Assembly: GCA_022844225.1 (NCBI GenBank)
Contig: JALHMC010000009.1
Span: 39,359-103,358, forward strand
DNA: 64,000 nt
Source of the DNA: Hyphomicrobiaceae bacterium
GTDB taxonomy: Bacteria; Pseudomonadota; Alphaproteobacteria; Rhizobiales; Hyphomicrobiaceae
Direction of reading: 5' to 3'
Positions 1 to 64,000 of the stretch are shown piece by piece. A program made the position numbers and the translations under genes. Numbering within the stretch: position 1 is the stretch's first letter; each line of letters starts with the position of its first letter. The notes below the pieces were generated by a model. That model saw only the letters and a program-made list of their open reading frames with translations, did no database searches and had not been told where the DNA came from.

Positions 1-287
1 GGACCGGCCAACAGCGGCGCAAGCGTAGTCCGCCCCGCCGACATCAGCGTCACCACGGCGGTCGCCAGCATGAACCCCCACAGCGCCATCGGCAGGCCCG
101 CGGACAGCTGCCCGGCGAAAATGAGAGCGCTGAACGAAAGGCAGTGCGCCAGCGTCACGAACGAGGCGACGATGCCGGCAAACGCATCGCGCGCATAAAG
201 GGCCGCTGTTCCAGGCGCACCGAGCAACGCCACCAGATCCCGCCCTCCGCGCCTCTGGCGCAGATTGTTCCAGTCCGCAAGGCTCAC
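1..287 (-). CDS. SulP-family anion transporter, N-terminal part (cut by window edge)
   Basis: Reading leftwards from a GTG at 287 gives an open frame of 95 codons that runs off the window. It has a short polar N-terminus, then ARDAFAGIVASF, a hydrophobic run containing FSALIFAGQL, and GLPMALWGFML. This pattern fits the first transmembrane helices of SulP (SLC26-like) sulfate/anion permeases, especially the subgroup with a cyclic-nucleotide-binding or STAS C-terminus. The transporter core and C-terminus lie outside the window, so substrate and C-terminal domain are unknown. The GTG start is a choice: the frame stays open upstream, but no in-frame ATG precedes the conserved part. Confidence 0.6.
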   Translation of the reverse strand, partial: MSLADWNNLRQRRGGRDLVALLGAPGTAALYARDAFAGIVASFVTLAHCLSFSALIFAGQLSAGLPMALWGFMLATAVVTLMSAGRTTLAPLLAG

Positions 288-409
288 GCACCGCTCCGCC
301 GCTTTTCCGAGCGCGCCACACTGGCCGCGACATCCGGCAGAGCACAAGCTCAAACGTCGGATGGACATGGTACGATAATCGATCGGTTGCAGATGAGACG
401 GAGGCGGAC

Positions 410-1342
410 ATGGGTGTCCAGCGGGCGGTCGCCATCGGCGAATGCATGGTCGAGCTGGCACGTGGAACGGATGGCCGCTTCGGGCAATCGTTCGGCGGCG
501 ACACCTTCAATACAGCGGTCTATCTCTCTCGGGCCGGCGTCCCGACCGCCTACGCGACGGCACTCGGCGACGATCCCTACAGCGACGGTATCGTCGCCCT
601 CGCGGAGGCGGAAGCCGTCGCCACCGACCTCATGATCCGCCGCCCGGGCCGCATGCCCGGCCTCTACCTGATCGAGACGACACCTGCGGGCGAGCGGACG
701 TTTCATTACTGGCGCGACCGCTCTCCGGCCCGCGAACTGCTCGACGGCGACGATGCCGATGCGATCGGGTCGGCCATCGAAGGCGCAAGGCTCGTCTACC
801 TGTCGGGCATCACCCTGTCGCTCTACTCGGAACTGGCGCTCGATCGGCTCGAGCGCATCCTCGGCCGCGCGCACAAGTCAGGCGCCATTGTCGCGATGGA
901 CGGCAACTATCGCCCACGCGGCTGGGGCGGCGACGCGGATCGCGCACGGCGCGTGCTGGTCCGCTTCTGGCGCCTTGCGTCGATCGGATTGCCCACATTC
1001 GACGACGAAGCCGTCCTGTGGGACGATCGGGACGCCGCCGCAACCGCCACACGGCTCCGTGGCCTTGGCGTCGCGGAAGTCGCCGTGAAACTCGGCGCGG
1101 CCGGCGCGTTGATCGCACCATCTGACGGCAAGCTGATCGAGGTGCCGATACCCCAGCCGGTGACCGCCGTCGATACGACCGCGGCCGGCGACAGCTTCAA
1201 CGCCGGCTATCTCGCAGCCCGCCTCGCCGGACGCGACGCCGAGCCCGCCGCACTCGCGGGCCACCGCTTGGCCGGCGTCGTCGTCGCCCACCGCGGAGCC
1301 ATTGCCCCCAGATCCGCAACCGCCTCCGTGCTCCAGCCCTGA
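410..1342 (+). CDS. PfkB-family sugar kinase, probably 2-dehydro-3-deoxygluconate (KDG) kinase
   Basis: A 310-residue cytoplasmic ribokinase-fold kinase. The N-terminal GECMVELA (about residues 10-17) is typical of KDG kinases and related PfkB enzymes, and FGGDTFNTAVYLSRAG forms the sugar-binding lid region. The second PfkB signature, DTTAAGDSFNAGY (from about residue 255), contains the anion hole and the catalytic Asp. KDG kinase phosphorylates 2-keto-3-deoxygluconate to KDPG, feeding the Entner-Doudoroff pathway. No aldolase or dehydratase sits beside it, so the exact sugar is inferred from the N-terminal motif only; fructokinase or another PfkB activity remains possible. The ATG follows a purine-rich stretch. 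Confidence 0.8.
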   Translation: MGVQRAVAIGECMVELARGTDGRFGQSFGGDTFNTAVYLSRAGVPTAYATALGDDPYSDGIVALAEAEAVATDLMIRRPGRMPGLYLIETTPAGERTFHYWRDRSPARELLDGDDADAIGSAIEGARLVYLSGITLSLYSELALDRLERILGRAHKSGAIVAMDGNYRPRGWGGDADRARRVLVRFWRLASIGLPTFDDEAVLWDDRDAAATATRLRGLGVAEVAVKLGAAGALIAPSDGKLIEVPIPQPVTAVDTTAAGDSFNAGYLAARLAGRDAEPAALAGHRLAGVVVAHRGAIAPRSATASVLQP

Positions 1343-1655
1343 GCAATCGCCACCCGCTTCGCCGGCGGATGTCGCCCCATGCGCGCGGGCAGCAGTCGAC
1401 CTGCGCGACCACAGCCGCCACGCGATTAGACCGGATCAGTCAGCGCGCCGCGCCACAAGGGTGGCGAAAGAGCAGCCGGCTATGAGGAGTATCGAGGTCA
1501 ATGGTGCATCGCACTTGTTTCGTAAACGACGTGTCGCCGGATAAGCCATCGCGGGAGGGAGACCGTTGGCAGTGGCGCCAGCCGAAATGGCTGATGCATA
1601 TGCGGAGCGCGTGTTAGGATCTCCGACCCCCAGCCCGGGGTGCGAAGGAAATTCG
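1343..1655. other. Intergenic, no gene seen
   Basis: Between the sugar kinase and the nitrilase I see no convincing gene, RNA or repeat. An in-frame extension of the nitrilase back to a TTG at 1566 exists, but it adds residues not expected of a nitrilase. Confidence 0.5.
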
Positions 1656-2588
1656 ATGAAAATCGCTGTTGTCCAGCAGCCGCCAGTCTACCTTGATCTG
1701 GCGAAGTCGATGGCCCGTGCGGTCGAGCTTGTTCAGGAGGCGGCCAGCCAGGGATGCAATATGGTGGTCTTTCCCGAAACCTGGCTTTCAGGTTACCCCA
1801 CCTTCGTCTGGCGACTGCCGCCGGGTGCCGGGATGGGAAAGACGGATGAACTTTACGCCCTCTCGCAGGCCAACTCAGTCGACCTCAGTAGGGACGGCCT
1901 GCGGCCGCTGCAAGACGCGGCGAAGGAGCACCAGGTGGTGATCGTGCTGGGCTACCAAGAGATCGACGGATCGGTCAGCGGCAGCACGCTCTTCAATAGC
2001 TGCGCGATCATCGACGCGGACGGCAGGCTGGCCAACAACCATCGCAAGCTGATGCCAACAAATCCAGAGCGGATGGTCTGGGGCTTTGGTGACGGCTCGG
2101 GCTTGAATGTGGTGGACACCGCAGTCGGTCGCGTTGGAGCGCTGATCTGCTGGGAAAACTACATGCCGTTGGCTCGCTATGCGCTCTACGCGCAAAACAT
2201 CGACATCTACGTCGCTCCGACATGGGACAGCGGCGAGACATGGCTGGCGACGATGCAGCACATCGCGCGCGAAGGCGGCTGTTGGGTTGTCGGCTGCGCG
2301 ACGGCATTGGAAGCTTCCGACATCCCCGAAAGCGTCCCGTACCGCGACGTGCTTTTTCCGAACAAGGATGAGTGGATCAACGCGGGCGACGCAGTCGTCT
2401 ACAAACCCTTCGGAGGCGCCATCGCAGGACCGATGCGCAAGAAAAAGGGGCTTCTGATCGCCGAGATCGATGTGGGTTGCGCTCGCGCCTCGCGTCGGAA
2501 GTTTGACGCGAGCGGGCATTACGCCAGACCAGATGTCTTCTCTCTGCATGTGAACAGGAAAAGGCAGGTTCCTGTTCAGTTCGACTAG
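1656..2588 (+). CDS. Nitrilase / carbon-nitrogen hydrolase
   Basis: A 310-residue soluble enzyme of the nitrilase superfamily. The Glu-Lys-Cys catalytic triad is visible: Glu41 in VVFPETWLSGYP, Lys131 in NNHRKLMPTNPER and Cys165 in GALICWENYMP. These motifs and the following APTWDSGETW are those of true nitrilases (nitrile to carboxylic acid plus ammonia) rather than amidases or beta-ureidopropionases. The start is the ATG at 1656, behind GAAGGAA, because MKIAVVQ is the normal first strand of the fold. Its natural substrate cannot be read from sequence and no nitrile-pathway partner is adjacent. Confidence 0.9.
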   Translation: MKIAVVQQPPVYLDLAKSMARAVELVQEAASQGCNMVVFPETWLSGYPTFVWRLPPGAGMGKTDELYALSQANSVDLSRDGLRPLQDAAKEHQVVIVLGYQEIDGSVSGSTLFNSCAIIDADGRLANNHRKLMPTNPERMVWGFGDGSGLNVVDTAVGRVGALICWENYMPLARYALYAQNIDIYVAPTWDSGETWLATMQHIAREGGCWVVGCATALEASDIPESVPYRDVLFPNKDEWINAGDAVVYKPFGGAIAGPMRKKKGLLIAEIDVGCARASRRKFDASGHYARPDVFSLHVNRKRQVPVQFD

Positions 2589-3044
2589 GCTGAGGCACTG
2601 ATGACAACCCTCGTCAGCGTGCGGTGTGGCGTTGCCCACCCTCGCTGCCTCTGGCTTCACAAAACGCGCGATCGTAGTCCGCTCGCCAGGATAGGTCGGT
2701 AACGGGCGCCCCGGGGTTGAGCTGACGTTGTCGCGGAAATCACTGAAAGCATGCTGCGCTGCAGCGCTTTCTGAGCGTGACGACTAGTGCACCGCTGTCC
2801 TCGCATAGCAGACGCCTTAGATCATCCGTTCTTGCGCGAAGCCGGTCTTGCCCCATCCCATCATCCCGCGCCTGTGCGTCATTGCTTAACCACGCCAGCC
2901 GCATTCGTTTGGACACCAGCCCCATCCTACTCCGGGGCGCCATACACCAATCCGGGCATCGGCATGCCATTGCCGGTTGCCGAGGCGCGGGCTCGAAGCC
3001 TACCCTGCCGGCAACCGCACCAGCAAAACGACCGGAGCCCCCTC
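2589..3044. other. Intergenic, no gene seen
   Basis: This stretch separates the nitrilase from the LLM oxidoreductase. The oxidoreductase frame stays open upstream to 2787, but that part is low-complexity and lacks family features. I see no RNA gene or clear repeat. Confidence 0.5.
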
Positions 3045-3881
3045 ATGCGCGTTGGCGTCTTTTATTTCCCGACCGACTACGGCATCGAGGTCGGTGAGCT
3101 TGCGGAGGCCCTCGAGGCGCGCGGCTACGAGTCCCTCTTCGTCTGCGAGCACACCCACATTCCCACCTCGCGGCGGACCCCGTTTCCGGGCGGCGGCGAC
3201 CTGCCGAAGCGCTATTCGCACACCCACGACCCGTTCGTCGCGCTCGGCTTCGCCGCCGCGAGGACGACAACGCTCAAGCTCGGCACCGGCATCTGCCTCA
3301 TCACGCAGCGCGACCCAATCGTGACCGCGAAATGCGTGGCGAGCCTCGACATGCTGTCCAAGGGCCGGTTCGTGTTCGGGCTCGGCGGCGGCTGGAACGT
3401 CGACGAGATGGAGAACCACGGCGCGCGCTACGACAAGCGCTTCAAGCTGCTGCGCGAGCGGGTGCTCGCAATGAAAGAGATCTGGACCAAGGACGAGGCC
3501 GAGTTCCACGGCGAGCTGGTCGACTTCGATCCGATCTGGTCGTGGCCGAAGCCGGCCCAGCGCCCGCATCCCCCCATCCTGCTCGGCGGCGAGACCGATC
3601 ACACCCTGCGGCGTGTCACCGAGTTCTGCGACGGCTGGTTTCCGCGCGCGACGGCGACGTTCGACCCGAAGGCTCAGCGTGCGCGGCTCGATGCGGCCGC
3701 CAAGGCCGCCGGGCGTGATCCGGCCTCGTTGCAGATGACGGTGTTCCGCGCGCCCGCCGACGCGGAGCGGTTGAAGCCCTACCGCGATGCCGGTGTCGAC
3801 CGCGTGTTGCTCGAGGTACCGGACTTGACCCGGGACGAGATCTTGCAGGTCCTCGACAAGAATGCGCCCCTGACCCGATAG
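3045..3881 (+). CDS. LLM-class (luciferase-like) F420/FMN-dependent oxidoreductase
   Basis: A 278-residue TIM-barrel flavin/F420 enzyme of the bacterial-luciferase family. Family features are the N-terminal VGVFYFPTDYGIEVGELA, HTHDPFVALGFAAART, LGTGICLITQRDP, the phosphate-site run GRFVFGLGGGWN (about 110-121) and RPHPPILLGGE. The arrangement resembles the short F420-dependent LLM subfamily (TIGR03619 type). Substrate is unknown. The ATG at 3045 is chosen because MRVGVFYF starts the first beta strand. It converges with the PilZ gene downstream. Confidence 0.85.
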   Translation: MRVGVFYFPTDYGIEVGELAEALEARGYESLFVCEHTHIPTSRRTPFPGGGDLPKRYSHTHDPFVALGFAAARTTTLKLGTGICLITQRDPIVTAKCVASLDMLSKGRFVFGLGGGWNVDEMENHGARYDKRFKLLRERVLAMKEIWTKDEAEFHGELVDFDPIWSWPKPAQRPHPPILLGGETDHTLRRVTEFCDGWFPRATATFDPKAQRARLDAAAKAAGRDPASLQMTVFRAPADAERLKPYRDAGVDRVLLEVPDLTRDEILQVLDKNAPLTR

Positions 3882-3890
3882 CGAAGCACG

Positions 3891-3918
3891 CGGACCCCCC
3901 GACGCGCCTCAGGGTCCG
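3891..3918. terminator. Dyad between convergent genes, possible terminator
   Basis: CGGACCC at 3891-3897 can pair with GGGTCCG at 3912-3918. It lies between the stop of the LLM gene and the stop of the PilZ gene, overlapping the latter. There is no U-run, so intrinsic termination is only a possibility. Confidence 0.3.
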
Positions 3919-4814
3919 GCCAGCGTACCGCCGAGATCGGCGATCGAGATCGGCACGTCGAACCGGAAACCCAGCCGGTCGCCCGTGCTCCAGACGACGA
4001 CGCCGTCGATCTTCGGCGAACGCCCGATGACGAGGCAGGCTCGCATCCCCGGTTGCAGCGGCGGCGAGCCGGCAAGTCCTGCCCCCTGTCGGGAGATGTC
4101 GATGGTCCTCAGCTGCCAAGCCCTGCCAGGGATGCCCAGTTCACAGTCCAGACGTAGGCGATGGCGTCGCTCGGACCGGCGCTCGATCCAGCCGGGAATC
4201 TCGATTGCGCCGCCACTGGTGACACACGGTGAAGCCCCTAGCGCCGCGGCAGCGAGCAAACGCTCGGTGGCAACGGCTCCAGGCGCATTCGATCCAGACC
4301 GGCTGGCCTCACGCGGCAGAGCGCCGCCAACGTCCTGAATGAGCCCCAGCGCGCGTTCGCAGATGATACCCCAGAGCCCGGCCAGTTCGTCGATGGCGAC
4401 AGGGTCCCGCGGACCCGCCGTCTCGACATTCGCGCAATGGCGAAGTGTGAGTTCGCGCGCGATAGCGATCCGTACCCTTAGATCATGCAACCCGTTCACG
4501 ATCGCCAAGACGCCCCGATCCAGGCGGTCTCCAGCCGCCTCGCTGCCGTGCGACGTCAACTCCGGCGGCAGCCACAGGGGCACCCCCGCCATCAGCCTCT
4601 GCGCTCTATGGGGGAAACGATAGGCGTAGTTGACGACGCTCGTGACGCAGGCGACCAGAGCACCGCTGGTCTCGAGTTCCTGAAGAATGCGGCACAAGAG
4701 ACGCCCCGATTGAGCGGGATGCATCGTCTCTTCGATCGTCGAAACCGAGGCTTTGAATGAAAGCTTGTCATCATCGACGATGAACGCTGCACCATCCTGC
4801 ATCTGCGACCTCAA
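3909..4814 (-). CDS. PilZ-domain protein with uncharacterised N-terminal region
   Basis: A 301-residue protein without signal peptide or membrane segments. The last third (about 210-290) is a PilZ domain: an Arg-rich entry ERRSERRHR containing RxxxR (Arg213/Arg217), then DISRQGAG (Asp239, Ser241, Gly244) matching the D/NxSxxG motif. Both c-di-GMP-contacting motifs are intact, so it probably binds c-di-GMP. Residues 1-200 are mostly helical. Residues 20-160 include helices that resemble the FlbT/FlaF type only in size, and I cannot assign them. It stands alone between an LLM enzyme and an ABC operon, so the process it controls is not evident from context. Confidence 0.75.
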   Translation of the reverse strand: MRSQMQDGAAFIVDDDKLSFKASVSTIEETMHPAQSGRLLCRILQELETSGALVACVTSVVNYAYRFPHRAQRLMAGVPLWLPPELTSHGSEAAGDRLDRGVLAIVNGLHDLRVRIAIARELTLRHCANVETAGPRDPVAIDELAGLWGIICERALGLIQDVGGALPREASRSGSNAPGAVATERLLAAAALGASPCVTSGGAIEIPGWIERRSERRHRLRLDCELGIPGRAWQLRTIDISRQGAGLAGSPPLQPGMRACLVIGRSPKIDGVVVWSTGDRLGFRFDVPISIADLGGTLAGP

Positions 4815-4895
4815 AGATGTTAAGGCCGCAGTATCACGCGAACATCCTAATTTCTACTTTAGATTGCAATATCCATTTTTATGACCCTGGGTTGC

Positions 4896-6554
4896 TCAAG
4901 AGACGGCCTTGAGCCCTTCGCCAAAGCGGACGCCACGACCGGGGGCCGCGGCGAACAGGGCATGCGTATAGGGATGCTTCGGAGACGCGAAGATCTCCAT
5001 CGTCGGCCCCGCCTCGACCACCACGCCGTTCTGCATCACGGCAATCCGGTCGCAGATCTGGGCGGCAACGCGCAGGTCGTGTGTAATGAAAAGCACGGCA
5101 AGATCGAACCGCACACGCACGTCGTCGAGCAGCGCCAGCACTTGCGCCTGCACCGACACGTCGAGGGCGGAGACGGCCTCGTCCGCAATCAGCAGCTTCG
5201 GCTCCATGGCAAGCGCCCGAGCGATGGCGATGCGCTGCCGCTGTCCGCCAGAGAACTGGTGGGGAAACCGGTCGAGCGCATCGGGCTGCAGCCCGACGAG
5301 TTGCATGAGATCCTTGGCCCTGCGCATGGCGTCGTCCGTCGAGAGGCCGAAATTGACCGGCCCTTCGATGATCGAGGCACCGACTGTCCGGCGCGGATTC
5401 AGCGAGCGATACGGGTCCTGAAAGACGATCTGCACGTGTTTCCGGTGCGGCCTGAGGCGTCGCTCCGGCAACGTCGCGACGTCGATATCGCCGATCCGGA
5501 TGGTCCCGCTGGTCGGCTGGATCAGACGCGCGATGCAGCGCGCGACCGTCGTCTTGCCGGAGCCGGATTCGCCGACGATACCCACCGTCTCTCCGCGGCG
5601 GACGTCGATCGTCACATCCGCGGCGGCCTTGACCACGCGACGCTTGCCAGCGAGGAAGCCGCCGGAGGCGTAGGTCTTGCAGAGCTTGTCCGTCGACAGC
5701 GCGACCGTCGAGGCATTCGGTTTGCGATCCGGCGGGTGCAGGCTCGGCACCGAGCGGATCAGCATTTGCGTATAGGGCTCGCGCGGGCGCGTGATGATCT
5801 CGTCACGACTGCCGATTTCGACCACGCGCCCGTGTTGCATCACGACGACCCGGTGCGCGATCTCCGCGACGACGCCGAAGTCGTGAGTGATGAACAGCAC
5901 GCCGGTGCCGCGCCGCGCCTGCATCTCGGCGATGAGCTTCAGAATCTGGGCCTGGGTCGTCACGTCGAGCGCGGTCGTCGGCTCATCGGCGATCAGCAGC
6001 ACCGGGTCGAGCACCAGCGCCGCCGCGATCATGACTCGCTGGCGCTGCCCGCCGGACAGCTGGTGCGGAAAGGCATCGATCATGCTCGCCGGATCGGGCA
6101 GATGCACCGCAGCCATGATGTCGAGCACCTTCTGGCGCCGCTCGGCGGCCGACAGCGGCGTGTGGATCTCGAGCACCTCGCCGATCTGCTCGCCGACGCG
6201 CTCGACCGGATTCAGCGCCGTCATCGGCTCCTGGAAGATCATCGACATCCGCTGCCCGCGGAGCTTGCGCAGCTCAGGTTGCGAGATGTTGGCGATCTCG
6301 CGCCCCTCGAGCTTGATCGACCCCCCGGTCAGCGCGAGCTGACCCTTCGGTAGAAGTCCCATGACGGCCTGGGCCGTGACGGACTTTCCCGATCCTGATT
6401 CACCGACGACACAGACGATCTCACCACGCCCGACTCCGAACGAGACGCTATCGATCGCGTTGCGGCGGTCACCACCCTTCGGCAGGGCGACGGTCAAGCC
6501 ATCGAGCTCGAGAATGGGGCCAAGGTCGCTGGCGGCATCGCTCGCATCTTGCAT
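4896..6554 (-). CDS. Peptide/oligopeptide ABC transporter, fused double ATPase (DppD-DppF type)
   Basis: A 552-residue protein with two complete ABC ATPase domains in tandem. Domain 1 has Walker A GESGSGKS (51-58), LSGGQ (166-170) and Walker B LLIADEP (187-192). Domain 2 has Walker A GESGSGKTT (328-336), FSGGQRQR and LLIADEA. The RPREPYTQMLIRSVPS stretch after domain 1 is the peptide-transporter-specific C-terminal motif, and KHPYTHALF after domain 2 is the same element. It energises the two permeases encoded immediately upstream. The start ATG overlaps the permease stop by one base (TGATG), indicating translational coupling. The frame extends to 7334, but the extension is the permease gene read out of frame. 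Confidence 0.93.
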   Translation of the reverse strand: MQDASDAASDLGPILELDGLTVALPKGGDRRNAIDSVSFGVGRGEIVCVVGESGSGKSVTAQAVMGLLPKGQLALTGGSIKLEGREIANISQPELRKLRGQRMSMIFQEPMTALNPVERVGEQIGEVLEIHTPLSAAERRQKVLDIMAAVHLPDPASMIDAFPHQLSGGQRQRVMIAAALVLDPVLLIADEPTTALDVTTQAQILKLIAEMQARRGTGVLFITHDFGVVAEIAHRVVVMQHGRVVEIGSRDEIITRPREPYTQMLIRSVPSLHPPDRKPNASTVALSTDKLCKTYASGGFLAGKRRVVKAAADVTIDVRRGETVGIVGESGSGKTTVARCIARLIQPTSGTIRIGDIDVATLPERRLRPHRKHVQIVFQDPYRSLNPRRTVGASIIEGPVNFGLSTDDAMRRAKDLMQLVGLQPDALDRFPHQFSGGQRQRIAIARALAMEPKLLIADEAVSALDVSVQAQVLALLDDVRVRFDLAVLFITHDLRVAAQICDRIAVMQNGVVVEAGPTMEIFASPKHPYTHALFAAAPGRGVRFGEGLKAVS

Positions 6555-7462
6555 CAGCCGCGGCGCTCCATCTTGGGGTCGAGAACATCGCGCAGCCCGT
6601 CGCCCAGCATGTTCACGCCGAGCACCGTGACGGCGAGGAACAGCCCAGGATAGAGGATGTTGTGAGGGAACACCCGGAACAGGGTCCGTCCCTCGGCCAT
6701 GATGTTCCCCCACGTCGGAATCTCGGGCGGGATGCCGATGCCAAGAAACGAGAGAATGGCCTCGATCAAGATCGCCGCCGCGCAAATGAACGTGCCCTGG
6801 ACGATCAGAGGCGCCACTGTGTTCGGCAGGACATGGCGGAAGATGAGCAGCGGTGTCGGCGTTCCGACGGTGATCGCGCTTTCGACGTAGGGTTCCTCGC
6901 GGATTGACAGCACGATCGATCGCACCAGCCGCACGACGCGCGGCACCTCTGGCACCACGATGGCCAGCACGACGGCGAAAATCCCGGCACGAAACACCGA
7001 GACGAGGCCGATCGCGAGCAGGATCGCCGGTATCGCCATCAGGCCATCCATGAACCTCATGATGATGCCGTCGAGCCAGCGGATATAGCCCGCGACGAGG
7101 CCGATCAGCAGGCCGATTGAAATCGAGATCAGCGACACGGTCAGGCCGACGATGAGCGAGACCCGGGCACCGTAGACGACGCGACTGTAGATATCGCGGC
7201 CGAGGCTGTCGGTGCCAAGACGATAGCTGACCGGGACCTTTTTGCCCTCGTCGTCGCGGATCGTGGCCTCGTATCCGGGCAGCTTGTTGCGGACGGAGGG
7301 GTTCACCTCCGCCGGATCGCGTGTCCCGAGCCACGGCGCGAGAGCCGCAATCGTCACCATCACCGCGACGATAAACCCTCCGATCAGCACGCTGGTGGAT
7401 CGCGCCAGCTGCCGGAAGGCGGAAACGCGCGGGCGGACGGGTGTTGCGTCGGCGACGGCCAT
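6554..7462 (-). CDS. Peptide/oligopeptide ABC transporter permease (DppC/OppC type)
   Basis: A 302-residue inner-membrane permease. After a cytoplasmic start and one helix (about 28-48) comes the periplasmic stretch with GTDSLGRDIYSRVVYGARVS, a hallmark of DppC/OppC permeases. Five more helices follow, with the EAA loop VESAITVGTPTPLLIFRHVLPN contacting the ATPase. It pairs with the DppB-type permease encoded upstream. Start and stop codons overlap both neighbours (TGATG at 7462 and at 6554), so the three genes are one tightly coupled operon. Confidence 0.93.
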   Translation of the reverse strand: MAVADATPVRPRVSAFRQLARSTSVLIGGFIVAVMVTIAALAPWLGTRDPAEVNPSVRNKLPGYEATIRDDEGKKVPVSYRLGTDSLGRDIYSRVVYGARVSLIVGLTVSLISISIGLLIGLVAGYIRWLDGIIMRFMDGLMAIPAILLAIGLVSVFRAGIFAVVLAIVVPEVPRVVRLVRSIVLSIREEPYVESAITVGTPTPLLIFRHVLPNTVAPLIVQGTFICAAAILIEAILSFLGIGIPPEIPTWGNIMAEGRTLFRVFPHNILYPGLFLAVTVLGVNMLGDGLRDVLDPKMERRG

Positions 7463-8403
7463 CAGTAGCGGATCCTCGGATCGAACAGGGTGTAGGCTAC
7501 GTCGACGAGCAAATTCACGAGCACATAGGCGAGCGAGAACAGCAGGATCACCGCCTGGATCGTGGGATAATCGCGGGCGAGCACGGCATCGACGGTCAGG
7601 AGCCCCAGGCCGGGCAGCGTGTAGACCGACTCCGTGACGACGACGCCGCCGATCAACGTCGCGAACGTCAGGCCGATGACGGTCAGGATCGGCACCGCAG
7701 CGTTGGCGAGCGCGTGACGCACGAGCACCTTCAACTCTGACTGGCCTTTCGCCCGCGCCGTTCGAATGTAGTCTTCGTGCAGCACTTCCAGCACGCTGGT
7801 CCGGGTCATGCGCGCAATGAGCGCGACGAACACGATCGACAGCGTAAGCGACGGCAGGATCAGACGATGGAGCCAGCCGGCAAACCCGTCCGAGAGATAC
7901 TGGTAGCCCTGCACCGGAAACCAGTCGAGCTTCACCGCCAGCAGATAGATCAGCAGGTAGCCGACCACGAACACCGGCACCGAGAACCCAATGACCGAGA
8001 AGCCCATTACGAACCGGTCGATCCACGAGCCTTGCTTGTAGGCTGCCAGCGTCCCCAGCGGCACCGCGATCGACACGGTCAGCACGATGGCTAGCAGCGA
8101 CAGCGAGATCGTTGGCTCGACTCGCTCGACGATCAGTTGCGCCACCTGCTTCTTGTAGAAGAACGACTCGCCGAAATCGCCCTGGAACATGTTGCCGATC
8201 CAGATCAGGAACTGCGTCAGGATCGGTTGGTCGAGGCCAAGCTTGCTGCGGATCTCGGCGATCTGCTGGTCGTTCGCGAAGTCGCCCGCGATGATCGCCG
8301 CTGGATCAGATGGCGTCAGGCGCAGCATCAGAAACACCAGCACCGCGACGATGGCCATCACGGGGATGGCGGCCAGCAGCCGACGAAGAATGTAGGCGCT
8401 CAT
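7462..8403 (-). CDS. Peptide/oligopeptide ABC transporter permease (DppB/OppB type)
   Basis: A 313-residue inner-membrane permease beginning MSAYILRRLLAAIPVM, the usual DppB/OppB first helix. Other family features are RLTPSDPA, the LGLDQPILTQF run, GDFGESF, and the EAA loop YIRTARAKGQSELKVLVRHAL. The C-terminal FDPRIRY is canonical. It should form the heterodimeric channel with the DppC-type partner. It lies 181 bases downstream of the binding-protein gene on the same strand, with a GC-rich hairpin between them. Confidence 0.93.
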   Translation of the reverse strand: MSAYILRRLLAAIPVMAIVAVLVFLMLRLTPSDPAAIIAGDFANDQQIAEIRSKLGLDQPILTQFLIWIGNMFQGDFGESFFYKKQVAQLIVERVEPTISLSLLAIVLTVSIAVPLGTLAAYKQGSWIDRFVMGFSVIGFSVPVFVVGYLLIYLLAVKLDWFPVQGYQYLSDGFAGWLHRLILPSLTLSIVFVALIARMTRTSVLEVLHEDYIRTARAKGQSELKVLVRHALANAAVPILTVIGLTFATLIGGVVVTESVYTLPGLGLLTVDAVLARDYPTIQAVILLFSLAYVLVNLLVDVAYTLFDPRIRY

Positions 8404-8542
8404 GCTCGCCTTCGAGGCTCGAGGGACACGATAACTAAGCTCGCTTGATGGTCCGGCGTAACGCCCGATTGCAAATCCCCGGGCCGACGATCCGCCGGGA
8501 GGACGGACGGCTTCTGGCGGGCCTCTCCCGAACGGGTATCAA

Positions 8543-8564
8543 GGGCCGGGTTTGGTCCCGGCCC
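8543..8564 (-). terminator. GC-rich hairpin between binding-protein gene and permease genes
   Basis: GGGCCGGG (8543-8550) pairs perfectly with CCCGGCCC (8557-8564) around a 6-base loop, 20 bases after the stop of the minus-strand binding-protein gene. On the transcribed strand it is followed by TTGATACC, not a true U-run. It therefore looks more like a partial terminator or 3'-end stabiliser that keeps binding-protein mRNA above permease mRNA. Confidence 0.5.
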
Positions 8565-8584
8565 ATCCTTTCTCCCCGGCGCGG

Positions 8585-10156
8585 CTACTTGACCGAGATG
8601 TTCCACAACACCGGTGCAGGCGCAGGCACGATGCCATCGACATTCTTGCGCATGCCGCCGACGCTGTACCACTGGCCGAGATGGACGTGGGTCGGATACT
8701 CCGCGACCCGCTTCTGGACCGCGGCCACGATCTCTTTCTGCTTCGCCGCGTCGGTCGCCTTGGCGAAGTCGTCACGCAGTTTCTCGATCTGTTCGTCGCA
8801 GGGCCAGCCGAACATCGCCTTCTCACACCCCGCGTTGAGGAAGCCCATCATCACCGGATTGAGCAGGTCGGCGGACACCCACGAGGTGAGGAAGGCGTGC
8901 CAGCCACCCTTGTCCGGAGCATCCTTCTTGGCGCGGCGGGCAACCAGCGACTGCCAGTCCATCGACTGCATGTCGACCTTGAAGCCGGCCTTCTCCATCA
9001 GCGACTTCGCGACGGGAGCGAGGTTCGTGAGCACTTGCAGGTCGGTCGAATGCATCAGCACGATCGGCGTGCCGTCGTACTTCGCCTCGGCGAGCAGCTC
9101 GCGCGCCTTCTTCATGTTGGACTCGAGCTTGTCCTCCATGCCGGCCGTGGTCTCGAGAGGCGATCCGCAGATGAATATCGCCTTGCATTGCTTGTAGTAC
9201 TCCTCACTGCCGACCACGGCTTTGAGGAAATCCTCCTGGTTGAAGGCGTAGAACAGCGCCTGACGCACTTTTGGATTATCGAATGGCTTATGGAGCACAT
9301 TGAACCGGAACGTGAACTGGTTGCCGAGCGGGTTCCAGTTCAAGGTCTTGAGATTGCCGTCCCCCTTGATCAGCGGGTAGAGGTCATGCGGCGGGGCTTC
9401 GATGTAGTCGATCTCGCCGGCGATCAGTGCGTTGACCGACTGCTGGTGATCTCGGATCGGACGCCATTCGACGCGATCCACCTTCACCACTTTACCACCG
9501 GCGAGCGCCGACGGCGGCTCTGAGCGCGGCACATACTTGTCGAACTTGACGTAGACGATCTTGGAGCCGGGCTGCCACTCGTCCTTCTTGAACACGAACG
9601 GACCAGAGCCCGTGAAGTCCTCGATCTGCTTGTTGGGATCGGTCTCGGCGACCCGCTTCGGCATCATGAAGGGCACGTTCGAGGACGGCTTGCCGAGAGC
9701 CAGCATCACGAGGCCCGTCGGCTCCTTCAACTTGATCACAATCGTCTTGGCATCAGGTGCTTCGACCGCCGAGACGAACGTCATGAGCTTCTGGCCCATG
9801 GAGTCCTTCGCGGCCCAGCGTTTGATCGAGGCGACGCAGTCCTCCGCGGTGACCGGCGCGCCGTCGTGCCAGGCGAGTCCGTCACGTAGCGTCAGAGTAT
9901 AGGTGAGCTTGTCGGCCGAGATATCCGTCTTGTCGACCATCTGCGGCTGGATCTCGCCCTTCGCGTCCATGGCGAACAGGGTGTCGTAGACCATGTAGCC
10001 GTGGTTGCGCGTGATGTAGGCCGTGGTCCAGATCGGATCGAGGATCTTGAGATCCGAGTGCGGAACGAAACGCAGCGTCGTCTGCTGCGCGGCCGCTCCT
10101 GCGACGCTCGCTGCCAGCATGGCCGCACCGACGGCCAGCTTCCAGGATACTCTCAT
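8585..10156 (-). CDS. Peptide ABC transporter substrate-binding protein (SBP family 5)
   Basis: A 523-residue periplasmic binding protein of the DppA/OppA family. A Sec signal (MRVSWKLAVGAAMLAASVAG, cleavage near AAA-QQ) precedes LRFVPHSDLKILDPIWT. The family signature LRDGLAWHDGAPVTAEDCV is present (about residues 85-105), and GSGPFVFKKDEWQPGSKIVY is typical. It captures the ligand for the two permeases and double ATPase encoded downstream. The ATG at 10156 follows AGGGAGACC, and the frame further upstream lacks signal-peptide character. The ligand may be a peptide, a peptide-like amide or another compound; cluster 5 proteins are diverse. Confidence 0.92.
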   Translation of the reverse strand: MRVSWKLAVGAAMLAASVAGAAAQQTTLRFVPHSDLKILDPIWTTAYITRNHGYMVYDTLFAMDAKGEIQPQMVDKTDISADKLTYTLTLRDGLAWHDGAPVTAEDCVASIKRWAAKDSMGQKLMTFVSAVEAPDAKTIVIKLKEPTGLVMLALGKPSSNVPFMMPKRVAETDPNKQIEDFTGSGPFVFKKDEWQPGSKIVYVKFDKYVPRSEPPSALAGGKVVKVDRVEWRPIRDHQQSVNALIAGEIDYIEAPPHDLYPLIKGDGNLKTLNWNPLGNQFTFRFNVLHKPFDNPKVRQALFYAFNQEDFLKAVVGSEEYYKQCKAIFICGSPLETTAGMEDKLESNMKKARELLAEAKYDGTPIVLMHSTDLQVLTNLAPVAKSLMEKAGFKVDMQSMDWQSLVARRAKKDAPDKGGWHAFLTSWVSADLLNPVMMGFLNAGCEKAMFGWPCDEQIEKLRDDFAKATDAAKQKEIVAAVQKRVAEYPTHVHLGQWYSVGGMRKNVDGIVPAPAPVLWNISVK

Positions 10157-10321
10157 GCGACGGTCTCCCTTTGGTCTCGGCTGCCGGGCAACGGACGCCC
10201 TGCAGCCTTTCCAGGCACTTTGCGATTCCAGTGCGACATGGTCAAGGTCGATGACCCTCGACCGTCGCGTGCGGGACGAATGAAAATTCACTCGGGCGCT
10301 CGATTTTCGGGCGTCACGGTA

Positions 10322-11821
10322 TCACATGCGCCGACCCGGCATCAGGCGCATGCCCGGACGCAGGTTTCGGTACGGCAGCTCGGTGTGATCGATCGCGACC
10401 GGCCCCGGCGCCTTGGCGACGACGATCGCAGACGACATCGGTGTGAAGTCCGCACGGAAGTGAACCGAGCTCTTGACGGCGATGATGGGGAGCTTCTCCG
10501 GCACGAGGCCGAGATGACGAAAGATCGAGCTGTCCATCGTCTGGGCAACGCGCGAGGCGACGGCGACGAGCACCCCGGACGGTTCGACCTCGAGCAGCGC
10601 CGTCAAGCCGAGATCGACCGGCATGCCACCCTTCATCGCCCCCGTGGCCGTCCACCCGTCGGAGCGCGCTCGCACGACACGGGCCCGGCAGGCAACAGGC
10701 ATGTCGCCGGGAAGCCGTTTTCCCCCAATCGAAAAGCTCGCGGTGACGCCTTCTCCGGCTGCATGCGCGGCTTGGGCCGTCTCGGCATCGATGATCGCGC
10801 CGATTACCGCTCCTTTAGCGCCGGCCTCGATCAGTGCGCGCAGCACGCCTGTGGTGTCACCCGGCCCTCCGCCTCCGGGATTGTCCTGGGTGTCGGCGAT
10901 CACCACGGGCTTGGCCGCCCCGCTCGCCTTTGCGAGGGCACGGGCAACCGCCGCGGAGGCCGAGTAGAATTCGGGTAAGAAGTCACCCTCGCGTCCTCTG
11001 ACAGCTGCGGCGAGGCGATCGGCTGCGGCCTCGGCAATCGCCCCCGTCTCGGCGTAGGCGAAGACGCTTGGGCCGCAATCGCCGAAATCCGCGTGCGGAA
11101 AGCCCGAGGCGAACGACAGCCCAACGAGCCCGGGCGTCGTGCGGTCCATCTCGGGCATGAGGGAAAGATAGATGTCGCGGGCGGGGCCGAAATCCGTGCA
11201 TCCGCCATTGATCGGGATCAGGAAGTCGATCTGGCGAAAGGCCTTGGCCGGGCGCTTCCCGGTTTTCAGGATGCGCAGGAGCCCGGCCGCAGCGCGCGCG
11301 CCCGTCTCCACCATATCGGTGTGCGGGTAGTAGCGATACATGTCCATGTAGTCGGCATGCTCGATCATGACAGGCGTTACGTTGGCGTGGAGATCGAGGG
11401 CCACGGTGATGGGCAGGTCCTTGCCGACCTGCGCCCGAAGGCGTCGAAGCAGCTCGCCCTCGCCATCATCGACGTGCTCGGCAACCATGGCGCCGTGCAG
11501 TTCGAGGCATATCCCGTCGAGCGGGCCGGCTGCAGCGACGAGCGCGAGCAACTCGCCCGTGATGCGCTCATAGGCATCCTCGGTCACATGGGCTGAAGGT
11601 GTCGCCATGCACCAGAGCAACGGAACGATCTCGGCGCCAGCGGCCTCCAACGTGGCGATGGCTCCCGCGACAGGTAGCTTCTTGCCGCGCACGCGCCGGT
11701 CCATATCCGTGCCGCGGCACAGCGGCGGGAAGCTCTTCGTCACGGCGAACGCCTCATAGTCGGCCTTCACCGGTGCGAACGTGTTGGTTTCGTGCTGGAA
11801 GCCGGCGACGGCGATCCGCAT
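10322..11821 (-). CDS. M81-family metallopeptidase (MlrC / microcystinase-C-like)
   Basis: A 499-residue protein with the two-domain MlrC architecture. The N-terminal domain starts MRIAVAGFQHETNTFAP and carries LELHGAMVAEHVDDGEG, DLHANVTP and YYPHTDMVETG; the His and Asp residues of these motifs are the likely zinc ligands. The C-terminal domain contains IADTQDNPGGGGPGDTT. The founding member, MlrC, cuts linear microcystin fragments, but most relatives have unknown amide/peptide substrates. No signal peptide is seen, so it is cytoplasmic. It heads the operon with the peptide-type ABC transporter and is divergent from an amidase, which suggests intracellular cleavage of the imported compound. 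Confidence 0.88.
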   Translation of the reverse strand: MRIAVAGFQHETNTFAPVKADYEAFAVTKSFPPLCRGTDMDRRVRGKKLPVAGAIATLEAAGAEIVPLLWCMATPSAHVTEDAYERITGELLALVAAAGPLDGICLELHGAMVAEHVDDGEGELLRRLRAQVGKDLPITVALDLHANVTPVMIEHADYMDMYRYYPHTDMVETGARAAAGLLRILKTGKRPAKAFRQIDFLIPINGGCTDFGPARDIYLSLMPEMDRTTPGLVGLSFASGFPHADFGDCGPSVFAYAETGAIAEAAADRLAAAVRGREGDFLPEFYSASAAVARALAKASGAAKPVVIADTQDNPGGGGPGDTTGVLRALIEAGAKGAVIGAIIDAETAQAAHAAGEGVTASFSIGGKRLPGDMPVACRARVVRARSDGWTATGAMKGGMPVDLGLTALLEVEPSGVLVAVASRVAQTMDSSIFRHLGLVPEKLPIIAVKSSVHFRADFTPMSSAIVVAKAPGPVAIDHTELPYRNLRPGMRLMPGRRM

Positions 11822-11904
11822 TGGGTTTTGCTCCAGACTGCACTCTTTTTGGCGTTGCTCGACTTCAGCCCGCCCGCCGATACTCTAACGCCAGGAGGAC
11901 CCCC

Positions 11905-13356
11905 ATGGACAAGCTGCACTGGAAATCGGCGGCCGAGATCGCCCGTCTGATCCGCGAAAAGAAGGTTTCGGCCACCGACACGCTGGAGCATTTCCTTGCG
12001 CGCGTCGACCGCTTCAATCCGAAGCTCAACGCCATCGTCTGGCAGGATCGCGAGCGCGCCCGAGCCCGTGCCAAGGCAGCCGACACGGCCCTCGCCAAGG
12101 GTGAAGTCTGGGGGCCGCTGCATGGCGTCCCGATGACCATCAAGGAAAGCTACAACGTCGCGGGCTCACCGACGACTTGGGGCGATCCGGCCTTGAAGGA
12201 CAACGTCACCGAGACCAGCGCGCTTTCGGTCCAGCGTCTTGAGAAAGTCGGCGTGGTCCTGTTCGGCAAAACCAACGTACCTCTCATGCTCGCGGATTGG
12301 CAGAGCTACAACGCCGTCTACGGCACGGCCAACAACCCCTGGGACACGAGCCTCACCCCCGGCGGCTCGTCGGGCGGCTCAGCGGCCGCGCTGGCGGCAG
12401 GCCTGACCGGCATCGACGCCGGCAGCGACATCGGCGCCTCGATCCGCAATCCAGCGCATTACTGCGGAGTCTTCGGGCTGAAACCGACCTGGGGCATCAT
12501 CTCGCCGAAGGGACACGCCCTGCCGGGTGTCATGTCCTACGGCGACATCTCGGCGATCGGCCCGCTGACCCGCGGCGCCGAGGATCTGGATCTCGCGCTC
12601 GACGCTATGGCGGGACCCGACGACATCGACGGCGTCGCCTGGAAGCTCGATCTGCCGAGCTGCCCGGCCGGATCGTTGAAGGATCTCCGCGTCGCCGTGA
12701 AGCTCACCGATCCCAACTCCGAGATCGATGGCGAGTACGCGGACAAGATGCAGGCGCTGGTCGATGCCTTGGCCAAGCGCGGCGCGACCGTGAAGGAAGC
12801 TGAGCCTGAAATCGATACGCGACGGTTGCACGAGGTCTATGTCTGGCTGCTCAGGGCCGCCACATCGGCGCGAACCCCTGAGGCCGACATCGCCCGCTGG
12901 AAGGCAGCGGCCGAGCAGGCCGGCCCCGGCAAGCTGCCCTACGTCGAGCAGATGGTGAAGGGCTGCACCATGTCTCATCGGGATTGGCTCGGCCTCAACA
13001 ACGAGCGCATGAAACTCCGGCGGCAGTTCAATGCGTTCTTCCAGGACTGGGACGTGCTGCTCTGTCCGGCAGCAGCCTCGGCGGCTTGGCCGCACGACCA
13101 GAAGGGCGAGCGCTGGCAGCGTATGATCACGGTCAACAACAAGCGCGTGCCGACGACCGATCAGTTGTTCTGGGCCGGCTATTCCGGCGTCGTCTACCTG
13201 CCTTCGACGGTGGGGCCTGCCGGGCTGACCCAAGCGGGGCTGCCGGTCGGTTATCAGGCGATCGCTGCAAGCGGCCGGGACAAGTGGGCCACCGCGTTCA
13301 GCCGTCTGGTCGAGCGCGAGATCGGCGGCTTCGTGGCACCGCCCGGATACGAGTAG
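11905..13356 (+). CDS. Amidase-signature enzyme
   Basis: A 483-residue amidase-signature hydrolase. The Ser-cisSer-Lys triad is visible: Lys80 in GVPMTIKES, the cis-Ser in TPGGSSGGSAAA (Ser155) and the nucleophile Ser179 in GSDIGASIRNPA. The ATG at 11905 sits behind a strong AGGAGG ribosome site. The upstream in-frame extension to 11599 is antisense to the MlrC gene and is not used. It is divergent from the MlrC/ABC operon with only 83 bases between start codons, so the two units probably share a control region and a substrate class. GatA is unlikely, because no gatB or gatC is nearby. Confidence 0.9.
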   Translation: MDKLHWKSAAEIARLIREKKVSATDTLEHFLARVDRFNPKLNAIVWQDRERARARAKAADTALAKGEVWGPLHGVPMTIKESYNVAGSPTTWGDPALKDNVTETSALSVQRLEKVGVVLFGKTNVPLMLADWQSYNAVYGTANNPWDTSLTPGGSSGGSAAALAAGLTGIDAGSDIGASIRNPAHYCGVFGLKPTWGIISPKGHALPGVMSYGDISAIGPLTRGAEDLDLALDAMAGPDDIDGVAWKLDLPSCPAGSLKDLRVAVKLTDPNSEIDGEYADKMQALVDALAKRGATVKEAEPEIDTRRLHEVYVWLLRAATSARTPEADIARWKAAAEQAGPGKLPYVEQMVKGCTMSHRDWLGLNNERMKLRRQFNAFFQDWDVLLCPAAASAAWPHDQKGERWQRMITVNNKRVPTTDQLFWAGYSGVVYLPSTVGPAGLTQAGLPVGYQAIAASGRDKWATAFSRLVEREIGGFVAPPGYE

Positions 13357-13382
13357 ACTGCAAGGCACGAAAGCGAGGGGCA

Positions 13383-14954
13383 ATGGCGGCGGCGAGCGAA
13401 ACCGAAAGACAGAACGAGGTGATCGCCTTCCTCGCTGATCCCGCAGCCTATCCACCGGGGCTCACCCACGTCGACCGGATCGAGACGCATGGCGCCCTGG
13501 TGTTCGTCGCTGGCGCACAGGCGCTCAAGATCAAGCGCGCCGTGCGCACCGGCTACTTCGATTTCTCGACACTCGACAAGCGCGAGTCCGTCTGCCGCCG
13601 CGAGATCGAAATCAACCGCCCGAACGCGCCCGACATTTATCGGGACGTCATCGCGATCACACGCGCGAATGACGGTCGGCTGGCCATCGACGGCGAAGGC
13701 ACGCCGGTCGAATGGGCCGTGCGCATGGCCAGCTTTTCCCAGGACGCGCTCCTCTCGACGGTGGCGGAGCAGCAGGGCATCGACGACCGCCTTGCGACAG
13801 CCTTGGCGGAGACCGTGCTCGCGGCACATGCCAAGGCCGAGCCACGACTGGTGGGCGATGCCGCGCAGCAGATGGGTCGTATTGTGGCCGATGTCGCCAA
13901 AAGCATCGCGGCTTCGACCAGCGGCATCGCCGGCACCGCGGCACTGCGTCAGCGTTTTACGGAGCAAGCGGAGGCGGCTCTGGCGCGCGCATCAGCAATC
14001 CTCGTTCGCAGGGCTGAGGCCGGCCTCGTCCGGCGCTGCCACGGCGACATGCATCTCGGCAATATCGTCCTGTGGCAAGGCCGCCCGCAGCTGTTCGACG
14101 CCATCGAGTTCGACGAGGCGCTCGCGACCATCGATCTGCTCTACGACCTCGCCTTCCTGGTCATGGATCTCGACCGGCGCGGACAGGGCCGCGCGGCTCA
14201 CATCGTGCTCGACCGTTACCTCGGCGGCTCTGAACGCGAACTCGACATCGAGGGGTTGGCCGCCCTGCCGCTGTTTCTCGGCCTGCGGGCCGCCATCCGG
14301 GCCATGGTCGCCTTCGATCGCGCTCGCATACAAGAGGCACCGCAGAGGTCAAACACGGAGCAGCACGGGGTCGAGACCTTGTCGCGGGCGATCGACTACC
14401 TCAACCCTCCCCGGCCCCGTCTCATCGCCGTCGGTGGGCTCTCCGGGACCGGGAAGACGACACTCGCAGCAGGACTTGCACCAAGCGTCCTGCCCGCGCC
14501 TGGCGCGCTTCACCTGCGCAGCGACGTCATAAGAAAGCGTCTTGCCGGCGTCGATGAACTCGCTCGCCTGCCTCCGGATGCCTACACGCCTGAAGCGTCC
14601 GAAAGCGTCTATCGCGCTCTCACCAGTCTCGCGCGCAAGGCACTCGCCGCCGGACACTCGGTCGTCGTCGATGCCGTTTTCGCGCGTCCCGAGGAACGCA
14701 CCGCCCTCGAGCAGATCGCGGCGTCAATCGGCGTCGCCTTCGACGGCGTCTGGCTCGACGCGGCGCCCGATCTGCTCAAGTCTCGGGTTGCAGCCCGCCG
14801 CGGCGATGCTTCGGATGCCACACCCGAGGTCGTGGATCGCCAAATCGGCTATGACACCGGCACCATCACCTGGCATCGGATCACGGCGGCGGGCGCACCT
14901 CAAACCGTACTTGCAACAGCAGCGTCGGCCCTTCGCCTCGACGCTGTCCGTTAG
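13383..14954 (+). CDS. APH-like kinase fused to P-loop kinase (COG2187-COG0645 type)
   Basis: A 523-residue cytoplasmic two-domain protein. Residues about 1-330 form an aminoglycoside-phosphotransferase-like domain with the catalytic loop RCHGDMHLGNI near 218-228 and the metal-site FDAIEFDEAL. Residues about 340-520 form an AAA/zeta-toxin-like P-loop kinase domain with Walker A GGLSGTGKTTLA (about 350). Such fusions are widespread in proteobacteria, and their substrate has not been established to my knowledge. It starts 26 bases after the amidase stop and may be co-transcribed with it. The lack of a clear ribosome site apart from GCGAGGGGCA leaves some start uncertainty. Confidence 0.82.
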   Translation: MAAASETERQNEVIAFLADPAAYPPGLTHVDRIETHGALVFVAGAQALKIKRAVRTGYFDFSTLDKRESVCRREIEINRPNAPDIYRDVIAITRANDGRLAIDGEGTPVEWAVRMASFSQDALLSTVAEQQGIDDRLATALAETVLAAHAKAEPRLVGDAAQQMGRIVADVAKSIAASTSGIAGTAALRQRFTEQAEAALARASAILVRRAEAGLVRRCHGDMHLGNIVLWQGRPQLFDAIEFDEALATIDLLYDLAFLVMDLDRRGQGRAAHIVLDRYLGGSERELDIEGLAALPLFLGLRAAIRAMVAFDRARIQEAPQRSNTEQHGVETLSRAIDYLNPPRPRLIAVGGLSGTGKTTLAAGLAPSVLPAPGALHLRSDVIRKRLAGVDELARLPPDAYTPEASESVYRALTSLARKALAAGHSVVVDAVFARPEERTALEQIAASIGVAFDGVWLDAAPDLLKSRVAARRGDASDATPEVVDRQIGYDTGTITWHRITAAGAPQTVLATAASALRLDAVR

Positions 14955-15112
14955 CAGCGCGCGCGCGATTGAACGAAAGTCAATTTATTTTGAACGACGT
15001 CAAAAAAGCTGTTTTCTCGCGTCTTATGATAGAGTGTCGCACTGGGACGTAAAAGGCTACGCAGGCTCAGGCCGTGCACCTTTGTCGACGATCTTTTCCG
15101 CTAGAGGCTCCG

Positions 15113-18100
15113 ATGCCGGCTCGCATTTCACATCGCTCTCCGGGCCTCTGGTTGCTCTTACTCCTAGCCGTGTTCGCAACCACCTCAGCTAAGGCTCAGG
15201 TGATTCCGCAGCCCGGTGCGGACGGTCTCGTCCGCCGGGGCGATGCTGTCATGACCGGGTTTGCCTCCACACTACCGCCGGGACCCGATCTTCCGATCGA
15301 CGTGCATCCGCTGGATCGCACCATGATCGATCCGGAAAGCGTTACCGTTCGCATCTTCGATCTCACGCAACTCGGTGGCGGTCCGGAAGGGCAGCTCTCG
15401 GACGCACCCGTCCGGCATGTGCTGAAGGCTAAGGACGTCGGCCACGTGTTCGGCATCGCCTTCGACGGCGACGGCACGGAAGGCTCAGGCCCGCCCAATC
15501 TCTATCTCACCGCCACCTCGGTGCACGGCCTGCAGTTGATCGCGCCCGGACCGGCCGATCGGCCGGAACGTGTGATGACGGGACGCCCCGGCGCCCAGTG
15601 GATGCCGGGGCTGTTCGGTGAAGCCAAGGGCGGTGGGCCGGGCAGTATCTGGAAAGTAGACGGTCGCACGGGCGCCATCACACTTTTTGCCAACATCACC
15701 ACCGGTAACCTCGAGAATTCCGGCACCGGCCTCGGCGCCATCGCATTCGATCGGCGCTCGCGTCACCTGTACGTCTCGGACCTCGAGACGGGGCTCATCT
15801 GGCGGATCGGCCTCGACGGCACGATGCTCGACACCTTCGATCACGGCACGCAGGGTCGCGCCGCGGCGGGTCTCGAGATGTCGGCCTACGACCCGGCCTC
15901 ACGAACTGACCGCACCGAGGAAACCTTCAACACCGAGGTTCCCGAAAGCTGGGGTTTTGCCGTACCGGAACGCCGCGTCTGGGGCCTCGCCATCGAGAAC
16001 AACCGCCTCTACTACGCGGTCGCCGACGGACCGACGATCTGGTCGGTTGGTCTCGGCCCAGACGGAAGCTTCGCCAACGACTCTCGTGTCGAGACGCTGG
16101 TCAAGGGCGCCACGGCCGGCAGTCAGATCGGCACCATCCTGTTCGACGGTCCGGGCTTGATGTACCTCGCCCAGCGCGGTGGACAGGTCGGCAGCTACGA
16201 CTACCAGAGCTTCATGCGCCCGCAGGAAGCCGCGGCCTTGCGTTACCGGTGGAACGAAACCGAGCGCCGCTGGTCCGCGACTCCTGAGGAGTACGCCGTC
16301 GGCCTGCCGCCCGAACATCACGGCGTCGTCGGCGGACTCGCACTCAACTACGGTTATGACCGGTTCGGCCGCATCGACTACGACCGCTGCCGGCAGACGC
16401 TCTGGCTCACGGGCGAGCATCTTCGCGCCGGCAGCGATATCGTCCGCGTATCGCGCGGCGGCCCTCGCCTCGTCGGCGGCTTACAGGGCATCTACAAGAG
16501 CCGCGTCAGACCCGACAACGAGCCTCCCTTCGAGGCCTGGTACGTCGACTACGACGCCGCATATGACGACGAGGAGACCTTTGGGCACATCGGCAACGTC
16601 GCCATTTTCGCCCCGTGCAAGTCGAGCGTGACCTATGCGGCCGAACGCGTCGAAATCCCGGTGTGGACGGCGGGCCCCAACCTCGTCGTCGAGAAACGCT
16701 GCGAGCCGGTCGCCTTTGGCGGGCGCGTGCGCTGTGTCATCGTCGTGCGCAACACGGGCGACGCCACCGGCAGCGGCGATATCGAGATCGTCGACGAGAC
16801 GCGGACACTGTGGGGCCCGAACAAAGGCGCTCTGTTGCCTGTCGCCGAGGCTTCCGCTGACGGCGGCGAGTGGAGTTGCGCGGCCAACGCCAACGGTGCA
16901 TTCGCCTGCAAGCTGCCGGCCGCGCTGCTGACGCCCGGCAGCGGGCGCGAGCTGTCCCTCTGGATCGACACCCGCGACCTCGTGCTCGGCGGCAACGTCG
17001 GCTTCCGGAACTGCGTGACGATCGACCATCCTGACGGGAAGGGCAAAGCCTGCGCTGAAGGCGGAACGGGCATCGTCGTCTCGAAAACGGGCCCTGCGAT
17101 CTGCAAGCCGGGCGAGGCGTGCACGTTCGCCTTGACGGTCACGAACGCGAGCCCGCATCCGTTCAAAGGCGACGTGCTGCTGGCCGATCACATGCTCGTC
17201 GGCGGCAACCTGCACGAGGCGCCGATTGCCAAGATCGAGCCGCCGCTCGACTGCGCCGAGGCGCCGACGAAGCTTCCGTTCTCCTGCCTCGCCGCGCTCG
17301 ATCTCGCGCCGGGCCAGAGCCTGCTGCACGCGATCACCGTCGAAATGCCGGGACCAGGGCCCACCTTCGCGCAGAACTGCTTTGCCGCTACAGATCCCTG
17401 GCTCGCCGCACAGCCCGATCTGCTGGGCGGCCTTCTGTCGCCGGCCAAGTTCAAGGGGCTCTTGGCGTCTGCAGCGCACGCGCATCCGGCGTGTCTCTGG
17501 ATCAAGCTCGGCGACCTGCCCCTGGTCAGCCCCGCGAAAGGTCCGCCGATCTCCACCCCGCTGCTCGCCGGCTCGTTCACGCCGTCGCATGGCCTGTTGC
17601 CACCGGTCGAAGTCTGCGCCAATGGCCGCCCACCGCTGCCCGGCGGCCGCTGCCCGTGTCCCCTCAGCGCGCCCTGGGACCCGGAGACCGGCACCTGCCG
17701 CTGGCGTCCCGTGTGCTGGGACAAGGCTCGGCTCACACCCTCCGGCGACTGCTGCCCGCGCGGCACCGTGTGGTGGGCCTCAGCCGACACCTGTCGCATG
17801 CCCCCGGTTGTCGGTTGCTCCGATACGTGGCGCCGCAAACCGGACGGTGGCTGCTGCCCCAGGGGTGAGCGCTGGCGCGACGGCGAGTGCCGCCCCAGGA
17901 TCGTCACCGAGCCGTGCGGCTACGGTTACACCCGTCTGTCGAGCGGCCAGTGCATCCTGCTTCCGGTCATTCCGCCGGTCGTCGTACTGCCGAAATGCCC
18001 GGATGGCCGCGACCGCCTGCGCAACGGGCGCTGTCCGCCGGTGGCCTGCCCGCTCAACGCACCCTTCAACGTCCGCACCGGACGCTGCCAGCCGACCGAA

Positions 18101-18748
18101 GGGCCCGGATGCGGGCCGGGCTATCACCGTCTGGCGCGCACCGGCCATTGCGTTCCGATCGGTGGCGGCTGCCCCGGTCGACTGGTCAAGGACGCGCACG
18201 GCAAGTGCGTGCCACCCAGCGCCGGCGAACCAGGACCTGGACACCCCTGCGCTCCAGGCCAGCGCCGCCTCCGCGGCCAGTGCGTCGGTGTCGGCCAGCC
18301 CGATCCCGGACGCCCGATCGGGTGCCCCGGCCGGCTGGTGCGTGATGCCGGCGGCAAGTGTGTGCCTCCGGTTGTCGACAAGCCATCCGACACGACCGCA
18401 TGTGGTCCGGGTCAGCGAAGCGGTCGCGGCGGCCGGTGCATCGGTGGACCTGGGCAGGTAAAGCCACCGAAGCAGGAAACGCGGCCGCTCAAGCCACCGC
18501 GCATCGATCCGCCTCGCGTGAAGCCGCCGCGCGCAACGCCGCCACGCCGGAGCGAGCCCAAGGTGCGAGAGCGCCAGCGCGAGCGAGTGAGCCCGTCGAG
18601 GCCGCCGCGTCTGGAACGCTCGGAACGCCGTAGCGGGCCGCCCGGGATCGGCCCCCAACGTCGCCCGGGGCCGCCACTTGGCTTCAATCCCGGCCCGGGA
18701 CGCGGTAGCGGTTTCGGCGGAGGCGGCGGCTTCGGCGGACGACGGTGA
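15113..18748 (+). CDS. Large exported protein: N-terminal propeller-like region, DUF11-like repeats, Cys-rich repeats, basic Pro/Gly tail
   Basis: A 1211-residue predicted exported protein. A Sec signal runs to about residue 30 (GLWLLLLLAVFATTSAKAQ). Residues about 35-500 look like a beta-propeller or SMP/gluconolactonase-like region (blocks such as HVFGIAFDG, LGAIAFDRRSRHLYVSDLETG and VWGLAIENNRLYYAV). Two DUF11-like Ig modules follow, near 521-640 (LVVEKRCEPVAFGGRVRC) and 651-780 (IVVSKTGPAICKPGEACTF). Residues about 831-1116 are a string of short Cys modules of the form CPxGxxRxxxGRCxP. The end is Pro/Arg-rich and then Gly-rich. No secretion system is adjacent. A GTG at 15074 would add 13 residues. 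Function unknown; an extracellular or envelope structural or ligand-binding role is inferred. Confidence 0.75.
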   Translation: MPARISHRSPGLWLLLLLAVFATTSAKAQVIPQPGADGLVRRGDAVMTGFASTLPPGPDLPIDVHPLDRTMIDPESVTVRIFDLTQLGGGPEGQLSDAPVRHVLKAKDVGHVFGIAFDGDGTEGSGPPNLYLTATSVHGLQLIAPGPADRPERVMTGRPGAQWMPGLFGEAKGGGPGSIWKVDGRTGAITLFANITTGNLENSGTGLGAIAFDRRSRHLYVSDLETGLIWRIGLDGTMLDTFDHGTQGRAAAGLEMSAYDPASRTDRTEETFNTEVPESWGFAVPERRVWGLAIENNRLYYAVADGPTIWSVGLGPDGSFANDSRVETLVKGATAGSQIGTILFDGPGLMYLAQRGGQVGSYDYQSFMRPQEAAALRYRWNETERRWSATPEEYAVGLPPEHHGVVGGLALNYGYDRFGRIDYDRCRQTLWLTGEHLRAGSDIVRVSRGGPRLVGGLQGIYKSRVRPDNEPPFEAWYVDYDAAYDDEETFGHIGNVAIFAPCKSSVTYAAERVEIPVWTAGPNLVVEKRCEPVAFGGRVRCVIVVRNTGDATGSGDIEIVDETRTLWGPNKGALLPVAEASADGGEWSCAANANGAFACKLPAALLTPGSGRELSLWIDTRDLVLGGNVGFRNCVTIDHPDGKGKACAEGGTGIVVSKTGPAICKPGEACTFALTVTNASPHPFKGDVLLADHMLVGGNLHEAPIAKIEPPLDCAEAPTKLPFSCLAALDLAPGQSLLHAITVEMPGPGPTFAQNCFAATDPWLAAQPDLLGGLLSPAKFKGLLASAAHAHPACLWIKLGDLPLVSPAKGPPISTPLLAGSFTPSHGLLPPVEVCANGRPPLPGGRCPCPLSAPWDPETGTCRWRPVCWDKARLTPSGDCCPRGTVWWASADTCRMPPVVGCSDTWRRKPDGGCCPRGERWRDGECRPRIVTEPCGYGYTRLSSGQCILLPVIPPVVVLPKCPDGRDRLRNGRCPPVACPLNAPFNVRTGRCQPTEGPGCGPGYHRLARTGHCVPIGGGCPGRLVKDAHGKCVPPSAGEPGPGHPCAPGQRRLRGQCVGVGQPDPGRPIGCPGRLVRDAGGKCVPPVVDKPSDTTACGPGQRSGRGGRCIGGPGQVKPPKQETRPLKPPRIDPPRVKPPRATPPRRSEPKVRERQRERVSPSRPPRLERSERRSGPPGIGPQRRPGPPLGFNPGPGRGSGFGGGGGFGGRR

Positions 18749-18770
18749 GGCTCTGCCTCACCGCCACCGC

Positions 18771-18959
18771 TCACATGTCGTGTCGGACGCCACGGTAGCG
18801 CTCCAGCCAGCGCGCGAAGCCGACGATGACGGCCACCAGCCCGCCGATGCCGGCCGTGAGCACGAGGATAGGCACCAGCACCGGCACGAAAGCCCAGATC
18901 ATCGCGCCCGCGAGGAACGCCGCCGTTCCCAGTAGCCAAAATCGCAAGACCGTGCTCAT
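18771..18959 (-). CDS. Small membrane protein, unknown function
   Basis: A 62-residue protein with two predicted membrane segments: residues 5-22 (LRFWLLGTAAFLAGAMIW) and 26-47 (VLVPILVLTAGIGGLVAVIVG). A basic end, ARWLERYRGVRHD, follows. It begins at ATG 18959; an upstream in-frame ATG at 19064 would add 35 polar residues with no domain. It sits tail-to-tail with the large exported protein gene and divergent from the SDR gene. I do not recognise a family. Confidence 0.55.
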   Translation of the reverse strand: MSTVLRFWLLGTAAFLAGAMIWAFVPVLVPILVLTAGIGGLVAVIVGFARWLERYRGVRHDM

Positions 18960-19078
18960 CGCCGCTCCATGAAGCATTGAGTTCGACGGTGCGCGGAGTC
19001 GCGATCGGACACGTGCCGCTCTCGCCGGACCTGCTAACCTCTCGTCAGTACCATCATCTCGCACGGGAGGCAGCAGTC

Positions 19079-19840
19079 ATGGCACCGCGACTCGAAAATC
19101 AGGCAGCGATCGTCACGGGGGCCGGTCACGGCATCGGCGCGGCCATCGCGACCCGCCTCGCGGCGGATGGAGCAGCCGTTCTGGTCGTCGACATCTCCGC
19201 CGAGCGTGCCGATGCCCATGCCAAGACCATCGTCGCCGCCGGCGGTCGCGCCACCGGCCGCGCGGTCGACGTGAAGGACCGTGTCGGAGTCGAGGCCGCC
19301 GTCGCTGCCGCCGTCTCCGACTTCGGCCGCCTCGATGTCCTCGTCAATGCCGCCGGCATCATGGACCGCGCACCGGCGCTCGAGATGGACGACGCGCTCT
19401 GGCATCGCATCATCGACACCAATCTCTATGGCACGTTCGTATTCTGCCAAGTCGCGGCGCGCGCGATGATCAAAGCAGGCAACGGCGGGCGCATCGTCAA
19501 CGTCGCGTCGAACTCCGGTCTGTTCGGTGGACGCGGGCGTATCGCCTACGGGGCCAGCAAGGCCGGCGTCATAAACCTCACCCAGACCCTCGCCATCGAA
19601 CTCGCCGAACACGGCATTCTCGTCAACGCCGTGGCGCCTGGCCCGACCAAGACCCGCGATGACCAGCCCGCCGAGCCCTGGGGCAGCGTCCAGATGCGCA
19701 TGCCTCTGAAACGCTGGGGCAGACCCGAGGAGATCGCGGCCGTCGCCGCTTTCCTCGCCTCGGGCGAAGCCAGCTTCACGACCGGACACGTATTCGGTGC
19801 CGACGGCGGCTTTACCATCTCCGGCATCATGGAAGGTTAG
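19079..19840 (+). CDS. Short-chain dehydrogenase/reductase (SDR)
   Basis: A 253-residue classical SDR. The nucleotide motif TGAGHGIG (13-20) and Asp38 at the end of the second strand (VLVVDIS) predict NAD(H) rather than NADP(H). NAAG (90-93), Asn115, Ser144, Tyr157 and Lys161 (YGASK) complete the catalytic set. The C-terminal FTTGHVFGADGGFTISG is typical of the 3-oxoacyl-ACP reductase-like/glucose-dehydrogenase-like branch. The start ATG at 19079 lies behind GGGAGGCAG. The neighbours do not indicate a pathway, so the substrate is undetermined. Confidence 0.9.
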   Translation: MAPRLENQAAIVTGAGHGIGAAIATRLAADGAAVLVVDISAERADAHAKTIVAAGGRATGRAVDVKDRVGVEAAVAAAVSDFGRLDVLVNAAGIMDRAPALEMDDALWHRIIDTNLYGTFVFCQVAARAMIKAGNGGRIVNVASNSGLFGGRGRIAYGASKAGVINLTQTLAIELAEHGILVNAVAPGPTKTRDDQPAEPWGSVQMRMPLKRWGRPEEIAAVAAFLASGEASFTTGHVFGADGGFTISGIMEG

Positions 19841-20044
19841 GCGACAAGGGGATCAGATCGCCCGGTTCGAGAGACATGGACTTGGCCGCACCTATTAACG
19901 ACGCAGCAGATCTTCAGTTATTGATCTAGTCGCGCAGCAGTCACTTTGCTGATGACTTTAGGAAATGCCAAATCTTGACATAGCGCATCATGTCAAGAAT
20001 CGTGTGGATCGAACTTCCAATTGCGTCGCAAAAGGGCTCGATCA

Positions 20045-20743
20045 ATGTCGGCATTGTACGACGATTCGTGGCAAGTTCTCTTGCAAGCGTTGGGACGACT
20101 TGTCACCACTCCAGAGGGTATGATCGCGCTCCTGACTTTTGTAGTGGTCCTGTCCGCGGCCCGCCAGCTCAAGGTGCAAAACAAAAAACTCGATCGATGG
20201 CCTCGTCGCAAAGGCGCGGCCGCTTTGCGGCTTCGTTCGCCATCCACGCCTCTCGTTGCGATGCCGACCATCGACATGACGGACCCCAACAAACAATTCG
20301 AGTACATCTCTCGGGTGGAATTCGAGCCATTGCCACTCCTAAACAAGAGCGAGTATCGGGTCTTGCTGCACCTGGAAGCAGCGGTGAAAGAGGTGCAATC
20401 GGGATTCCGCGTTATGGCGCAAACGAACATGGGGGAAATCATCAGGCCCAAACGCAACTCGGCCGCGTCTCGAGATCTCGATGGCGCCTTTGCATCCATC
20501 AATAGCAAGCGACTTGACTTCGTGGTTATCAATCAAAGAGGCTTCCCGGTTCTAGCAGTCGAGTATCATGGTCGCGGTCATTTTCACGCCAAGACATTTA
20601 TGCGAGACGCTGTGAAGCGCGAAGTGCTGCGAAAATCGAATATTCAGTTTCTCGAGATTTCTGCAGACTTCGAGAGCGATGAGCTTCTCGATACATTCCG
20701 ACAGCGACTGCGGGGACTTACGGACGATGGCAGGGTACAATAG
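20045..20743 (+). CDS. Membrane-anchored DUF2726 protein
   Basis: A 232-residue protein with one N-terminal membrane segment (about 24-42, EGMIALLTFVVVLSAARQL), then a basic linker. The C-terminal domain (about 90-225) matches the DUF2726 pattern: PLLNKSEYRVLLHLEAAV, a conserved GEI, AINSKRLDFVVIN, VLAVEYHGRGHF and RDAVKREVLRKSNIQFLEI. DUF2726 is related to restriction-endonuclease-like folds; the LDFVVI and VEYHG strands resemble the core, but a nuclease role is not shown. The gene and the 200 bases before it are visibly richer in A/T than the neighbours, which hints at acquisition. A TTG at 20021 is an alternative start. Confidence 0.7.
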   Translation: MSALYDDSWQVLLQALGRLVTTPEGMIALLTFVVVLSAARQLKVQNKKLDRWPRRKGAAALRLRSPSTPLVAMPTIDMTDPNKQFEYISRVEFEPLPLLNKSEYRVLLHLEAAVKEVQSGFRVMAQTNMGEIIRPKRNSAASRDLDGAFASINSKRLDFVVINQRGFPVLAVEYHGRGHFHAKTFMRDAVKREVLRKSNIQFLEISADFESDELLDTFRQRLRGLTDDGRVQ

Positions 20744-20752
20744 GACACCGTA

Positions 20753-20786
20753 ATGAGAGGGGCGGCACGTTGGCTGCCCCACTCAT
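20753..20786. terminator. Imperfect 14-bp hairpin between convergent genes
   Basis: The arms ATGAGAGGGGCGGC (20753-20766) and GCTGCCCCACTCAT (20773-20786) pair at 12 of 14 positions around the loop ACGTTG. It lies between the convergent DUF2726 and cyclase-family genes. No U-run follows on either side, so it is a probable but not certain bidirectional terminator. Confidence 0.45.
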
Positions 20787-20792
20787 CCGTCG

Positions 20793-21857
20793 TCAGTAAA
20801 GCGCGACCGGATTGCCCGGCGAGCCCGTGGCCCCCTTCATCTTGAGCGGCGACCATACAAACAAGAACTCGTACGCCTTATCAGCGACGAGCTGAGTCAG
20901 GTCCATGTTCTCCATGTTCCAGATGCCGCGCTTGGTCTGCAACTTGATGTGACACTCGAACGGCTGCACGGTCTCGCCGCCACCGCCCTTGCCGACCGCC
21001 TCGACCGCCCACGTATCGGCGCCCGTCAGGATGATCTTGCGCTCAGCCATGTACTCACACGCCGAGATGCCGAAGCCGGGTTCTCCCGAATTGAACAGCG
21101 CGACGCGCCGCTTCTTCTCCGCGGCATCGAAGGTGTCCCAATTCTTCGGGTCCCAGATGTTGCCGTGGCCGGTGTGCAGGAACACGCAGTCGCCCTCGCC
21201 GATCGGCGCGATGCCTTGGCGCTTGACCATCTCCTCCACATCCTTGGCCGTGATGATCCCGGGATCGCTGGCGCTGTTCTCCTTCGGAATCGGCAGCTGA
21301 CCGCCGCGCAATGCCACCGCGTCGAGCAGCACGCCCCGGCATACGAATCCCTTCTGCGCGACATGCTCGACGCCGAGCGGGCCCATGCCGTCGGAGCCGA
21401 TGCCTTTGTCTCCGAGATAGCGGCCGTTGTAGTAGAACTTTCCTTTCGACGTGATCACGCCGATGTGGCCCGGTCCGTCGAACTGCGTGCCGATCTGGCC
21501 CAATTCGGCCGTGACCAGTTCGTCGTTGTAGACGAGTTGCTGCCCGCCGAAGGGCCCTCCCGTCGGCATGCCCGGGATCACCAGCTTCCAGCTCCGTGCA
21601 CCAAACGCCGGCGCATCCGCAGCGTAGACCTTGCCGAGCGTGGCGACCTTGCCTTGCTTGACCAGTCCGACGGCCTTGAGCACCAGCTCTGGTGTGGTCC
21701 GGTTCGGCGCTCCGACCTTGTCGTCGGGTCCCCATTCCGAGGGCGCCCACTTGTTCGTCAGAGGCTCGTCGTTGAGGCCCGGCGTCTGGGCGTCGGCAAT
21801 CTGTCCCAATGAGACCGCTGCAATGATCGTCACGGCGACATGCAATATGCTCTTCAT
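20793..21857 (-). CDS. Exported cyclase-family protein (kynurenine-formamidase-like fold)
   Basis: A 354-residue protein with a Sec signal (MKSILHVAVTIIAAVSLGQIADA) and a COG1878/cyclase-fold body. The usual metal motif HxGTHxDxPxH appears here as QIGTQFDGPGH: the two leading His are Gln, while Asp and the final His remain. Further family runs are GRGVLLD-like CRGVLLDAVALR, GDCVFLHTGHGN and GADTWAVEAV. Members hydrolyse amides or cyclic esters, often with Mn or Zn. The start is the ATG at 21857, just before the signal peptide; an ATG five codons upstream is possible. It is divergent from the TRAP transporter operon, suggesting a role on the same solute, though this is inference. Confidence 0.8.
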   Translation of the reverse strand: MKSILHVAVTIIAAVSLGQIADAQTPGLNDEPLTNKWAPSEWGPDDKVGAPNRTTPELVLKAVGLVKQGKVATLGKVYAADAPAFGARSWKLVIPGMPTGGPFGGQQLVYNDELVTAELGQIGTQFDGPGHIGVITSKGKFYYNGRYLGDKGIGSDGMGPLGVEHVAQKGFVCRGVLLDAVALRGGQLPIPKENSASDPGIITAKDVEEMVKRQGIAPIGEGDCVFLHTGHGNIWDPKNWDTFDAAEKKRRVALFNSGEPGFGISACEYMAERKIILTGADTWAVEAVGKGGGGETVQPFECHIKLQTKRGIWNMENMDLTQLVADKAYEFLFVWSPLKMKGATGSPGNPVALY

Positions 21858-21967
21858 GCGCTTCTCCCACACGTTTTTCGTTTCTGTAACCTGTCGAGCT
21901 TAGCGCCAACGCGCGCCGCTGCACCAAAAAAGCTGGTCGCGCCATCGCTCGAATTCAGTCCGGGCGA

Positions 21968-21990
21968 TGATAAACAATCACGCCTTATCA
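21968..21990. promoter_or_regulatory. Inverted repeat in the cyclase/TRAP divergent region
   Basis: TGATAA (21968-21973) and TTATCA (21985-21990) form a perfect inverted repeat with an 11-base spacer in the 302-base divergent region 21858-22159. It is a candidate operator. The rest of that region holds no gene I can support. A TTGACG at 22086 could be a -35 box for the TRAP operon, but no good -10 follows. Confidence 0.35.
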
Positions 21991-22159
21991 GCGCCGGCGC
22001 GAGCGACCGGCAGCCGCCCTCTGCCCCCTGATGCTTCGAATGCCGTCGATTACCTTGTCAGCCGAATGAACCTATCCTAGTCTTTTTGACGATGCGCTGG
22101 CGACCCTGTGGGGAAGGCCGAGAATGAGCCTGTAATGATCCAGCGCGCGGGAGGAGCCA

Positions 22160-23263
22160 GTGTTACATTTCAACATGCAACGATCGATAAGCGCCGCAGT
22201 CACCTCTGTCGTCGCGCTGGTGCTGATGCTCGGAATCGGCCTGCACGAGGCCATGGCTCAGGCAGCCAGTGGTTCCGGGACAGCCAGCAAGGCCGCGCAC
22301 CGGATGCGGATCGTCCATGCCTACCCTGCGCATACGCAGCATGGCCGCAACATGGAGTTCTTCAAGCAGAAGGTCGAGGCCTACACCGATGGCCGTGTAG
22401 CCGTAACGATTTATCCCAATGCCGAACTCGGCCCGATCAACCAGGAAATGTCGATGCTCCTGGCGGGCACGGTGGAGGCGTCTTACAGCATCGGCGGAAT
22501 CGTCGAGGCCATCGACCCTGCCGAGGCTCTCTGGAATATCCCATTCCTGCTGAAAGTGGCCCCCGGGCAGGGTGAGCACATGCGTCGGATCATGGATGAC
22601 AAGACCATCCAGGGGACGCTCGCCAAACGGCAAGCCGCCAAAGGCCTTAAGCGACTGGGGCATGTCCCGACACTGACGGGTTTCATGCTGGTCGGCAACA
22701 ACGTGCGGGCTGTCGAGAAGCTCGAAGATATCAAAGGGCTGCGTATCCGCCATCCGGGCGGCCTGATGGGAGAGCTTTATATCAAATCGATCGGTGCTTC
22801 GCCGATGACGGTGACCGGCGCCGAGGTGCCCGTTGCCTTGCAGCAGGGCGTTGTCGATGGATTGGTGACGACGCCGGTGCATTATCACGATGCCCGCTGG
22901 CACACCAAGTTCATGACCTTGCCGTTCTATGCTGGTTATGGCGTGCCGTTGGTCGCCAGCCTGCGTTGGTGGAACACGCTGCCGGCCGATGTGCGAGAGA
23001 TCATCGATACCAAAGTGATGCCGGAAACCATGGACTTTGCCTACAAGTCCGTGATCGACCTCGAAAACCGCTACATCGAGGAAATGCAGAAGCCTCCGTA
23101 CAACGTGAAGATCAGCTGGCTTACCCCACAAGAAATGGAGCGTTTCGCCGGACAGGTTCGCGATCAAGCGATCGAGCGGTTCGTCAAGGCAACGGGTGCG
23201 GACGGGCAACCTCTGATCGATCAGGTCAAGAAGCTCGGCGAAGGCATCGAGATCAAGCGCTGA
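22160..23263 (+). CDS. TRAP transporter solute-binding protein (DctP family)
   Basis: A 367-residue periplasmic binding protein with a Sec signal ending near HEAMAQA. DctP features include FFKQKVEAYTDGRVAVTIYPNAELGP, GLRIRHPGG (the Arg that usually binds the carboxylate) and GASPMTVTGAEVPVALQQGVVDGLV. It delivers an organic anion to the DctQM membrane pair encoded next. A GTG start at 22160 is chosen because GGGAGGAG lies at the right distance; the ATG at 22175 is too far from it. The ligand is unknown. Confidence 0.9.
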   Translation: MLHFNMQRSISAAVTSVVALVLMLGIGLHEAMAQAASGSGTASKAAHRMRIVHAYPAHTQHGRNMEFFKQKVEAYTDGRVAVTIYPNAELGPINQEMSMLLAGTVEASYSIGGIVEAIDPAEALWNIPFLLKVAPGQGEHMRRIMDDKTIQGTLAKRQAAKGLKRLGHVPTLTGFMLVGNNVRAVEKLEDIKGLRIRHPGGLMGELYIKSIGASPMTVTGAEVPVALQQGVVDGLVTTPVHYHDARWHTKFMTLPFYAGYGVPLVASLRWWNTLPADVREIIDTKVMPETMDFAYKSVIDLENRYIEEMQKPPYNVKISWLTPQEMERFAGQVRDQAIERFVKATGADGQPLIDQVKKLGEGIEIKR

Positions 23264-23352
23264 CCGCGATTATCGGCAGCAAGCGGGCCGGCTCGGACGC
23301 CAGGTTGGCGCCGCGCGGGCCCGATTGATCGCATAGCCAATCGCGAACGGGA

Positions 23353-23889
23353 GTGGGCACCGTGCTGCAGCGCGCTATCTCTATCCTCGAAAAGATCTTG
23401 TTCGGTGTTGCCAGCCTGGGTCTGCTGGTAAGCATCAGCCTTGCCTTTACGGCAGTGGTGCTTCGCTACATTTTCAATCATTCGCTGGAGTGGATCGAAG
23501 AAGCGGCAAGGTATCTGGCCCTCATGGCCGCCTTTCTCGTCGCGGGACCAGTATTGCGTAATCGAGGGCATGTCGCACTCGATCTCGTGCCCGCGAGCTT
23601 GGGCCGCGTGCAGTTTCAGATCCACCGCCTCATCGTCGGTATTTTTGCGTTAGCCGTCAGCTCCTTCGTGTTTATGTGGAGCACCGAGTTGGTGCAGCAG
23701 ACCGTCGATTTCGGCCTGCTGACTGGCTCGCTCCAGTTTCCCCAGTGGTTGCCGTACAGCATCGTGCCTCTCGGGATGGCGTTTCTGATCCTGTTCAGCG
23801 TGATCGAGATCTTCTCCGCAATTTCCGAGATGCGTGGGGACACGTCAAAAATGGGTCCCGACGAAACGACCGACGCCCGAGTCGAGTAG
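23353..23889 (+). CDS. TRAP transporter small permease (DctQ family)
   Basis: A 178-residue membrane protein with four predicted helices (about 15-37, 47-66, 86-108 and 128-153). It contains the DctQ-typical RYIFNHSLEWIEEAARYLALMAAFL, where the WxEE region and following helix contact DctM. It starts at GTG 23353 after CGGGAG. It lies 89 bases after the binding-protein gene and 64 bases before dctM, in one operon. Confidence 0.9.
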   Translation: MGTVLQRAISILEKILFGVASLGLLVSISLAFTAVVLRYIFNHSLEWIEEAARYLALMAAFLVAGPVLRNRGHVALDLVPASLGRVQFQIHRLIVGIFALAVSSFVFMWSTELVQQTVDFGLLTGSLQFPQWLPYSIVPLGMAFLILFSVIEIFSAISEMRGDTSKMGPDETTDARVE

Positions 23890-23953
23890 CCACCCGTTTT
23901 CAGGGCGGCCGATTGTCGCCGGTTTTAAAACGATCCAAGGGGGAGAACGCATC

Positions 23954-25234
23954 GTGTTGGGAGTGGGCATCGGCATTTTGGTCGCGCTGGTCATCTTCGG
24001 GCTACCCATCTGGATCGCCCTGGCCGTCAGCGCGATATTCCTGACGATATTCTTCATGGACATGCCGACGTTGAGCGTGCCCATGACGATGTTCGGGAGC
24101 ATCGACAGCTTCGTTCTGCTCGCGGTGCCGTTCTTCCTGCTCGCGGGCAACATCATGGCCTACTGCGGGCCTGCCCGTTACATTTACGATGCGGTGGATA
24201 GTTTCGTCGGCCACATCAAGGGCGGCATGGCATTCACCACCGTCGTCACCTGCATGGTATATGCGGCGATCACGGGATCGACGACCGCCACGCTGGCAGG
24301 TGTGGCTGCGTTGTCCACTCCACCCATGCTGCGAGCAGGGTACAGCCGAGAGTTCATCGCTGGCCTGCTGTCGGTCAGCAGCACACTCGGGCAGATGATT
24401 CCTCCGAGCATTATTATGATTCTCTATGGCGCGCTTGCACAGCAGAACGCTGGCACCTTGTTCATTGCCGGCATCGTTCCCGGCGTCATGATCGGCCTCG
24501 CTCTCGGTATCACCGGGATGTTGCTCAGTCGCAATTCGCAGCGCGATGTGGAGGCCCGCCAAGGATGGGGCAAGAGAGGCTCGGCGACGCTGAAAGCCCT
24601 TCCGGCACTCATCATGCCGATCATCGTGCTCGGGGGAATCTATGGCGGTGTCTTTACACCGACGGAAGCGGCTGCTGTCGCGTGCATCTACGGATTACTC
24701 ATTTCGATGGTGATCTATCGCAAGATCACCTGGCATAATTTTTATCATGAGGCTGTTCGCGGCGCCGTCGCCAACAGTTCCATGATTTTTCTGCTGGTCG
24801 CGGCGGCTCTGCTCTTCACATCCCCACTGGCGTTCGCACGATTGCCGCAGGAGGTTGCCGCCTGGACGATCGATGCCGGTCTTACGCCCATGCAGTTGGT
24901 TTTGGCCATCACTCTGCTGTGGCTCATCATGGGCATGTTCCTGGATCCCTTGCCCATCATGTATCTGACTGTGCCCGTCGTACTTCCCGCGCTGATCGCG
25001 GCGGACGTGAACCTGATCTACATGAACGTGATCCTGGTTCTGTCCATGCAGATCGCACAGGTCACGCCTCCCTTCGGCATATCGCTGTACGTGACGGCCG
25101 GCATCATGGGCGTTCCGATTTTCAAGGTCGTTCGTGCCTGTCTGCCGTTCCTCGGCGTCTTGATGGTATGCCTTGTTGTCCTTCTCGCATTTCCTCAGAT
25201 CAGCCTGTTCTTGCCGGAACTGATGTCGAAATAA
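23954..25234 (+). CDS. TRAP transporter large permease (DctM family)
   Basis: A 426-residue inner-membrane protein with about 12 hydrophobic segments, the usual DctM length. It contains DctM motifs: AVPFFLLAGNIM, GSTTATLAGVAALSTPPMLRAGY, QMIPPSIIMILYG, GGVFTPTEAAAVACIYGL and QVTPPFGISLYV. It is the transport subunit that uses the sodium gradient together with DctQ and DctP. GTG 23954 behind AAGGGGGAGA gives a family-length protein; the open frame upstream to 23834 overlaps dctQ and is not needed. Confidence 0.92.
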   Translation: MLGVGIGILVALVIFGLPIWIALAVSAIFLTIFFMDMPTLSVPMTMFGSIDSFVLLAVPFFLLAGNIMAYCGPARYIYDAVDSFVGHIKGGMAFTTVVTCMVYAAITGSTTATLAGVAALSTPPMLRAGYSREFIAGLLSVSSTLGQMIPPSIIMILYGALAQQNAGTLFIAGIVPGVMIGLALGITGMLLSRNSQRDVEARQGWGKRGSATLKALPALIMPIIVLGGIYGGVFTPTEAAAVACIYGLLISMVIYRKITWHNFYHEAVRGAVANSSMIFLLVAAALLFTSPLAFARLPQEVAAWTIDAGLTPMQLVLAITLLWLIMGMFLDPLPIMYLTVPVVLPALIAADVNLIYMNVILVLSMQIAQVTPPFGISLYVTAGIMGVPIFKVVRACLPFLGVLMVCLVVLLAFPQISLFLPELMSK

Positions 25235-25285
25235 GGAAGGCGCACGGGGTATTTGTAACCGCGGCGGCACGATGGTTGTGGGGAT

Positions 25286-25302
25286 GGCACTGTCGCAGTG
25301 CC
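25286..25302 (+). terminator. Short perfect hairpin after the TRAP operon
   Basis: GGCACTG and CAGTGCC pair perfectly around TCG, 52 bases after the dctM stop. Only TT follows, so it may mark the 3' end of the TRAP transcript but is not a classical terminator. Confidence 0.35.
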
Positions 25303-25428
25303 TTGGCGGCTCATGCGGCAAAGCTCTAACCGCGGCTGTCGCGACATCTGGTTGCCACGGCCCGACTGCACGGCTAGCCTTGCTTCAGCCGTGAACGAAC
25401 AAGCGGTACGATCCGGGAGTGAGGAACC

Positions 25429-26649
25429 ATGACATCGACTCGAAGCCTGTCACGCCGATCAGTGCTGGCCGGCGCCGGCGCCGCAGTCGCCGCCCCATCG
25501 ATCTGGACGAGCGCTCAGGCTCAGGCCGGCAACACCATCAAGATCGGCATGCCGCTCGCGCTCACCGGTCCGTTGGGCTCGGTCGGCCAGCAACAGAAGC
25601 GTGGCGCCGAGTTCCACACCAAGTGGATCAACGACCGGGGCGGCATTCTCGGCCGCAAGGTCGAGCTCCTGATCGAGGACACGGTCGGCAACCCGGCAAC
25701 CTGCGTGCGCAAGGCCCAGGAGATGGTTGAGCGCCATGACGTGCGCCTTTTCACGGGCATCACGCTTTCCTCCGAGGCCCTGGCCATCGTGCCAAAGCTC
25801 AACGAGTGGAACTCGATCTTTATTTCGTCGGACAACGGCGATGGACGGTTGACCGCAGCAAGCCTCGTGCCGAACTTCTTCCGGGCCAACACCTCCGGCC
25901 CCATGGGCACGCGAGCCGTCTCACTCTACCTGCGTGAAACGACCCACAAGAAGTTCTTCGCGCTCGGACTCGACTACGCCTGGGGTCACAATAGCGTCCA
26001 GGTGTTCGAGGAAGAGATCAAGCGCATGGGCCGCGAATTCGTCGGCAAGGTATTCGCGCCGACCGGCACCAAGGACTACTCGACCTATATTACCAGACTG
26101 CGCCAGTCGGGCGCCGATGCGGTCTACCTCGTGCTTGCGGGCGACGACAACAACGCCTTCATCGCGCAAGCGGCCCAGTATCAGCTTGCCTCGCGGATGG
26201 CGCTGCTCGCCGAGCAGCTCGAGCTATCGACGATGCGGGCTGTCGGCGACGCCTGCCTCGGCATGATCGTCTCGGCCCGCTACGCCTTCACCATCGACAA
26301 CCCCAAGAACAAGGAGTTCGTCGAACTCTGGAAGAAGGAATACGACGGACTCGTACCCGATCAGTTCGAAGGCGAGCAGTGGCAGTGCCAGCAAGTGTTC
26401 GTGGCTGGCATCACCAAGGCCGGCAGCATCGAGGCCGACAAGCTGCGGCCGGCACTCGAGGACCTCACGATCGACGACATCAAGGGCAAGGTCCATATGC
26501 GCAAGTGCGACCACCAGGGCGTACAGCAGGGCTTCGTGGTCAAGGCCTCCAAGCGCGAAGGCTTCTCGCACCCCGTGCCCGAGGTGATCGCAACGCTGGC
26601 GGCAGATCGCGTCACGCCGCCGTGCAACAAGATGACGTACGACGACTGA
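25429..26649 (+). CDS. Branched-chain-amino-acid-type ABC transporter substrate-binding protein (LivK family)
   Basis: A 406-residue type-1 periplasmic binding protein. The N-terminus SRRSVLAGAGAAVAAPSIW is a Tat-like signal ending near AQA. The body begins IKIGMPLALTGPLGSVG with RGAEFHTKWINDRGGILGRKVELLIEDT, the standard LIVBP strand-helix pattern. Such proteins bind amino acids, amides, urea or aromatic acids; the ligand cannot be told from sequence. It opens a complete liv-type operon (two permeases and two ATPases follow). Confidence 0.92.
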   Translation: MTSTRSLSRRSVLAGAGAAVAAPSIWTSAQAQAGNTIKIGMPLALTGPLGSVGQQQKRGAEFHTKWINDRGGILGRKVELLIEDTVGNPATCVRKAQEMVERHDVRLFTGITLSSEALAIVPKLNEWNSIFISSDNGDGRLTAASLVPNFFRANTSGPMGTRAVSLYLRETTHKKFFALGLDYAWGHNSVQVFEEEIKRMGREFVGKVFAPTGTKDYSTYITRLRQSGADAVYLVLAGDDNNAFIAQAAQYQLASRMALLAEQLELSTMRAVGDACLGMIVSARYAFTIDNPKNKEFVELWKKEYDGLVPDQFEGEQWQCQQVFVAGITKAGSIEADKLRPALEDLTIDDIKGKVHMRKCDHQGVQQGFVVKASKREGFSHPVPEVIATLAADRVTPPCNKMTYDD

Positions 26650-26668
26650 TCACTCTCGACCCCTCCGT

Positions 26669-26820
26669 CCTCTCCCCTACACGTCGGTGGAGAGGGCCTG
26701 GGCGGGGAGCGGCGTCTTGCGCCGGGCGACCATGAGGTCGCCAGTCCCTCGCTTCGCGTTATCGGCAGCACCTCACCCTACCCTCTCCCCACTTGCAAGC
26801 TCAGCGCAGATGGAGAGAGG
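26669..26820. repeat. CCTCTCC/GGAGAGG palindromic intergenic element
   Basis: Between livK- and livH-like genes, CCTCTCC (26669-26675) pairs with GGAGAGG (26689-26695). A second pair is formed by CCCTCTCC (26781-26788) and GGAGAGAGG (26812-26820). The intervening text has CACCTCACCCTACCCTCTCCCC. It resembles the dispersed intergenic palindromes seen in many proteobacterial genomes. Within the operon it could stabilise livK mRNA. Confidence 0.45.
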
Positions 26821-26842
26821 ACGAGAGATCCCGTCACCCGAC

Positions 26843-27712
26843 ATGTCCACCCTCGCCTTCTTATTGAATCAGAGCGTCAATGCGCTCTCGCAGGCCGCGC
26901 TGCTGTTCTTTCTCGGCGTCGGCCTGACGCTCATTTTCGGCATCATGCGCATCGTCAACTTCGCGCACGGTACCCTCTATATGCTCGGCGCTTTCGTCGG
27001 GTACTCGGCGGTTCGCATCACTGGAAGCTACTGGGGCGCGCTCGTGGCAGCTCCCCTCGTAGTTGGCCTCCTCGGCACTGCGTTCGAGTTCGGCATCCTG
27101 CGCCGGCTCTACCGTCGCGATGCGCACGCCTTCCTGATGGTCACGTTCGGTCTCGCCCTCGTCACCGGCGAGGCCGTGCGCCTGATCTGGGGATCGGAGG
27201 CGCTGCAGGTACCAGCACCGGCGCTGCTTTCCGGAGTGGTGTTTCTCCTCGATGAACCGTTCCCGGTCTATCGCCTCTTTTTGGCCGCCGCCGGTGCCGT
27301 TATGGCATTTGCCATCTGGCAATTGCTTGAGCGCACGCGCCTCGGCTTGCTCATTCGCGCGACCTCCCAGAATGCCGAGATGGTGCACGCCCTCGGCACC
27401 GACGTGAACATGATCCGCTCGGCCGTCTTCGGCATCGGCTGCGGTCTCGCCGCCCTCGGCGGGGTGCTCGCCGCGCCGCTCGTCACAGCCTCCCACGGCA
27501 TGGCGGCGTCAGCAGTGATCGACGCCTTCGTCATCGTCATCATCGGCGGCATGGGCAGCTTCCTCGGCTCCCTTATCGGCGCCCTGCTCGTCGCCTTCGT
27601 CCAGGTCTTCGGCAACTACTATTACCCGGATTTCGCCCTCGCCTTCATGTACCTCCTGATGCTTCTGGTTCTCGTCGTCCGCCCGGGCGGCTTGCTCGGA
27701 AAGGAGGCTTGA
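26843..27712 (+). CDS. Branched-chain-type ABC transporter permease (LivH family)
   Basis: A 289-residue inner-membrane permease with about eight hydrophobic helices. LivH motifs are VNALSQAALLFFLGVGLTLIFG, MRIVNFAHGTLYMLGAF, RATSQNAEMVHALGTDV and IIGGMGSFLGSLIGALLV. It starts at ATG 26843; the in-frame region upstream is the repeat element. The stop is followed one base later by the livM start, so the two are translationally coupled. Confidence 0.92.
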   Translation: MSTLAFLLNQSVNALSQAALLFFLGVGLTLIFGIMRIVNFAHGTLYMLGAFVGYSAVRITGSYWGALVAAPLVVGLLGTAFEFGILRRLYRRDAHAFLMVTFGLALVTGEAVRLIWGSEALQVPAPALLSGVVFLLDEPFPVYRLFLAAAGAVMAFAIWQLLERTRLGLLIRATSQNAEMVHALGTDVNMIRSAVFGIGCGLAALGGVLAAPLVTASHGMAASAVIDAFVIVIIGGMGSFLGSLIGALLVAFVQVFGNYYYPDFALAFMYLLMLLVLVVRPGGLLGKEA

Positions 27713-27713
27713 G

Positions 27714-28709
27714 ATGCGCGTGACGAGCCTTCTCGGCCCCCTCGCCCTGGCGCTGCTGCTCGCGGCCCCCTTCGGCCTGCCCATCTTCGCGATGACGCTG
27801 CTTACCGAGCTCGTCATCCTGGGCTTGTTTGCGATGAGCCTGGATCTCATGGTCGGCTACACGCGCCTCGTCTCGTTCGGACACGCGGCCGCCTATGGTC
27901 TCGGCGCCTACGCGTCGGGCTATATCCTGCTCAATTCGGCGCTGCCTCTCCCGTTCGCGGTGCTGGCGGCGGCCATCCTGACCGGCATGATCGCCATCGG
28001 CGTCGGTTGGGTGTGCACGCTCGCGACCGGCGTTTCGTTCTCGATGCTGACCCTGGCGTTCGCGCAATTGCTCTACGCGGTATCCTTCAAGTGGACCTCC
28101 GTCACAGGTGGCTCCGACGGTCTTGCCGGAATTCCGCGCAATCCCGGCCCGTTGGGCCTCGAGGTGCTCAGTACGAAGAACGGCTTTTACTATTTTGCCC
28201 TCGCTTGCTTGGTCGGGTCGTTCTTCCTTTGCCGCGCACTCGTGCGCTCACCCTTCGGTGCCGTGCTGCGCGGCATCCGCGAGAACGAAGCCAAGACGTT
28301 GGCCCTCGGCTACAATACGCGCCTCTACAAGATCACGGTCGTTGCCATCGCCTATGCCTTGGGAGGCTTGGCTGGCGCGCTGTATTCGCCGTTCGCTGGC
28401 TTTGCCAACACCGAGCTGCTGTTCTGGCTGGTATCGGGACAGGTCCTGATCATGGTCATTGTCGGTGGCTCCGGCACGTTGATCGGCCCTATCCTGGGCG
28501 CCACATTCTTCCTCACGCTCGAGCACCAGCTTTCCTCCTACACCGAGGCGTGGGCGCTGTTCTTCGGGCTTACCTTCATCGCCTTCGTGCTGTTTGCCCC
28601 CGAAGGCATCTGGGGGCTCGCCAAACGCTACCTCGGACAACGGGCGCCCGAAGAGACCGAACAGGCGCCGGCAGCCATCACGAAAGCGGAGGCAAAGCCG
28701 CATGGCTGA
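27714..28709 (+). CDS. Branched-chain-type ABC transporter permease (LivM family)
   Basis: A 331-residue inner-membrane permease. Typical LivM stretches are LDLMVGYTRLVSFGHAAAYGLGAY, FKWTSVTGGSDGLAGI, RSPFGAVLRGIRENEAKTLALGY and VIVGGSGTLIGPILGA. Its 3' end overlaps the start of the following ATPase gene by eight bases. It forms the channel with the LivH partner. Confidence 0.92.
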   Translation: MRVTSLLGPLALALLLAAPFGLPIFAMTLLTELVILGLFAMSLDLMVGYTRLVSFGHAAAYGLGAYASGYILLNSALPLPFAVLAAAILTGMIAIGVGWVCTLATGVSFSMLTLAFAQLLYAVSFKWTSVTGGSDGLAGIPRNPGPLGLEVLSTKNGFYYFALACLVGSFFLCRALVRSPFGAVLRGIRENEAKTLALGYNTRLYKITVVAIAYALGGLAGALYSPFAGFANTELLFWLVSGQVLIMVIVGGSGTLIGPILGATFFLTLEHQLSSYTEAWALFFGLTFIAFVLFAPEGIWGLAKRYLGQRAPEETEQAPAAITKAEAKPHG

Positions 28710-29499
28710 GCCGGACACGATCCAAGCAACGAGCGTCGCCCAGCCGAGACCGCCGCTCATCGACGTCGAGGGCCTCACGAAGCGCTACGGTGCCCTCGTC
28801 GCCGTCGACAACGTCTTCATGCGGGTGGCCGAGGGCGAGGTGCGCGCCGTGATCGGCCCCAACGGCGCCGGCAAGACGACACTCTTCCACCTCGTGACCG
28901 GCGTCGTCCCTACCACCTCGGGTACTGTCCGATTTGACGGAGAGACGATCACCGGCCTCCCGGCCCATTCCATCTGCCAGCGTGGCCTCTCGCGCACATT
29001 CCAGCTCACCTCCCTCTTCCCCGAGATGACGGCACGCGAGAACACCATGCTCGCCGCGCAAGCCCGCCATCCACGCCACTGGCTGCCCTTCGGCGGCGGC
29101 AGCGTTTTCGAGCATGCGCGGGCTGCCGGCGACACGGCTCTCGAGCAACTGGGCCTCACGCACGTCGCCAACCGGCCTGCGGGGCTTCTCAGCCATGGCG
29201 ACCAGCGCCTCCTCGAGGTCGCCATGGCGATGGCCCAGGAGCCGAAGGTGTTGCTCCTGGACGAACCGACGCAAGGTCTCTCCGTCGAGGAAACGGCCGA
29301 GGCCGTCGACACGCTCGCTCGCTTCCTCGAAAGAGCGCGCGTCACCGTGTTGCTGGTCGAGCACGACATGGAGGTCGTGTTCCGGTTGGCACACAAGATC
29401 ACGGTCCTGCATCGGGGCGCCGTCATCGCCGACGGAAGCCCCGAGGCGGTCAAGGCGGATGCCCGGGTGCAGGAAGCCTATCTCGGAGGCATGGAGTGA
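28702..29499 (+). CDS. Branched-chain-type ABC transporter ATPase (LivG family)
   Basis: A 265-residue ABC ATPase. Walker A is GPNGAGKTT (about 53-61) and Walker B VLLLDEPTQGLS; the signature region reads LSHGDQRLLEVAMAMA, the LivG variant of LSGGQ. The C-terminal DARVQEAYLGG is typical of LivG. ATG 28702 lies inside the end of livM, giving an N-terminal tail of about 18 residues before the first strand. Confidence 0.92.
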   Translation: MAEPDTIQATSVAQPRPPLIDVEGLTKRYGALVAVDNVFMRVAEGEVRAVIGPNGAGKTTLFHLVTGVVPTTSGTVRFDGETITGLPAHSICQRGLSRTFQLTSLFPEMTARENTMLAAQARHPRHWLPFGGGSVFEHARAAGDTALEQLGLTHVANRPAGLLSHGDQRLLEVAMAMAQEPKVLLLDEPTQGLSVEETAEAVDTLARFLERARVTVLLVEHDMEVVFRLAHKITVLHRGAVIADGSPEAVKADARVQEAYLGGME

Positions 29500-29545
29500 C
29501 CAGACGCAACTTGGCCGCGCCGCCACCCTCTGGGAGCCCCCGACC

Positions 29546-30241
29546 ATGCTGAGCATCCGCGGCCTCAATACGCACTACGGCCAGAGCCACATCCTGCAGG
29601 GTGTCGACCTTGAACTCGCCCGCGGCACCACCGCCGCCGTCCTCGGTCGCAATGGCGTCGGAAAGTCCACCACGGTCAAATCGATCATGGGACTCGTGTC
29701 GCCGACCGGCGGTGCCATCGCCCTCGATGGTGTCGATATTGCTGGCTGGCAGCCTCACCTCGTGGCCCGCGCCGGTGTCGCCTATGTCCCCGAAGGCCGA
29801 TTGATCTTCCCGGACCTTACCGTCATCGAGAACATCCTCGTGGCTGAACGTACGCCAGCGCGCAATTGGCCTCTCGCACGTTTGCTCGAGTTGTTCCCCT
29901 CCCTACAGGCACGCCGCGCCAACAAGGGCTCCCAGCTCTCCGGCGGCGAACAGCAGATGCTGGCTATCGCACGCGCCCTCGTCAGTGATCCCAAACTGTT
30001 GCTTCTCGACGAGCCGAGCCAGGGCCTTGCCCCGCTCGTCGTCCGCGAACTCGCCCGGATCATCCGGCTGCTCCGCGACGCGGGCGTCACAATTCTCCTC
30101 ATCGAGCAGAACATGAAGCTCGCCGAGGCGGTTGCCGACGAGTTGCACATCATGGTCAAGGGTCGCATCGTCTACTCGGCCGACCCCCACCGTTTCCGCG
30201 CGGAGGAGGATCAGGTTCGAAGCCGCTACCTCACGGTTTGA
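29546..30241 (+). CDS. Branched-chain-type ABC transporter ATPase (LivF family)
   Basis: A 231-residue ABC ATPase with Walker A GRNGVGKST, LSGGEQQMLAIARAL and Walker B LLLLDEPSQGLAP. The YVPEGRLIFPDLTVIEN stretch is diagnostic of LivF. It starts at ATG 29546 where LSIRGLNTHYGQSHIL begins. It is the last gene of the five-gene transporter set. Confidence 0.92.
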   Translation: MLSIRGLNTHYGQSHILQGVDLELARGTTAAVLGRNGVGKSTTVKSIMGLVSPTGGAIALDGVDIAGWQPHLVARAGVAYVPEGRLIFPDLTVIENILVAERTPARNWPLARLLELFPSLQARRANKGSQLSGGEQQMLAIARALVSDPKLLLLDEPSQGLAPLVVRELARIIRLLRDAGVTILLIEQNMKLAEAVADELHIMVKGRIVYSADPHRFRAEEDQVRSRYLTV

Positions 30242-30401
30242 GCCGCTGATCACACTGTTTTCCACAGCATTGGTGCGATCGTTCGCGCCGTTTCGCGGCA
30301 GTTTCGATACTTTGACGCCAACGTTGCTCAAAAACTACAGCCAGCTATCGCCATCCATGGTGATTCGGGTTCGGGCGTACGGGGTGGTTTGGAGTATCGC
30401 G

Positions 30402-30722
30402 ATGAGCACGTTGAGCTGGCTGTTCCCTTCGCGTCGTCCCGCACCGTTGCCTGCCGACGGTGCGTCGGTCCTCGATCGCCTCGAAGCTCGCTTGGGCGTT
30501 CCGCTGAGGGGCGATGCACGCATTATTCTCGCCGGACAGATCGAGGTCGCAGTTCAGCGCATTCGCGCGTCTCATTCCCTGTCCAGTGCCGCTCTCATTG
30601 CGCAACGCGAGGGGTCTCGTATTGCCGCCATGCTGCCACGACCGTTCGGGATGACCATAGGGACCATCCTCGCCGACGAGTTGGTCCGCGGACACGGGCA
30701 TGCGCACACCCAGCGCCATTGA
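30402..30722 (+). CDS. Hypothetical protein
   Basis: A 106-residue, mostly helical protein beginning MSTLSWLFPSRRPAP, with a His-rich end (RGHGHAHTQRH). ATG 30402 is preceded by GGAG at suitable spacing; ATG 30357 would add 15 residues. I see no signal peptide and recognise no family. Coding status is inferred from the open frame, codon pattern and ribosome site. Confidence 0.5.
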   Translation: MSTLSWLFPSRRPAPLPADGASVLDRLEARLGVPLRGDARIILAGQIEVAVQRIRASHSLSSAALIAQREGSRIAAMLPRPFGMTIGTILADELVRGHGHAHTQRH

Positions 30723-30851
30723 TCGTGGCGCGAGCGCTACAGGCTGGACCATCGACAGGTACAAAACCGGGTGTCCACCTGACCTGTGCGGCGAGCCGAC
30801 GCGTTTCCGTGTAGACTACGGGCCATCGGTGAACCGAAGGGAGCACACCCC

Positions 30852-31058
30852 ATGGCCTTCGAGCGGCTCAAGACCGAGATCGGTATCCTTTTGACCGAGA
30901 TGCAGAACGAGCCTCAGGACGCGAACGAGCTTGCCCTCCAGATCCATGCCAAGTTGCAGGAGCTCAAGGCCTTTGGCCTGCCCCTGCCGGCCGACTTGGT
31001 CGCACTCGACGAAGCATTCCAGGCGGAAGCCGAGCAAGAGCGCTTGTCGTTGCGCTGA
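30852..31058 (+). CDS. Conserved small hypothetical protein
   Basis: A 68-residue acidic, helical protein (MAFERLKTEIGILLTEMQ at the start, repeated ELALQIHAKLQELKAFGLPLP in the middle). ATG 30852 is preceded by GAAGGGAGC. It resembles small cytoplasmic helical proteins common in Hyphomicrobiales, but I cannot name a function. The frame extends upstream to 30786 without added features. Confidence 0.6.
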   Translation: MAFERLKTEIGILLTEMQNEPQDANELALQIHAKLQELKAFGLPLPADLVALDEAFQAEAEQERLSLR

Positions 31059-31211
31059 GCCATCCCGTCGCGTTGCGGGTCCCAGCGGGCTGGCGTCGGA
31101 GGCAGCCGCGCATGAGGCGCGGCCGCGTTCACTTCAGCGCTTGCGCTTCGATGGAAACAACATCGTCGACCTAAAATGGCCTGCGTCCGGCAAGCGGAGT
31201 TCGGCTGGACC

Positions 31212-31254
31212 TTGACAATCCGTCAATGATCTTTCGGTAACAAGAACGTATATA
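31212..31254 (+). promoter_or_regulatory. Promoter-like A/T-rich segment
   Basis: The 301-base gap 31059-31359 has no gene. It contains a perfect TTGACA at 31212-31217, followed by GTAACAAG and TATATA further on. No -10 at standard spacing is convincing, so this is only a possible promoter for the small coiled-coil gene at 31360. Confidence 0.3.
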
Positions 31255-31359
31255 GCTGAATCATATTGCATCGGAACTCTGTCGCAGAAGAGGATTGGTT
31301 GCTGGCGACAGAATGTTTCCATAATGTTCCGACGCCAACTCGCAGTCGGGAGAACTTGA

Positions 31360-31644
31360 ATGGATATCGAGGCCGAGCTGAAGCGCTTGAAACGCCGCGT
31401 GGACGACCTGGAAGGCGTGGTGAGCGACCTTGCCGGTCAGGTTCGCGCGGTCCATCCCGAGCTTATCGCCTTGAAAAGTGAGACGACCCGCCGCTTCGAT
31501 GTCGCTGACGGACAGATGGCCCGCATCGTGCATCGGCTCGACAGCGTGAACACCCAGGTCTGGAGCTTGCGCGATGACCTGCCGATGTTGATCCGGCGCG
31601 CGTTCGACGATCGCGACCGCAGGACCGCGAGCAATGACGACTGA
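31360..31644 (+). CDS. Small coiled-coil hypothetical protein
   Basis: A 94-residue protein that is almost entirely charged heptad-like helix (for example LKRLKRRVDDLEGVVSDLAG), without membrane segments. ATG 31360 is preceded by CGGGAGAAC. Such proteins usually oligomerise. It precedes the exported transglycosylase-like gene by 54 bases and could be co-transcribed with it. Function unknown. Confidence 0.6.
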   Translation: MDIEAELKRLKRRVDDLEGVVSDLAGQVRAVHPELIALKSETTRRFDVADGQMARIVHRLDSVNTQVWSLRDDLPMLIRRAFDDRDRRTASNDD

Positions 31645-31698
31645 CTTGGGCGCAAGCGATTGCGCCAACGCAGCAACGAGACAGAAGGGGGACTGCGC

Positions 31699-32559
31699 GT
31701 GGATGTGATCCGACTACCGGCGGGCCCCTCGTCGCCCGTGCCGAGCGGGCTCCGCTTGCAGCTGCTACGCATTCCCTTGCTCGTCTCGCTGAGCGTCTTC
31801 GCCATGAGCGCACCGGCACTTGCCCAAGAGGATGCGGCTAGTACGGGCCAGCCGGGCCCGAGCGAAACCAAACGCCCAACCGAACTCCTTGACGGAAAAG
31901 TCACGGACCAGGCGGCCATGACGCTGTTTCTCGATCGCCTGATGCTGGCCGAGTCGGGAGGCCGGGACGAAGCTCGCAATCCGAGATCGACGGCGGTCGG
32001 CCCCTTTCAATTCATCGAAAGCACGTTTCTTGAGGTCGCCCGCCGGCATTTCCCGTCGGAGACGGACAAACTGACACCGGCGCAGGTGCTGCAGCTGCGG
32101 ACCAACCGCCAGTTCGCCCGTCGCGCCGCCGAAGCCTTCACCCGCGACAACGCCGCTCACCTCGCGGTCGCTGGCCTCGATCCGAGTTTCGCCAATCTCA
32201 GACTGGCGTTTCTCGTCGGCCCCGGCGGCGCCATCAAAGTCCTGAAAGCTGATCCCCAGACTCCGGCGGTCACGATCCTCGGCACTCCGGTCGTACAGGC
32301 AAATCCATTCATGATCGGGATGACGACGGCCGATCTCGCACGATGGTCCAGCCGCAATCTCTCCGCAGCCGCGCTCGGATCGACACGTCTCTCCGCCGAT
32401 CCGAGCCGTGTCGCCGGATCGTCCAGGGCCGCCTCGCGCCTCGCGATTCCCGTGCGCTGCAATCGCGCCCTCGTCAGCTGCCGTCGCTGGATCGCCCTTG
32501 CCACGCGGCGGGTGACACGACATGCGGCCGGAGAGGGAGGGCGCCGACGGTCTCGCTGA
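31699..32559 (+). CDS. Exported lytic-transglycosylase-like protein
   Basis: A 286-residue protein with a signal peptide (residues about 20-43, hydrophobic IPLLVSLSVFAMSAPALAQ). An SLT-like goose-lysozyme-fold region follows: LMLAESGGRDEARNP with putative catalytic Glu85, then AVGPFQFIESTFLEVAR, matching the ES-x-N and GxxQ-like motifs. The usual second half is short and ends in a basic tail. It may act on peptidoglycan, but it lacks the full-length catalytic domain of Slt, so activity is not certain. GTG 31699 behind GAAGGGGGA is preferred over TTG 31660. It lies upstream of the envelope gene eipA. Confidence 0.65.
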   Translation: MDVIRLPAGPSSPVPSGLRLQLLRIPLLVSLSVFAMSAPALAQEDAASTGQPGPSETKRPTELLDGKVTDQAAMTLFLDRLMLAESGGRDEARNPRSTAVGPFQFIESTFLEVARRHFPSETDKLTPAQVLQLRTNRQFARRAAEAFTRDNAAHLAVAGLDPSFANLRLAFLVGPGGAIKVLKADPQTPAVTILGTPVVQANPFMIGMTTADLARWSSRNLSAAALGSTRLSADPSRVAGSSRAASRLAIPVRCNRALVSCRRWIALATRRVTRHAAGEGGRRRSR

Positions 32560-32649
32560 GAGCATTCGACGGTGATCGTTTGACGTGTGCCTCCGTAGCC
32601 GATACCTGAGGCTCTCGCACCCCTCTGGGGTCAGCCGGGAGCATGATCG

Positions 32650-33966
32650 ATGCTCGACTCGCCGAAAAGCTCCTCGTGCGCGATCGCCGCCGCGCTACTT
32701 GCGATTTCAATCGTATCCGCCGGGCCCCTTCACGCCGAACCCTGCTCGCGCGACTCGATTCGTCGCATCGTCGACGAGGCTGGCGCCCGCCTTCGCGTCA
32801 TCACGAGCGAGACCCAACCGAAAATCATGGCCAGTCTGCGCAAGCTCAAGGAGCAGCGCGGTTGGACCGGTTCGGACGGAGACGAAAAGGCGGCGGCCTA
32901 CCTGTCCGACGAGCGGACCGTCGACCTCGACCGGACGTCCACAACGCTTCTGGCCCAGATCGATGAACTCGGTGAGGCTGCCGCCAAGGCAGAACCCGAT
33001 TGCTCGCGGTTGGCCGAGCTAGAGGCCGCATCGCTCGAGTTGCAGGCTACCGTGAAGGCCAAGGCCCAATACATCCTCGCGCGGTTGGAGCAGGCCTCGG
33101 GCGCGCCGCCATCAACGGCCGCGGCTCAGGCCCCACCTTCAGCGCCTGCACCGGCTCCTGCCGCATTGCCCAAGTCACCCCTCGCTTCTGCCCCTGCGAC
33201 GCCGGCCGCAGAGCCTACTGAGATGACCGACCCGAAAAGCCCGCCCCCGCGACCGGAGGCCCCCCTGCGTCGAGCAGACACGGCGCCCGTCAATCCTTCG
33301 GCCAGACAGCCCGCACCTCCCGCAGCCGCTCCCGTAACTCCGGCCCCACCGAGATCAAAGCCCGCCCCCTCATCCGGCTGGAGCACGGAGACGACGGGCA
33401 GCGCGGTGCCATCGCTCCCCCGGCCACCGCCTCCGTCCGAGCCCCGGGACCTGCCCCTTCCGCCGCTGCCTCGCGAGACCGCCGAGGGTTTTTCCCGCGA
33501 CGAGATCCGCGAGGCGAGCCGCGGCTTCTTCGGCACGATCTCGGGCGGGCTCGCAAGCGTCATGGAGCACGCGTTCTCGACGCTCGGCACGCCCAGCGGG
33601 TACGTCCTCGGCAGCGAGGGCGGCGGCGCCTTCATCGCTGGGCTCCGCTACGGCAAGGGCACGCTGTTCCAGCGCGATGGCAGCAAGCGTGAAGTCTACT
33701 GGCACGGTCCGTCGATCGGCTACGATTTCGGCGCATCAGGCGCCAAGACGATGTTCCTCGTCTACAACCTCAAAAATGAAATCGACATTTTCTCTGGTTT
33801 CTCGGGGGTCGAAGGTTCCGCCTACCTTGTCGGCGGCGTCGGCATGACCGTGCTAACCGACGGCAAGGTCGTCATGGCCCCTATACGCTCGGGCATCGGC
33901 GTCCGTCTCGGCGCTAACATCGGCTACATCCGCTTCACCGCAAGGCCGACTTGGAACCCGTTTTGA
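32650..33966 (+). CDS. eipA: EipA / DUF1134 envelope integrity protein with long Pro-rich insert
   Basis: A 438-residue exported protein (Sec signal to about residue 29, ISIVSAGPLHAEP). Residues about 30-150 form a helical region. Residues about 150-270 are Pro/Ala-rich and probably disordered. Residues about 275-438 are the DUF1134 domain: GFFGTISGGLASVMEHAF, GSEGGGAFIAGLRYGKG, HGPSIGYDFG and an end FTARPTWNPF. EipA is a periplasmic protein needed for envelope integrity in Brucella. Brucella-type EipA is near 200 residues, so this one is about twice the usual length because of the N-terminal additions. Confidence 0.85.
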   Translation: MLDSPKSSSCAIAAALLAISIVSAGPLHAEPCSRDSIRRIVDEAGARLRVITSETQPKIMASLRKLKEQRGWTGSDGDEKAAAYLSDERTVDLDRTSTTLLAQIDELGEAAAKAEPDCSRLAELEAASLELQATVKAKAQYILARLEQASGAPPSTAAAQAPPSAPAPAPAALPKSPLASAPATPAAEPTEMTDPKSPPPRPEAPLRRADTAPVNPSARQPAPPAAAPVTPAPPRSKPAPSSGWSTETTGSAVPSLPRPPPPSEPRDLPLPPLPRETAEGFSRDEIREASRGFFGTISGGLASVMEHAFSTLGTPSGYVLGSEGGGAFIAGLRYGKGTLFQRDGSKREVYWHGPSIGYDFGASGAKTMFLVYNLKNEIDIFSGFSGVEGSAYLVGGVGMTVLTDGKVVMAPIRSGIGVRLGANIGYIRFTARPTWNPF

Positions 33967-33973
33967 CGGTCCA

Positions 33974-36304
33974 TCATCCCGTCCATAAGGCCCAGGTTCC
34001 GTTCACACCTCGGATGCTCACCTGGTAGACGAGCCACGCGGCCGCCGCGACCATCAGCGGCATGACCACCACATGCATGGCCCACAGCGTTCCCTTCAGC
34101 CAGCCACGCGCGGTCACGACCGGGTTCATGCGCATGATCGAGATGATGATCATGAGGCTGACCATCATGTAGTTGAAGACGAAGATCCGGTCCGAGACAG
34201 TCGCCGTGTCGGAATCGATCTTCGGCAACGAGAGATAGAGCGCCACGGCCGAGAGGAGCGCTGTCACCTGGATCGTGACGATCGCCTCGAAATGAGAAAT
34301 CGGAATGAAGATCGACAGGTAGGCGACGACGAGGATGAACGCCAGCGGCACCACCACCCTCAGATAATAATCGGTGGTTTGCCGCTTCATCAGCCACACG
34401 AAGCTCGCCTTGTAGAACGGCACGACGCTCGCCTCGTACGTATAGGCATCGATCAGCGGAATGAAGTCTTCGTCGTAGCCCGCATATTGGACTTTCTGGT
34501 CCCAGCCATCCGTCGCCACTTGCTTGTCGCGGAGTTCAGCCGGCGGCGGCTGCACGATGAACGGCGCATCCCCTCGCTTCGGCTGGATGTCGATCGAGAA
34601 CCGCTGCGTGTCGAACGGATAGCTCTCGAGCTCCGGCTCGAAGACGAAGCGCCCCGTGACCTTGTAGACCTTCATCGCATTCGGATAGGTGTTGCTCGAT
34701 CCCCCGTCGTGGAGGCGCTCGATGCTGACCTGGCGGCCGTTGGTTCGCGGATCGACGTAGCCGTTGGTGAACTCGATCTGCTCGATCGAGCTGGCTGCGC
34801 CGTTGCGCATTGACAGATAGAACTCGGCGAAAAAAGTCTTCTCGTTGTCTTCGACGTGATGTGCGCGAACCATATCGATATCGAGATACAGCGTCTCGAT
34901 CTTCCGCAGCGATCCGTCACGCACACGAATGAACTGGACCGGCGCGAGCTGCGTCCGGCCCAGGCCGCGTGGCAGGATGACGACGAACGGCGTCCGCGAT
35001 GCCGCGCGCGTCACGGGATGGAACGACCAGTTGTCGAAGCGTCCTTTGAACGCCCCCTGCCCGGTCGCAAACGACGACTTGATCTGGCTCGTAACCAGGC
35101 GTCTCAGACCGACGAGATCGGTATGCGCCTTCGCCGGCGCAGCAACCGACGCGATCATCGCAATCATGTCGGCTGCGATCGAGCCGATCCCGACGGCACG
35201 CATGTTGGCGCTGGCCATGGGGTCCGGCTCTCCGGCGGGACGTGCCTCGCACGCCCCTTTCGACCAGCCCGGTGCCTCGGGCACCTTGGCGCCTTCGAAA
35301 ATCCAGCGCTCGGCAGGGTCCTTGGACATGATCTTGCGGAGCCGATCGTTGTCGGCCTGGGGCAGACGGTCAAAGGCGAGTTCGTAGAAGGCGTCCGGGT
35401 AGTTCTCGGTCAGCTCCTTCGGCAGCATCTCGATCCGCCCGCTTACGAAAACCGCGGGCGTCACGCTTGCCTTGATCATCTCGCCGAGGAAGGCCGTGGC
35501 CCGTTCGCCGCCGAAGCCGAGAACGAGAACTTCGGGCCGCTTCTCAGCGAGATCCGCCACGGCAGCCGCAATGCCCCCGGCATCCAAGGCTCCGTCCTGT
35601 CCGGCCAACCGGTGATCGGCGACCAACTGACGATCACCGAGAGCACGCTTCAAGCCATCGCCCAGCGCGCGACTGAAGACCGTCTCCGACGACCCGACGA
35701 ACGCCGCTCGCTCGAACCCCATGTGGCGCACGAACTCCACCATGACGGGTATCCGCTCGTCGTCCTGGGTGGATTGCGTCGTGAAGACGTGCGGGTACCC
35801 GGAAATGATGCTGTTGACCGAGATGCTCGAGAGGAACGGGATGCGCCGGTCGCCGATCTCCTTGCCGAGCGCATCGAACACGGCCTTGGCCCGGTCCGAT
35901 CCGGAAAGCCCCACCATGGCAAGCATCTCGGGATCACCGAGCGCCCAGCGGACGTTGGCGACGGCCCGCTCCGGATCGCGAGCGTCGTCCAGAATGCGCA
36001 CCTGAAGGGGTCGACCGGCGATCCCGCCAGCCTCGTTGATGCGGGCCTCCTCGGCCTTCGCCATGGCCGTGACGGCCGCGACATCACCCGGATCGTAGCA
36101 GCGATCCGTCCGCGAGCTCACGAACACCGCGATCCGTAAAGGCGGCGCCGCAGCTTCGGCTCGGCCGGCAATCTGCGCTTGCGCGGTTGGCGTTGCGGCA
36201 GGCGCCACCGACAGGACCCAACCGATCGTCAAGAGCAGCACGCAAGCTGCCACGACACGCCGAAGCCGGCCACGGCCAAGCTTCCGCATTGCAACGGACA
36301 CCAT
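33974..36304 (-). CDS. Type-1 periplasmic-binding-protein / pentameric ligand-gated ion channel fusion
   Basis: A 776-residue predicted inner-membrane channel. A signal sequence spans about 12-44. Residues about 55-420 are a LivK-like type-1 binding domain (LRIAVFVSSRTDRC, ARINEAGGIAGRPLQVRILDD, FERAAFVGSSETVF). Residues about 455-640 form the beta-rich extracellular domain with the pro-loop YPFDTQ (562-567). Four helices follow: M1 647-667 with Pro653, M2 673-692, M3 704-725 and M4 738-762. M2 reads EAIVTIQVTALLSAVAL, placing Glu at -2', Thr at 2' and 6' and Leu at 9', as in cation-selective GLIC. The mature protein has only two Cys (69 and 352), both in the binding domain. ATG 36304 lies behind GGGGGAG. 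The ligand is unknown. Confidence 0.9.
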   Translation of the reverse strand: MVSVAMRKLGRGRLRRVVAACVLLLTIGWVLSVAPAATPTAQAQIAGRAEAAAPPLRIAVFVSSRTDRCYDPGDVAAVTAMAKAEEARINEAGGIAGRPLQVRILDDARDPERAVANVRWALGDPEMLAMVGLSGSDRAKAVFDALGKEIGDRRIPFLSSISVNSIISGYPHVFTTQSTQDDERIPVMVEFVRHMGFERAAFVGSSETVFSRALGDGLKRALGDRQLVADHRLAGQDGALDAGGIAAAVADLAEKRPEVLVLGFGGERATAFLGEMIKASVTPAVFVSGRIEMLPKELTENYPDAFYELAFDRLPQADNDRLRKIMSKDPAERWIFEGAKVPEAPGWSKGACEARPAGEPDPMASANMRAVGIGSIAADMIAMIASVAAPAKAHTDLVGLRRLVTSQIKSSFATGQGAFKGRFDNWSFHPVTRAASRTPFVVILPRGLGRTQLAPVQFIRVRDGSLRKIETLYLDIDMVRAHHVEDNEKTFFAEFYLSMRNGAASSIEQIEFTNGYVDPRTNGRQVSIERLHDGGSSNTYPNAMKVYKVTGRFVFEPELESYPFDTQRFSIDIQPKRGDAPFIVQPPPAELRDKQVATDGWDQKVQYAGYDEDFIPLIDAYTYEASVVPFYKASFVWLMKRQTTDYYLRVVVPLAFILVVAYLSIFIPISHFEAIVTIQVTALLSAVALYLSLPKIDSDTATVSDRIFVFNYMMVSLMIIISIMRMNPVVTARGWLKGTLWAMHVVVMPLMVAAAAWLVYQVSIRGVNGTWALWTG

Positions 36305-36507
36305 TGCGCACTCCCCCGAACACGAACGACCACCCCATCCCGAGGGCCAGTCTACGCCAAGCGCCGCGTCGCACAAAACGGCAGATAGCGTTGCAGCCCG
36401 AGCCCGATACCCCCCAATTGCGGCAGGCTTGGCACACGGGCGGGGATGCGCCTAGCATGGCCCCACAACGCCGAGCCCAAAAAGCTCCAACTTCGAGGAT
36501 CGCCTCC

Positions 36508-38160
36508 ATGGCCCAGACCGTCGCCCGCCTCCCGGCGGAAAGCCTCAAAGCGCACGACGTCGATCTCGTTTATTGCGTGCCCGGCGAGAGCTACCTGGGT
36601 TTGACCGATGCGCTCTCCGACATGAATTCCATCCGCCTCGCCGTCTGCCGGCACGAGGGCGGCGCTGCGTTCATGGCCGTCGCCGACGGGCGCCTGCGGG
36701 AACGCGCTGGCGTGGCCGTCGTCAGCCGCGGGCCAGGTTTGTCGAACGCCATGGTGGCCTTGCACACGGCGTTTCACGATGCGACGCCGATGGTGATCCT
36801 GGTCGGCCAGGTGGAGCGCAAGGACTTCGGCCGGCTGGCGCTGCAGGAGCAGAATTATTCGAAGCTGCTCGGCGATGTCACCAAGGCCGTGATCGAGGTC
36901 AACGAGCCGGTCATGGCGTCCGAGGCGATCGCGCGGGCCTTCCATCTCGCTGAGAGCGGGACGCAGGGCCCGGTCGCCGTCGTGCTGCCCGAGGACATCT
37001 TCAACGACACCACCGATGCTCCGGTCGATCAGCCGCGTCCGCGCGTCTACGGTGGCGCGCGGCCTGAGGATCTCGACCGTCTCGCCGACATGCTCGGCAA
37101 GGCCGAGCGCCCGCTCGTATGGGTCGGCGGCGCCCTGCTCGGCGATGGCGTCACCGACGACCTGCGCAAGCTCGCGGAAACCTGGATGCTGCCGGTCAGC
37201 CCGACCCACCGGCGCCCCTGCCATTTCGACGCCAACCATCCGAACTACGGCGGTTACATGGGCATCCGCGTACCCAAGGTGCTGCTCGACGAGATGAAGA
37301 AGGCCGACCTGATCGTAGCGCTCGGCGAGCGGATCACGGACTCGGTCAGTCAGTCCTACTCGTTCCCGGCGGCGCCCCAGCCCCAGCTTCCCCTCATCCA
37401 CATCTGGCCCGACCCCAACGAGATCGGCCGCGTCTGGCGCCCAGATCTCGGCATCGCGGCCGATCCGCAGGCCGTCATCCGTGCGTTGCTCGCCAAAGGC
37501 GCCCCGAAGGACGCCGCCAAGCGAAAAGGCTGGGTGGCTGGCCTCAACGGCATCCATCGCAAACTGATGGCACCCGAATGGGAGCCGACCACCGACGGCA
37601 TCAACTTTGCCCAGGTGGTGGTCGAGATCGGCAAGCACTTGGCGCCCGACGCCATCGTCACCTCCGACGCCGGCAACTTCTCGAGCTTCATCCACCGCTA
37701 CATCGGCTTCAAACCGGGCCAGGCGTTCCTCGCCTCCGTGGTCGGGGCCATGGGCGCCGGCATGCCGATGGCCGTAGCCGGCGGCATGCGCTTTCCCGCT
37801 CGTCAGGTCGTCGCCTTCGTCGGTGACGGCGGCGCACTCATGACCGGCAACGAGATCGCGACGGCCCGCCAGTACGGCGTCAACCCGATTCTCGTCATCT
37901 CCGACAACAGCATGTACGGCACCATCGGCATGCACCACGAGATGCGCTACCCGGGCCGGCCCTACAAAAGCGCCACGCAACTGACCAACCCCGACTTTGC
38001 CATGTGGGCCAAGTCGTTCGGCGCCGAGGGCATCACGGTGACGGACGAGAAGGACGTGGCGTCAGCCGTCGCGCGCGGCTTCTCGATCAAGGACCGCCCC
38101 GTCGTCCTCCACTTCAAAACCTCCGCCGACCAGATGAGCGCGTGGCGGCGTAGGAAGTAG
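36508..38160 (+). CDS. ThDP-dependent acetolactate-synthase-like enzyme
   Basis: A 550-residue cytoplasmic ThDP enzyme. The N-terminal Pyr domain has the catalytic Glu50 (CRHEGGAAFMA). The central domain shows PLVWVGGALLGDG. The C-terminal PP domain has the Mg/ThDP motif GDGGALMTGNEIATARQYG...ISDNSMYG, with about 27 residues between GDG and N. It resembles the catalytic subunit of acetolactate synthase or glyoxylate carboligase and related decarboxylases, but no small regulatory subunit (ilvN) is adjacent. ATG 36508 is used; the open frame upstream overlaps the divergent channel gene. Exact substrate unresolved. Confidence 0.85.
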   Translation: MAQTVARLPAESLKAHDVDLVYCVPGESYLGLTDALSDMNSIRLAVCRHEGGAAFMAVADGRLRERAGVAVVSRGPGLSNAMVALHTAFHDATPMVILVGQVERKDFGRLALQEQNYSKLLGDVTKAVIEVNEPVMASEAIARAFHLAESGTQGPVAVVLPEDIFNDTTDAPVDQPRPRVYGGARPEDLDRLADMLGKAERPLVWVGGALLGDGVTDDLRKLAETWMLPVSPTHRRPCHFDANHPNYGGYMGIRVPKVLLDEMKKADLIVALGERITDSVSQSYSFPAAPQPQLPLIHIWPDPNEIGRVWRPDLGIAADPQAVIRALLAKGAPKDAAKRKGWVAGLNGIHRKLMAPEWEPTTDGINFAQVVVEIGKHLAPDAIVTSDAGNFSSFIHRYIGFKPGQAFLASVVGAMGAGMPMAVAGGMRFPARQVVAFVGDGGALMTGNEIATARQYGVNPILVISDNSMYGTIGMHHEMRYPGRPYKSATQLTNPDFAMWAKSFGAEGITVTDEKDVASAVARGFSIKDRPVVLHFKTSADQMSAWRRRK

Positions 38161-38185
38161 GCAGTGGGTTGAGTTAGCCAGCAAC

Positions 38186-38211
38186 GGCGTCTCGACACCC
38201 GTCGAGGCGCC
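38186..38211. terminator. 11-bp hairpin between convergent genes
   Basis: GGCGTCTCGAC (38186-38196) pairs along its full length, with one G-U, to GTCGAGGCGCC (38201-38211) around the loop ACCC. It sits 25 bases after the ThDP enzyme stop and before the convergent cupin-like gene. No U-run follows, so termination in both directions is likely but unproved. Confidence 0.45.
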
Positions 38212-38297
38212 GATACCCGAGCAACCCAAGGAAAAAAGTCGTCAGCGAAAGAACGATTGGAGATCCCGGCCGCGCTAACCCAACCTACGTCGCCACC

Positions 38298-39083
38298 TCA
38301 AACCCGGCTCGCACCCCCGGCCAGCGTGTCGCCCATACGCGGGAATTGGAGGACCAGCAGGTCCACCCCATCCGGGCCCGCCTTGGCCGTGAATGCGGCC
38401 TCCTCGGTCGTCACGTAGACCGTCGACAGCCGGTCGAGCGGCGCGCCATTCGCCATCAGCGTGCCGCCGGCGACGATCAGGTACTGCCCGCCGCATTTCC
38501 CGGGCTCCGGCAGCACCGACTCGCCCGACGGCCCGAGGCGCCACATCCAGGCGGCGAGCCCATCGGCCTCCTCTTTCATGATCGTCTCGACCTCGGGCGC
38601 AACGCGCGCGACCCGCTCGGCCTCCTCGGCAACCGCGATGCCGCTCTTGAGCCGCGTCCGCTGATTGCCCTTCCGCAGCAGGTCCTTCGACGCCGGCAGA
38701 TACTTCGCACCTGGATCCCAGCGCTGGCGCAGCGTGAAGTACTGCACGCCCTCGTCACCGGCCACGATCGGACCGTAAGGCGTGTGCCCGTTGGCGTACT
38801 GCACTGTCAGCGGAGCCGCCGGTGCGGCCCCCATGCGCCCCTTGCCGGCGACGAACACCTGGAACTGGTTCGGCTCGTGGAAATGCGCCGGCGTAATCGC
38901 ATTCGGCGGCTGATGCACCAGGAAGCCCTGCGGCCGCCCGTCGTCGTTGGCCTCGTTGCCGGCCACATACGTGCCCTTCTTCGGCGCCGAGCCGACGTAC
39001 GCGTCGATGGTGTACTCGCGCCCGTTGACCTGGATCTTGCGGCTACGCGCCGCCGCCTCGGCGCGGGGAGTGACGATCAGCAT
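38298..39083 (-). CDS. Cupin-like protein
   Basis: A 261-residue cytoplasmic protein. The central PAHFHEPNQFQVFVAGKG resembles cupin motif 1 (HxHx3-4E-like with E in HEPNQF), and GDEGVQYFTLRQRWDPG resembles a beta-barrel strand pair. The C-terminal half (GGQYLIVAGGTLMANG, VYVTTEEAAFTAKAGPDG) looks like a second cupin barrel. The first Met with beta-strand character is at 39083 (MLIVTPRAEAA). It may bind a metal through the His residues; substrate unknown. Confidence 0.65.
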   Translation of the reverse strand: MLIVTPRAEAAARSRKIQVNGREYTIDAYVGSAPKKGTYVAGNEANDDGRPQGFLVHQPPNAITPAHFHEPNQFQVFVAGKGRMGAAPAAPLTVQYANGHTPYGPIVAGDEGVQYFTLRQRWDPGAKYLPASKDLLRKGNQRTRLKSGIAVAEEAERVARVAPEVETIMKEEADGLAAWMWRLGPSGESVLPEPGKCGGQYLIVAGGTLMANGAPLDRLSTVYVTTEEAAFTAKAGPDGVDLLVLQFPRMGDTLAGGASRV

Positions 39084-39227
39084 GCGATGGGCTCCGTGCT
39101 GGTTTCCTCGATAAGCTGCCGCGATCCGCGGCCGCCAGCAAGCGCGAATACGGGTGCCTTTGATGTGAGACAAGATCCACCGCAGTTACTTCGGCTAACT
39201 GGGGGCACATGAGCGAGAGACTCTGAA

Positions 39228-40406
39228 ATGCCGACGAACATTCAGGTCGTGGTTGGTCATTACGTGCCGATCACGAAGGTGTACCCACAATCCATCGAGA
39301 CAACAGCAACCAAGTACTTGGTTCGTCAGACCGTCGTAGTCGGCATTCACTTAGGCACGACATTGACCATGGTGCTGCATGGATCAGGTTTCACCTACTC
39401 GAACGGTGAGCCAGTAAGCGGTATCATTACGTCGTTAGAATTCAGGAACATCACAGGTGGAGGGCTTATCGGCAACGAGCCATCGACTGGTGGATATGAG
39501 GTCATCGGCGGACTCGAGATCGACGCCGCCACGTTCATGGCAGCCTATAACGCACAGGATTGGGCCGCAGTCCGCGAACTAATGTTCCCAGGGGCCGTCT
39601 TGTTTGCCGGTTATGACGGTGCATCATCGGGCTATACGAGCTGGGCCGACGCTTTCGACTCAGGCCCGGCCAACGACACTCTCCTAGGTGGGATCGGGAA
39701 TGACACACTGCGAGCTTACGCTGGTGACGACTACATCAATGGCGGCAGCGGCGACGACGTATTGATGGCCGATGCCGGAGCTGACGTCATCTTCGGCGGC
39801 CTCGGCAGTGACTCAATTTGGACCGGCGACGGTACCGACACCGTCCTTGCGGGCGATGGCAGCGACCTCGTCTACGGCGACGTCGGCAACGACCTCCTCT
39901 TCGGCGAAGGCGGCAACGACACCCTCCTTGCCGGTGACGGCGACGACTTCGCGGCGGGCGGCGCGGACAACGACTACGTCGCGGGCGAGGCCGGCGCCGA
40001 CTACCTGATGGGCGAGGCGGGCAACGACACGCTCAGCGGCGGCCTGGATAACGACGTTCTAGTGGGTGGCTCGGGAGCCGACGCGCTCTTTGGCGACGAC
40101 GGCGCGGACGCCCTCTTCGGCGGCACGGGCAACGACTATTACGTCGGCGGGGCCGGCAACGATTACTTCTATGCCTTCCACGACGGTCCGGTTGCAGGCG
40201 AACTCGACATCATCGACGGCTTCGAAGTCTGGACCTCCGGCACCGCCGATTATCTCGTGCTGCCGGCGGCCTATCAAACGGCCACCAGCGTCTTCGACCA
40301 AGGCGGCTACACCTGGGTTGCGACACAGACCACAGGCGGCGCGCACTACATCGCGATCACGGGAGCGAACGCGGCGTTCGTCACCGCCCAGACTGTCTGG
40401 ATCTGA
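39228..40406 (+). CDS. RTX (hemolysin-type calcium-binding) repeat protein
   Basis: A 392-residue protein with about 18 glycine/aspartate-rich nonapeptides (type GGxGxDxLx) over residues about 155-315, each pair able to bind calcium in a beta-roll. The N-terminal 150 residues are beta-rich with no recognised catalytic domain. The last 75 residues are the likely uncleaved type I secretion signal region. No signal peptide is present, fitting type I export, but no T1SS ATPase, membrane-fusion or outer-membrane gene is in the window. ATG 39228 is the first start after the divergent promoter region 39084-39227. The N-terminal third has visibly higher A/T. Confidence 0.85.
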   Translation: MPTNIQVVVGHYVPITKVYPQSIETTATKYLVRQTVVVGIHLGTTLTMVLHGSGFTYSNGEPVSGIITSLEFRNITGGGLIGNEPSTGGYEVIGGLEIDAATFMAAYNAQDWAAVRELMFPGAVLFAGYDGASSGYTSWADAFDSGPANDTLLGGIGNDTLRAYAGDDYINGGSGDDVLMADAGADVIFGGLGSDSIWTGDGTDTVLAGDGSDLVYGDVGNDLLFGEGGNDTLLAGDGDDFAAGGADNDYVAGEAGADYLMGEAGNDTLSGGLDNDVLVGGSGADALFGDDGADALFGGTGNDYYVGGAGNDYFYAFHDGPVAGELDIIDGFEVWTSGTADYLVLPAAYQTATSVFDQGGYTWVATQTTGGAHYIAITGANAAFVTAQTVWI

Positions 40407-40412
40407 GGCAGA

Positions 40413-41186
40413 CTAAAGGCTGACCCCCAGAGCCTTGACCCACTTGAGCCCGGCCACCGTCTCGCCCCTCGGCTTGTACTCACACCCGACCCAGCCATCG
40501 AAGCCGGTTTCGTCGATCAGCTTGAAAAGATAGCGGTAGTTCATCTCGCCATCGTCCGGCTCGCCCCGGTCGGGCGGCGAGGCAATCTGATAGTGACGCG
40601 CGAGCGGCGCGAACTCCGCGATCGCCAAGGCGACGTCGCCCTCCATGATCTGCCGATGATAGAGATCAAACTGCAGCCCGATGTTTGGCTCGGCGACCTC
40701 GTGGATGATCGATCGCGCCTCACCGGTCGTATTGAGGAAATACCCGGGAATGTCGCGCGTGTTGATCGGCTCGATGATCACGTCGATGCCCGACCCTGCG
40801 AGCATCTTCGCGGCCGTGCGCAAGTTCTTCACATAGGTCGCGCGGTTGGCACCGTGATGCTTCAAACCCGCCATTGCGAACAGGCGCTTGCACCCAGTCG
40901 CCTCGGCATAGGCGAGCGCCGCCGCCACGGCCTTCTGGAATTCCGCTTCCCGGCCGGGGATCGCCGACATGCCCCGCTCGCCCTTCGCGAAGTCCCCGTG
41001 CGCCATGTTGAAGAGCGCTTGCGTCAGCCCATTGCCCTTCAGCCGCGCAACCAGATCCTCCTTTGTGAGTTCGAACGGATTGAGGAACTCGACGGCGCGG
41101 AAACCAGCCTTGGCCGCGGCCTCGAAACGCTCGGCGAACGGCACCTCGGTGAACATGAACGAGAGGTTGGCGGCAAACTTCGGCAT
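40413..41186 (-). CDS. Hydroxypyruvate isomerase family protein
   Basis: A 257-residue TIM-barrel sugar-phosphate-isomerase-like protein of the Hyi/OtnI type. The metal ligands expected of the family are visible: Glu139 in IIEPINTRDIPGYF, Asp174 in LQFDLYHRQ, a Gln near 200 and Glu236 in GCEYKP. The enzyme converts hydroxypyruvate to tartronate semialdehyde, or a 2-oxo-tetronate in OtnI. The length matches Hyi (about 258). ATG 41186 starts the first strand (KFAANLSFMF). Its pathway partners are not adjacent, although an ALS-like ThDP enzyme of the glyoxylate-carboligase family type lies 2.3 kb away. Confidence 0.85.
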   Translation of the reverse strand: MPKFAANLSFMFTEVPFAERFEAAAKAGFRAVEFLNPFELTKEDLVARLKGNGLTQALFNMAHGDFAKGERGMSAIPGREAEFQKAVAAALAYAEATGCKRLFAMAGLKHHGANRATYVKNLRTAAKMLAGSGIDVIIEPINTRDIPGYFLNTTGEARSIIHEVAEPNIGLQFDLYHRQIMEGDVALAIAEFAPLARHYQIASPPDRGEPDDGEMNYRYLFKLIDETGFDGWVGCEYKPRGETVAGLKWVKALGVSL

Positions 41187-41529
41187 CGGAGGCTCCATCG
41201 AACGGTGTTTGCCGTAGCATAGCGCCAAGAAGGCCCATGCCCAGCGCGCCGGCTTGCTTAAAATTCAATTCGTTTGACTGTTGCGCTGCACCATGAGATA
41301 AGCCGCTCGCTCCCGATGAGGAGCAGACAAGGCGCTCCAGCCGCGTGAAGGGGATGTGTCGGCCACCGTATCGTAGGCCCACCCTGTCCCAACCTGTTGA
41401 GCGCCCCCCGAAATCAACCAAACCGACAACCCAGGGCACGCGGGGTGTCACCCAGCAGAGCGCCTCCGGCGCGCCGCACCAGGCCAAGCCTCGGAGCGGC
41501 CCGGACTCGTGCATTCAGAAAGACGTCTC
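41187..41529. other. Divergent intergenic region and helicase leader
   Basis: A 343-base region between the hydroxypyruvate isomerase and the helicase. It contains an A/T-rich core near 41258-41275, a good sigma70-type promoter for the helicase (41274-41302) and about 220 bases of untranslated leader. I see no gene in it. Confidence 0.55.
41274..41302 (+). promoter_or_regulatory. Probable promoter of the DEAD-box helicase gene
   Basis: TTGACT (41274-41279) and GATAAG (41297-41302) are separated by 17 bases. They match the -35 consensus at five and the -10 consensus at four positions. Transcription would start near 41308, leaving a leader of about 220 bases before the GTG start. Confidence 0.5.
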
Positions 41530-43128
41530 GTGACGACATTCAATGACCTCGGCCTCGCCGCGCCCCTCCTCAAGGCGCTGGAGGAGGAGGGCTATCATAC
41601 GCCGACCCCGATCCAGGCGCAGGCCATCCCCTCGCTGCTTGCCGGCAAGGATCTCCTCGGCATCGCCCAGACAGGCACCGGCAAGACGGCCGCATTCGCG
41701 CTGCCGATCCTGCAACGCCTCGCAGCCGACCCCAAGCCGGCCCCCCGTCGCGGCACCCGCGTGCTCGTTCTCTCTCCGACCCGCGAGCTCGCCTCGCAGA
41801 TCGCCGAGAGCTTCGAGACCTACGGCCGCCACATGGGCTTCAAGGTCGCCGTCGTGTTTGGCGGCGTCGGCTACCGGCCTCAGCGCGACGCGCTGAACCG
41901 CGGGCTCGACGTCCTCGTTGCGACACCCGGCCGCCTCATCGACCACATGTCCGACGGCACCGCCGATCTGCGTCACACCGAGGTGCTCGTCCTCGACGAG
42001 GCCGACCAGATGCTTGACCTCGGCTTCATCAAGCCGATCCGGCAGATCGTCGCGACCCTCGCGCCGACGCGCCAGAACCTGCTCTTCTCGGCCACGATGC
42101 CGCGCGAGATCTCCGGCCTGGCCGATCAGCTCCTGCGCAATCCCGTCAAGGTAGCCGTCACGCCGGTCGCCTCGACGGTCGAGCGCGTCTCCCAGCTCGT
42201 CATCCATGTCGATCAGGCCCGGAAGCGGTCGCTGCTCGCCGAGCTGATGGCGAATGCCGAGCTGAAGCGCGGCCTCGTCTTTACCCGCACCAAGCGCGGC
42301 GCTGACCGGGTCGCCAAGCATCTCGAGGGTTGCGGCGTCAAAGTCGCCGCGATCCACGGCAACAAGAGCCAGAACCAGCGTGAGAGCGCCCTCGAGGCCT
42401 TCCGCGCCGGCAAAATCCGCGTGCTGGTCGCAACCGATATCGCCGCCCGCGGCATCGATGTCGACGAGGTCACGCACGTCGTCAACTTCGACCTTCCCGA
42501 AGTGCCTGAAGCCTACGTGCACAGGATCGGCCGCACCGGTCGCGCCGGTGCCTCGGGCATAGCCATCTCGTTGTGTGCAGGCGACGATCGCGATCTCCTC
42601 CGCGCCATCGAGCGCACGACCCGCCAGACGATCCCGAGCGAGGACCGTCGCGGCGACAAAACCCTCGAGCAGGAGGCGACGTCCGGCCGCGGCGACCGCA
42701 CCGAAGGCGACCGCGGCGAACGTGGCCGCCGCCCGGATCGCTCGCGCAACGGCAATAGCAGCGGCACCGCCCGTCCGGCACGTGCCGGCAGCGGTGCTCG
42801 TCCGGATCGGCGCGACGACCGCGGCGCATCCCGGAGCGACGACCGCAGACCCTCCACCGCGGGCGGCCGTTCGGAGCCGCGCCGCGATGAACGCAATGTC
42901 CATCGAGGCGATGCTGGCACCTCGAGTGGCCAGAATGGCTCATCGCTCGGACACATGCGCTTCATGTCGGGCGGTGCCCCGCGCAGCGGCCCGGCCGGCA
43001 ATGCCGATCGTCCCGATCGCGAGCAGCGCCGTGACGATGGTGATGGCCGCGGCGGTCAAGCCCGTCGTCGCAATCGGCGCGGCGGGAGCCGATCGTCCAA
43101 TCCGCGCGTATCGTCCCCGGCGGTTTGA
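41530..43128 (+). CDS. rhlE: DEAD-box ATP-dependent RNA helicase (RhlE type)
   Basis: A 532-residue RNA helicase. All core motifs are present: Q motif (TPTPIQAQAIP), Walker A AQTGTGKT (46-53), DEAD box VLDEADQMLDLGF, SAT and, in the second domain, ATDIAARGIDVDEVTHVVNFDLP and HRIGRTGRAG. From about residue 375 the protein is disordered and rich in Arg, Gly, Asp and Ser, an RNA-binding tail. GTG 41530 (VTTFNDLGL) is preferred over GTG 41509, since FNDLGLAAPLL is the conserved RhlE start. RhlE works in ribosome assembly and mRNA decay. Confidence 0.9.
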   Translation: MTTFNDLGLAAPLLKALEEEGYHTPTPIQAQAIPSLLAGKDLLGIAQTGTGKTAAFALPILQRLAADPKPAPRRGTRVLVLSPTRELASQIAESFETYGRHMGFKVAVVFGGVGYRPQRDALNRGLDVLVATPGRLIDHMSDGTADLRHTEVLVLDEADQMLDLGFIKPIRQIVATLAPTRQNLLFSATMPREISGLADQLLRNPVKVAVTPVASTVERVSQLVIHVDQARKRSLLAELMANAELKRGLVFTRTKRGADRVAKHLEGCGVKVAAIHGNKSQNQRESALEAFRAGKIRVLVATDIAARGIDVDEVTHVVNFDLPEVPEAYVHRIGRTGRAGASGIAISLCAGDDRDLLRAIERTTRQTIPSEDRRGDKTLEQEATSGRGDRTEGDRGERGRRPDRSRNGNSSGTARPARAGSGARPDRRDDRGASRSDDRRPSTAGGRSEPRRDERNVHRGDAGTSSGQNGSSLGHMRFMSGGAPRSGPAGNADRPDREQRRDDGDGRGGQARRRNRRGGSRSSNPRVSSPAV

Positions 43129-43187
43129 GACCGAACACCAGGCCCACGCCCACATGCGGGGCCTGACTTCATCCGATGGAGTAAAGA

Positions 43188-43209
43188 GAACCGGCGAGCG
43201 CGCCGGTTC
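43188..43209 (+). terminator. 9-bp hairpin upstream of small gene
   Basis: GAACCGGCG and CGCCGGTTC pair perfectly around AGCG, 59 bases after the helicase stop. CATAGCCCTGTTTT follows, so a weak terminator is plausible. It also lies 31 bases before the start of the next small gene and could act there. Confidence 0.5.
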
Positions 43210-43240
43210 CATAGCCCTGTTTTGCCTGCGAGGAATGCCA

Positions 43241-43468
43241 ATGGCCCGCAAGAAGCCAACCGGAAAGCTCGAATTCGTTCTCTTCAACGTCACCTATGAT
43301 GACGGCAGCATGACGTCCAATCGCAAGGTCCCGGCGACCGAGATCGGCGGCCTCGAGGGTGATGAACCCGCCCGCGCCATCATCGAGGCTCAGGACCGCG
43401 AGATCGCCGAGCGGTCGGGCCGGCCTCGGGGCCCTATCAAGTTGCTCGAGCGCGCGCCGACGAAATAA
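43241..43468 (+). CDS. Small conserved hypothetical protein
   Basis: A 75-residue basic/acidic protein, MARKKPTGKLEFVLFNVTYDD at the N-terminus, with a helix EPARAIIEAQDREIAERSG near the end. ATG 43241 follows GCGAGGA at good spacing; ATG 43235 is too close to that site. Proteins of this size and start are common in Hyphomicrobiales and have no assigned role. Confidence 0.6.
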   Translation: MARKKPTGKLEFVLFNVTYDDGSMTSNRKVPATEIGGLEGDEPARAIIEAQDREIAERSGRPRGPIKLLERAPTK

Positions 43469-43491
43469 CGCGCCCGACGGGCAGCCTTACC

Positions 43492-44460
43492 TCAAGACGC
43501 GAATGTTGCGACGAGAGCGGCATGGTACGAGCCTGCCGCCGCCACTTGGCTAGCCCAACCGACGGCCTCGTCCCCCAGAGCCTCGTTGTGTACCTCGATC
43601 CCGCGGAAGCGCCCGAGCAGACTGTGGCTTGCCAGCATGTGGTCGAGCATCTGCGGCCGCCCATGGTGCACCACGCTGAACCGCCGCGAAGTTTCGAGCC
43701 CCCGATTGAGCGTCACCATGGACCGGGCAGCAAGCTCGGCGTTGCCGGTGTCCTCTGAAGTTCCCGCGATCAGGCGCATCGGCGTCTCATTGAGCTCGGC
43801 ATTGAAGTCGCCCGTCAGCAGAATGCGCGCCTCGGCATCCGCATCGAGCAGCCGGTCGACCAGCAGCCGCAGCTCGAACGCCTGCGCGATGCGCTTCAAA
43901 CCCGAGTGGTAGTACCCCTCGGCCCAGCCTCGCACGCTCTTCCAGGTGAAGGGCCCCGCCTTCTGCCCGGCGATCGGCGACGCGATGGGTGCCCGCAAGT
44001 GCACGTTGACGACGTGCAGCAAACCGAGGTCGGTCGCGATCTGGGCGTGCAGAAGCGGCCGCTCGAAGCGGATCGGCATGGCTTGTGTCGCAGCCGGCTC
44101 GGCCGTCACGGCCCGCAATTCGACCGGCGGCACGAGATTGTGCAGCACCTGTTCGCAGGAAGTGATCGGGTAGCGCGAGAGCGTCACCAGATTGTGCACG
44201 TCGGCTGCCCCGTTGCGGCCGTGGCCCTGGGTCGAGACCCGATGATAGCCCGCGTAGGGCGTACCCGACAGCACGAGATCGAGCGCGGTCAGCGCCCTTT
44301 CCTTTTGCCCTGACACCCGCTGCCCGTTCACCTCCTGCAAGCACACGATATCGGCCTCGAGCCGTTCCAGCGCCGGGATGCGCCCCTCGACGGGCATATC
44401 CAGGCTTTCGACGTTGAAGGTCGCAATGCGCACTTGATCGGTCTCCGTCGCGTATTCCAC
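43492..44460 (-). CDS. Endonuclease/exonuclease/phosphatase (EEP) superfamily protein
   Basis: A 322-residue protein with EEP motifs: RIATFNVESLD, DIVCLQEVNG (metal-binding Glu), a His in VVNVHLRAP, LLTGDFNAELNETP (Asp and Asn) and the C-terminal MLDHMLAS (Asp-His). There is no signal peptide. The family includes nucleases, phosphatases and phosphodiesterases; substrate not determined. It is tail-to-tail with the 75-residue gene. Confidence 0.85.
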   Translation of the reverse strand: MEYATETDQVRIATFNVESLDMPVEGRIPALERLEADIVCLQEVNGQRVSGQKERALTALDLVLSGTPYAGYHRVSTQGHGRNGAADVHNLVTLSRYPITSCEQVLHNLVPPVELRAVTAEPAATQAMPIRFERPLLHAQIATDLGLLHVVNVHLRAPIASPIAGQKAGPFTWKSVRGWAEGYYHSGLKRIAQAFELRLLVDRLLDADAEARILLTGDFNAELNETPMRLIAGTSEDTGNAELAARSMVTLNRGLETSRRFSVVHHGRPQMLDHMLASHSLLGRFRGIEVHNEALGDEAVGWASQVAAAGSYHAALVATFAS

Positions 44461-44605
44461 ACGCCTGCGATTCCCTGAATGCAGTAACAGAATACCGCTA
44501 TCGCGAGGTCCGCCAAATGGCCTAGCCTATCACTGCGCTCCGGTTCGGCTCTGCACCCATCCTATCAACCAGAGACCGCACAGCACTAAACCGGAGACAT
44601 TTGCC

Positions 44606-44956
44606 ATGCACCGCTTCGCAGCCATCTTGCTAGGTCTCGCGATCGCGACGCCAGTCGCGGCCCAGGACCCGACGGCAACCGATGGCGACAAGTACAAGGT
44701 CATCTTCGAGAACGAGCACGTGCGCGTCCTCGACTACAAAGACCAGCCTGGCGAGAAAACTCACCAACACCGCCATCCCGCCTTCGTTCTTTACTCCATG
44801 AGTGCGTTCAAAAGGAAAATCCATCTTCCAGACGGAAAGATCCTCATGCGCGAATTCAAGCCTGGAGACGTTCTTTGGTCGGACGCTCAAACCCACATCG
44901 GCGAGAACGTGGGCACGACACCCACCCACGTCATCATGGTCGAGATGAAGAAATAG
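44606..44956 (+). CDS. Exported small cupin-fold protein
   Basis: A 116-residue protein with a Sec signal (MHRFAAILLGLAIATPVAAQ). The following domain contains YKVIFENEHVRVLDYKDQPG, EKTHQHRHPAFVLYSM and EFKPGDVLW, which fit the cupin double-stranded barrel. The His cluster HQHRH suggests a metal site. Mature size is about 96 residues. It probably works in the periplasm; reaction unknown. Confidence 0.7.
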   Translation: MHRFAAILLGLAIATPVAAQDPTATDGDKYKVIFENEHVRVLDYKDQPGEKTHQHRHPAFVLYSMSAFKRKIHLPDGKILMREFKPGDVLWSDAQTHIGENVGTTPTHVIMVEMKK

Positions 44957-44998
44957 ATCGCAAGGCGGTCTCGGTCCGCCGCGGCTACGCGCCGCTCC

Positions 44999-45919
44999 TT
45001 ATAAGCGGCCGAGATCGAAACCGCGCATCAACTCCGGCCCAGTCATCGGCTTGCGTCCGGGGCGCTGCACCTCGACCAGCCGGATGGCCCCGTCACCACA
45101 CGCGATCACGGGATCGGCGCGCTCGAGTATGGCGCCCGGCTCTCCCTTTCCCTGGGCCAGCGCTGTTCGCAGGACCTTGATCCGCTCGCGCTTGCCGTCA
45201 GGGCCAGCTTCGAGCCACGCGCCGGGGAACGGCGACAGACCCCGGACATGGTTGTGCACCTCGCGCGCAGGCCGCGCGAAATCGATGCGCGTCTCGGCCT
45301 TGTCGATCTTGGCCGCATAGAGAACGCCCTCCCTCGGCTGCGGCGTCTCTGTCAAGCTGCCCCGCTCCAACGCGGCCAAAGCCCTAACCATCAATCCGGC
45401 ACCGACCAGCATCATCTGATCGTGGAGTTCGCCTGCGGTCGTATCGGGACCGATGGGAATGCGCTCCGCGAGGCAGATCGGCCCTGTGTCCAAGCCTTCG
45501 TCCATGCGCATCACCATTGCCGCCGTTTCCGTATCCCCGGCCATGACCGCGCGCTGGATCGGCGCCGCGCCGCGCCAGCGCGGCAATGCCGAGCCGTGCA
45601 TATTGAGGCAGCCATGTCGCGGCGCATCGAGAACCGCTTTTGGTAGCAGTAGCCCGTAAGCGATGACGACAGCGACGTCCGCGTCGTGCCCGCGAAACGT
45701 TACCTGCTCCGCCTCGCCCTTCAAGCTGCGCGGCGTGAGGACCGGTAGACCCATCGCTTCGGCGTGCTCGTGAACCGGGGATTTGCGGAGATCCATGCCG
45801 CGCCCCGCTGGGCGAGGCGGCTGGCTGTAGACGGCAACCACCTCGTGCCCCGCCGCCACGATCTCGGAAAGCATCGGCACCGCGATCTCGGGCGTTCCCA
45901 TGAAGACGACGCGCAGCAT
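44999..45919 (-). CDS. fmt: Methionyl-tRNA formyltransferase
   Basis: A 306-residue enzyme that formylates Met-tRNAfMet using 10-formyl-tetrahydrofolate. The catalytic Asn106, His108 and Asp144 are in [17 protein letters not shown] and DEGLDTGP. The C-terminal OB-like domain follows [15 protein letters not shown]. The start is ATG 45919 ([15 protein letters not shown]), the canonical N-terminus. It lies 100 bases downstream of def on the same strand, the usual pairing. Confidence 0.96.
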
Positions 45920-46019
45920 AGGAAGTCCCTTTGCGTATAAGATAACCGCAATCGCCGTCGCAATGGCGTCGCGCGCGGCCTGCAACGTCACGCCGCGCAC
46001 CATCCGACGGGATCGGATA

Positions 46020-46535
46020 TCAGGCCGTCTCGGTGCGCGCCTGCTTCTTGAAGCGACGCACGATGATGTCGCGCTTCAACCGCGACAGGTAATCGATGAT
46101 CAGCCGGCCATCGAGGTGGTCGATCTCATGTTGTATTGCCGTAGAAAGCAGACCCTCGGCCATCAGTTGCTGCGCACGCCCATCGCGGTCGAGAAAGCGT
46201 ACCGTGAGGCCGGCGGGCCGCTCGATCTCCACTTTCACGTCGGGGATGGACAAGCATCCTTCCTCGTAGCTCCGGCGCTCGTCGCCGAAGTGCACGATCT
46301 CGGGATTGACCATAACGATCGGATTCTTCTCGCCATCCTTCTCCGACACATCGAGCACGATGAGCCGCCGCGAGACGCCCACCTGCGGCGCCGCGAGACC
46401 GATGCCGGGCGCCTCGTACATCGCCTCCAGCATATCGTCCGCAAGCCGGCGCAACGCGTCATCGACGCGCTCCACGGGTACGCACATCTGCCGGAGGATC
46501 GGGTCGGGAAGGGTGATGATGTCGAGCTTGCTCAT
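46020..46535 (-). CDS. def: Peptide deformylase
   Basis: A 171-residue metalloenzyme that removes the N-formyl group from new proteins. All three motifs are intact: GIGLAAPQ (44-51), EGCLS with metal ligand Cys94, and HEIDHLDG with His136 and His140. ATG 46535 gives the canonical [12 protein letters not shown] start. It precedes fmt, as in many bacteria. Confidence 0.96.
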
Positions 46536-46595
46536 GTGGACTGAATCTAGTTCGTGACGATGATCGGTCAACGGCCGCGCTGTCGTGTCGCTGAA

Positions 46596-47471
46596 TCAGC
46601 CCTTAAGCACCCGTCCCGCCACCGCGTCGAGCTTGGCGACCATTTCCGGGTCACGCGCCTCGGGCGGAGTAATAATGGCGACGTCGAGCGCTCGGTCCGA
46701 CCCGACCGGACACTTCGGGTGCTGCCTCGGAAACTCCATGGCAAGCCGGGTTACCAGCTTCTGCGCCTTGGCCACATTCTCCTTCAGCACCCGGATCACG
46801 GCCGCGACGTCGACTTCGGCATGGTCCTCGTGCCAGCAGTCGTAGTCCGTGACCATGGCAACCGTGGCGTAGCAGATCTCGGCCTCGCGCGCGAGCTTGG
46901 CCTCCGGCATGTTGGTCATTCCGATCACGTCGCAACCCCAGGAGCGGTAGAGGTTGGATTCGGCCCTCGTCGAGAACTGCGGCCCTTCCATCACGAGATA
47001 GGTGCCGCCACGCGTCATGGAGATCGCTTCGCCGTGCGCGGCCTTCTCGATAGCGTCGCAGAGCGCCGGGCTGACCGGATCGGCCACCGAGACATGAGCC
47101 ACCAGTCCCGGCCCGAAAAAGCTCTTTTCCCGGGCGAAAGTCCGGTCGATGAACTGGTCCACCAGCACGAAATGGCCTGGCGGATACTCGGCTTTGAGCG
47201 AACCGCATGCGGAGACTGAGACGAGGTCCGTCACGCCCGCCCGCTTCATGACGTCGATGTTGGCCCGGTAGTTGATGCTCGAAGGCGGCACCCGATGCCC
47301 CCGCCCGTGCCTCGGCAGAAAGCGAACCGGCAGTCCCGCCACCTCGGCAAACAGCACCTCGTCGGACGGCATGCCCCATGGCGACACCACCTTCTCCCAG
47401 CGCGGCTTCTCGAACGCCGGAAGATCGTAGAGGCCGGAACCACCGATGATGCCGAGAACGGAATTGGTCAT
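46596..47471 (-). CDS. mtnP: S-methyl-5'-thioadenosine phosphorylase
   Basis: A 291-residue purine-nucleoside-phosphorylase-family protein. It contains IGGSGLYDLPAFE, RHGRGHRVPPSSINYRANI and YLVMEGPQFSTRAESNLYRSWG with IGMTNMPEAKLAREAEI and VTDYDCW, all typical of MTA phosphorylase. It splits methylthioadenosine into adenine and methylthioribose-1-phosphate for methionine salvage. ATG 47471 precedes TNSVLGIIGGSG. It lies 60 bases upstream of def on the same strand and may be co-transcribed with def-fmt. Confidence 0.92.
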   Translation of the reverse strand: MTNSVLGIIGGSGLYDLPAFEKPRWEKVVSPWGMPSDEVLFAEVAGLPVRFLPRHGRGHRVPPSSINYRANIDVMKRAGVTDLVSVSACGSLKAEYPPGHFVLVDQFIDRTFAREKSFFGPGLVAHVSVADPVSPALCDAIEKAAHGEAISMTRGGTYLVMEGPQFSTRAESNLYRSWGCDVIGMTNMPEAKLAREAEICYATVAMVTDYDCWHEDHAEVDVAAVIRVLKENVAKAQKLVTRLAMEFPRQHPKCPVGSDRALDVAIITPPEARDPEMVAKLDAVAGRVLKG

Positions 47472-47616
47472 GGGCTCGAAACCTTGCCTCCGGGCCTGGA
47501 GCAGGCCACGCACATTTCGGTCCTCAATAAAGGCAAATCGAGACCATGGCGAGATGCTGGCACGCCGCCCCCGCGTCGGTTAGCTTCCCTCGACCCGACC
47601 AATGAGGATCCGCCCC

Positions 47617-48558
47617 ATGCAGGAACGCAATCTCGGCACGTCCGGCCTTCGCATCTCGGAGGTCGGCATCGGCTGCAACAACTTCGGCGGCCGCATTGAC
47701 ACGGCCGAGACGGGACGCGTCATCGACACCGCGATCGACCTCGGCATCACGTTCTTCGACACCGCCGACATGTACTCCAACCGCGGCGGCTCCGAGACCG
47801 CCATGGGCGAGGTACTGAAAGGCGAAAAGCGCCAGAAGATCGTGCTCGCCACCAAGTGCGGCATGCTGATGGACGACGCGGGCAAGATGAAGGGCGCCTC
47901 GCGCCGCTACATCATGAGTGCCGTCGAGGCGAGCCTGAGGCGCCTGCAAACCGACTACGTCGATCTCTACCAGGTCCATCAGGTCGATCCGCTCACCCCG
48001 ATCGAGGAGACGCTGCGCACGCTCGACGACCTCGTCCGCTCTGGCAAGGTGCGCTACATCGGTCTTTCCAATCACCCCGCGTGGATGGTGGTCGAGGCCC
48101 AGGAGACGGCGCGCCGCTGCAATCTCAGTGCCTTCGTCTCCTGCCAGGACGAGTACAGCTTGCTCATCCGCGACGCCGACCGCGAGCTCATGCCGATGAT
48201 GCGCCGCTATGGCCTCGGCCTGCTGCCTTACTTCCCGCTCGCCTGTGGCCTGCTGACCGGCAAATACAGCCGCAATGCCATGCCCCAGGGTGCGCGCCTG
48301 ACCGAGACCAAGCGTTGGGCCGATAAGTACCTGAACGAGCGCAACTGGCGTGTGACCGAGCAGCTGGACGCCTTCGCCAAGGCACGCGGCCACACGTTGC
48401 TCGACCTCGCCTTCTCATGGCTGCTGACCCGACCCAACATCTCGAGTGTGATCGCCGGCGCCACCAGCCCCGGACAGGTGACCGCCAACGTCAAGGCAGC
48501 GTCATGGAAGCTCTCCGCCGAAGACCTCGCCGAGATCGACCGCATCACGACGAACTGA
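47617..48558 (+). CDS. Aldo/keto reductase
   Basis: A 313-residue NADPH-dependent AKR. The tetrad Asp48, Tyr53, Lys80 and His121 is intact (FFDTADMYSN, LATKCG, YQVHQ). ATG 47617 follows GAGGATC; ATG 47602 is an alternative. The overall pattern resembles the AKR11/AKR12-like (general stress/L-glyceraldehyde-type) group. It is followed 12 bases later by a Gfo/Idh/MocA gene, so both probably handle one sugar or polyol derivative. Confidence 0.9.
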   Translation: MQERNLGTSGLRISEVGIGCNNFGGRIDTAETGRVIDTAIDLGITFFDTADMYSNRGGSETAMGEVLKGEKRQKIVLATKCGMLMDDAGKMKGASRRYIMSAVEASLRRLQTDYVDLYQVHQVDPLTPIEETLRTLDDLVRSGKVRYIGLSNHPAWMVVEAQETARRCNLSAFVSCQDEYSLLIRDADRELMPMMRRYGLGLLPYFPLACGLLTGKYSRNAMPQGARLTETKRWADKYLNERNWRVTEQLDAFAKARGHTLLDLAFSWLLTRPNISSVIAGATSPGQVTANVKAASWKLSAEDLAEIDRITTN

Positions 48559-48570
48559 GGAGAGCCTCGC

Positions 48571-49599
48571 ATGGTTCAGCGCATTGCCATCATCGGACTT
48601 GGCATGGCGGTCGCGCCGCACGCCAAGGCCCTCATGGATCTCGTCGCCGACCGCCGCTGTACGGTCGCGGCCGCCGTCGCGCCAAGCGCTGAGCGCCGAG
48701 CGAAATTCGGTGCGACCTATCCGTTCCCGACGACAGCCGACCTCGACGCAGTGCTGGCCGACGAAACCATCACCGCTGTTGGGATTCTAACGCCGCCGAA
48801 CACGCACCTCGATCTCGTCCGCCGCTCCGCCGCCGCCGGTAAGCACATCCTCTTGGAAAAGCCGCTCGAGATCACGACGGCCCGCGCCGAGGAAATAGTC
48901 ACGATCGCCGAGAAGGCCGGCGTCACGCTCGCCGTCACCCTCCAGCATCGCTTCCGGCCGGCCGGCGAGCGTCTCCGCGAGATCCTGGCGAGCGGCGCCC
49001 TCGGCGACATCGTCAACTGCTCGACCTCGATTCGTCTCTGGCGCCCTCAGGCCTACTACGACGAGCCCGGCCGTGGCACTCGCGCACGCGACGGCGGCGG
49101 CGTGCTGATGACTCAAGGCATCCACACCCTCGACCTGATGTTGTCTCTCATCGGTCCGATCGCCGAGGTGCGCGGCTTTGCAACAACTTCGCCAGTCCAT
49201 CGCATGGAAACCGAAGACATGGTGGTCGCCGCCGCGCGGTTTCGATCGGGCGCACTAGGCGTCATCGAAGCCACCACCGCTGCTTATCCGGGCGCGCCTG
49301 AGCGGATCGACATCTCTGGCACCAAAGGTTCGGCCAGTCTCGCAGGTACGTCACTGACGGTCGCACTGATGGACGGCACGCGTGAGGAACTGCTCCCCGA
49401 CGGCTCCGCTGGCGGCACCGGGGCCGACCCGATGGCGTTCCCGCATGACTACCACCGTGCCGTTTGGGCTGACTTCCTCGATGCTGCTGCGACCGGCCGT
49501 CCGCCACGTGTGCCGGGCCGCGAGGCGCTCAACGTGCACCGCCTGATCGACGCCTTGTTGCAAGCGCGCGATGGCCAGCCGGTCAGTCTCACCGGCTGA
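48571..49599 (+). CDS. Gfo/Idh/MocA-family oxidoreductase
   Basis: A 342-residue NAD(P)-dependent enzyme. The Rossmann start IAIIGLGMAVAPHAKAL, the catalytic EKPL (with the conserved Lys) and GGGVLMTQGIHTLDLM match the family. The motif order suits inositol/sugar dehydrogenases or oxidoreductases. It is in a two-gene unit with the aldo/keto reductase. Its end overlaps tail-to-tail with a small exported protein gene by 11 bases. Confidence 0.9.
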   Translation: MVQRIAIIGLGMAVAPHAKALMDLVADRRCTVAAAVAPSAERRAKFGATYPFPTTADLDAVLADETITAVGILTPPNTHLDLVRRSAAAGKHILLEKPLEITTARAEEIVTIAEKAGVTLAVTLQHRFRPAGERLREILASGALGDIVNCSTSIRLWRPQAYYDEPGRGTRARDGGGVLMTQGIHTLDLMLSLIGPIAEVRGFATTSPVHRMETEDMVVAAARFRSGALGVIEATTAAYPGAPERIDISGTKGSASLAGTSLTVALMDGTREELLPDGSAGGTGADPMAFPHDYHRAVWADFLDAAATGRPPRVPGREALNVHRLIDALLQARDGQPVSLTG

Positions 49600-50002
49600 G
49601 CGAGAACACTGCCGATCCGCCGCCACCCGAGAGCGAAGCATTGAGCCGGTCACCCCGCAGCGTAATGCGGATCGAGCCGGAAATGCCGTGCTCCTGGTTG
49701 AAGAACTCGCCGCGGTAGACGTTCGCGGCAACGCGCGTCACCTCCGCGGTTTGCTGGACGCGCGCCGACGCGGTCGCGCATACGGCGCTCATGGCGTAGC
49801 TGTTGCCACCCTGCCGCCGAAAGCTCGCTCGGCAGCGCGCACGCTCCGTCTCACCGGACGGGAACACGATCTTGCCGCCGCCCCCCCACGATCCCGCTAG
49901 GTCTTGCGCGGCAGCAGACGTAGCGAGGCTCGCGGCGCAAGCGAGAGCCAAAGCGCCTGACACAAAGCCTCTGACAGCCCGTGAAAATGACAAATTGAGC
50001 AT
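49589..50002 (-). CDS. Small exported hypothetical protein
   Basis: A 137-residue protein with a Sec signal (ALALACAASLATSAAAQ). The mature part is beta-rich and contains SGSIRITLRGDRLNASLSGG, with repeated Ser/Gly turns and a Cys pair (RARCRASF, AVCATAS). It resembles small secreted proteins found in Hyphomicrobiales; function unknown. ATG 50002 gives the signal-peptide start. Confidence 0.6.
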   Translation of the reverse strand: MLNLSFSRAVRGFVSGALALACAASLATSAAAQDLAGSWGGGGKIVFPSGETERARCRASFRRQGGNSYAMSAVCATASARVQQTAEVTRVAANVYRGEFFNQEHGISGSIRITLRGDRLNASLSGGGGSAVFSLSR

Positions 50003-50160
50003 GTGTATGGACCCCTTGGCGGCATGAACTCATTCAAATCGGGAACCTGTCGCACAATTTCAATCGCTTTCGCACATTGTTCAACTCACGATAGCGATAC
50101 CATGCCGTAAGCGACTATGGTGCAAGGACCGAGCGCGCCGCCACCGGAGTCCGACGGCCC

Positions 50161-51105
50161 ATGACGACACTGCTGATCACCCACCCGTCTTTCCTCGAGC
50201 ACGACACCGGTCCGGGGCATCCCGAGCGGGCGGACCGCATGCGGGCCGTCGACAAGGTGCTCGGCCACGAGATCTTCGCCGATCTGGATCGCCGCGAGGC
50301 ACCGGTCCGCGACGACGTCGAGCAGATGATCGCCCTCGCGCATCCTCAGGCCTACATCGACGCTCTGAAGGAGGCACGTCCCGCACCCGGTGGCATGACC
50401 GTACGCATCGATCCCGATACCGTTCTTTCGCCCGGCTCTTGGGAGGCTGCCGTTCGGGCCGTCGGCGCGGGCCTGCTCGCCGTCGATGAGGTCATGGGCA
50501 AACGCTCCGCCAACGCCTTCTGCCAGGTCCGTCCGCCCGGTCACCACGCCGAGGCCGACCGCGCCATGGGCTTCTGCCTTTTCAACAGTGTCGCCATAGC
50601 TGCCAAGTATGCCCGCATGAAGCACGGAGCGGAGCGTGTCGCAGTCGTCGATTTCGATGTCCACCATGGCAACGGAACGCAGGATATCTTCTGGAGCGAC
50701 AAGGACTTGTTTTTCGGGTCCACGCACCAGATGCCGCTGTACCCCGGCACGGGCGCCTTGTCCGAGACCGGCGTCGGCAACATCTGCAACGCACCTCTGC
50801 GTCCAGGCGACGACGGCGAGCCGTTCCGCGAGGCGTTCGAATCGCGCATTCTCCCCGCACTGCGCAACTTTGGACCCGATCTGGTGCTCGTCTCCGCCGG
50901 TTTCGACGCTCATCGCGACGACCCGCTGGCCAACCTCGAGTTGGTAGAGGCGGATTTTGCTTGGGCAACGCAGCAGCTGGCCGAGGCAGCCCACCGCCAT
51001 GCGGGCGGACGGCTCGTCTCTTTCCTCGAGGGCGGCTATAACCTCACGGCGCTGGCGCGCTCCGTTGCCGTCCACGTCAAGGTCCTCATGGAGGCCGGAA
51101 GCTGA
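50161..51105 (+). CDS. Histone-deacetylase-family (AcuC/AphA-like) amidohydrolase
   Basis: A 314-residue Zn-dependent deacetylase-fold protein. [18 protein letters not shown] carries the active-site His pair (128/129). [16 protein letters not shown] (Asp166, His168) and [14 protein letters not shown] supply metal ligands. Bacterial members act on acetylated polyamines, acetoin-related or other amides. It precedes xseB and dxs, a gene order common in alphaproteobacteria, so the neighbourhood does not reveal the substrate. Confidence 0.9.
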
Positions 51106-51158
51106 TTGGACGCCGACCGACCGGATCATCTGTCAACCGTCCTATCGAGGGCAACCGT

Positions 51159-51428
51159 ATGCAGGCTTCAACACCGGCCGCCCGCTTCGCCGACATCGCA
51201 GAGCTGAGCTTCGAGCGCGCCTTGAAGGAACTCGAAGCGATCGTTGGGCGTCTCGAGCGCGGAGACGTCGAACTCGAGGAGTCGATCGCAATCTATGAGC
51301 GCGGAGACGCACTCAAGGTCCACTGCGACCGCCTCCTCAAACAGGCCGAGGCAAAAGTGGAGCGGCTAACATTTGGTCCGGATGGCGCTCCGAGAGGTGC
51401 GGACGCTTTCGACCCGGAGCGCCAATAG
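51159..51428 (+). CDS. xseB: Exodeoxyribonuclease VII small subunit
   Basis: An 89-residue helical protein. The family core [28 protein letters not shown], with [21 protein letters not shown] next, is clear. It joins XseA (not in the window) to form the ssDNA exonuclease. It lies 53 bases after the deacetylase gene and upstream of dxs, with the YVAP-repeat gene on the other strand between them. Confidence 0.93.
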
Positions 51429-51433
51429 GGCGC

Positions 51434-51901
51434 TCAGTTTCCTCCCGATTGCCGTGTGATCGCCCGGAAGTAGCGACGCGGCTCGCTCAGGCGCTCGCTC
51501 GTCGCCGGCGCATAGACCCCAAGTGGACGGTTCTCTCGCTCGACGATCACCGTTTCAGACGCGACATAGCCATAAACCGGCCCATACCCGTAGGCGGGGC
51601 GACGCACGACAGGTTCCGGGGCGACATAGTTGTAAAGTCGTCGTCTTTCGACGACCGGCTCGTACCCGTAGACGCGAGGACGCACGACGGGTGCCGGAGC
51701 GACATATTTGTAGACCTGCGTTGTTTCCTCTTGCACCACTGGACCATCGAAAGGACCCGGCACATCGTCGTAGACGGGTGCTACGTAGGAATATGTTCGC
51801 GTCGTATCCCAGTCTGCCGCCGATGCTGCGCCTGCAGATCCCAAAGCGAGCGCAAAAGCGAGGCAAAAAGGCGTGAGCCGTCTTATAGTGCCTTGATCCA
51901 T
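51434..51901 (-). CDS. Small exported Tyr/Pro repeat protein (YVAP motif)
   Basis: A 155-residue protein with a Sec signal ([20 protein letters not shown]). The mature part has three copies of a YVAPxPVVRxxxYGYxPV-like unit and many Tyr, Pro and Val residues, giving an extended, low-complexity structure. ATG 51901 is preceded by GTGGAG. It is inserted antisense between xseB and dxs, tail-to-tail with xseB (5 bases apart). Function unknown; a surface role is inferred from its repeats. Confidence 0.65.
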
Positions 51902-52156
51902 GAGGAACTCCACGTACCGATTGGTGGGCAGTCCACACGCTGCCCCACCAGCAGAAAAAGAACGCCGGATGAGCGAGAAAGATGCGCTGGTTGGGCAAAT
52001 TCGGCCGCGTCGCATGCGAAATGGCGCCACCGCGACGTCAGCGATGGTCAAATTCGGCGCACAAGTGCCTATATGTACGGTAGACGACAGGACGTTGCGG
52101 GTTCGCAGCGGCCCCTAATCGGTCTAGTCTCGCTCAACGGTCTTTCACCTCGGTCC

Positions 52157-54073
52157 ATGATGAGCACGCCCAGCAAGACACCACTTCTCGACCAGATCGA
52201 GACCCCGGCCGATCTGCGCCGCATGCCCGAGAAGGATCTCGCGACGGTCGCTGCCGAGCTTCGTCAGGAGACTATTGACGCCGTATCGGTCACCGGCGGT
52301 CATCTCGGGGCAGGTCTCGGCGTCATCGAGTTGACGGTCGCACTCCACCACGTGTTCGACACGCCGCGCGATCGGATTGTTTGGGACGTCGGTCATCAGG
52401 CCTACCCGCACAAGATCCTAACGGGCCGCCGCGAGCGCATTCGAACGCTGCGTCAGGGCGGCGGCCTATCCGGCTTCACGAAGCGGACCGAAAGCGAGTA
52501 CGATCCATTCGGCGCCGCCCACTCGTCCACATCGATTTCGGCTGGCCTCGGCATGGCGGTCGCTCGCGACCTCGACGGGCGCGACAATAACGTCGTTTGT
52601 GTCATCGGGGACGGAGCCATGAGTGCCGGCATGGCCTACGAGGCCATGAACAACGCCGGCGCCCGCAACGAACGTCTGATCGTCATTCTCAACGACAACG
52701 ATATGTCGATCGCGCCCCCAGTCGGCGCTCTTTCGAATTATCTCGCACGGATCACGTCGTCGGGCACCTACCTCCAGATCCGCGAATCGGTGAAGCAACT
52801 CGCCAAGCATCTACCCAAGCACTGGGAGCGCCGGGCGGCCCGTGTCGAGGAATACACCCGTCACCTCTGGCAGGGCGGCGCCTGGTTCGAGGAACTCGGC
52901 TTCTACTACGTCGGCCCCATCGACGGTCACGACCTCGGCATCCTTTTGCAGGTCCTGAAGAATGCTCGCGATGCCCGCAAAGGCCCCATTCTGCTTCACG
53001 TCGTGACCCGCAAAGGCAAGGGGTATCCACCGGCCGAGGCATCCGACGACAAGTACCACGGCGTCAACCAGTTCAACGTGATCACGGGCGCCCAGGCGAA
53101 ACCCAAAGCCAACGCCCCGAGCTATACAAAGGTCTTTGCCGAGAGCCTCGTCCAGGCCGCGCGCAAGGACCCCAAGATCGTCGCCGTGACGGCGGCGATG
53201 CCATCGGGGACCGGGCTCGACCTGTTCGGAAAGGAGTTCCCGGATCGGACATTCGACGTCGGCATCGCCGAGCAACATGGCGTGACGTTCGCTGCGGGCC
53301 TCGCTACGGAGGGCTTCAAACCGTTTGCAGCGATCTACTCCACATTCCTGCAGCGCGCCTATGACCAGGTCGTTCACGACGTCGCGATCCAACGGCTTCC
53401 CGTCCGATTCGCCATTGATCGCGCCGGCCTCGTCGGCGCCGACGGCCCGACGCATGCCGGCTCGTTCGATCTCGCCTATCTCGGTTCGCTCCCCGATTTC
53501 GTCATCATGGCGGCCGCCGACGAAGCCGAATTGAAGCATATGGTTGCCACGGCCGCTGCAATCGACGATCGCCCCTCAGCCTTCCGCTATCCGCGCGGCG
53601 AGGGCATCGGCATCGAAATGCCGTCGGAAGGTGTGCCGCTCGAGATCGGGCGCGGTCGTATCCTGCGAGAGGGGACGACCGTGGCTATCCTCTCACTGGG
53701 GACACGCCTCGCGGAGAGCCTCAAGGCCGCCGAGCAGCTTGCGGCGTTCGGTCTGTCGACGACCGTCGCTGACGCACGTTTCATGAAGCCGCTGGACACC
53801 GCCTTGATCGATCGGCTCGCCCGCGAGCACGAGGTTCTCGTGACCGTCGAGGAGGGCTCCATCGGCGGCTTCGCCAGCCACGTTCTGCAGTATCTGGCTC
53901 TCGCTGGCCATCTCGATCGCGGCCTGCGCGTGCGCCCGATCGTGCTGCCGGACAGCTTCATCGATCACGACAAGCCCGAGCGCATGTACGAGAAGGCCGG
54001 CCTCAATGCGCCGGGGATCGTGCAGACGGTGATGGGAGCCCTGGGTCGGGGCGTGCAGGCGAACGAGATCTGA
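52157..54073 (+). CDS. dxs: 1-deoxy-D-xylulose-5-phosphate synthase
   Basis: A 638-residue ThDP enzyme making DXP from pyruvate and glyceraldehyde-3-phosphate, first step of the MEP isoprenoid pathway. Features are [22 protein letters not shown], the Mg/ThDP motif [29 protein letters not shown], and in the second half [17 protein letters not shown] and [15 protein letters not shown]. The length is normal. ATG 52157 or 52160 starts it; the open frame upstream is antisense to the repeat-protein gene. Confidence 0.97.
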
Positions 54074-54146
54074 TCCACATACCCACTGGGCTCAGCTGCG
54101 AGTTGTCCACAGGCTCGTGTGGAAAGCTCTTGCCTTTGTAGTAGCC

Positions 54147-54176
54147 TTCGACGGGCGATCAAACGTGCACTACACT
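54147..54176 (+). promoter_or_regulatory. Probable sigma70-type promoter of the sRNA
   Basis: TTCGAC (54147-54152) and TACACT (54171-54176) are 18 bases apart. Transcription would start about 7-8 bases later, near 54183, just before the two-hairpin RNA region. Confidence 0.45.
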
Positions 54177-54182
54177 GATGGA

Positions 54183-54282
54183 GTTCACCCGTAATATGAG
54201 TACCTGATCCTCCGCTTCCCCCATCCCCCGCGGAGTCAGGAAATCCGACCCCGGCAGAAAACCTGCCGGGGTCGCCTTTTTT
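54183..54282 (+). ncRNA. Candidate trans-acting sRNA with C-rich loop
   Basis: About 100 bases after dxs. Hairpin 1 has an outer stem CCTGA/TCAGG (54203-54207 with 54236-54240), a 2-base bulge and an inner stem CTCCGC/GCGGAG (54210-54215 with 54230-54235). Its 14-base loop is TTCCCCCATCCCCC, complementary to Shine-Dalgarno-type GGGG/GGAGG sequences. Hairpin 2 is a strong intrinsic terminator with a six-T run. Architecture resembles alphaproteobacterial sRNA families with anti-SD loops (such as the suhB/MmgR, alpha-r8 or alpha-r14 types). Family assignment is my recollection of shape, not a search result. Confidence 0.6.
54247..54282 (+). terminator. Rho-independent terminator
   Basis: An 11-bp perfect stem GACCCCGGCAG/CTGCCGGGGTC (54247-54257 with 54263-54273), loop AAAAC, then GCC and TTTTTT. 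It ends transcription from the sRNA and, by read-through, dxs. Confidence 0.9.
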
Positions 54283-54305
54283 AGGGGTCTCACTGCGGCG
54301 CCGCC

Positions 54306-55037
54306 TCAGACCAGCAGCTGCTCGTAGACTTCGCTGGCTTTGTCCCAATTAACCACGTTCCACCACGCCTTCAGATACGCGCCTCGTGCCGACCGGTGCT
54401 TGAGGTAGTAGGCGTGTTCCCAGACGTCGACGCCGAGCACGCCACCCCTCATGCCGGCCACCATGTGCGGCGAATCCTGATTGCCGGTGGAGAACACGAC
54501 CAGTTTGCCCTGCGCACCGACGCCGACCCAGGCCCAGCCCGAGCCGAAACGGGCGAGGCCTGCCTTGTTCACGGCGTCCTGCATGGCATCAAGCGAGCCG
54601 AACGCCTCCTCGATGGCAGCCTTGAGCTTCCCACCCGGCTCCCTTGCCCCGCCGGGTGTCATGAGCTGCCAGAAAAAGCTGTGGTTCCAGTGACCGCCCA
54701 TATTGTTGCGGACGCCGTCTTGAATACCCGTCGGCAGCTTGTCGATCGCCCTCAGCGTCTTCGCCATGGACACGCCGGCCAGAGAGGCGTGCTGGGTTGC
54801 CATGTCGTTCAGATTTTTGACGTAGCCGGCATGATGCTTTTCGTAGTGGATCCGCATCGTCTCTGCATCGATATGCGGCTCCAGTGCGTCGAACGCGTAA
54901 CCGAGTGGTGGCAAGGTGAACGCGGGCGGCGCAACGGTCTGCGCCAGGGCGGCATCCGAACCTGCGCCGACCAACGGCGGCAGGAAAGCCGCTGCCGATG
55001 CCCCAACGGCAAGTTTGATGGAATCTCGGCGGTTCAT
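54306..55037 (-). CDS. Tat-exported Mn-type superoxide dismutase
   Basis: A 243-residue SOD with an N-terminal twin-arginine signal (MNRRDSIKLAVGASAAAF, cleaved near ALAQ). Metal ligands are His64 (MRIHYEKHH), His119 (GGHWNHSFFW), and Asp204 and His208 (DVWEHAYYLKH). Gln187 in STGNQDSPHM occupies the place of the second-sphere Gln of Mn enzymes, and the Fe-type Gln is absent, so Mn is the likelier metal. Periplasmic placement through Tat is inferred from RR and the hydrophobic stretch. It protects against superoxide outside the cytoplasm. Confidence 0.88.
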   Translation of the reverse strand: MNRRDSIKLAVGASAAAFLPPLVGAGSDAALAQTVAPPAFTLPPLGYAFDALEPHIDAETMRIHYEKHHAGYVKNLNDMATQHASLAGVSMAKTLRAIDKLPTGIQDGVRNNMGGHWNHSFFWQLMTPGGAREPGGKLKAAIEEAFGSLDAMQDAVNKAGLARFGSGWAWVGVGAQGKLVVFSTGNQDSPHMVAGMRGGVLGVDVWEHAYYLKHRSARGAYLKAWWNVVNWDKASEVYEQLLV

Positions 55038-55160
55038 CGTCGACGCTCCAAGGTGTTATGCAGCACGGGAAAAGACAGGTTCGCGACTATTCGCAGATTT
55101 ATGCCATGGTCTCACAGCAAATCACTCCTGTCGTCTGGGGTTCCGAAAGAGACTTTACGA

Positions 55161-55922
55161 ATGCCGTCTGCCCCCGCCTATCCGACCCGCCAACGGCTCG
55201 ATCAAGCCCTCGTTGCCCGGGGCCTCGTCTCGACCCGGGCCCGGGCCCGTGATCTGATTCTCCGAGGCGAGGTCGAGGTCGCCGGCAGGGTCGTCGCAAA
55301 ACCGGCACTCCTCGTATCCCCGGCCGAAGGCCTGCGACTTATCTCCGGACCAGCCGACTATGTCTCCCGCGGATCGCTCAAGTTGCAGGCCGCACTCGAT
55401 CACTTTCGCTTCGATCCGGCTGGCCGCACCGCCCTCGATGTCGGTGCGTCGACGGGCGGTTTCACGGATGCGCTGCTGGTGGGCGGCGCCCGTTGCGTCT
55501 ATGCCGTGGAGAATGGACACGGGCAGTTGCACCCGCGTCTGGCAACAGACGCCCGCGTCATCTCTCTCGAGCGCACCGACGCCCGTCTGCTCGACTCCCG
55601 CCTCGTACCGGACCCGATTGGCGCCATCGTCGCGGACGTGAGCTTCGTCTCACTCACGAAGGTGCTGCCACCTACGCTGGCGCTGTCCGTTGCCGGTTGC
55701 TGGCTGGTGGCACTCGTCAAGCCTCAGTTCGAGGGCGAGCCAGGCAGCATCCCGCGCGACGGCATCATCAAAGATCCCAAGGTCCACGCCGCCGCTATCG
55801 AGCGGATCGCGACCTGGCTTGCAGGCGAGACCGCGTGGCGCGTCGTGGGCACCATTCCGTCTCCGATCCACGGCGGCGACGGCAACGTCGAGTTTCTCAT
55901 CGGGGCGGTACGTCATGCATGA
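55161..55922 (+). CDS. tlyA: TlyA-family rRNA methyltransferase (S4 plus FtsJ fold)
   Basis: A 253-residue protein. An S4 RNA-binding domain occupies about residues 5-65 (RLDQALVARGLVSTRARARD), followed by an FtsJ-like SAM domain with LDVGASTGGFTDALL and KPQFEG. TlyA proteins 2'-O-methylate rRNA, and some have a hemolysin history. ATG 55161 gives the family start. The stop overlaps the next gene start by eight bases. Confidence 0.9.
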   Translation: MPSAPAYPTRQRLDQALVARGLVSTRARARDLILRGEVEVAGRVVAKPALLVSPAEGLRLISGPADYVSRGSLKLQAALDHFRFDPAGRTALDVGASTGGFTDALLVGGARCVYAVENGHGQLHPRLATDARVISLERTDARLLDSRLVPDPIGAIVADVSFVSLTKVLPPTLALSVAGCWLVALVKPQFEGEPGSIPRDGIIKDPKVHAAAIERIATWLAGETAWRVVGTIPSPIHGGDGNVEFLIGAVRHA

Positions 55923-57141
55923 TCCCTTGACCGTTGTCGGGCTCGGCGCGCAGGGAGACGGCATCGTCGAGCGACCCGGCGGCGACGTTTACGTGCCGGG
56001 ATTCCTTCCCGGTGAACGTGTCGAGCTGGAAGGTGGCGGCGGCGGTCGTTTCGTAGGGCCGCCAAGTCCCGACCGTCGTGCCGAGCAGCTTTGCCCGCAC
56101 GTGCCGCAATGTGGCGGCTGCGCCGTGCAGCACATGAACGACGCCCTCTATGTCCGGTGGAAAGAAGGCCTGCTCGCCACGGCGCTTGCCCACCGGGGCT
56201 TGTCCGTGACGACTGCGCCCGTCCGCACCGTGCCTTTGGCATCGCGCCGCCGCGCCACGTTTGCCGGTTCGTGGCACGACGGCAAAGCACGCCTCGGCTT
56301 TCATCGCGCCGGCACCCATACCATCGAGCCGATCGAGGCATGCGCCGTCTTGCGCCCGGCCATCGTCGACGCTCTCCCGGCCCTGGCGGGGTTGGCGGCC
56401 ATGCTCGTCCCGAACAGCGCACCCTTCCGCGTCTCGGTTCTCGACGCAGACAATGGCCTCGATGTCGCCATCGACGCCAAGACGTCCGCGCGAGTGTCAC
56501 GCCAGGCAAGCGAATTAGCTTCTGCAATGCGGGCCGCAAAAATCGTCAGGCTGACGCTCGCCGGAGAGCCGTTCCTCATGCTGGCGGCCCCCGTTGTGCG
56601 GATCGCCGGTATTGAAGTGATGCCGCCGCCCGCTGCATTCCTGCAGGCCGCCCGGGAGACAGACACTATTCTGGCTGAGCTTGTGCTTGGTTCAATCGGC
56701 AAGGCGAAGCGGGTCGCCGATCTCTTCGCCGGCCTCGGAACGCTCTCCCTCGCCCTCGCAGCCAAAGCGCGCGTGCTTTCGGTCGACAGCGATGCAGCTC
56801 TCTTGGAGGCCTTGCGCAAGGCCGTGGCAGTTACGCAGGGACTGAAGCCAGTGGACTGTCTCCGCCGCGACCTCTTTCGCGATCCGCTGTCGCCGCTCGA
56901 ACTCGACCGGCTCGATGCCGTCGTGCTCGACCCTCCGCGATCCGGCGCCGCAGCCCAATCCGAAGCGCTCGCACGCTCGAAGGTGCCGCGCATCGTGATG
57001 ATCTCCTGCAATCCGGCCACGCTAGCACGGGACCTGCGCACACTCGTCGACGGCGGCTATCTGCTGGAGAGCGCCACACCCGTCGACCAGTTCCTGTTCA
57101 CACCCCATCTCGAGGCCGTGGCCGTGCTCAGGCGGGCGTGA
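55915..57141 (+). CDS. Fe-S RNA m5U methyltransferase (RumA/RlmD family)
   Basis: A 408-residue SAM methyltransferase. An N-terminal TRAM-like region precedes the iron-sulfur Cys set: Cys60, Cys66 and Cys69 in CPHVPQCGGC, with the fourth at Cys143 (IEACAVL). The SAM domain includes FAGLGTLSLALA, VVLDPPRSGA and the catalytic Cys in ISCNPATLARDL. It likely forms m5U in 23S rRNA. ATG 55915 overlaps the end of tlyA by eight bases, so the two are coupled. Confidence 0.9.
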   Translation: MHDPLTVVGLGAQGDGIVERPGGDVYVPGFLPGERVELEGGGGGRFVGPPSPDRRAEQLCPHVPQCGGCAVQHMNDALYVRWKEGLLATALAHRGLSVTTAPVRTVPLASRRRATFAGSWHDGKARLGFHRAGTHTIEPIEACAVLRPAIVDALPALAGLAAMLVPNSAPFRVSVLDADNGLDVAIDAKTSARVSRQASELASAMRAAKIVRLTLAGEPFLMLAAPVVRIAGIEVMPPPAAFLQAARETDTILAELVLGSIGKAKRVADLFAGLGTLSLALAAKARVLSVDSDAALLEALRKAVAVTQGLKPVDCLRRDLFRDPLSPLELDRLDAVVLDPPRSGAAAQSEALARSKVPRIVMISCNPATLARDLRTLVDGGYLLESATPVDQFLFTPHLEAVAVLRRA

Positions 57142-57154
57142 GCGCCGCGTGGGT

Positions 57155-58168
57155 TTAACGCCCCACGGCTTGCCGTGTCGCGGCAGCCATCGCGTCCGCC
57201 ACATTGGGCTTCTTCGCTGCGGCCGTCCGGCCCGCAGGCTTGCCATCCGGTACGGCAAGCTCGAGGCCCTCGTTCCAGTACGGCTCCGATCCATAGAGGG
57301 CCGCCAGATACTCGATGAAGACGTTGACCTTCTCGGGCATGAAGTCCCGGCAGGGATAAACGGCGTAGATCGCGACATTGGATGAGCCGCGATACTCCGG
57401 CATGACGACCTTCAGCGCCCCGCTCTTCAGCTCCGGACCAATATCCCACGTCGAGCGCAGGCCCAGGCCCAGGCCCGAAAGCAGCGCCTCGCGCATGAAC
57501 TCGAGCGAATTCGACCGAATGTTACCCTTCACGCGCAGCTGGTGCTGTCCGTCTGGACCCTCGAGACGCCAGTAATCCTGGGCGCCGGCCGAGAGGCAGT
57601 TATGGAAATCGAGGTCGGCGAGCGAGGTCGGAACCCCCTGCTCGCTCGCTTCGAGATACTTCGGGCTCGCGCAGATCACTCGTGTGTCGGCTGCGAGCTT
57701 GCGCTGCACGAGAGAACTGTCCTGAAGTTCACCGATCCGGATCGCCAGATCGAACCCTTCACGGATGATGTCGACGAAATTGTCCGTCAGATGGAACTCG
57801 AGTTCGATCTCGGGATACTTGGCCAGGAACGCGGGCAGGAACGGCGCCACATGCAGACGGCTGAACGACGTCGGCGCCGTGACCTTCAGCAGCCCGCGCG
57901 GCGTCGTGTTGCGGCGATTGACGAAATTCTCGGCCTCTTCGATCAGGTTGAGGATGTCGACGACACGCTTGAAATAGCCTTCGCCCGTCTCGGTCAGCGT
58001 CAGCTGCCGCGTCGTGCGCTGGAACAGCCTGACGTTCAATCGCTCCTCGAGCAGACTGATCCGCTTTGAGACGACCGCGGGCGATAGGCCCATCTCGCGG
58101 CCTGCTGCCGACATATTGCCGGTCCGTGCCACACGTGCGAATATTTCCAGGTCAGTAATGGCGGTCAC
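57155..58168 (-). CDS. LysR-family transcriptional regulator
   Basis: A 337-residue LTTR with an N-terminal winged helix-turn-helix (ITDLEIFARVARTGNMSAAG, RLFQRTTRQLTLTE) and a periplasmic-binding-like effector domain. The C-terminus adds about 40 residues. GTG 58168 sits behind GAGGAG at ideal spacing. It is divergent from glcD with 249 bases between start codons and is the likely regulator of the glcDEF operon; the effector could be glycolate or a related acid, which is inference. Confidence 0.9.
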   Translation of the reverse strand: MTAITDLEIFARVARTGNMSAAGREMGLSPAVVSKRISLLEERLNVRLFQRTTRQLTLTETGEGYFKRVVDILNLIEEAENFVNRRNTTPRGLLKVTAPTSFSRLHVAPFLPAFLAKYPEIELEFHLTDNFVDIIREGFDLAIRIGELQDSSLVQRKLAADTRVICASPKYLEASEQGVPTSLADLDFHNCLSAGAQDYWRLEGPDGQHQLRVKGNIRSNSLEFMREALLSGLGLGLRSTWDIGPELKSGALKVVMPEYRGSSNVAIYAVYPCRDFMPEKVNVFIEYLAALYGSEPYWNEGLELAVPDGKPAGRTAAAKKPNVADAMAAATRQAVGR

Positions 58169-58271
58169 AGTCGACTCCTCACGGGTTCGGCGACGCGGGA
58201 ACATCAAACTTTCTCCAGAACGTAGATTGTGCTCGCCCGTGACAATACCGTGTCTGGCATTTTCTACGCTA

Positions 58272-58321
58272 TGGAATAGTCATGTTCCAAAGCGTGTCAA
58301 ATCAAACATGGCATTGATGCC
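58272..58321. promoter_or_regulatory. Two dyads in the lysR/glcD divergent region
   Basis: TGGAA and TTCCA (58272-58289, 8-base gap) and GGCAT/ATGCC (58310-58321, 2-base gap) are inverted repeats lying about 100-150 bases before glcD. One contains T-N11-A-like spacing used by LysR proteins. They are candidate binding sites. Confidence 0.35.
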
Positions 58322-58417
58322 GTTCGGACTTTTTCGGCGAACGTGAGTTTCGTTGCGCGCCGCGGAGTCGCACGCTATCGCTGCCTGACGAGCCACCTGT
58401 GAGGGGAGCCCCGCCGC

Positions 58418-59860
58418 GTGTCCATGATCGCCATGCCCGAGCCGGATCGATCCGTGCTCCGACGCCGTGATGCCATCGTGCGCGAGCTGGTCCGCCTCGT
58501 CGGTGCGGACCAGGTGATCGCCGACCGGGACGGACGCCGCGCCTTCGAAACCGACGGGCTCTCAGCCTACCGCTGCATGCCGCTGGCCGTTGTGCTGGCC
58601 CGCTCGACCGACGACGTCTCCAAGGTGCTCGCCTATGCGAACGCCAGTGGAATCAAAGTCATCGCCCGCGGGGCCGGCACGTCCTTGTCCGGCGGGGCAC
58701 TTCCCACGGAGGACTCCATCGTCCTTGGCTTGAGCCGGATGAACCGCATTCTTTCACTCGACTACGAAAACCGTACCGCCCGCGTCGAGGCCGGCATCAC
58801 CAACCTCGGCATTACTGGTGCGGTGGCCGCGAAGGGCTTTTTCTACGCGCCCGACCCGTCGAGCCAGCTCGCCTGCTCGCTTGGCGGCAACATCGCCTTC
58901 AACTCCGGCGGCGCACACTGCCTGAAGTACGGCGTGACCACCAACAATGTCCTGGGCCTCAAGCTCGTGATGGTCGACGGCGAGGTCGTCGAGATCGGTG
59001 GCGATTGGCTCGATCAGCCCGGCTACGACATGCTTGGCCTTTTGATCGGTTCCGAAGGTCAGCTGGGCATCGTCACGGAGGCGACAGTCCGCATCCTCCG
59101 ACAAGCCGAGGGCGCCAGCCCCATGCTACTCGGCTTCTCCTCGAGCGAGGCCGCGGGACGTGCTGTTTCCGCCATCATCGCCTCGGGCATCATTCCCGTC
59201 GCCATCGAATTCATGGATAAGCCGGCCATCGAAGTCTGCGAAGCGTTCGCCAAGGCCGGCTATCCGCTCGACGTCGAGGCCCTTCTCATCATCGAGGTCG
59301 AGGGATCGCCCGAGGAAATCTCGATGCTGCTCGGCCGCATCGTCGAGATCGTTCAGCCGCATGGCCCCTCGGTGGTCCGCATCAGCGAAAGCGCCGAGCA
59401 GTCAGCCGCGATCTGGAAAGGCCGCAAATCGGCTTTCGGTGCGATCGGACGCATCTCCGACTACTTGTGCATGGACGGCACCATACCGCTCGGCCGCATG
59501 CCGGAGGTTCTCGTGCGCATTGCCGAGATCTGTGCTGGCTACGGCCTCAAGGTCGCAAACATCTTCCATGCCGGCGATGGCAACTTGCATCCCCTCATTC
59601 TCTACAACGCCAACGATCCCGATGAGATGATGCGCGCCGAGCAGTGTGGCGCCGAGATCCTCAAGCTCTGCGTCGATGTCGGCGGCTGCCTGACCGGCGA
59701 GCACGGCGTCGGCATCGAGAAGCGCGACCTCATGCATGTCCAGTTTACCGAGACCGAACTCGCCCTGCAGATGAGCATCAAGACGGCGCTCGACCCGCAA
59801 TGGCTGCTCAATCCTGCCAAGGTTTTCCCGCTCGTCGAAACGCGCCCCGCCGCGGCCTGA
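58418..59860 (+). CDS. glcD: Glycolate oxidase FAD-binding subunit
   Basis: A 480-residue flavoprotein of the PCMH/FAD-linked oxidase family. RGAGTSLSGGALPTEDSIVL is the FAD pyrophosphate loop, and GLLIGSEGQLGIVTEATVRI and HAGDGNLHPLILYN are family motifs; the end carries a Zn-like GEHGVGIEK. It oxidises glycolate to glyoxylate with GlcE and GlcF. GTG 58418 follows GAGGGGAG. It is the first gene of glcDEF. Confidence 0.94.
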   Translation: MSMIAMPEPDRSVLRRRDAIVRELVRLVGADQVIADRDGRRAFETDGLSAYRCMPLAVVLARSTDDVSKVLAYANASGIKVIARGAGTSLSGGALPTEDSIVLGLSRMNRILSLDYENRTARVEAGITNLGITGAVAAKGFFYAPDPSSQLACSLGGNIAFNSGGAHCLKYGVTTNNVLGLKLVMVDGEVVEIGGDWLDQPGYDMLGLLIGSEGQLGIVTEATVRILRQAEGASPMLLGFSSSEAAGRAVSAIIASGIIPVAIEFMDKPAIEVCEAFAKAGYPLDVEALLIIEVEGSPEEISMLLGRIVEIVQPHGPSVVRISESAEQSAAIWKGRKSAFGAIGRISDYLCMDGTIPLGRMPEVLVRIAEICAGYGLKVANIFHAGDGNLHPLILYNANDPDEMMRAEQCGAEILKLCVDVGGCLTGEHGVGIEKRDLMHVQFTETELALQMSIKTALDPQWLLNPAKVFPLVETRPAAA

Positions 59861-59870
59861 GGAGACAGCC

Positions 59871-61097
59871 GTGCAACAGCAATCCGTGGTGCGCCCCGCC
59901 ACCGAGTGGGAGCTTCAGCGCCTGCTCGAGGAAGCGACCAAGACCAACGCCCCGATGGAAATCGTCGGCTCCGGCACCAAGCGCGTCATCGGCCGGCCAA
60001 CATCAGCCCCAACGGTCATGACGACCTCCTCGCTCACAGGTGTCCGCCTTTACGAGCCGACCGAACTCGTCATGGCTGCGCGGGGCGGCACACTGGTCAC
60101 GCGCATCGAGTCCGACCTCGCATCCCAGGGCCAGATGCTCGCCTTCGAGCCGGTGGACCTAGCGCCCGTGATCGGCAAGGAGCCGGGCAATGGCAGCATC
60201 GGTGCGCTCTTCGCCATGAATATCTCCGGCTCGCGCCGCGTGATGTCGGGTGCCGCACGTGATCATCTACTGGGTGTCACGGCAGTCTCCGGCGCGGGAA
60301 CGGCTTTCCGCTCGGGCGGGCGCGTGATGAAGAACGTGACAGGACTCGATCTTGCACGCACTGTGTCAGGAAGCTGGGGCACGCTCGCCGTCCTGACGGA
60401 GGTCACGTTTAAAGTGATGCCGCGTCCCGAGGAGACCGCAACGCTCATACTGCTGGGTCTCGAGGATGGTATCGCCATCGAGGCTCTGTCTTCTGCCACG
60501 ACCAGCCCCTACGAGGTGTCGGGCGCCATCCACATCCAGGCTCCGCTTGCCGCGCGCCTGTGGCATCAGGGGCTCCGCGGCGAGCAGCGCGCCGTCACCG
60601 CGATCCGGATAGAGAATTTCTCTACCTCCGTCGCCTATCGCGTCCAGCGCCTGAAAGAGGAGCTGAAGCCCTACGGCGAGGTCTATGTCCTTGGCAACGA
60701 CACCTCGCTCGCCTTATGGGACGAATTGCGACAGCTCTCCATCTTGCAGGGCACCGACGCCCCCCTCTGGCGCATCTCGACCTCGCCCAAGGCCGGTCCG
60801 AAGGTGGTCGCAGCGATCACCCGCTTCATGACGTGCCATGCGTGGTACGATTGGGCAGGCGGACTCGTCTGGGCCGAGGTCCTGCCCACGTCGGACGCAG
60901 GCGCAGCCGACCTCCGACGTGTCATCGCCAGCCACGGAGGTCACGCGACACTGATCCGAGCTGAACCGAGCGTCCGCGCCAGCATCGACGTCTTCCAGCC
61001 TCTCGAGGCCGGTTTGGCGCGGATTACGGCCAAGTTGAAGGCGGTGTTCGACCCAGCCAACATTCTCAATCGCGGGCGGATGTACGCTGCCCTCTAG
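59871..61097 (+). CDS. glcE: Glycolate oxidase subunit GlcE
   Basis: A 408-residue FAD-binding subunit. Motifs: VGSGTKRVIGRP, VMAARGGTLVTRIES, GSIGALFAMNISGSRRVMSG and MKNVTGLDLARTVSGSWG. GTG 59871, behind GAGGAGACAG, is ten bases after the glcD stop. Confidence 0.92.
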   Translation: MQQQSVVRPATEWELQRLLEEATKTNAPMEIVGSGTKRVIGRPTSAPTVMTTSSLTGVRLYEPTELVMAARGGTLVTRIESDLASQGQMLAFEPVDLAPVIGKEPGNGSIGALFAMNISGSRRVMSGAARDHLLGVTAVSGAGTAFRSGGRVMKNVTGLDLARTVSGSWGTLAVLTEVTFKVMPRPEETATLILLGLEDGIAIEALSSATTSPYEVSGAIHIQAPLAARLWHQGLRGEQRAVTAIRIENFSTSVAYRVQRLKEELKPYGEVYVLGNDTSLALWDELRQLSILQGTDAPLWRISTSPKAGPKVVAAITRFMTCHAWYDWAGGLVWAEVLPTSDAGAADLRRVIASHGGHATLIRAEPSVRASIDVFQPLEAGLARITAKLKAVFDPANILNRGRMYAAL

Positions 61098-61172
61098 TGT
61101 CCCGACCGCGAAGTTCGTTTCATCGTACTGCCGGGTCAAACCGCCACACTAGACGAAGGCTCGAGACGCCCA

Positions 61173-62522
61173 ATGAAGACCGACTTCACGCCCGAGGCAT
61201 TGCAGGATCCGCGCACGGCGGAGGCCGAGAGCATCCTAAGGCGCTGCGTTCATTGCGGCCTGTGCACGGCCACCTGCTCGACCTACGTGATGCTCGGCGA
61301 CGAACGCGATAGCCCGCGCGGTCGCATCTACCTCATGAAAGATATGTTCGAGCGCGGCGCGGCGGCGAGCCCTGAGGTCCAGCACCACGTCGACCGGTGC
61401 CTGTCTTGTCTGTCCTGCATGACCACCTGTCCCTCCGGCGTCGACTATATGCACCTAGTCGATCATGCCCGAGCACACATCGAGGAGACGGGCACCAGAA
61501 GCCTGCCCGACCGCGCCGTGCGGTGGCTGTTGTCGCAGCTGATCCCCTATCCCGACCGCTTCCGCCGTGCCGTGGCGCTGGCGCCACTTGGTCGCCCCTT
61601 CAAGCCCCTGTTCGAGCGGCTGGGGCTGCCTCAGGTCGCGGCAATGCTGGATCTCGCGCCGAAAGGTCGCGTCGCGACCCCGCGCTATGCCGGCCCCGGC
61701 ACGGCGACGGCCAGCGACGAGCGTCGCCGGCGGGTTATCATGCTGGCGGGCTGCGCTCAGCAGGTCCTTCGCCCCGACATCAACGATGCGACGATCCGGC
61801 TCCTCGCGCGGCGTGGCGTCGATGTCGAAGTTGTTGCGGGGGCAGGATGCTGCGGCGCCCTCGTGCATCACATGGGCAAGGAGGCAATGGCCGTCGAGCA
61901 GGCCAAGGCCAACGTCGACGCCTGGGTGAAGGCCATGGCCAAAGCCCCCGTCGACGCCATCATCGTCAATGCCTCGGGCTGCGGCACCATGCTCAAGGAT
62001 TATGGGCACCTCCTGAAGCATCACCCCAGCCACGCCCGGCGCGCCGAGGATATCGCCGCCCTCGCCAAGGACGTGACCGAGTTCCTGTCCGACTACGACC
62101 TCGGTGCGCCAAAGCGCTGGTCGAGCCTGCGCGTCGCCTATCACTCGGCCTGCTCCATGCAGCACGGCCAGCGCATTACCGAAGCTCCCAAGGCCCTGCT
62201 TCGCAAGGCAGGTTTCACCGTGCTCGATGTTCCGGAAGGCCACATCTGCTGCGGCTCGGCCGGCGTCTACAATATTCTCCAGCCGAAGCTGGCCGGTGAT
62301 CTTCGCCGCCGCAAGGTCGATAACATCGAGAGCGTGCGCCCGGATATCATCGCAGCGGGCAATCTCGGCTGCATCACCCAGTTGCAACTCGGTACGCCGA
62401 TCCCGATCGTGCACACGATAGAACTCCTGGATTGGGCGTGCGGCGGCCCCGTTCCGCGCGGCCTCGAGCGGTTTCAGGGCGCTGTAACCGACGTTCCGGA
62501 AGCGGTTGCGGCAAGCGCCTAG
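61173..62522 (+). CDS. glcF: Glycolate oxidase iron-sulfur subunit
   Basis: A 449-residue protein with two 4Fe-4S motifs near the N-terminus (CVHCGLCTATC and CLSCLSCMTTC) and two CCG domains (GAGCCGALVHHMG, EGHICCGSAGVYN). It passes electrons from the flavin subunits to the membrane quinone pool. ATG 61173 begins the family N-terminus, 75 bases after glcE. Confidence 0.94.
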   Translation: MKTDFTPEALQDPRTAEAESILRRCVHCGLCTATCSTYVMLGDERDSPRGRIYLMKDMFERGAAASPEVQHHVDRCLSCLSCMTTCPSGVDYMHLVDHARAHIEETGTRSLPDRAVRWLLSQLIPYPDRFRRAVALAPLGRPFKPLFERLGLPQVAAMLDLAPKGRVATPRYAGPGTATASDERRRRVIMLAGCAQQVLRPDINDATIRLLARRGVDVEVVAGAGCCGALVHHMGKEAMAVEQAKANVDAWVKAMAKAPVDAIIVNASGCGTMLKDYGHLLKHHPSHARRAEDIAALAKDVTEFLSDYDLGAPKRWSSLRVAYHSACSMQHGQRITEAPKALLRKAGFTVLDVPEGHICCGSAGVYNILQPKLAGDLRRRKVDNIESVRPDIIAAGNLGCITQLQLGTPIPIVHTIELLDWACGGPVPRGLERFQGAVTDVPEAVAASA

Positions 62523-62690
62523 ATCGGCTCATCACTGCGAGCCCGCTCTGCAACGATTGCTCCCGTTGCGGAGCCGCTCTCACGTGCGCAAGCGTCGACC
62601 ACAAAGCAGCACCCACTTTTCAAATCGCCCAAAATATAAAACAATAATTGAAACTATGATCGAAGGATATATGTTTGGGAAAAGACCATC

Positions 62691-63464
62691 ATGGAAGAAA
62701 CAATCGGTAAAGCCACATTTATTCCAGACGAATCGCACGAGAAGCGCTTCTTTTTCTCCATGTCGGTTGCGTGTGCCGCGATAGCGTTTCTCGGTTTCGC
62801 GCCAACGTACTGGATTCCCTTGCTGACCGGCAAGCTCACCATCCACCCGATCATCCATCTGCACGGCGCGGTTTTCTTCGCATGGTCGCTGTTCCTCGTC
62901 CGGCAGACGTGGCTCGCGACGACCGGCCGCCTCGTCGCTCACCGCCGGAATGGCTTGATCGGTGTCACACTCGCCACTGCAATGACGATCTTCGGCCTGT
63001 TCACCGCAATCAATCGCATGCAATGGGCCGCCGGCCTCGGACACGCCGAAGCTGGCCGCGCTTTCGCCATAGTGCCGGTCTCGACCATCCTCTTCTTTGC
63101 AACGACCTTCGCAGCTGCAGTGGTGCTCGCGCGTCAACGTGAGTGGCACAAGCGACTGATGCTCGTCGCTGCCATCTCGGTTCTCGACGCGCCAATCGCG
63201 CGATGGTTCATCACATTCCTTGCCCCCGCCGGACCTCTGCCGCCGGGGCCCCCGCCCGTCGCGGTAGATCTCGGTCCGTCGCTGGTCGCGTTCCTTCTCA
63301 TGGCCGTCGCGATGCTGTTCGATTGGAGAAGGCTCGGCCGACCGCATACGGCCTATCTCATCGGAGGCGGGGCTTACGTGCTTATCAAGGTCATCCAAGT
63401 CCCGATCAGCACGACTGCGACTTGGCACGCGGTCGCTGCGTGGCTCATGACCTTCGCCGTCTGA
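62691..63464 (+). CDS. Seven-helix membrane protein, unknown function
   Basis: A 257-residue protein with about seven hydrophobic segments (near 22-45, 56-75, 90-110, 125-150, 155-180, 195-215 and 225-245). HPIIHLHGAVFFAWSLF places several His next to helix 2, and EWHKRLM precedes helix 5, a pattern seen in heme- or proton-handling small membrane proteins. ATG 62691 follows an A/T-rich promoter-like stretch. No partner gene is adjacent, and I do not recognise a named family. Confidence 0.65.
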   Translation: MEETIGKATFIPDESHEKRFFFSMSVACAAIAFLGFAPTYWIPLLTGKLTIHPIIHLHGAVFFAWSLFLVRQTWLATTGRLVAHRRNGLIGVTLATAMTIFGLFTAINRMQWAAGLGHAEAGRAFAIVPVSTILFFATTFAAAVVLARQREWHKRLMLVAAISVLDAPIARWFITFLAPAGPLPPGPPPVAVDLGPSLVAFLLMAVAMLFDWRRLGRPHTAYLIGGGAYVLIKVIQVPISTTATWHAVAAWLMTFAV

Positions 63465-63519
63465 CGGCTGATCGAACCTGGACGTGCGCAGCCCCCGCCG
63501 CGCACGCCAACCGTTTCTG

Positions 63520-64000
63520 TCAGCGCCGCGGACACCCCATGGCGTCCGCTAGCCCCGTGAAACTGTCCGTGATCACGTCCCAATCGCGGGTCGCTGCCAC
63601 GTCCTTTGTCTGGCCCGGTCCGTACTCGACGGGCCTCAGCACGAACGCGGTGCGATATCCGACACTCTGCGCCGCAGCCAGGTCGTCGTTGTGCGCGGCG
63701 ACCAGCATCACTTCCTGCGGCTCGAGATTGAGCAGCGCGGCGTTCCGCTGGTAACAATCGGGCAACGGCTTGTAGGCTCGAGCTGTCTCGGCCCCGAGGA
63801 TCACGTCCCACGGCAGAAGGGCACGCTTGGCCATCCGGACGAGAAGTCCTGTGTTGCCGTTCGATAGCGTCCCAATGATGTAGCGCCGCTTCAACCGGAT
63901 CAGGCCTTCCACCGAATCCGGCCACGGGTCCAATCGATGCCAGATGCGATTGAGATGCTCGACCTCGTGCGCCGCGAGCCCCTTCACGCCATGCCGCTCG
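63520..64000 (-). CDS. HAD-superfamily hydrolase, haloacid-dehalogenase-like (cut by window edge)
   Basis: C-terminal part of a HAD protein; its N-terminus with the nucleophile Asp is outside the window. Visible are motif 2 TLSNGN, the catalytic Lys in AYKPLPDCY and motif 4 with VAAHNDDLAAAQSVG, as in type II L-2-haloacid dehalogenases. The frame is open to the right edge, with no start needed inside. It should remove halide from 2-haloacids or act as a related phosphatase; the DDL motif favours the dehalogenase type. Confidence 0.8.
   Translation of the reverse strand, partial: ERHGVKGLAAHEVEHLNRIWHRLDPWPDSVEGLIRLKRRYIIGTLSNGNTGLLVRMAKRALLPWDVILGAETARAYKPLPDCYQRNAALLNLEPQEVMLVAAHNDDLAAAQSVGYRTAFVLRPVEYGPGQTKDVAATRDWDVITDSFTGLADAMGCPRR

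What the first reader, a model, noticed from the sequence alone, without database searches (positions are those of the whole stretch)
33974..36304. Periplasmic binding protein fused to a pentameric ligand-gated ion channel
One 776-residue frame joins a LivK-like type-1 binding domain (about 55-420) to a full pLGIC: beta domain with pro-loop YPFDTQ, M1 with conserved Pro, an M2 reading EAIVTIQVTALL, M3 and M4. M2 aligns with GLIC position by position (Glu -2', Thr 2', Thr 6', hydrophobic 9'), predicting a cation-selective pore. The design is like ionotropic glutamate receptors, where a LIVBP-like domain caps a channel, but on a different channel fold. Extra N-terminal domains on bacterial pLGICs are known in general (for example DeCLIC), but a solute-sensing binding-protein cap would make a directly ligand-gated bacterial cation channel.
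Basis: partly seen in the sequence, partly recalled or inferred. Interest (0 to 1): 0.88.

Follow-up and report, generated by a model that had tools for sequence, protein, structure and literature searches.

The report
Binding-protein-capped bacterial ligand-gated ion channel
This bacterial gene encodes one protein that joins a nutrient-binding domain to the channel fold of animal neurotransmitter receptors, and it is predicted to be an ion channel that is likely gated by a dissolved substance; the design was described in 2004 but has probably never been tested in this family.

The parts
33974..36304 (-). whole coding sequence, 776 aa plus stop, ATG start
36176..36304 (-). residues 1-43: predicted Sec signal peptide (basic start, hydrophobic 13-39, then AQA); cleavage site inferred
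   Evidence: sequence; hydrophobic stretch
34985..36142 (-). residues 55-440: type-1 periplasmic binding protein cap
36098..36100 (-). Cys69 codon, in the loop after the first strand of the cap; one of the only two Cys of the mature protein
   Evidence: Cys in 120 of 121 family rows, gap in the other
35249..35251 (-). Cys352 codon, in or beside the family-specific insertion; predicted disulfide partner of Cys69
   Evidence: Cys in 121 of 121 rows; both absent together in 4 of 12 further members
35207..35350 (-). residues about 319-366: stretch of the cap with extra residues against stand-alone binding proteins, holding invariant Trp334, Trp347 and Cys352; exact borders depend on the alignment
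   Evidence: alignment; counts
34382..34939 (-). residues 456-641: pLGIC extracellular beta-sandwich
   Evidence: models; fold matches; profile match to GLIC
34604..34621 (-). residues 562-567 YPFDTQ: pro-loop (no Cys)
   Evidence: P563 and D565 in 121 of 121 rows
34307..34378 (-). residues 643-666: M1, with Pro653
   Evidence: P653 in 121 of 121 rows
34229..34300 (-). residues 669-692: M2 pore helix; Glu673 (-2'), Thr677 (2'), Thr681 (6'), Leu684 (9'), Ala688 (13'), Leu691 (16')
   Evidence: register against GLIC
34127..34198 (-). residues 703-726: M3
33980..34105 (-). residues 734-775: M4 and C-terminal tail

Best explanation
The window encodes one 776-residue protein in which a type-1 periplasmic binding domain is fused to a complete pentameric-ligand-gated-channel domain, and it is predicted to form a homopentameric, cation-selective pore that is likely opened or tuned when a small solute binds the cap. 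Shown by sequence, profile and predicted fold: a hydrophobic N-terminus, a binding-protein cap, a beta-sandwich with a pro-loop, four TM helices and a GLIC-like M2. Inferred: the protein inserts in the inner membrane with cap and sandwich in the periplasm; five subunits assemble as in GLIC; solute closes the two lobes of each cap; the motion passes through the invariant junction (Gln452-Leu453-Ala454, Gln457) to the beta-sandwich and on to M2; the Glu -2' ring admits cations.
Against: No ligand, oligomer or current was tested and no pentamer was modelled. The LIVBP ligand motif is only partly kept: the position aligned to Ser79 of LIVBP is Ser or Thr in 97 and Ala in 23 of 121 rows, and the position aligned to its Thr102 is Val, Leu or Ile in 120 of 121 (LIVBP numbering recalled), so the cap may bind something else or, in part of the family, nothing. 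Some carriers have two copies (G017, G021, G034), which would allow heteromers. Shorter relatives without a Pfam-detected cap exist, some on long contigs (P0179, P0223, P0230, P0260); whether these are cap-less channels or broken or mis-called genes was not resolved. Pfam Neur_chan models do not detect the channel.
Confidence: 0.6

Rival explanations
1. The channel is gated at the ordinary pLGIC inter-subunit site (or by pH or Ca2+), and the cap only modulates kinetics, concentrates ligand or docks partners, as the unrelated N-terminal domain of DeCLIC seems to do.
For: In DeCLIC the N-terminal domain appears to accelerate gating, while Ca2+ depletion activates (PMC12664993 and PMC9897478, abstracts and passages). 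Tasneem et al. proposed that PBP-I helps concentrate or sense ligand that then binds the LBD (PMC549065, passage). The channel half is more conserved (mean identity to the query 0.70 for 440-640, 0.67 for 640-776) than the cap (0.54 and 0.52). Cap-less relatives cannot be excluded.
Against: The domain junction is invariant and predicted ordered; all 120 whole-length relatives listed carry a precomputed Peripla_BP_6 domain.
Confidence: 0.25
2. It is a chemotaxis receptor: solute-gated ion flux steers motility (the 2004 proposal for this channel class).
For: Proposed from domain fusions and neighbours by Tasneem et al. (PMC549065, passages).
Against: MCPsignal was found in 8 of 23 genomes with the channel and in 18 of 37 without; flagellin in 9 of 23 and 21 of 37; neither in 11 of 23, of which 9 are at least 90% complete. 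No association in all 60 genomes (Fisher p 0.42 and 0.29) nor in the taxonomic family alone (7 of 20 against 4 of 16, p 0.72; 8 of 20 against 7 of 16, p 1.0). The window's own genome shows neither, but is 85% complete.
Confidence: 0.06
3. It is an ABC-transporter substrate-binding protein with an odd C-terminal membrane anchor, as databases name it.
For: Source names such as 'ABC transporter substrate-binding protein'; a Liv-type ABC operon lies 3.7 kb beyond the channel's stop (25429-30241); frames similar to its ATPase genes occur in 5 of 21 loci, but at varying places 1.0 to 8.3 kb away and on either side.
Against: The C-terminal half is a full pLGIC fold; the Liv operon has its own binding protein (25429-26649), far from this cap in the tree; no gene keeps a fixed place beside the channel in the 21 loci (frames under 120 aa were not looked at, and several contigs are short).
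Confidence: 0.04
4. The gene product is a non-conducting receptor or a decaying gene.
For: Some genomes carry broken copies: one TGA in the matched stretch of L007 and four stops in that of L031.
Against: Pore-lining positions are invariant or nearly so across 121 proteins; the window's copy and most matches show no stop.
Confidence: 0.05

Closest known systems
PBP-I-fused prokaryotic ART-LGICs of Bradyrhizobium japonicum and Magnetospirillum magnetotacticum (Tasneem et al. 2004)
   Same: N-terminal PBP-I domain, then channel LBD, then four TM helices, in alphaproteobacteria.
   Different: The cysteine pair in the cap is not mentioned in the parts I read.
GLIC (Gloeobacter violaceus)
   Same: Extracellular beta-sandwich, pro-loop, M1 Pro, M2 with Glu -2', no large cytoplasmic loop.
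   Different: GLIC has no cap and is proton-gated; about 15-18% identity over the fold.
DeCLIC
   Same: Prokaryotic pLGIC with a large N-terminal periplasmic domain; among the best sequence matches.
   Different: Its N-terminal domain is two beta-rich jelly-roll lobes, not a binding protein (PMC9897478, passages).
LivK/LivJ-type solute-binding proteins
   Same: Fold of the cap and sequence of its first part.
   Different: Extra residues around 319-366, cysteine pair, partly changed ligand motif, covalent fusion to a channel.
Ionotropic glutamate receptors and class C GPCRs
   Same: A PBP-I domain caps a membrane signalling protein (mGlu, GABA-B and a plant GLR appear among cap matches).
   Different: Different pore or no pore; likeness of design, not membership.
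PBP + pLGIC-type beta-sandwich + MscS chimeras (L087-L090)
   Same: Cap of the same clan; beta-sandwich homologous to that of lineage ii and, more weakly, to this family.
   Different: MscS-type pore instead of M1-M4; one with a C-terminal cNMP-binding domain.

Membership tests
Pentameric ligand-gated ion channels (pro-loop receptors) | extracellular beta-sandwich followed by four TM helices in the pLGIC fold | tested here: met
Pentameric ligand-gated ion channels (pro-loop receptors) | sequence homology to accepted members | tested here: met
   family channel profile vs GLIC E 2e-6 (best entry) and DeCLIC 6e-7; alpha7 nAChR TM region E 2e-4 from one sequence
Pentameric ligand-gated ion channels (pro-loop receptors) | pro-loop Pro and the kink Pro in M1 | tested here: met
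   P563 and P653 in 121 of 121 rows
Pentameric ligand-gated ion channels (pro-loop receptors) | match to Pfam PF02931/PF02932 (a detection aid, not a defining trait) | tested here: not met
   no hit at E up to 10; lineage ii reaches PF02932 only at E 0.001-0.002, below the cut-off
Pentameric ligand-gated ion channels (pro-loop receptors) | five subunits around one conducting pore | not testable with these tools
   needs biochemistry, cryo-EM or electrophysiology
Animal-type Cys-loop receptors (narrow sense) | disulfide that closes the Cys-loop in the beta-sandwich | tested here: not met
   no Cys in residues 353-776, so it is not a Cys-loop receptor in the narrow sense
Type-1 periplasmic binding proteins (Peripla_BP_6 clan) | curated profile match and two-lobed fold | tested here: met
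Type-1 periplasmic binding proteins (Peripla_BP_6 clan) | working solute pocket | tested here: inconclusive
   Ser79-like position kept in most, Thr102-like position replaced by a hydrophobic residue; no binding assay
PBP-I-fused LGICs of Tasneem et al. 2004 | PBP-I domain N-terminal to LBD and four TM helices | tested here: met
   against the description read
PBP-I-fused LGICs of Tasneem et al. 2004 | same subfamily as the 2004 B. japonicum and M. magnetotacticum proteins | not tested
   their sequences are not in the text held
Ionotropic glutamate receptors | inverted K+-channel-like pore inserted in a PBP-II domain | tested here: not met
   the pore is M1-M4 of the pLGIC fold after a continuous beta-sandwich; iGluR design recalled
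ABC-transporter substrate-binding proteins | soluble or lipid-anchored protein encoded with its permease | tested here: not met
   four TM helices in channel fold; no gene keeps a fixed place beside it in 21 loci, ATPase-like frames in 5 of 21 at varying places

The most novel reading that the evidence does not exclude
The binding-protein cap plus beta-sandwich is a portable solute sensor that evolution has mounted on two unrelated kinds of pore: pLGIC pores of the cation type (this family, with a disulfide-tied cap) and of the anion type (lineage ii), and an MscS-type pore, in one case with a cytoplasmic cNMP-binding domain. The window's protein would then be a solute-gated cation channel of bacteria with and without flagella, serving a role outside chemotaxis.
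Probability: 0.4. Interest if true: 0.82.

Novelty: new member of a known kind. Interest (0 to 1): 0.52.

Why it matters
According to the 2025 DeCLIC paper (passage), DeCLIC is the only pLGIC whose extra N-terminal domain has been even partly characterised, and its domain is not a binding protein. This family offers many homologues in which a classical binding-protein switch sits on a classical neurotransmitter-receptor channel. That makes an open question testable: can a venus-flytrap domain gate a pLGIC as it gates other receptors? The cap can be screened for ligands on its own, and the register of the pore is clear. It also shows that such channels hide under binding-protein names because the standard Pfam models miss them.

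Tried and rejected
Assembly fusion of two genes: rejected. Cap borrowed from the neighbouring Liv operon: not supported, far apart in the tree. Conserved partner genes: none at a fixed place; (21 loci from 19 genomes, frames of 120 aa or more) the channel is in 21 of 21, two clusters of 17 and 14 loci are overlapping frames of the same gene, and the next cluster, frames similar to the window's Liv ATPase genes, is in 5 loci at varying places. Plasmid origin: no plasmid match to the channel half at E 1e-5. Chemotaxis link: see rivals.

Single versus repeated fusion: undecided. In the cap tree family i is one clade (100/100) and lineages ii plus iii another (100/99); one origin for all fused caps is not rejected (AU p 0.368). 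In the channel tree family i is one clade (100/100), ii plus iii only weakly (82/81), and one origin is likewise not rejected (p 0.482). The cap tree used 38 of the 48 candidate rows; L002, L007, L009, L010, L011, L014, L016, L020, L028 and L064 were left out. The stand-alone binding proteins in it are only 11. The channel tree used 34 rows; L094 (PDZ-like N-terminus) was dropped after the first run, L093 gave no usable frame, and L092 and L096 were not used.

A claim of mine withdrawn on checking: I had placed the extra residues 319-366 in the second lobe of the cap. I had no coordinates; by LIVBP topology (recalled) they would rather fall in the first lobe, so the predicted disulfide may lie within one lobe.

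Weak or faulty calls: (whole protein against 385 class genomes) scored at most two candidates per genome and its two non-own hits are ordinary binding-protein stretches; replaced, where at most five candidates per genome were scored, so absence there is not proof. One search contained one antisense row (L072); its tree is discarded. The VIA look at the full-length model lists cap matches, hence the channel-only model. One search was too broad to be useful. One search (Hyphomicrobium with ligand-gated ion channel) found no paper. The match of the MscS-chimera sandwich to lineage ii is partly circular, because those stretches were found with the lineage ii profile; the match to this family is not.

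Full report

Pore. M2 reads E673-A-I-V-T-I-Q-V-T-A-L-L. The position -2' is Glu in 115 and Asp in 6 of 121 rows; Thr 6' and Leu 9' hold in 120 of 120 ungapped rows. By the rule that Tasneem et al. give (Glu before M2 in cation channels, a basic residue in anion channels; PMC549065, section 7 part 1 read) and by likeness to GLIC this predicts a cation channel. It has not been measured.

The cap. Compared with stand-alone binding proteins the cap has extra residues around 319-366, a stretch that holds invariant Trp334, Trp347 and Cys352; the borders depend on the alignment. Cys69 lies in the loop after the first strand. These two are the only cysteines of the mature protein here; 114 of 121 rows have exactly two after the signal peptide, 6 have three and 1 has one. 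Both are present in 120 of 121 rows, the other row having a gap at 69. Among 12 further members both are present in 8 and both absent in 4 (L024-L027, one clade in the tree, so one event). I predict a disulfide; which lobe or lobes it ties was not determined. The LIVBP amino-acid motif is only half kept (numbering recalled), so the ligand may differ from branched-chain amino acids. The junction between cap and sandwich (Gln452, Leu453, Ala454, Gln457) is invariant in A1 and predicted well ordered, which favours mechanical coupling over a loose tether.

Distribution. The whole protein has 340 relatives at E 0.001 or better in the protein database, of which the 120 listed align over 79-100% of it and all carry Peripla_BP_6; the channel half has 838 (120 listed). 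Some lower-ranked relatives may share one half only. Source names seen are ABC transporter substrate-binding protein, periplasmic binding protein and hypothetical protein. Of the 9 listed rows that name an organism, 8 name Hyphomicrobiaceae or Hyphomicrobium and 1 Leptospira interrogans (perhaps a mislabelled or contaminated record; not checked). In 60 related genomes, own included, 23 carry it at E 1e-20: 20 of 36 of the taxonomic family and 3 of 24 of other families of the order. Across the class, of 385 genomes the single channel sequence hit only the own genome and the profile only the own genome and one weak hit. In 150 genomes of the order the profile hit 16: 8 strongly (this family) and 8 weakly (other pLGIC-like genes, three of them capped). 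The own genome has one copy and 12 Peripla_BP_6 matches, this one included; three relatives have two copies. A search with the channel half alone also returned shorter proteins without a Pfam-detected cap, many on short contigs but some on long ones; I did not resolve whether any is a true cap-less channel.

Context. The gene stands alone: convergent with an EipA gene (32650-33966) and divergent from a TPP-enzyme frame (36187-38160). A Liv-type ABC operon lies 3.7 kb beyond the stop, with its own binding protein, which is not close to this cap in the tree. In 21 loci no gene keeps a fixed place beside the channel; frames similar to the Liv ATPase genes occur in 5 of 21 at varying distance. Nothing in the context names the ligand.

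How it most likely works. Solute enters the periplasm, binds between the lobes of the cap, the lobes close, the movement passes through the ordered junction to the beta-sandwich and opens M2 for cations. Shown: the parts and their conservation. Inferred: topology, pentamer, ligand binding, coupling, selectivity. The strongest rival is that the cap modulates a channel gated elsewhere, as the DeCLIC N-terminal domain seems to (PMC12664993 and PMC9897478, passages). The chemotaxis reading of 2004 is not general for this family: chemoreceptor signalling domains were found in 8 of 23 carriers against 18 of 37 non-carriers, flagellins in 9 of 23 against 21 of 37, and neither in 11 of 23, nine of them at least 90% complete. 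Absence from a draft genome is weak for each genome alone, less so for nine.

Related architectures. Lineage ii (L065-L067; L057 more loosely) has a cap that matches Peripla_BP_6 over nearly its whole length and, in L065-L067, an M2 of the anion type (EIPPRLSGGILVLVTV). Lineage iii (L087-L090, in 4 of 385 class genomes, two of one genus) has a cap, then a beta-sandwich homologous to that of lineage ii (hhalign E 4e-27, partly circular; 8e-8 to this family over 106 columns), then an MscS pore (MS_channel_2nd E 5e-15 to 7e-19) and in L087 a cNMP-binding domain. Caps of ii and iii form one clade (100/99). I saw no report of such chimeras in the listings of two searches (15 of 101 papers listed; 3 of 4 listed); the library lacks most subscription papers.

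What is known. PBP-I fused to this channel class in alphaproteobacteria: Tasneem et al. 2004 (passages, section 7 part 1 and the figure legends). Jaiteh et al. 2016 set the terminal domains aside and asked for such work (PMC4795631, passage). A 2022 review repeats the binding-protein likeness (PMC9221113, passage). Only three papers in the library hold both 'pLGIC' and 'periplasmic binding protein'. The window protein is therefore a new member of a known kind, well supported, with untested function; its interest lies in the experiment it allows and in the modular relatives.

Noticed in passing
L087 1-3552 (-), L088 85-3297 (-), L089 112-3369 (+), L090 115-3237 (-): Binding-protein cap plus pLGIC-type beta-sandwich followed by an MscS-type pore, in L087 also a C-terminal cNMP-binding domain; found in 4 of 385 class genomes. 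Not seen in the listings of two paper searches.
   Followed up: partly
L065 223-2457 (+), L066 169-2496 (+), L067 859-3105 (-): Capped pLGICs whose M2 looks anion-type (PPRLSGGILVLVTV), so both selectivity types seem to occur among capped channels.
   Followed up: partly
L094 1444-2805 (-): A pLGIC with a PDZ-like N-terminal stretch (PDZ_2 E 0.0017, below the curated cut-off).
   Followed up: no
L068 131-1252 and 1339-2391 (+): Two uncapped pLGIC-like genes in tandem, possibly subunits of a heteromer (the second matches Neur_chan_memb).
   Followed up: no
L028/L031 (G034) and L007 (G021): Broken copies: four stops across the cap of a second copy in L031, one TGA in the matched stretch of L007. 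Described only, not mended.
   Followed up: no
P0062, no window coordinates: A close relative (59% identity) sits in a record labelled Leptospira interrogans; perhaps mislabelled or contaminated.
   Followed up: no
P0179, P0223, P0230, P0260, no window coordinates: Shorter relatives without a Pfam-detected cap on contigs of 11.5 kb to 2.8 Mb: cap-less channels, or broken or mis-called genes.
   Followed up: no
window 25429-30241 (+): Liv-type ABC transporter operon with its own binding protein, two permeases and two ATPases.
   Followed up: partly
window 39228-40406 (+): Small RTX protein with seven HemolysinCabind stretches.
   Followed up: no
window 36187-38160 (+): TPP-dependent enzyme frame, divergent from the channel gene; true start not resolved.
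   Followed up: no
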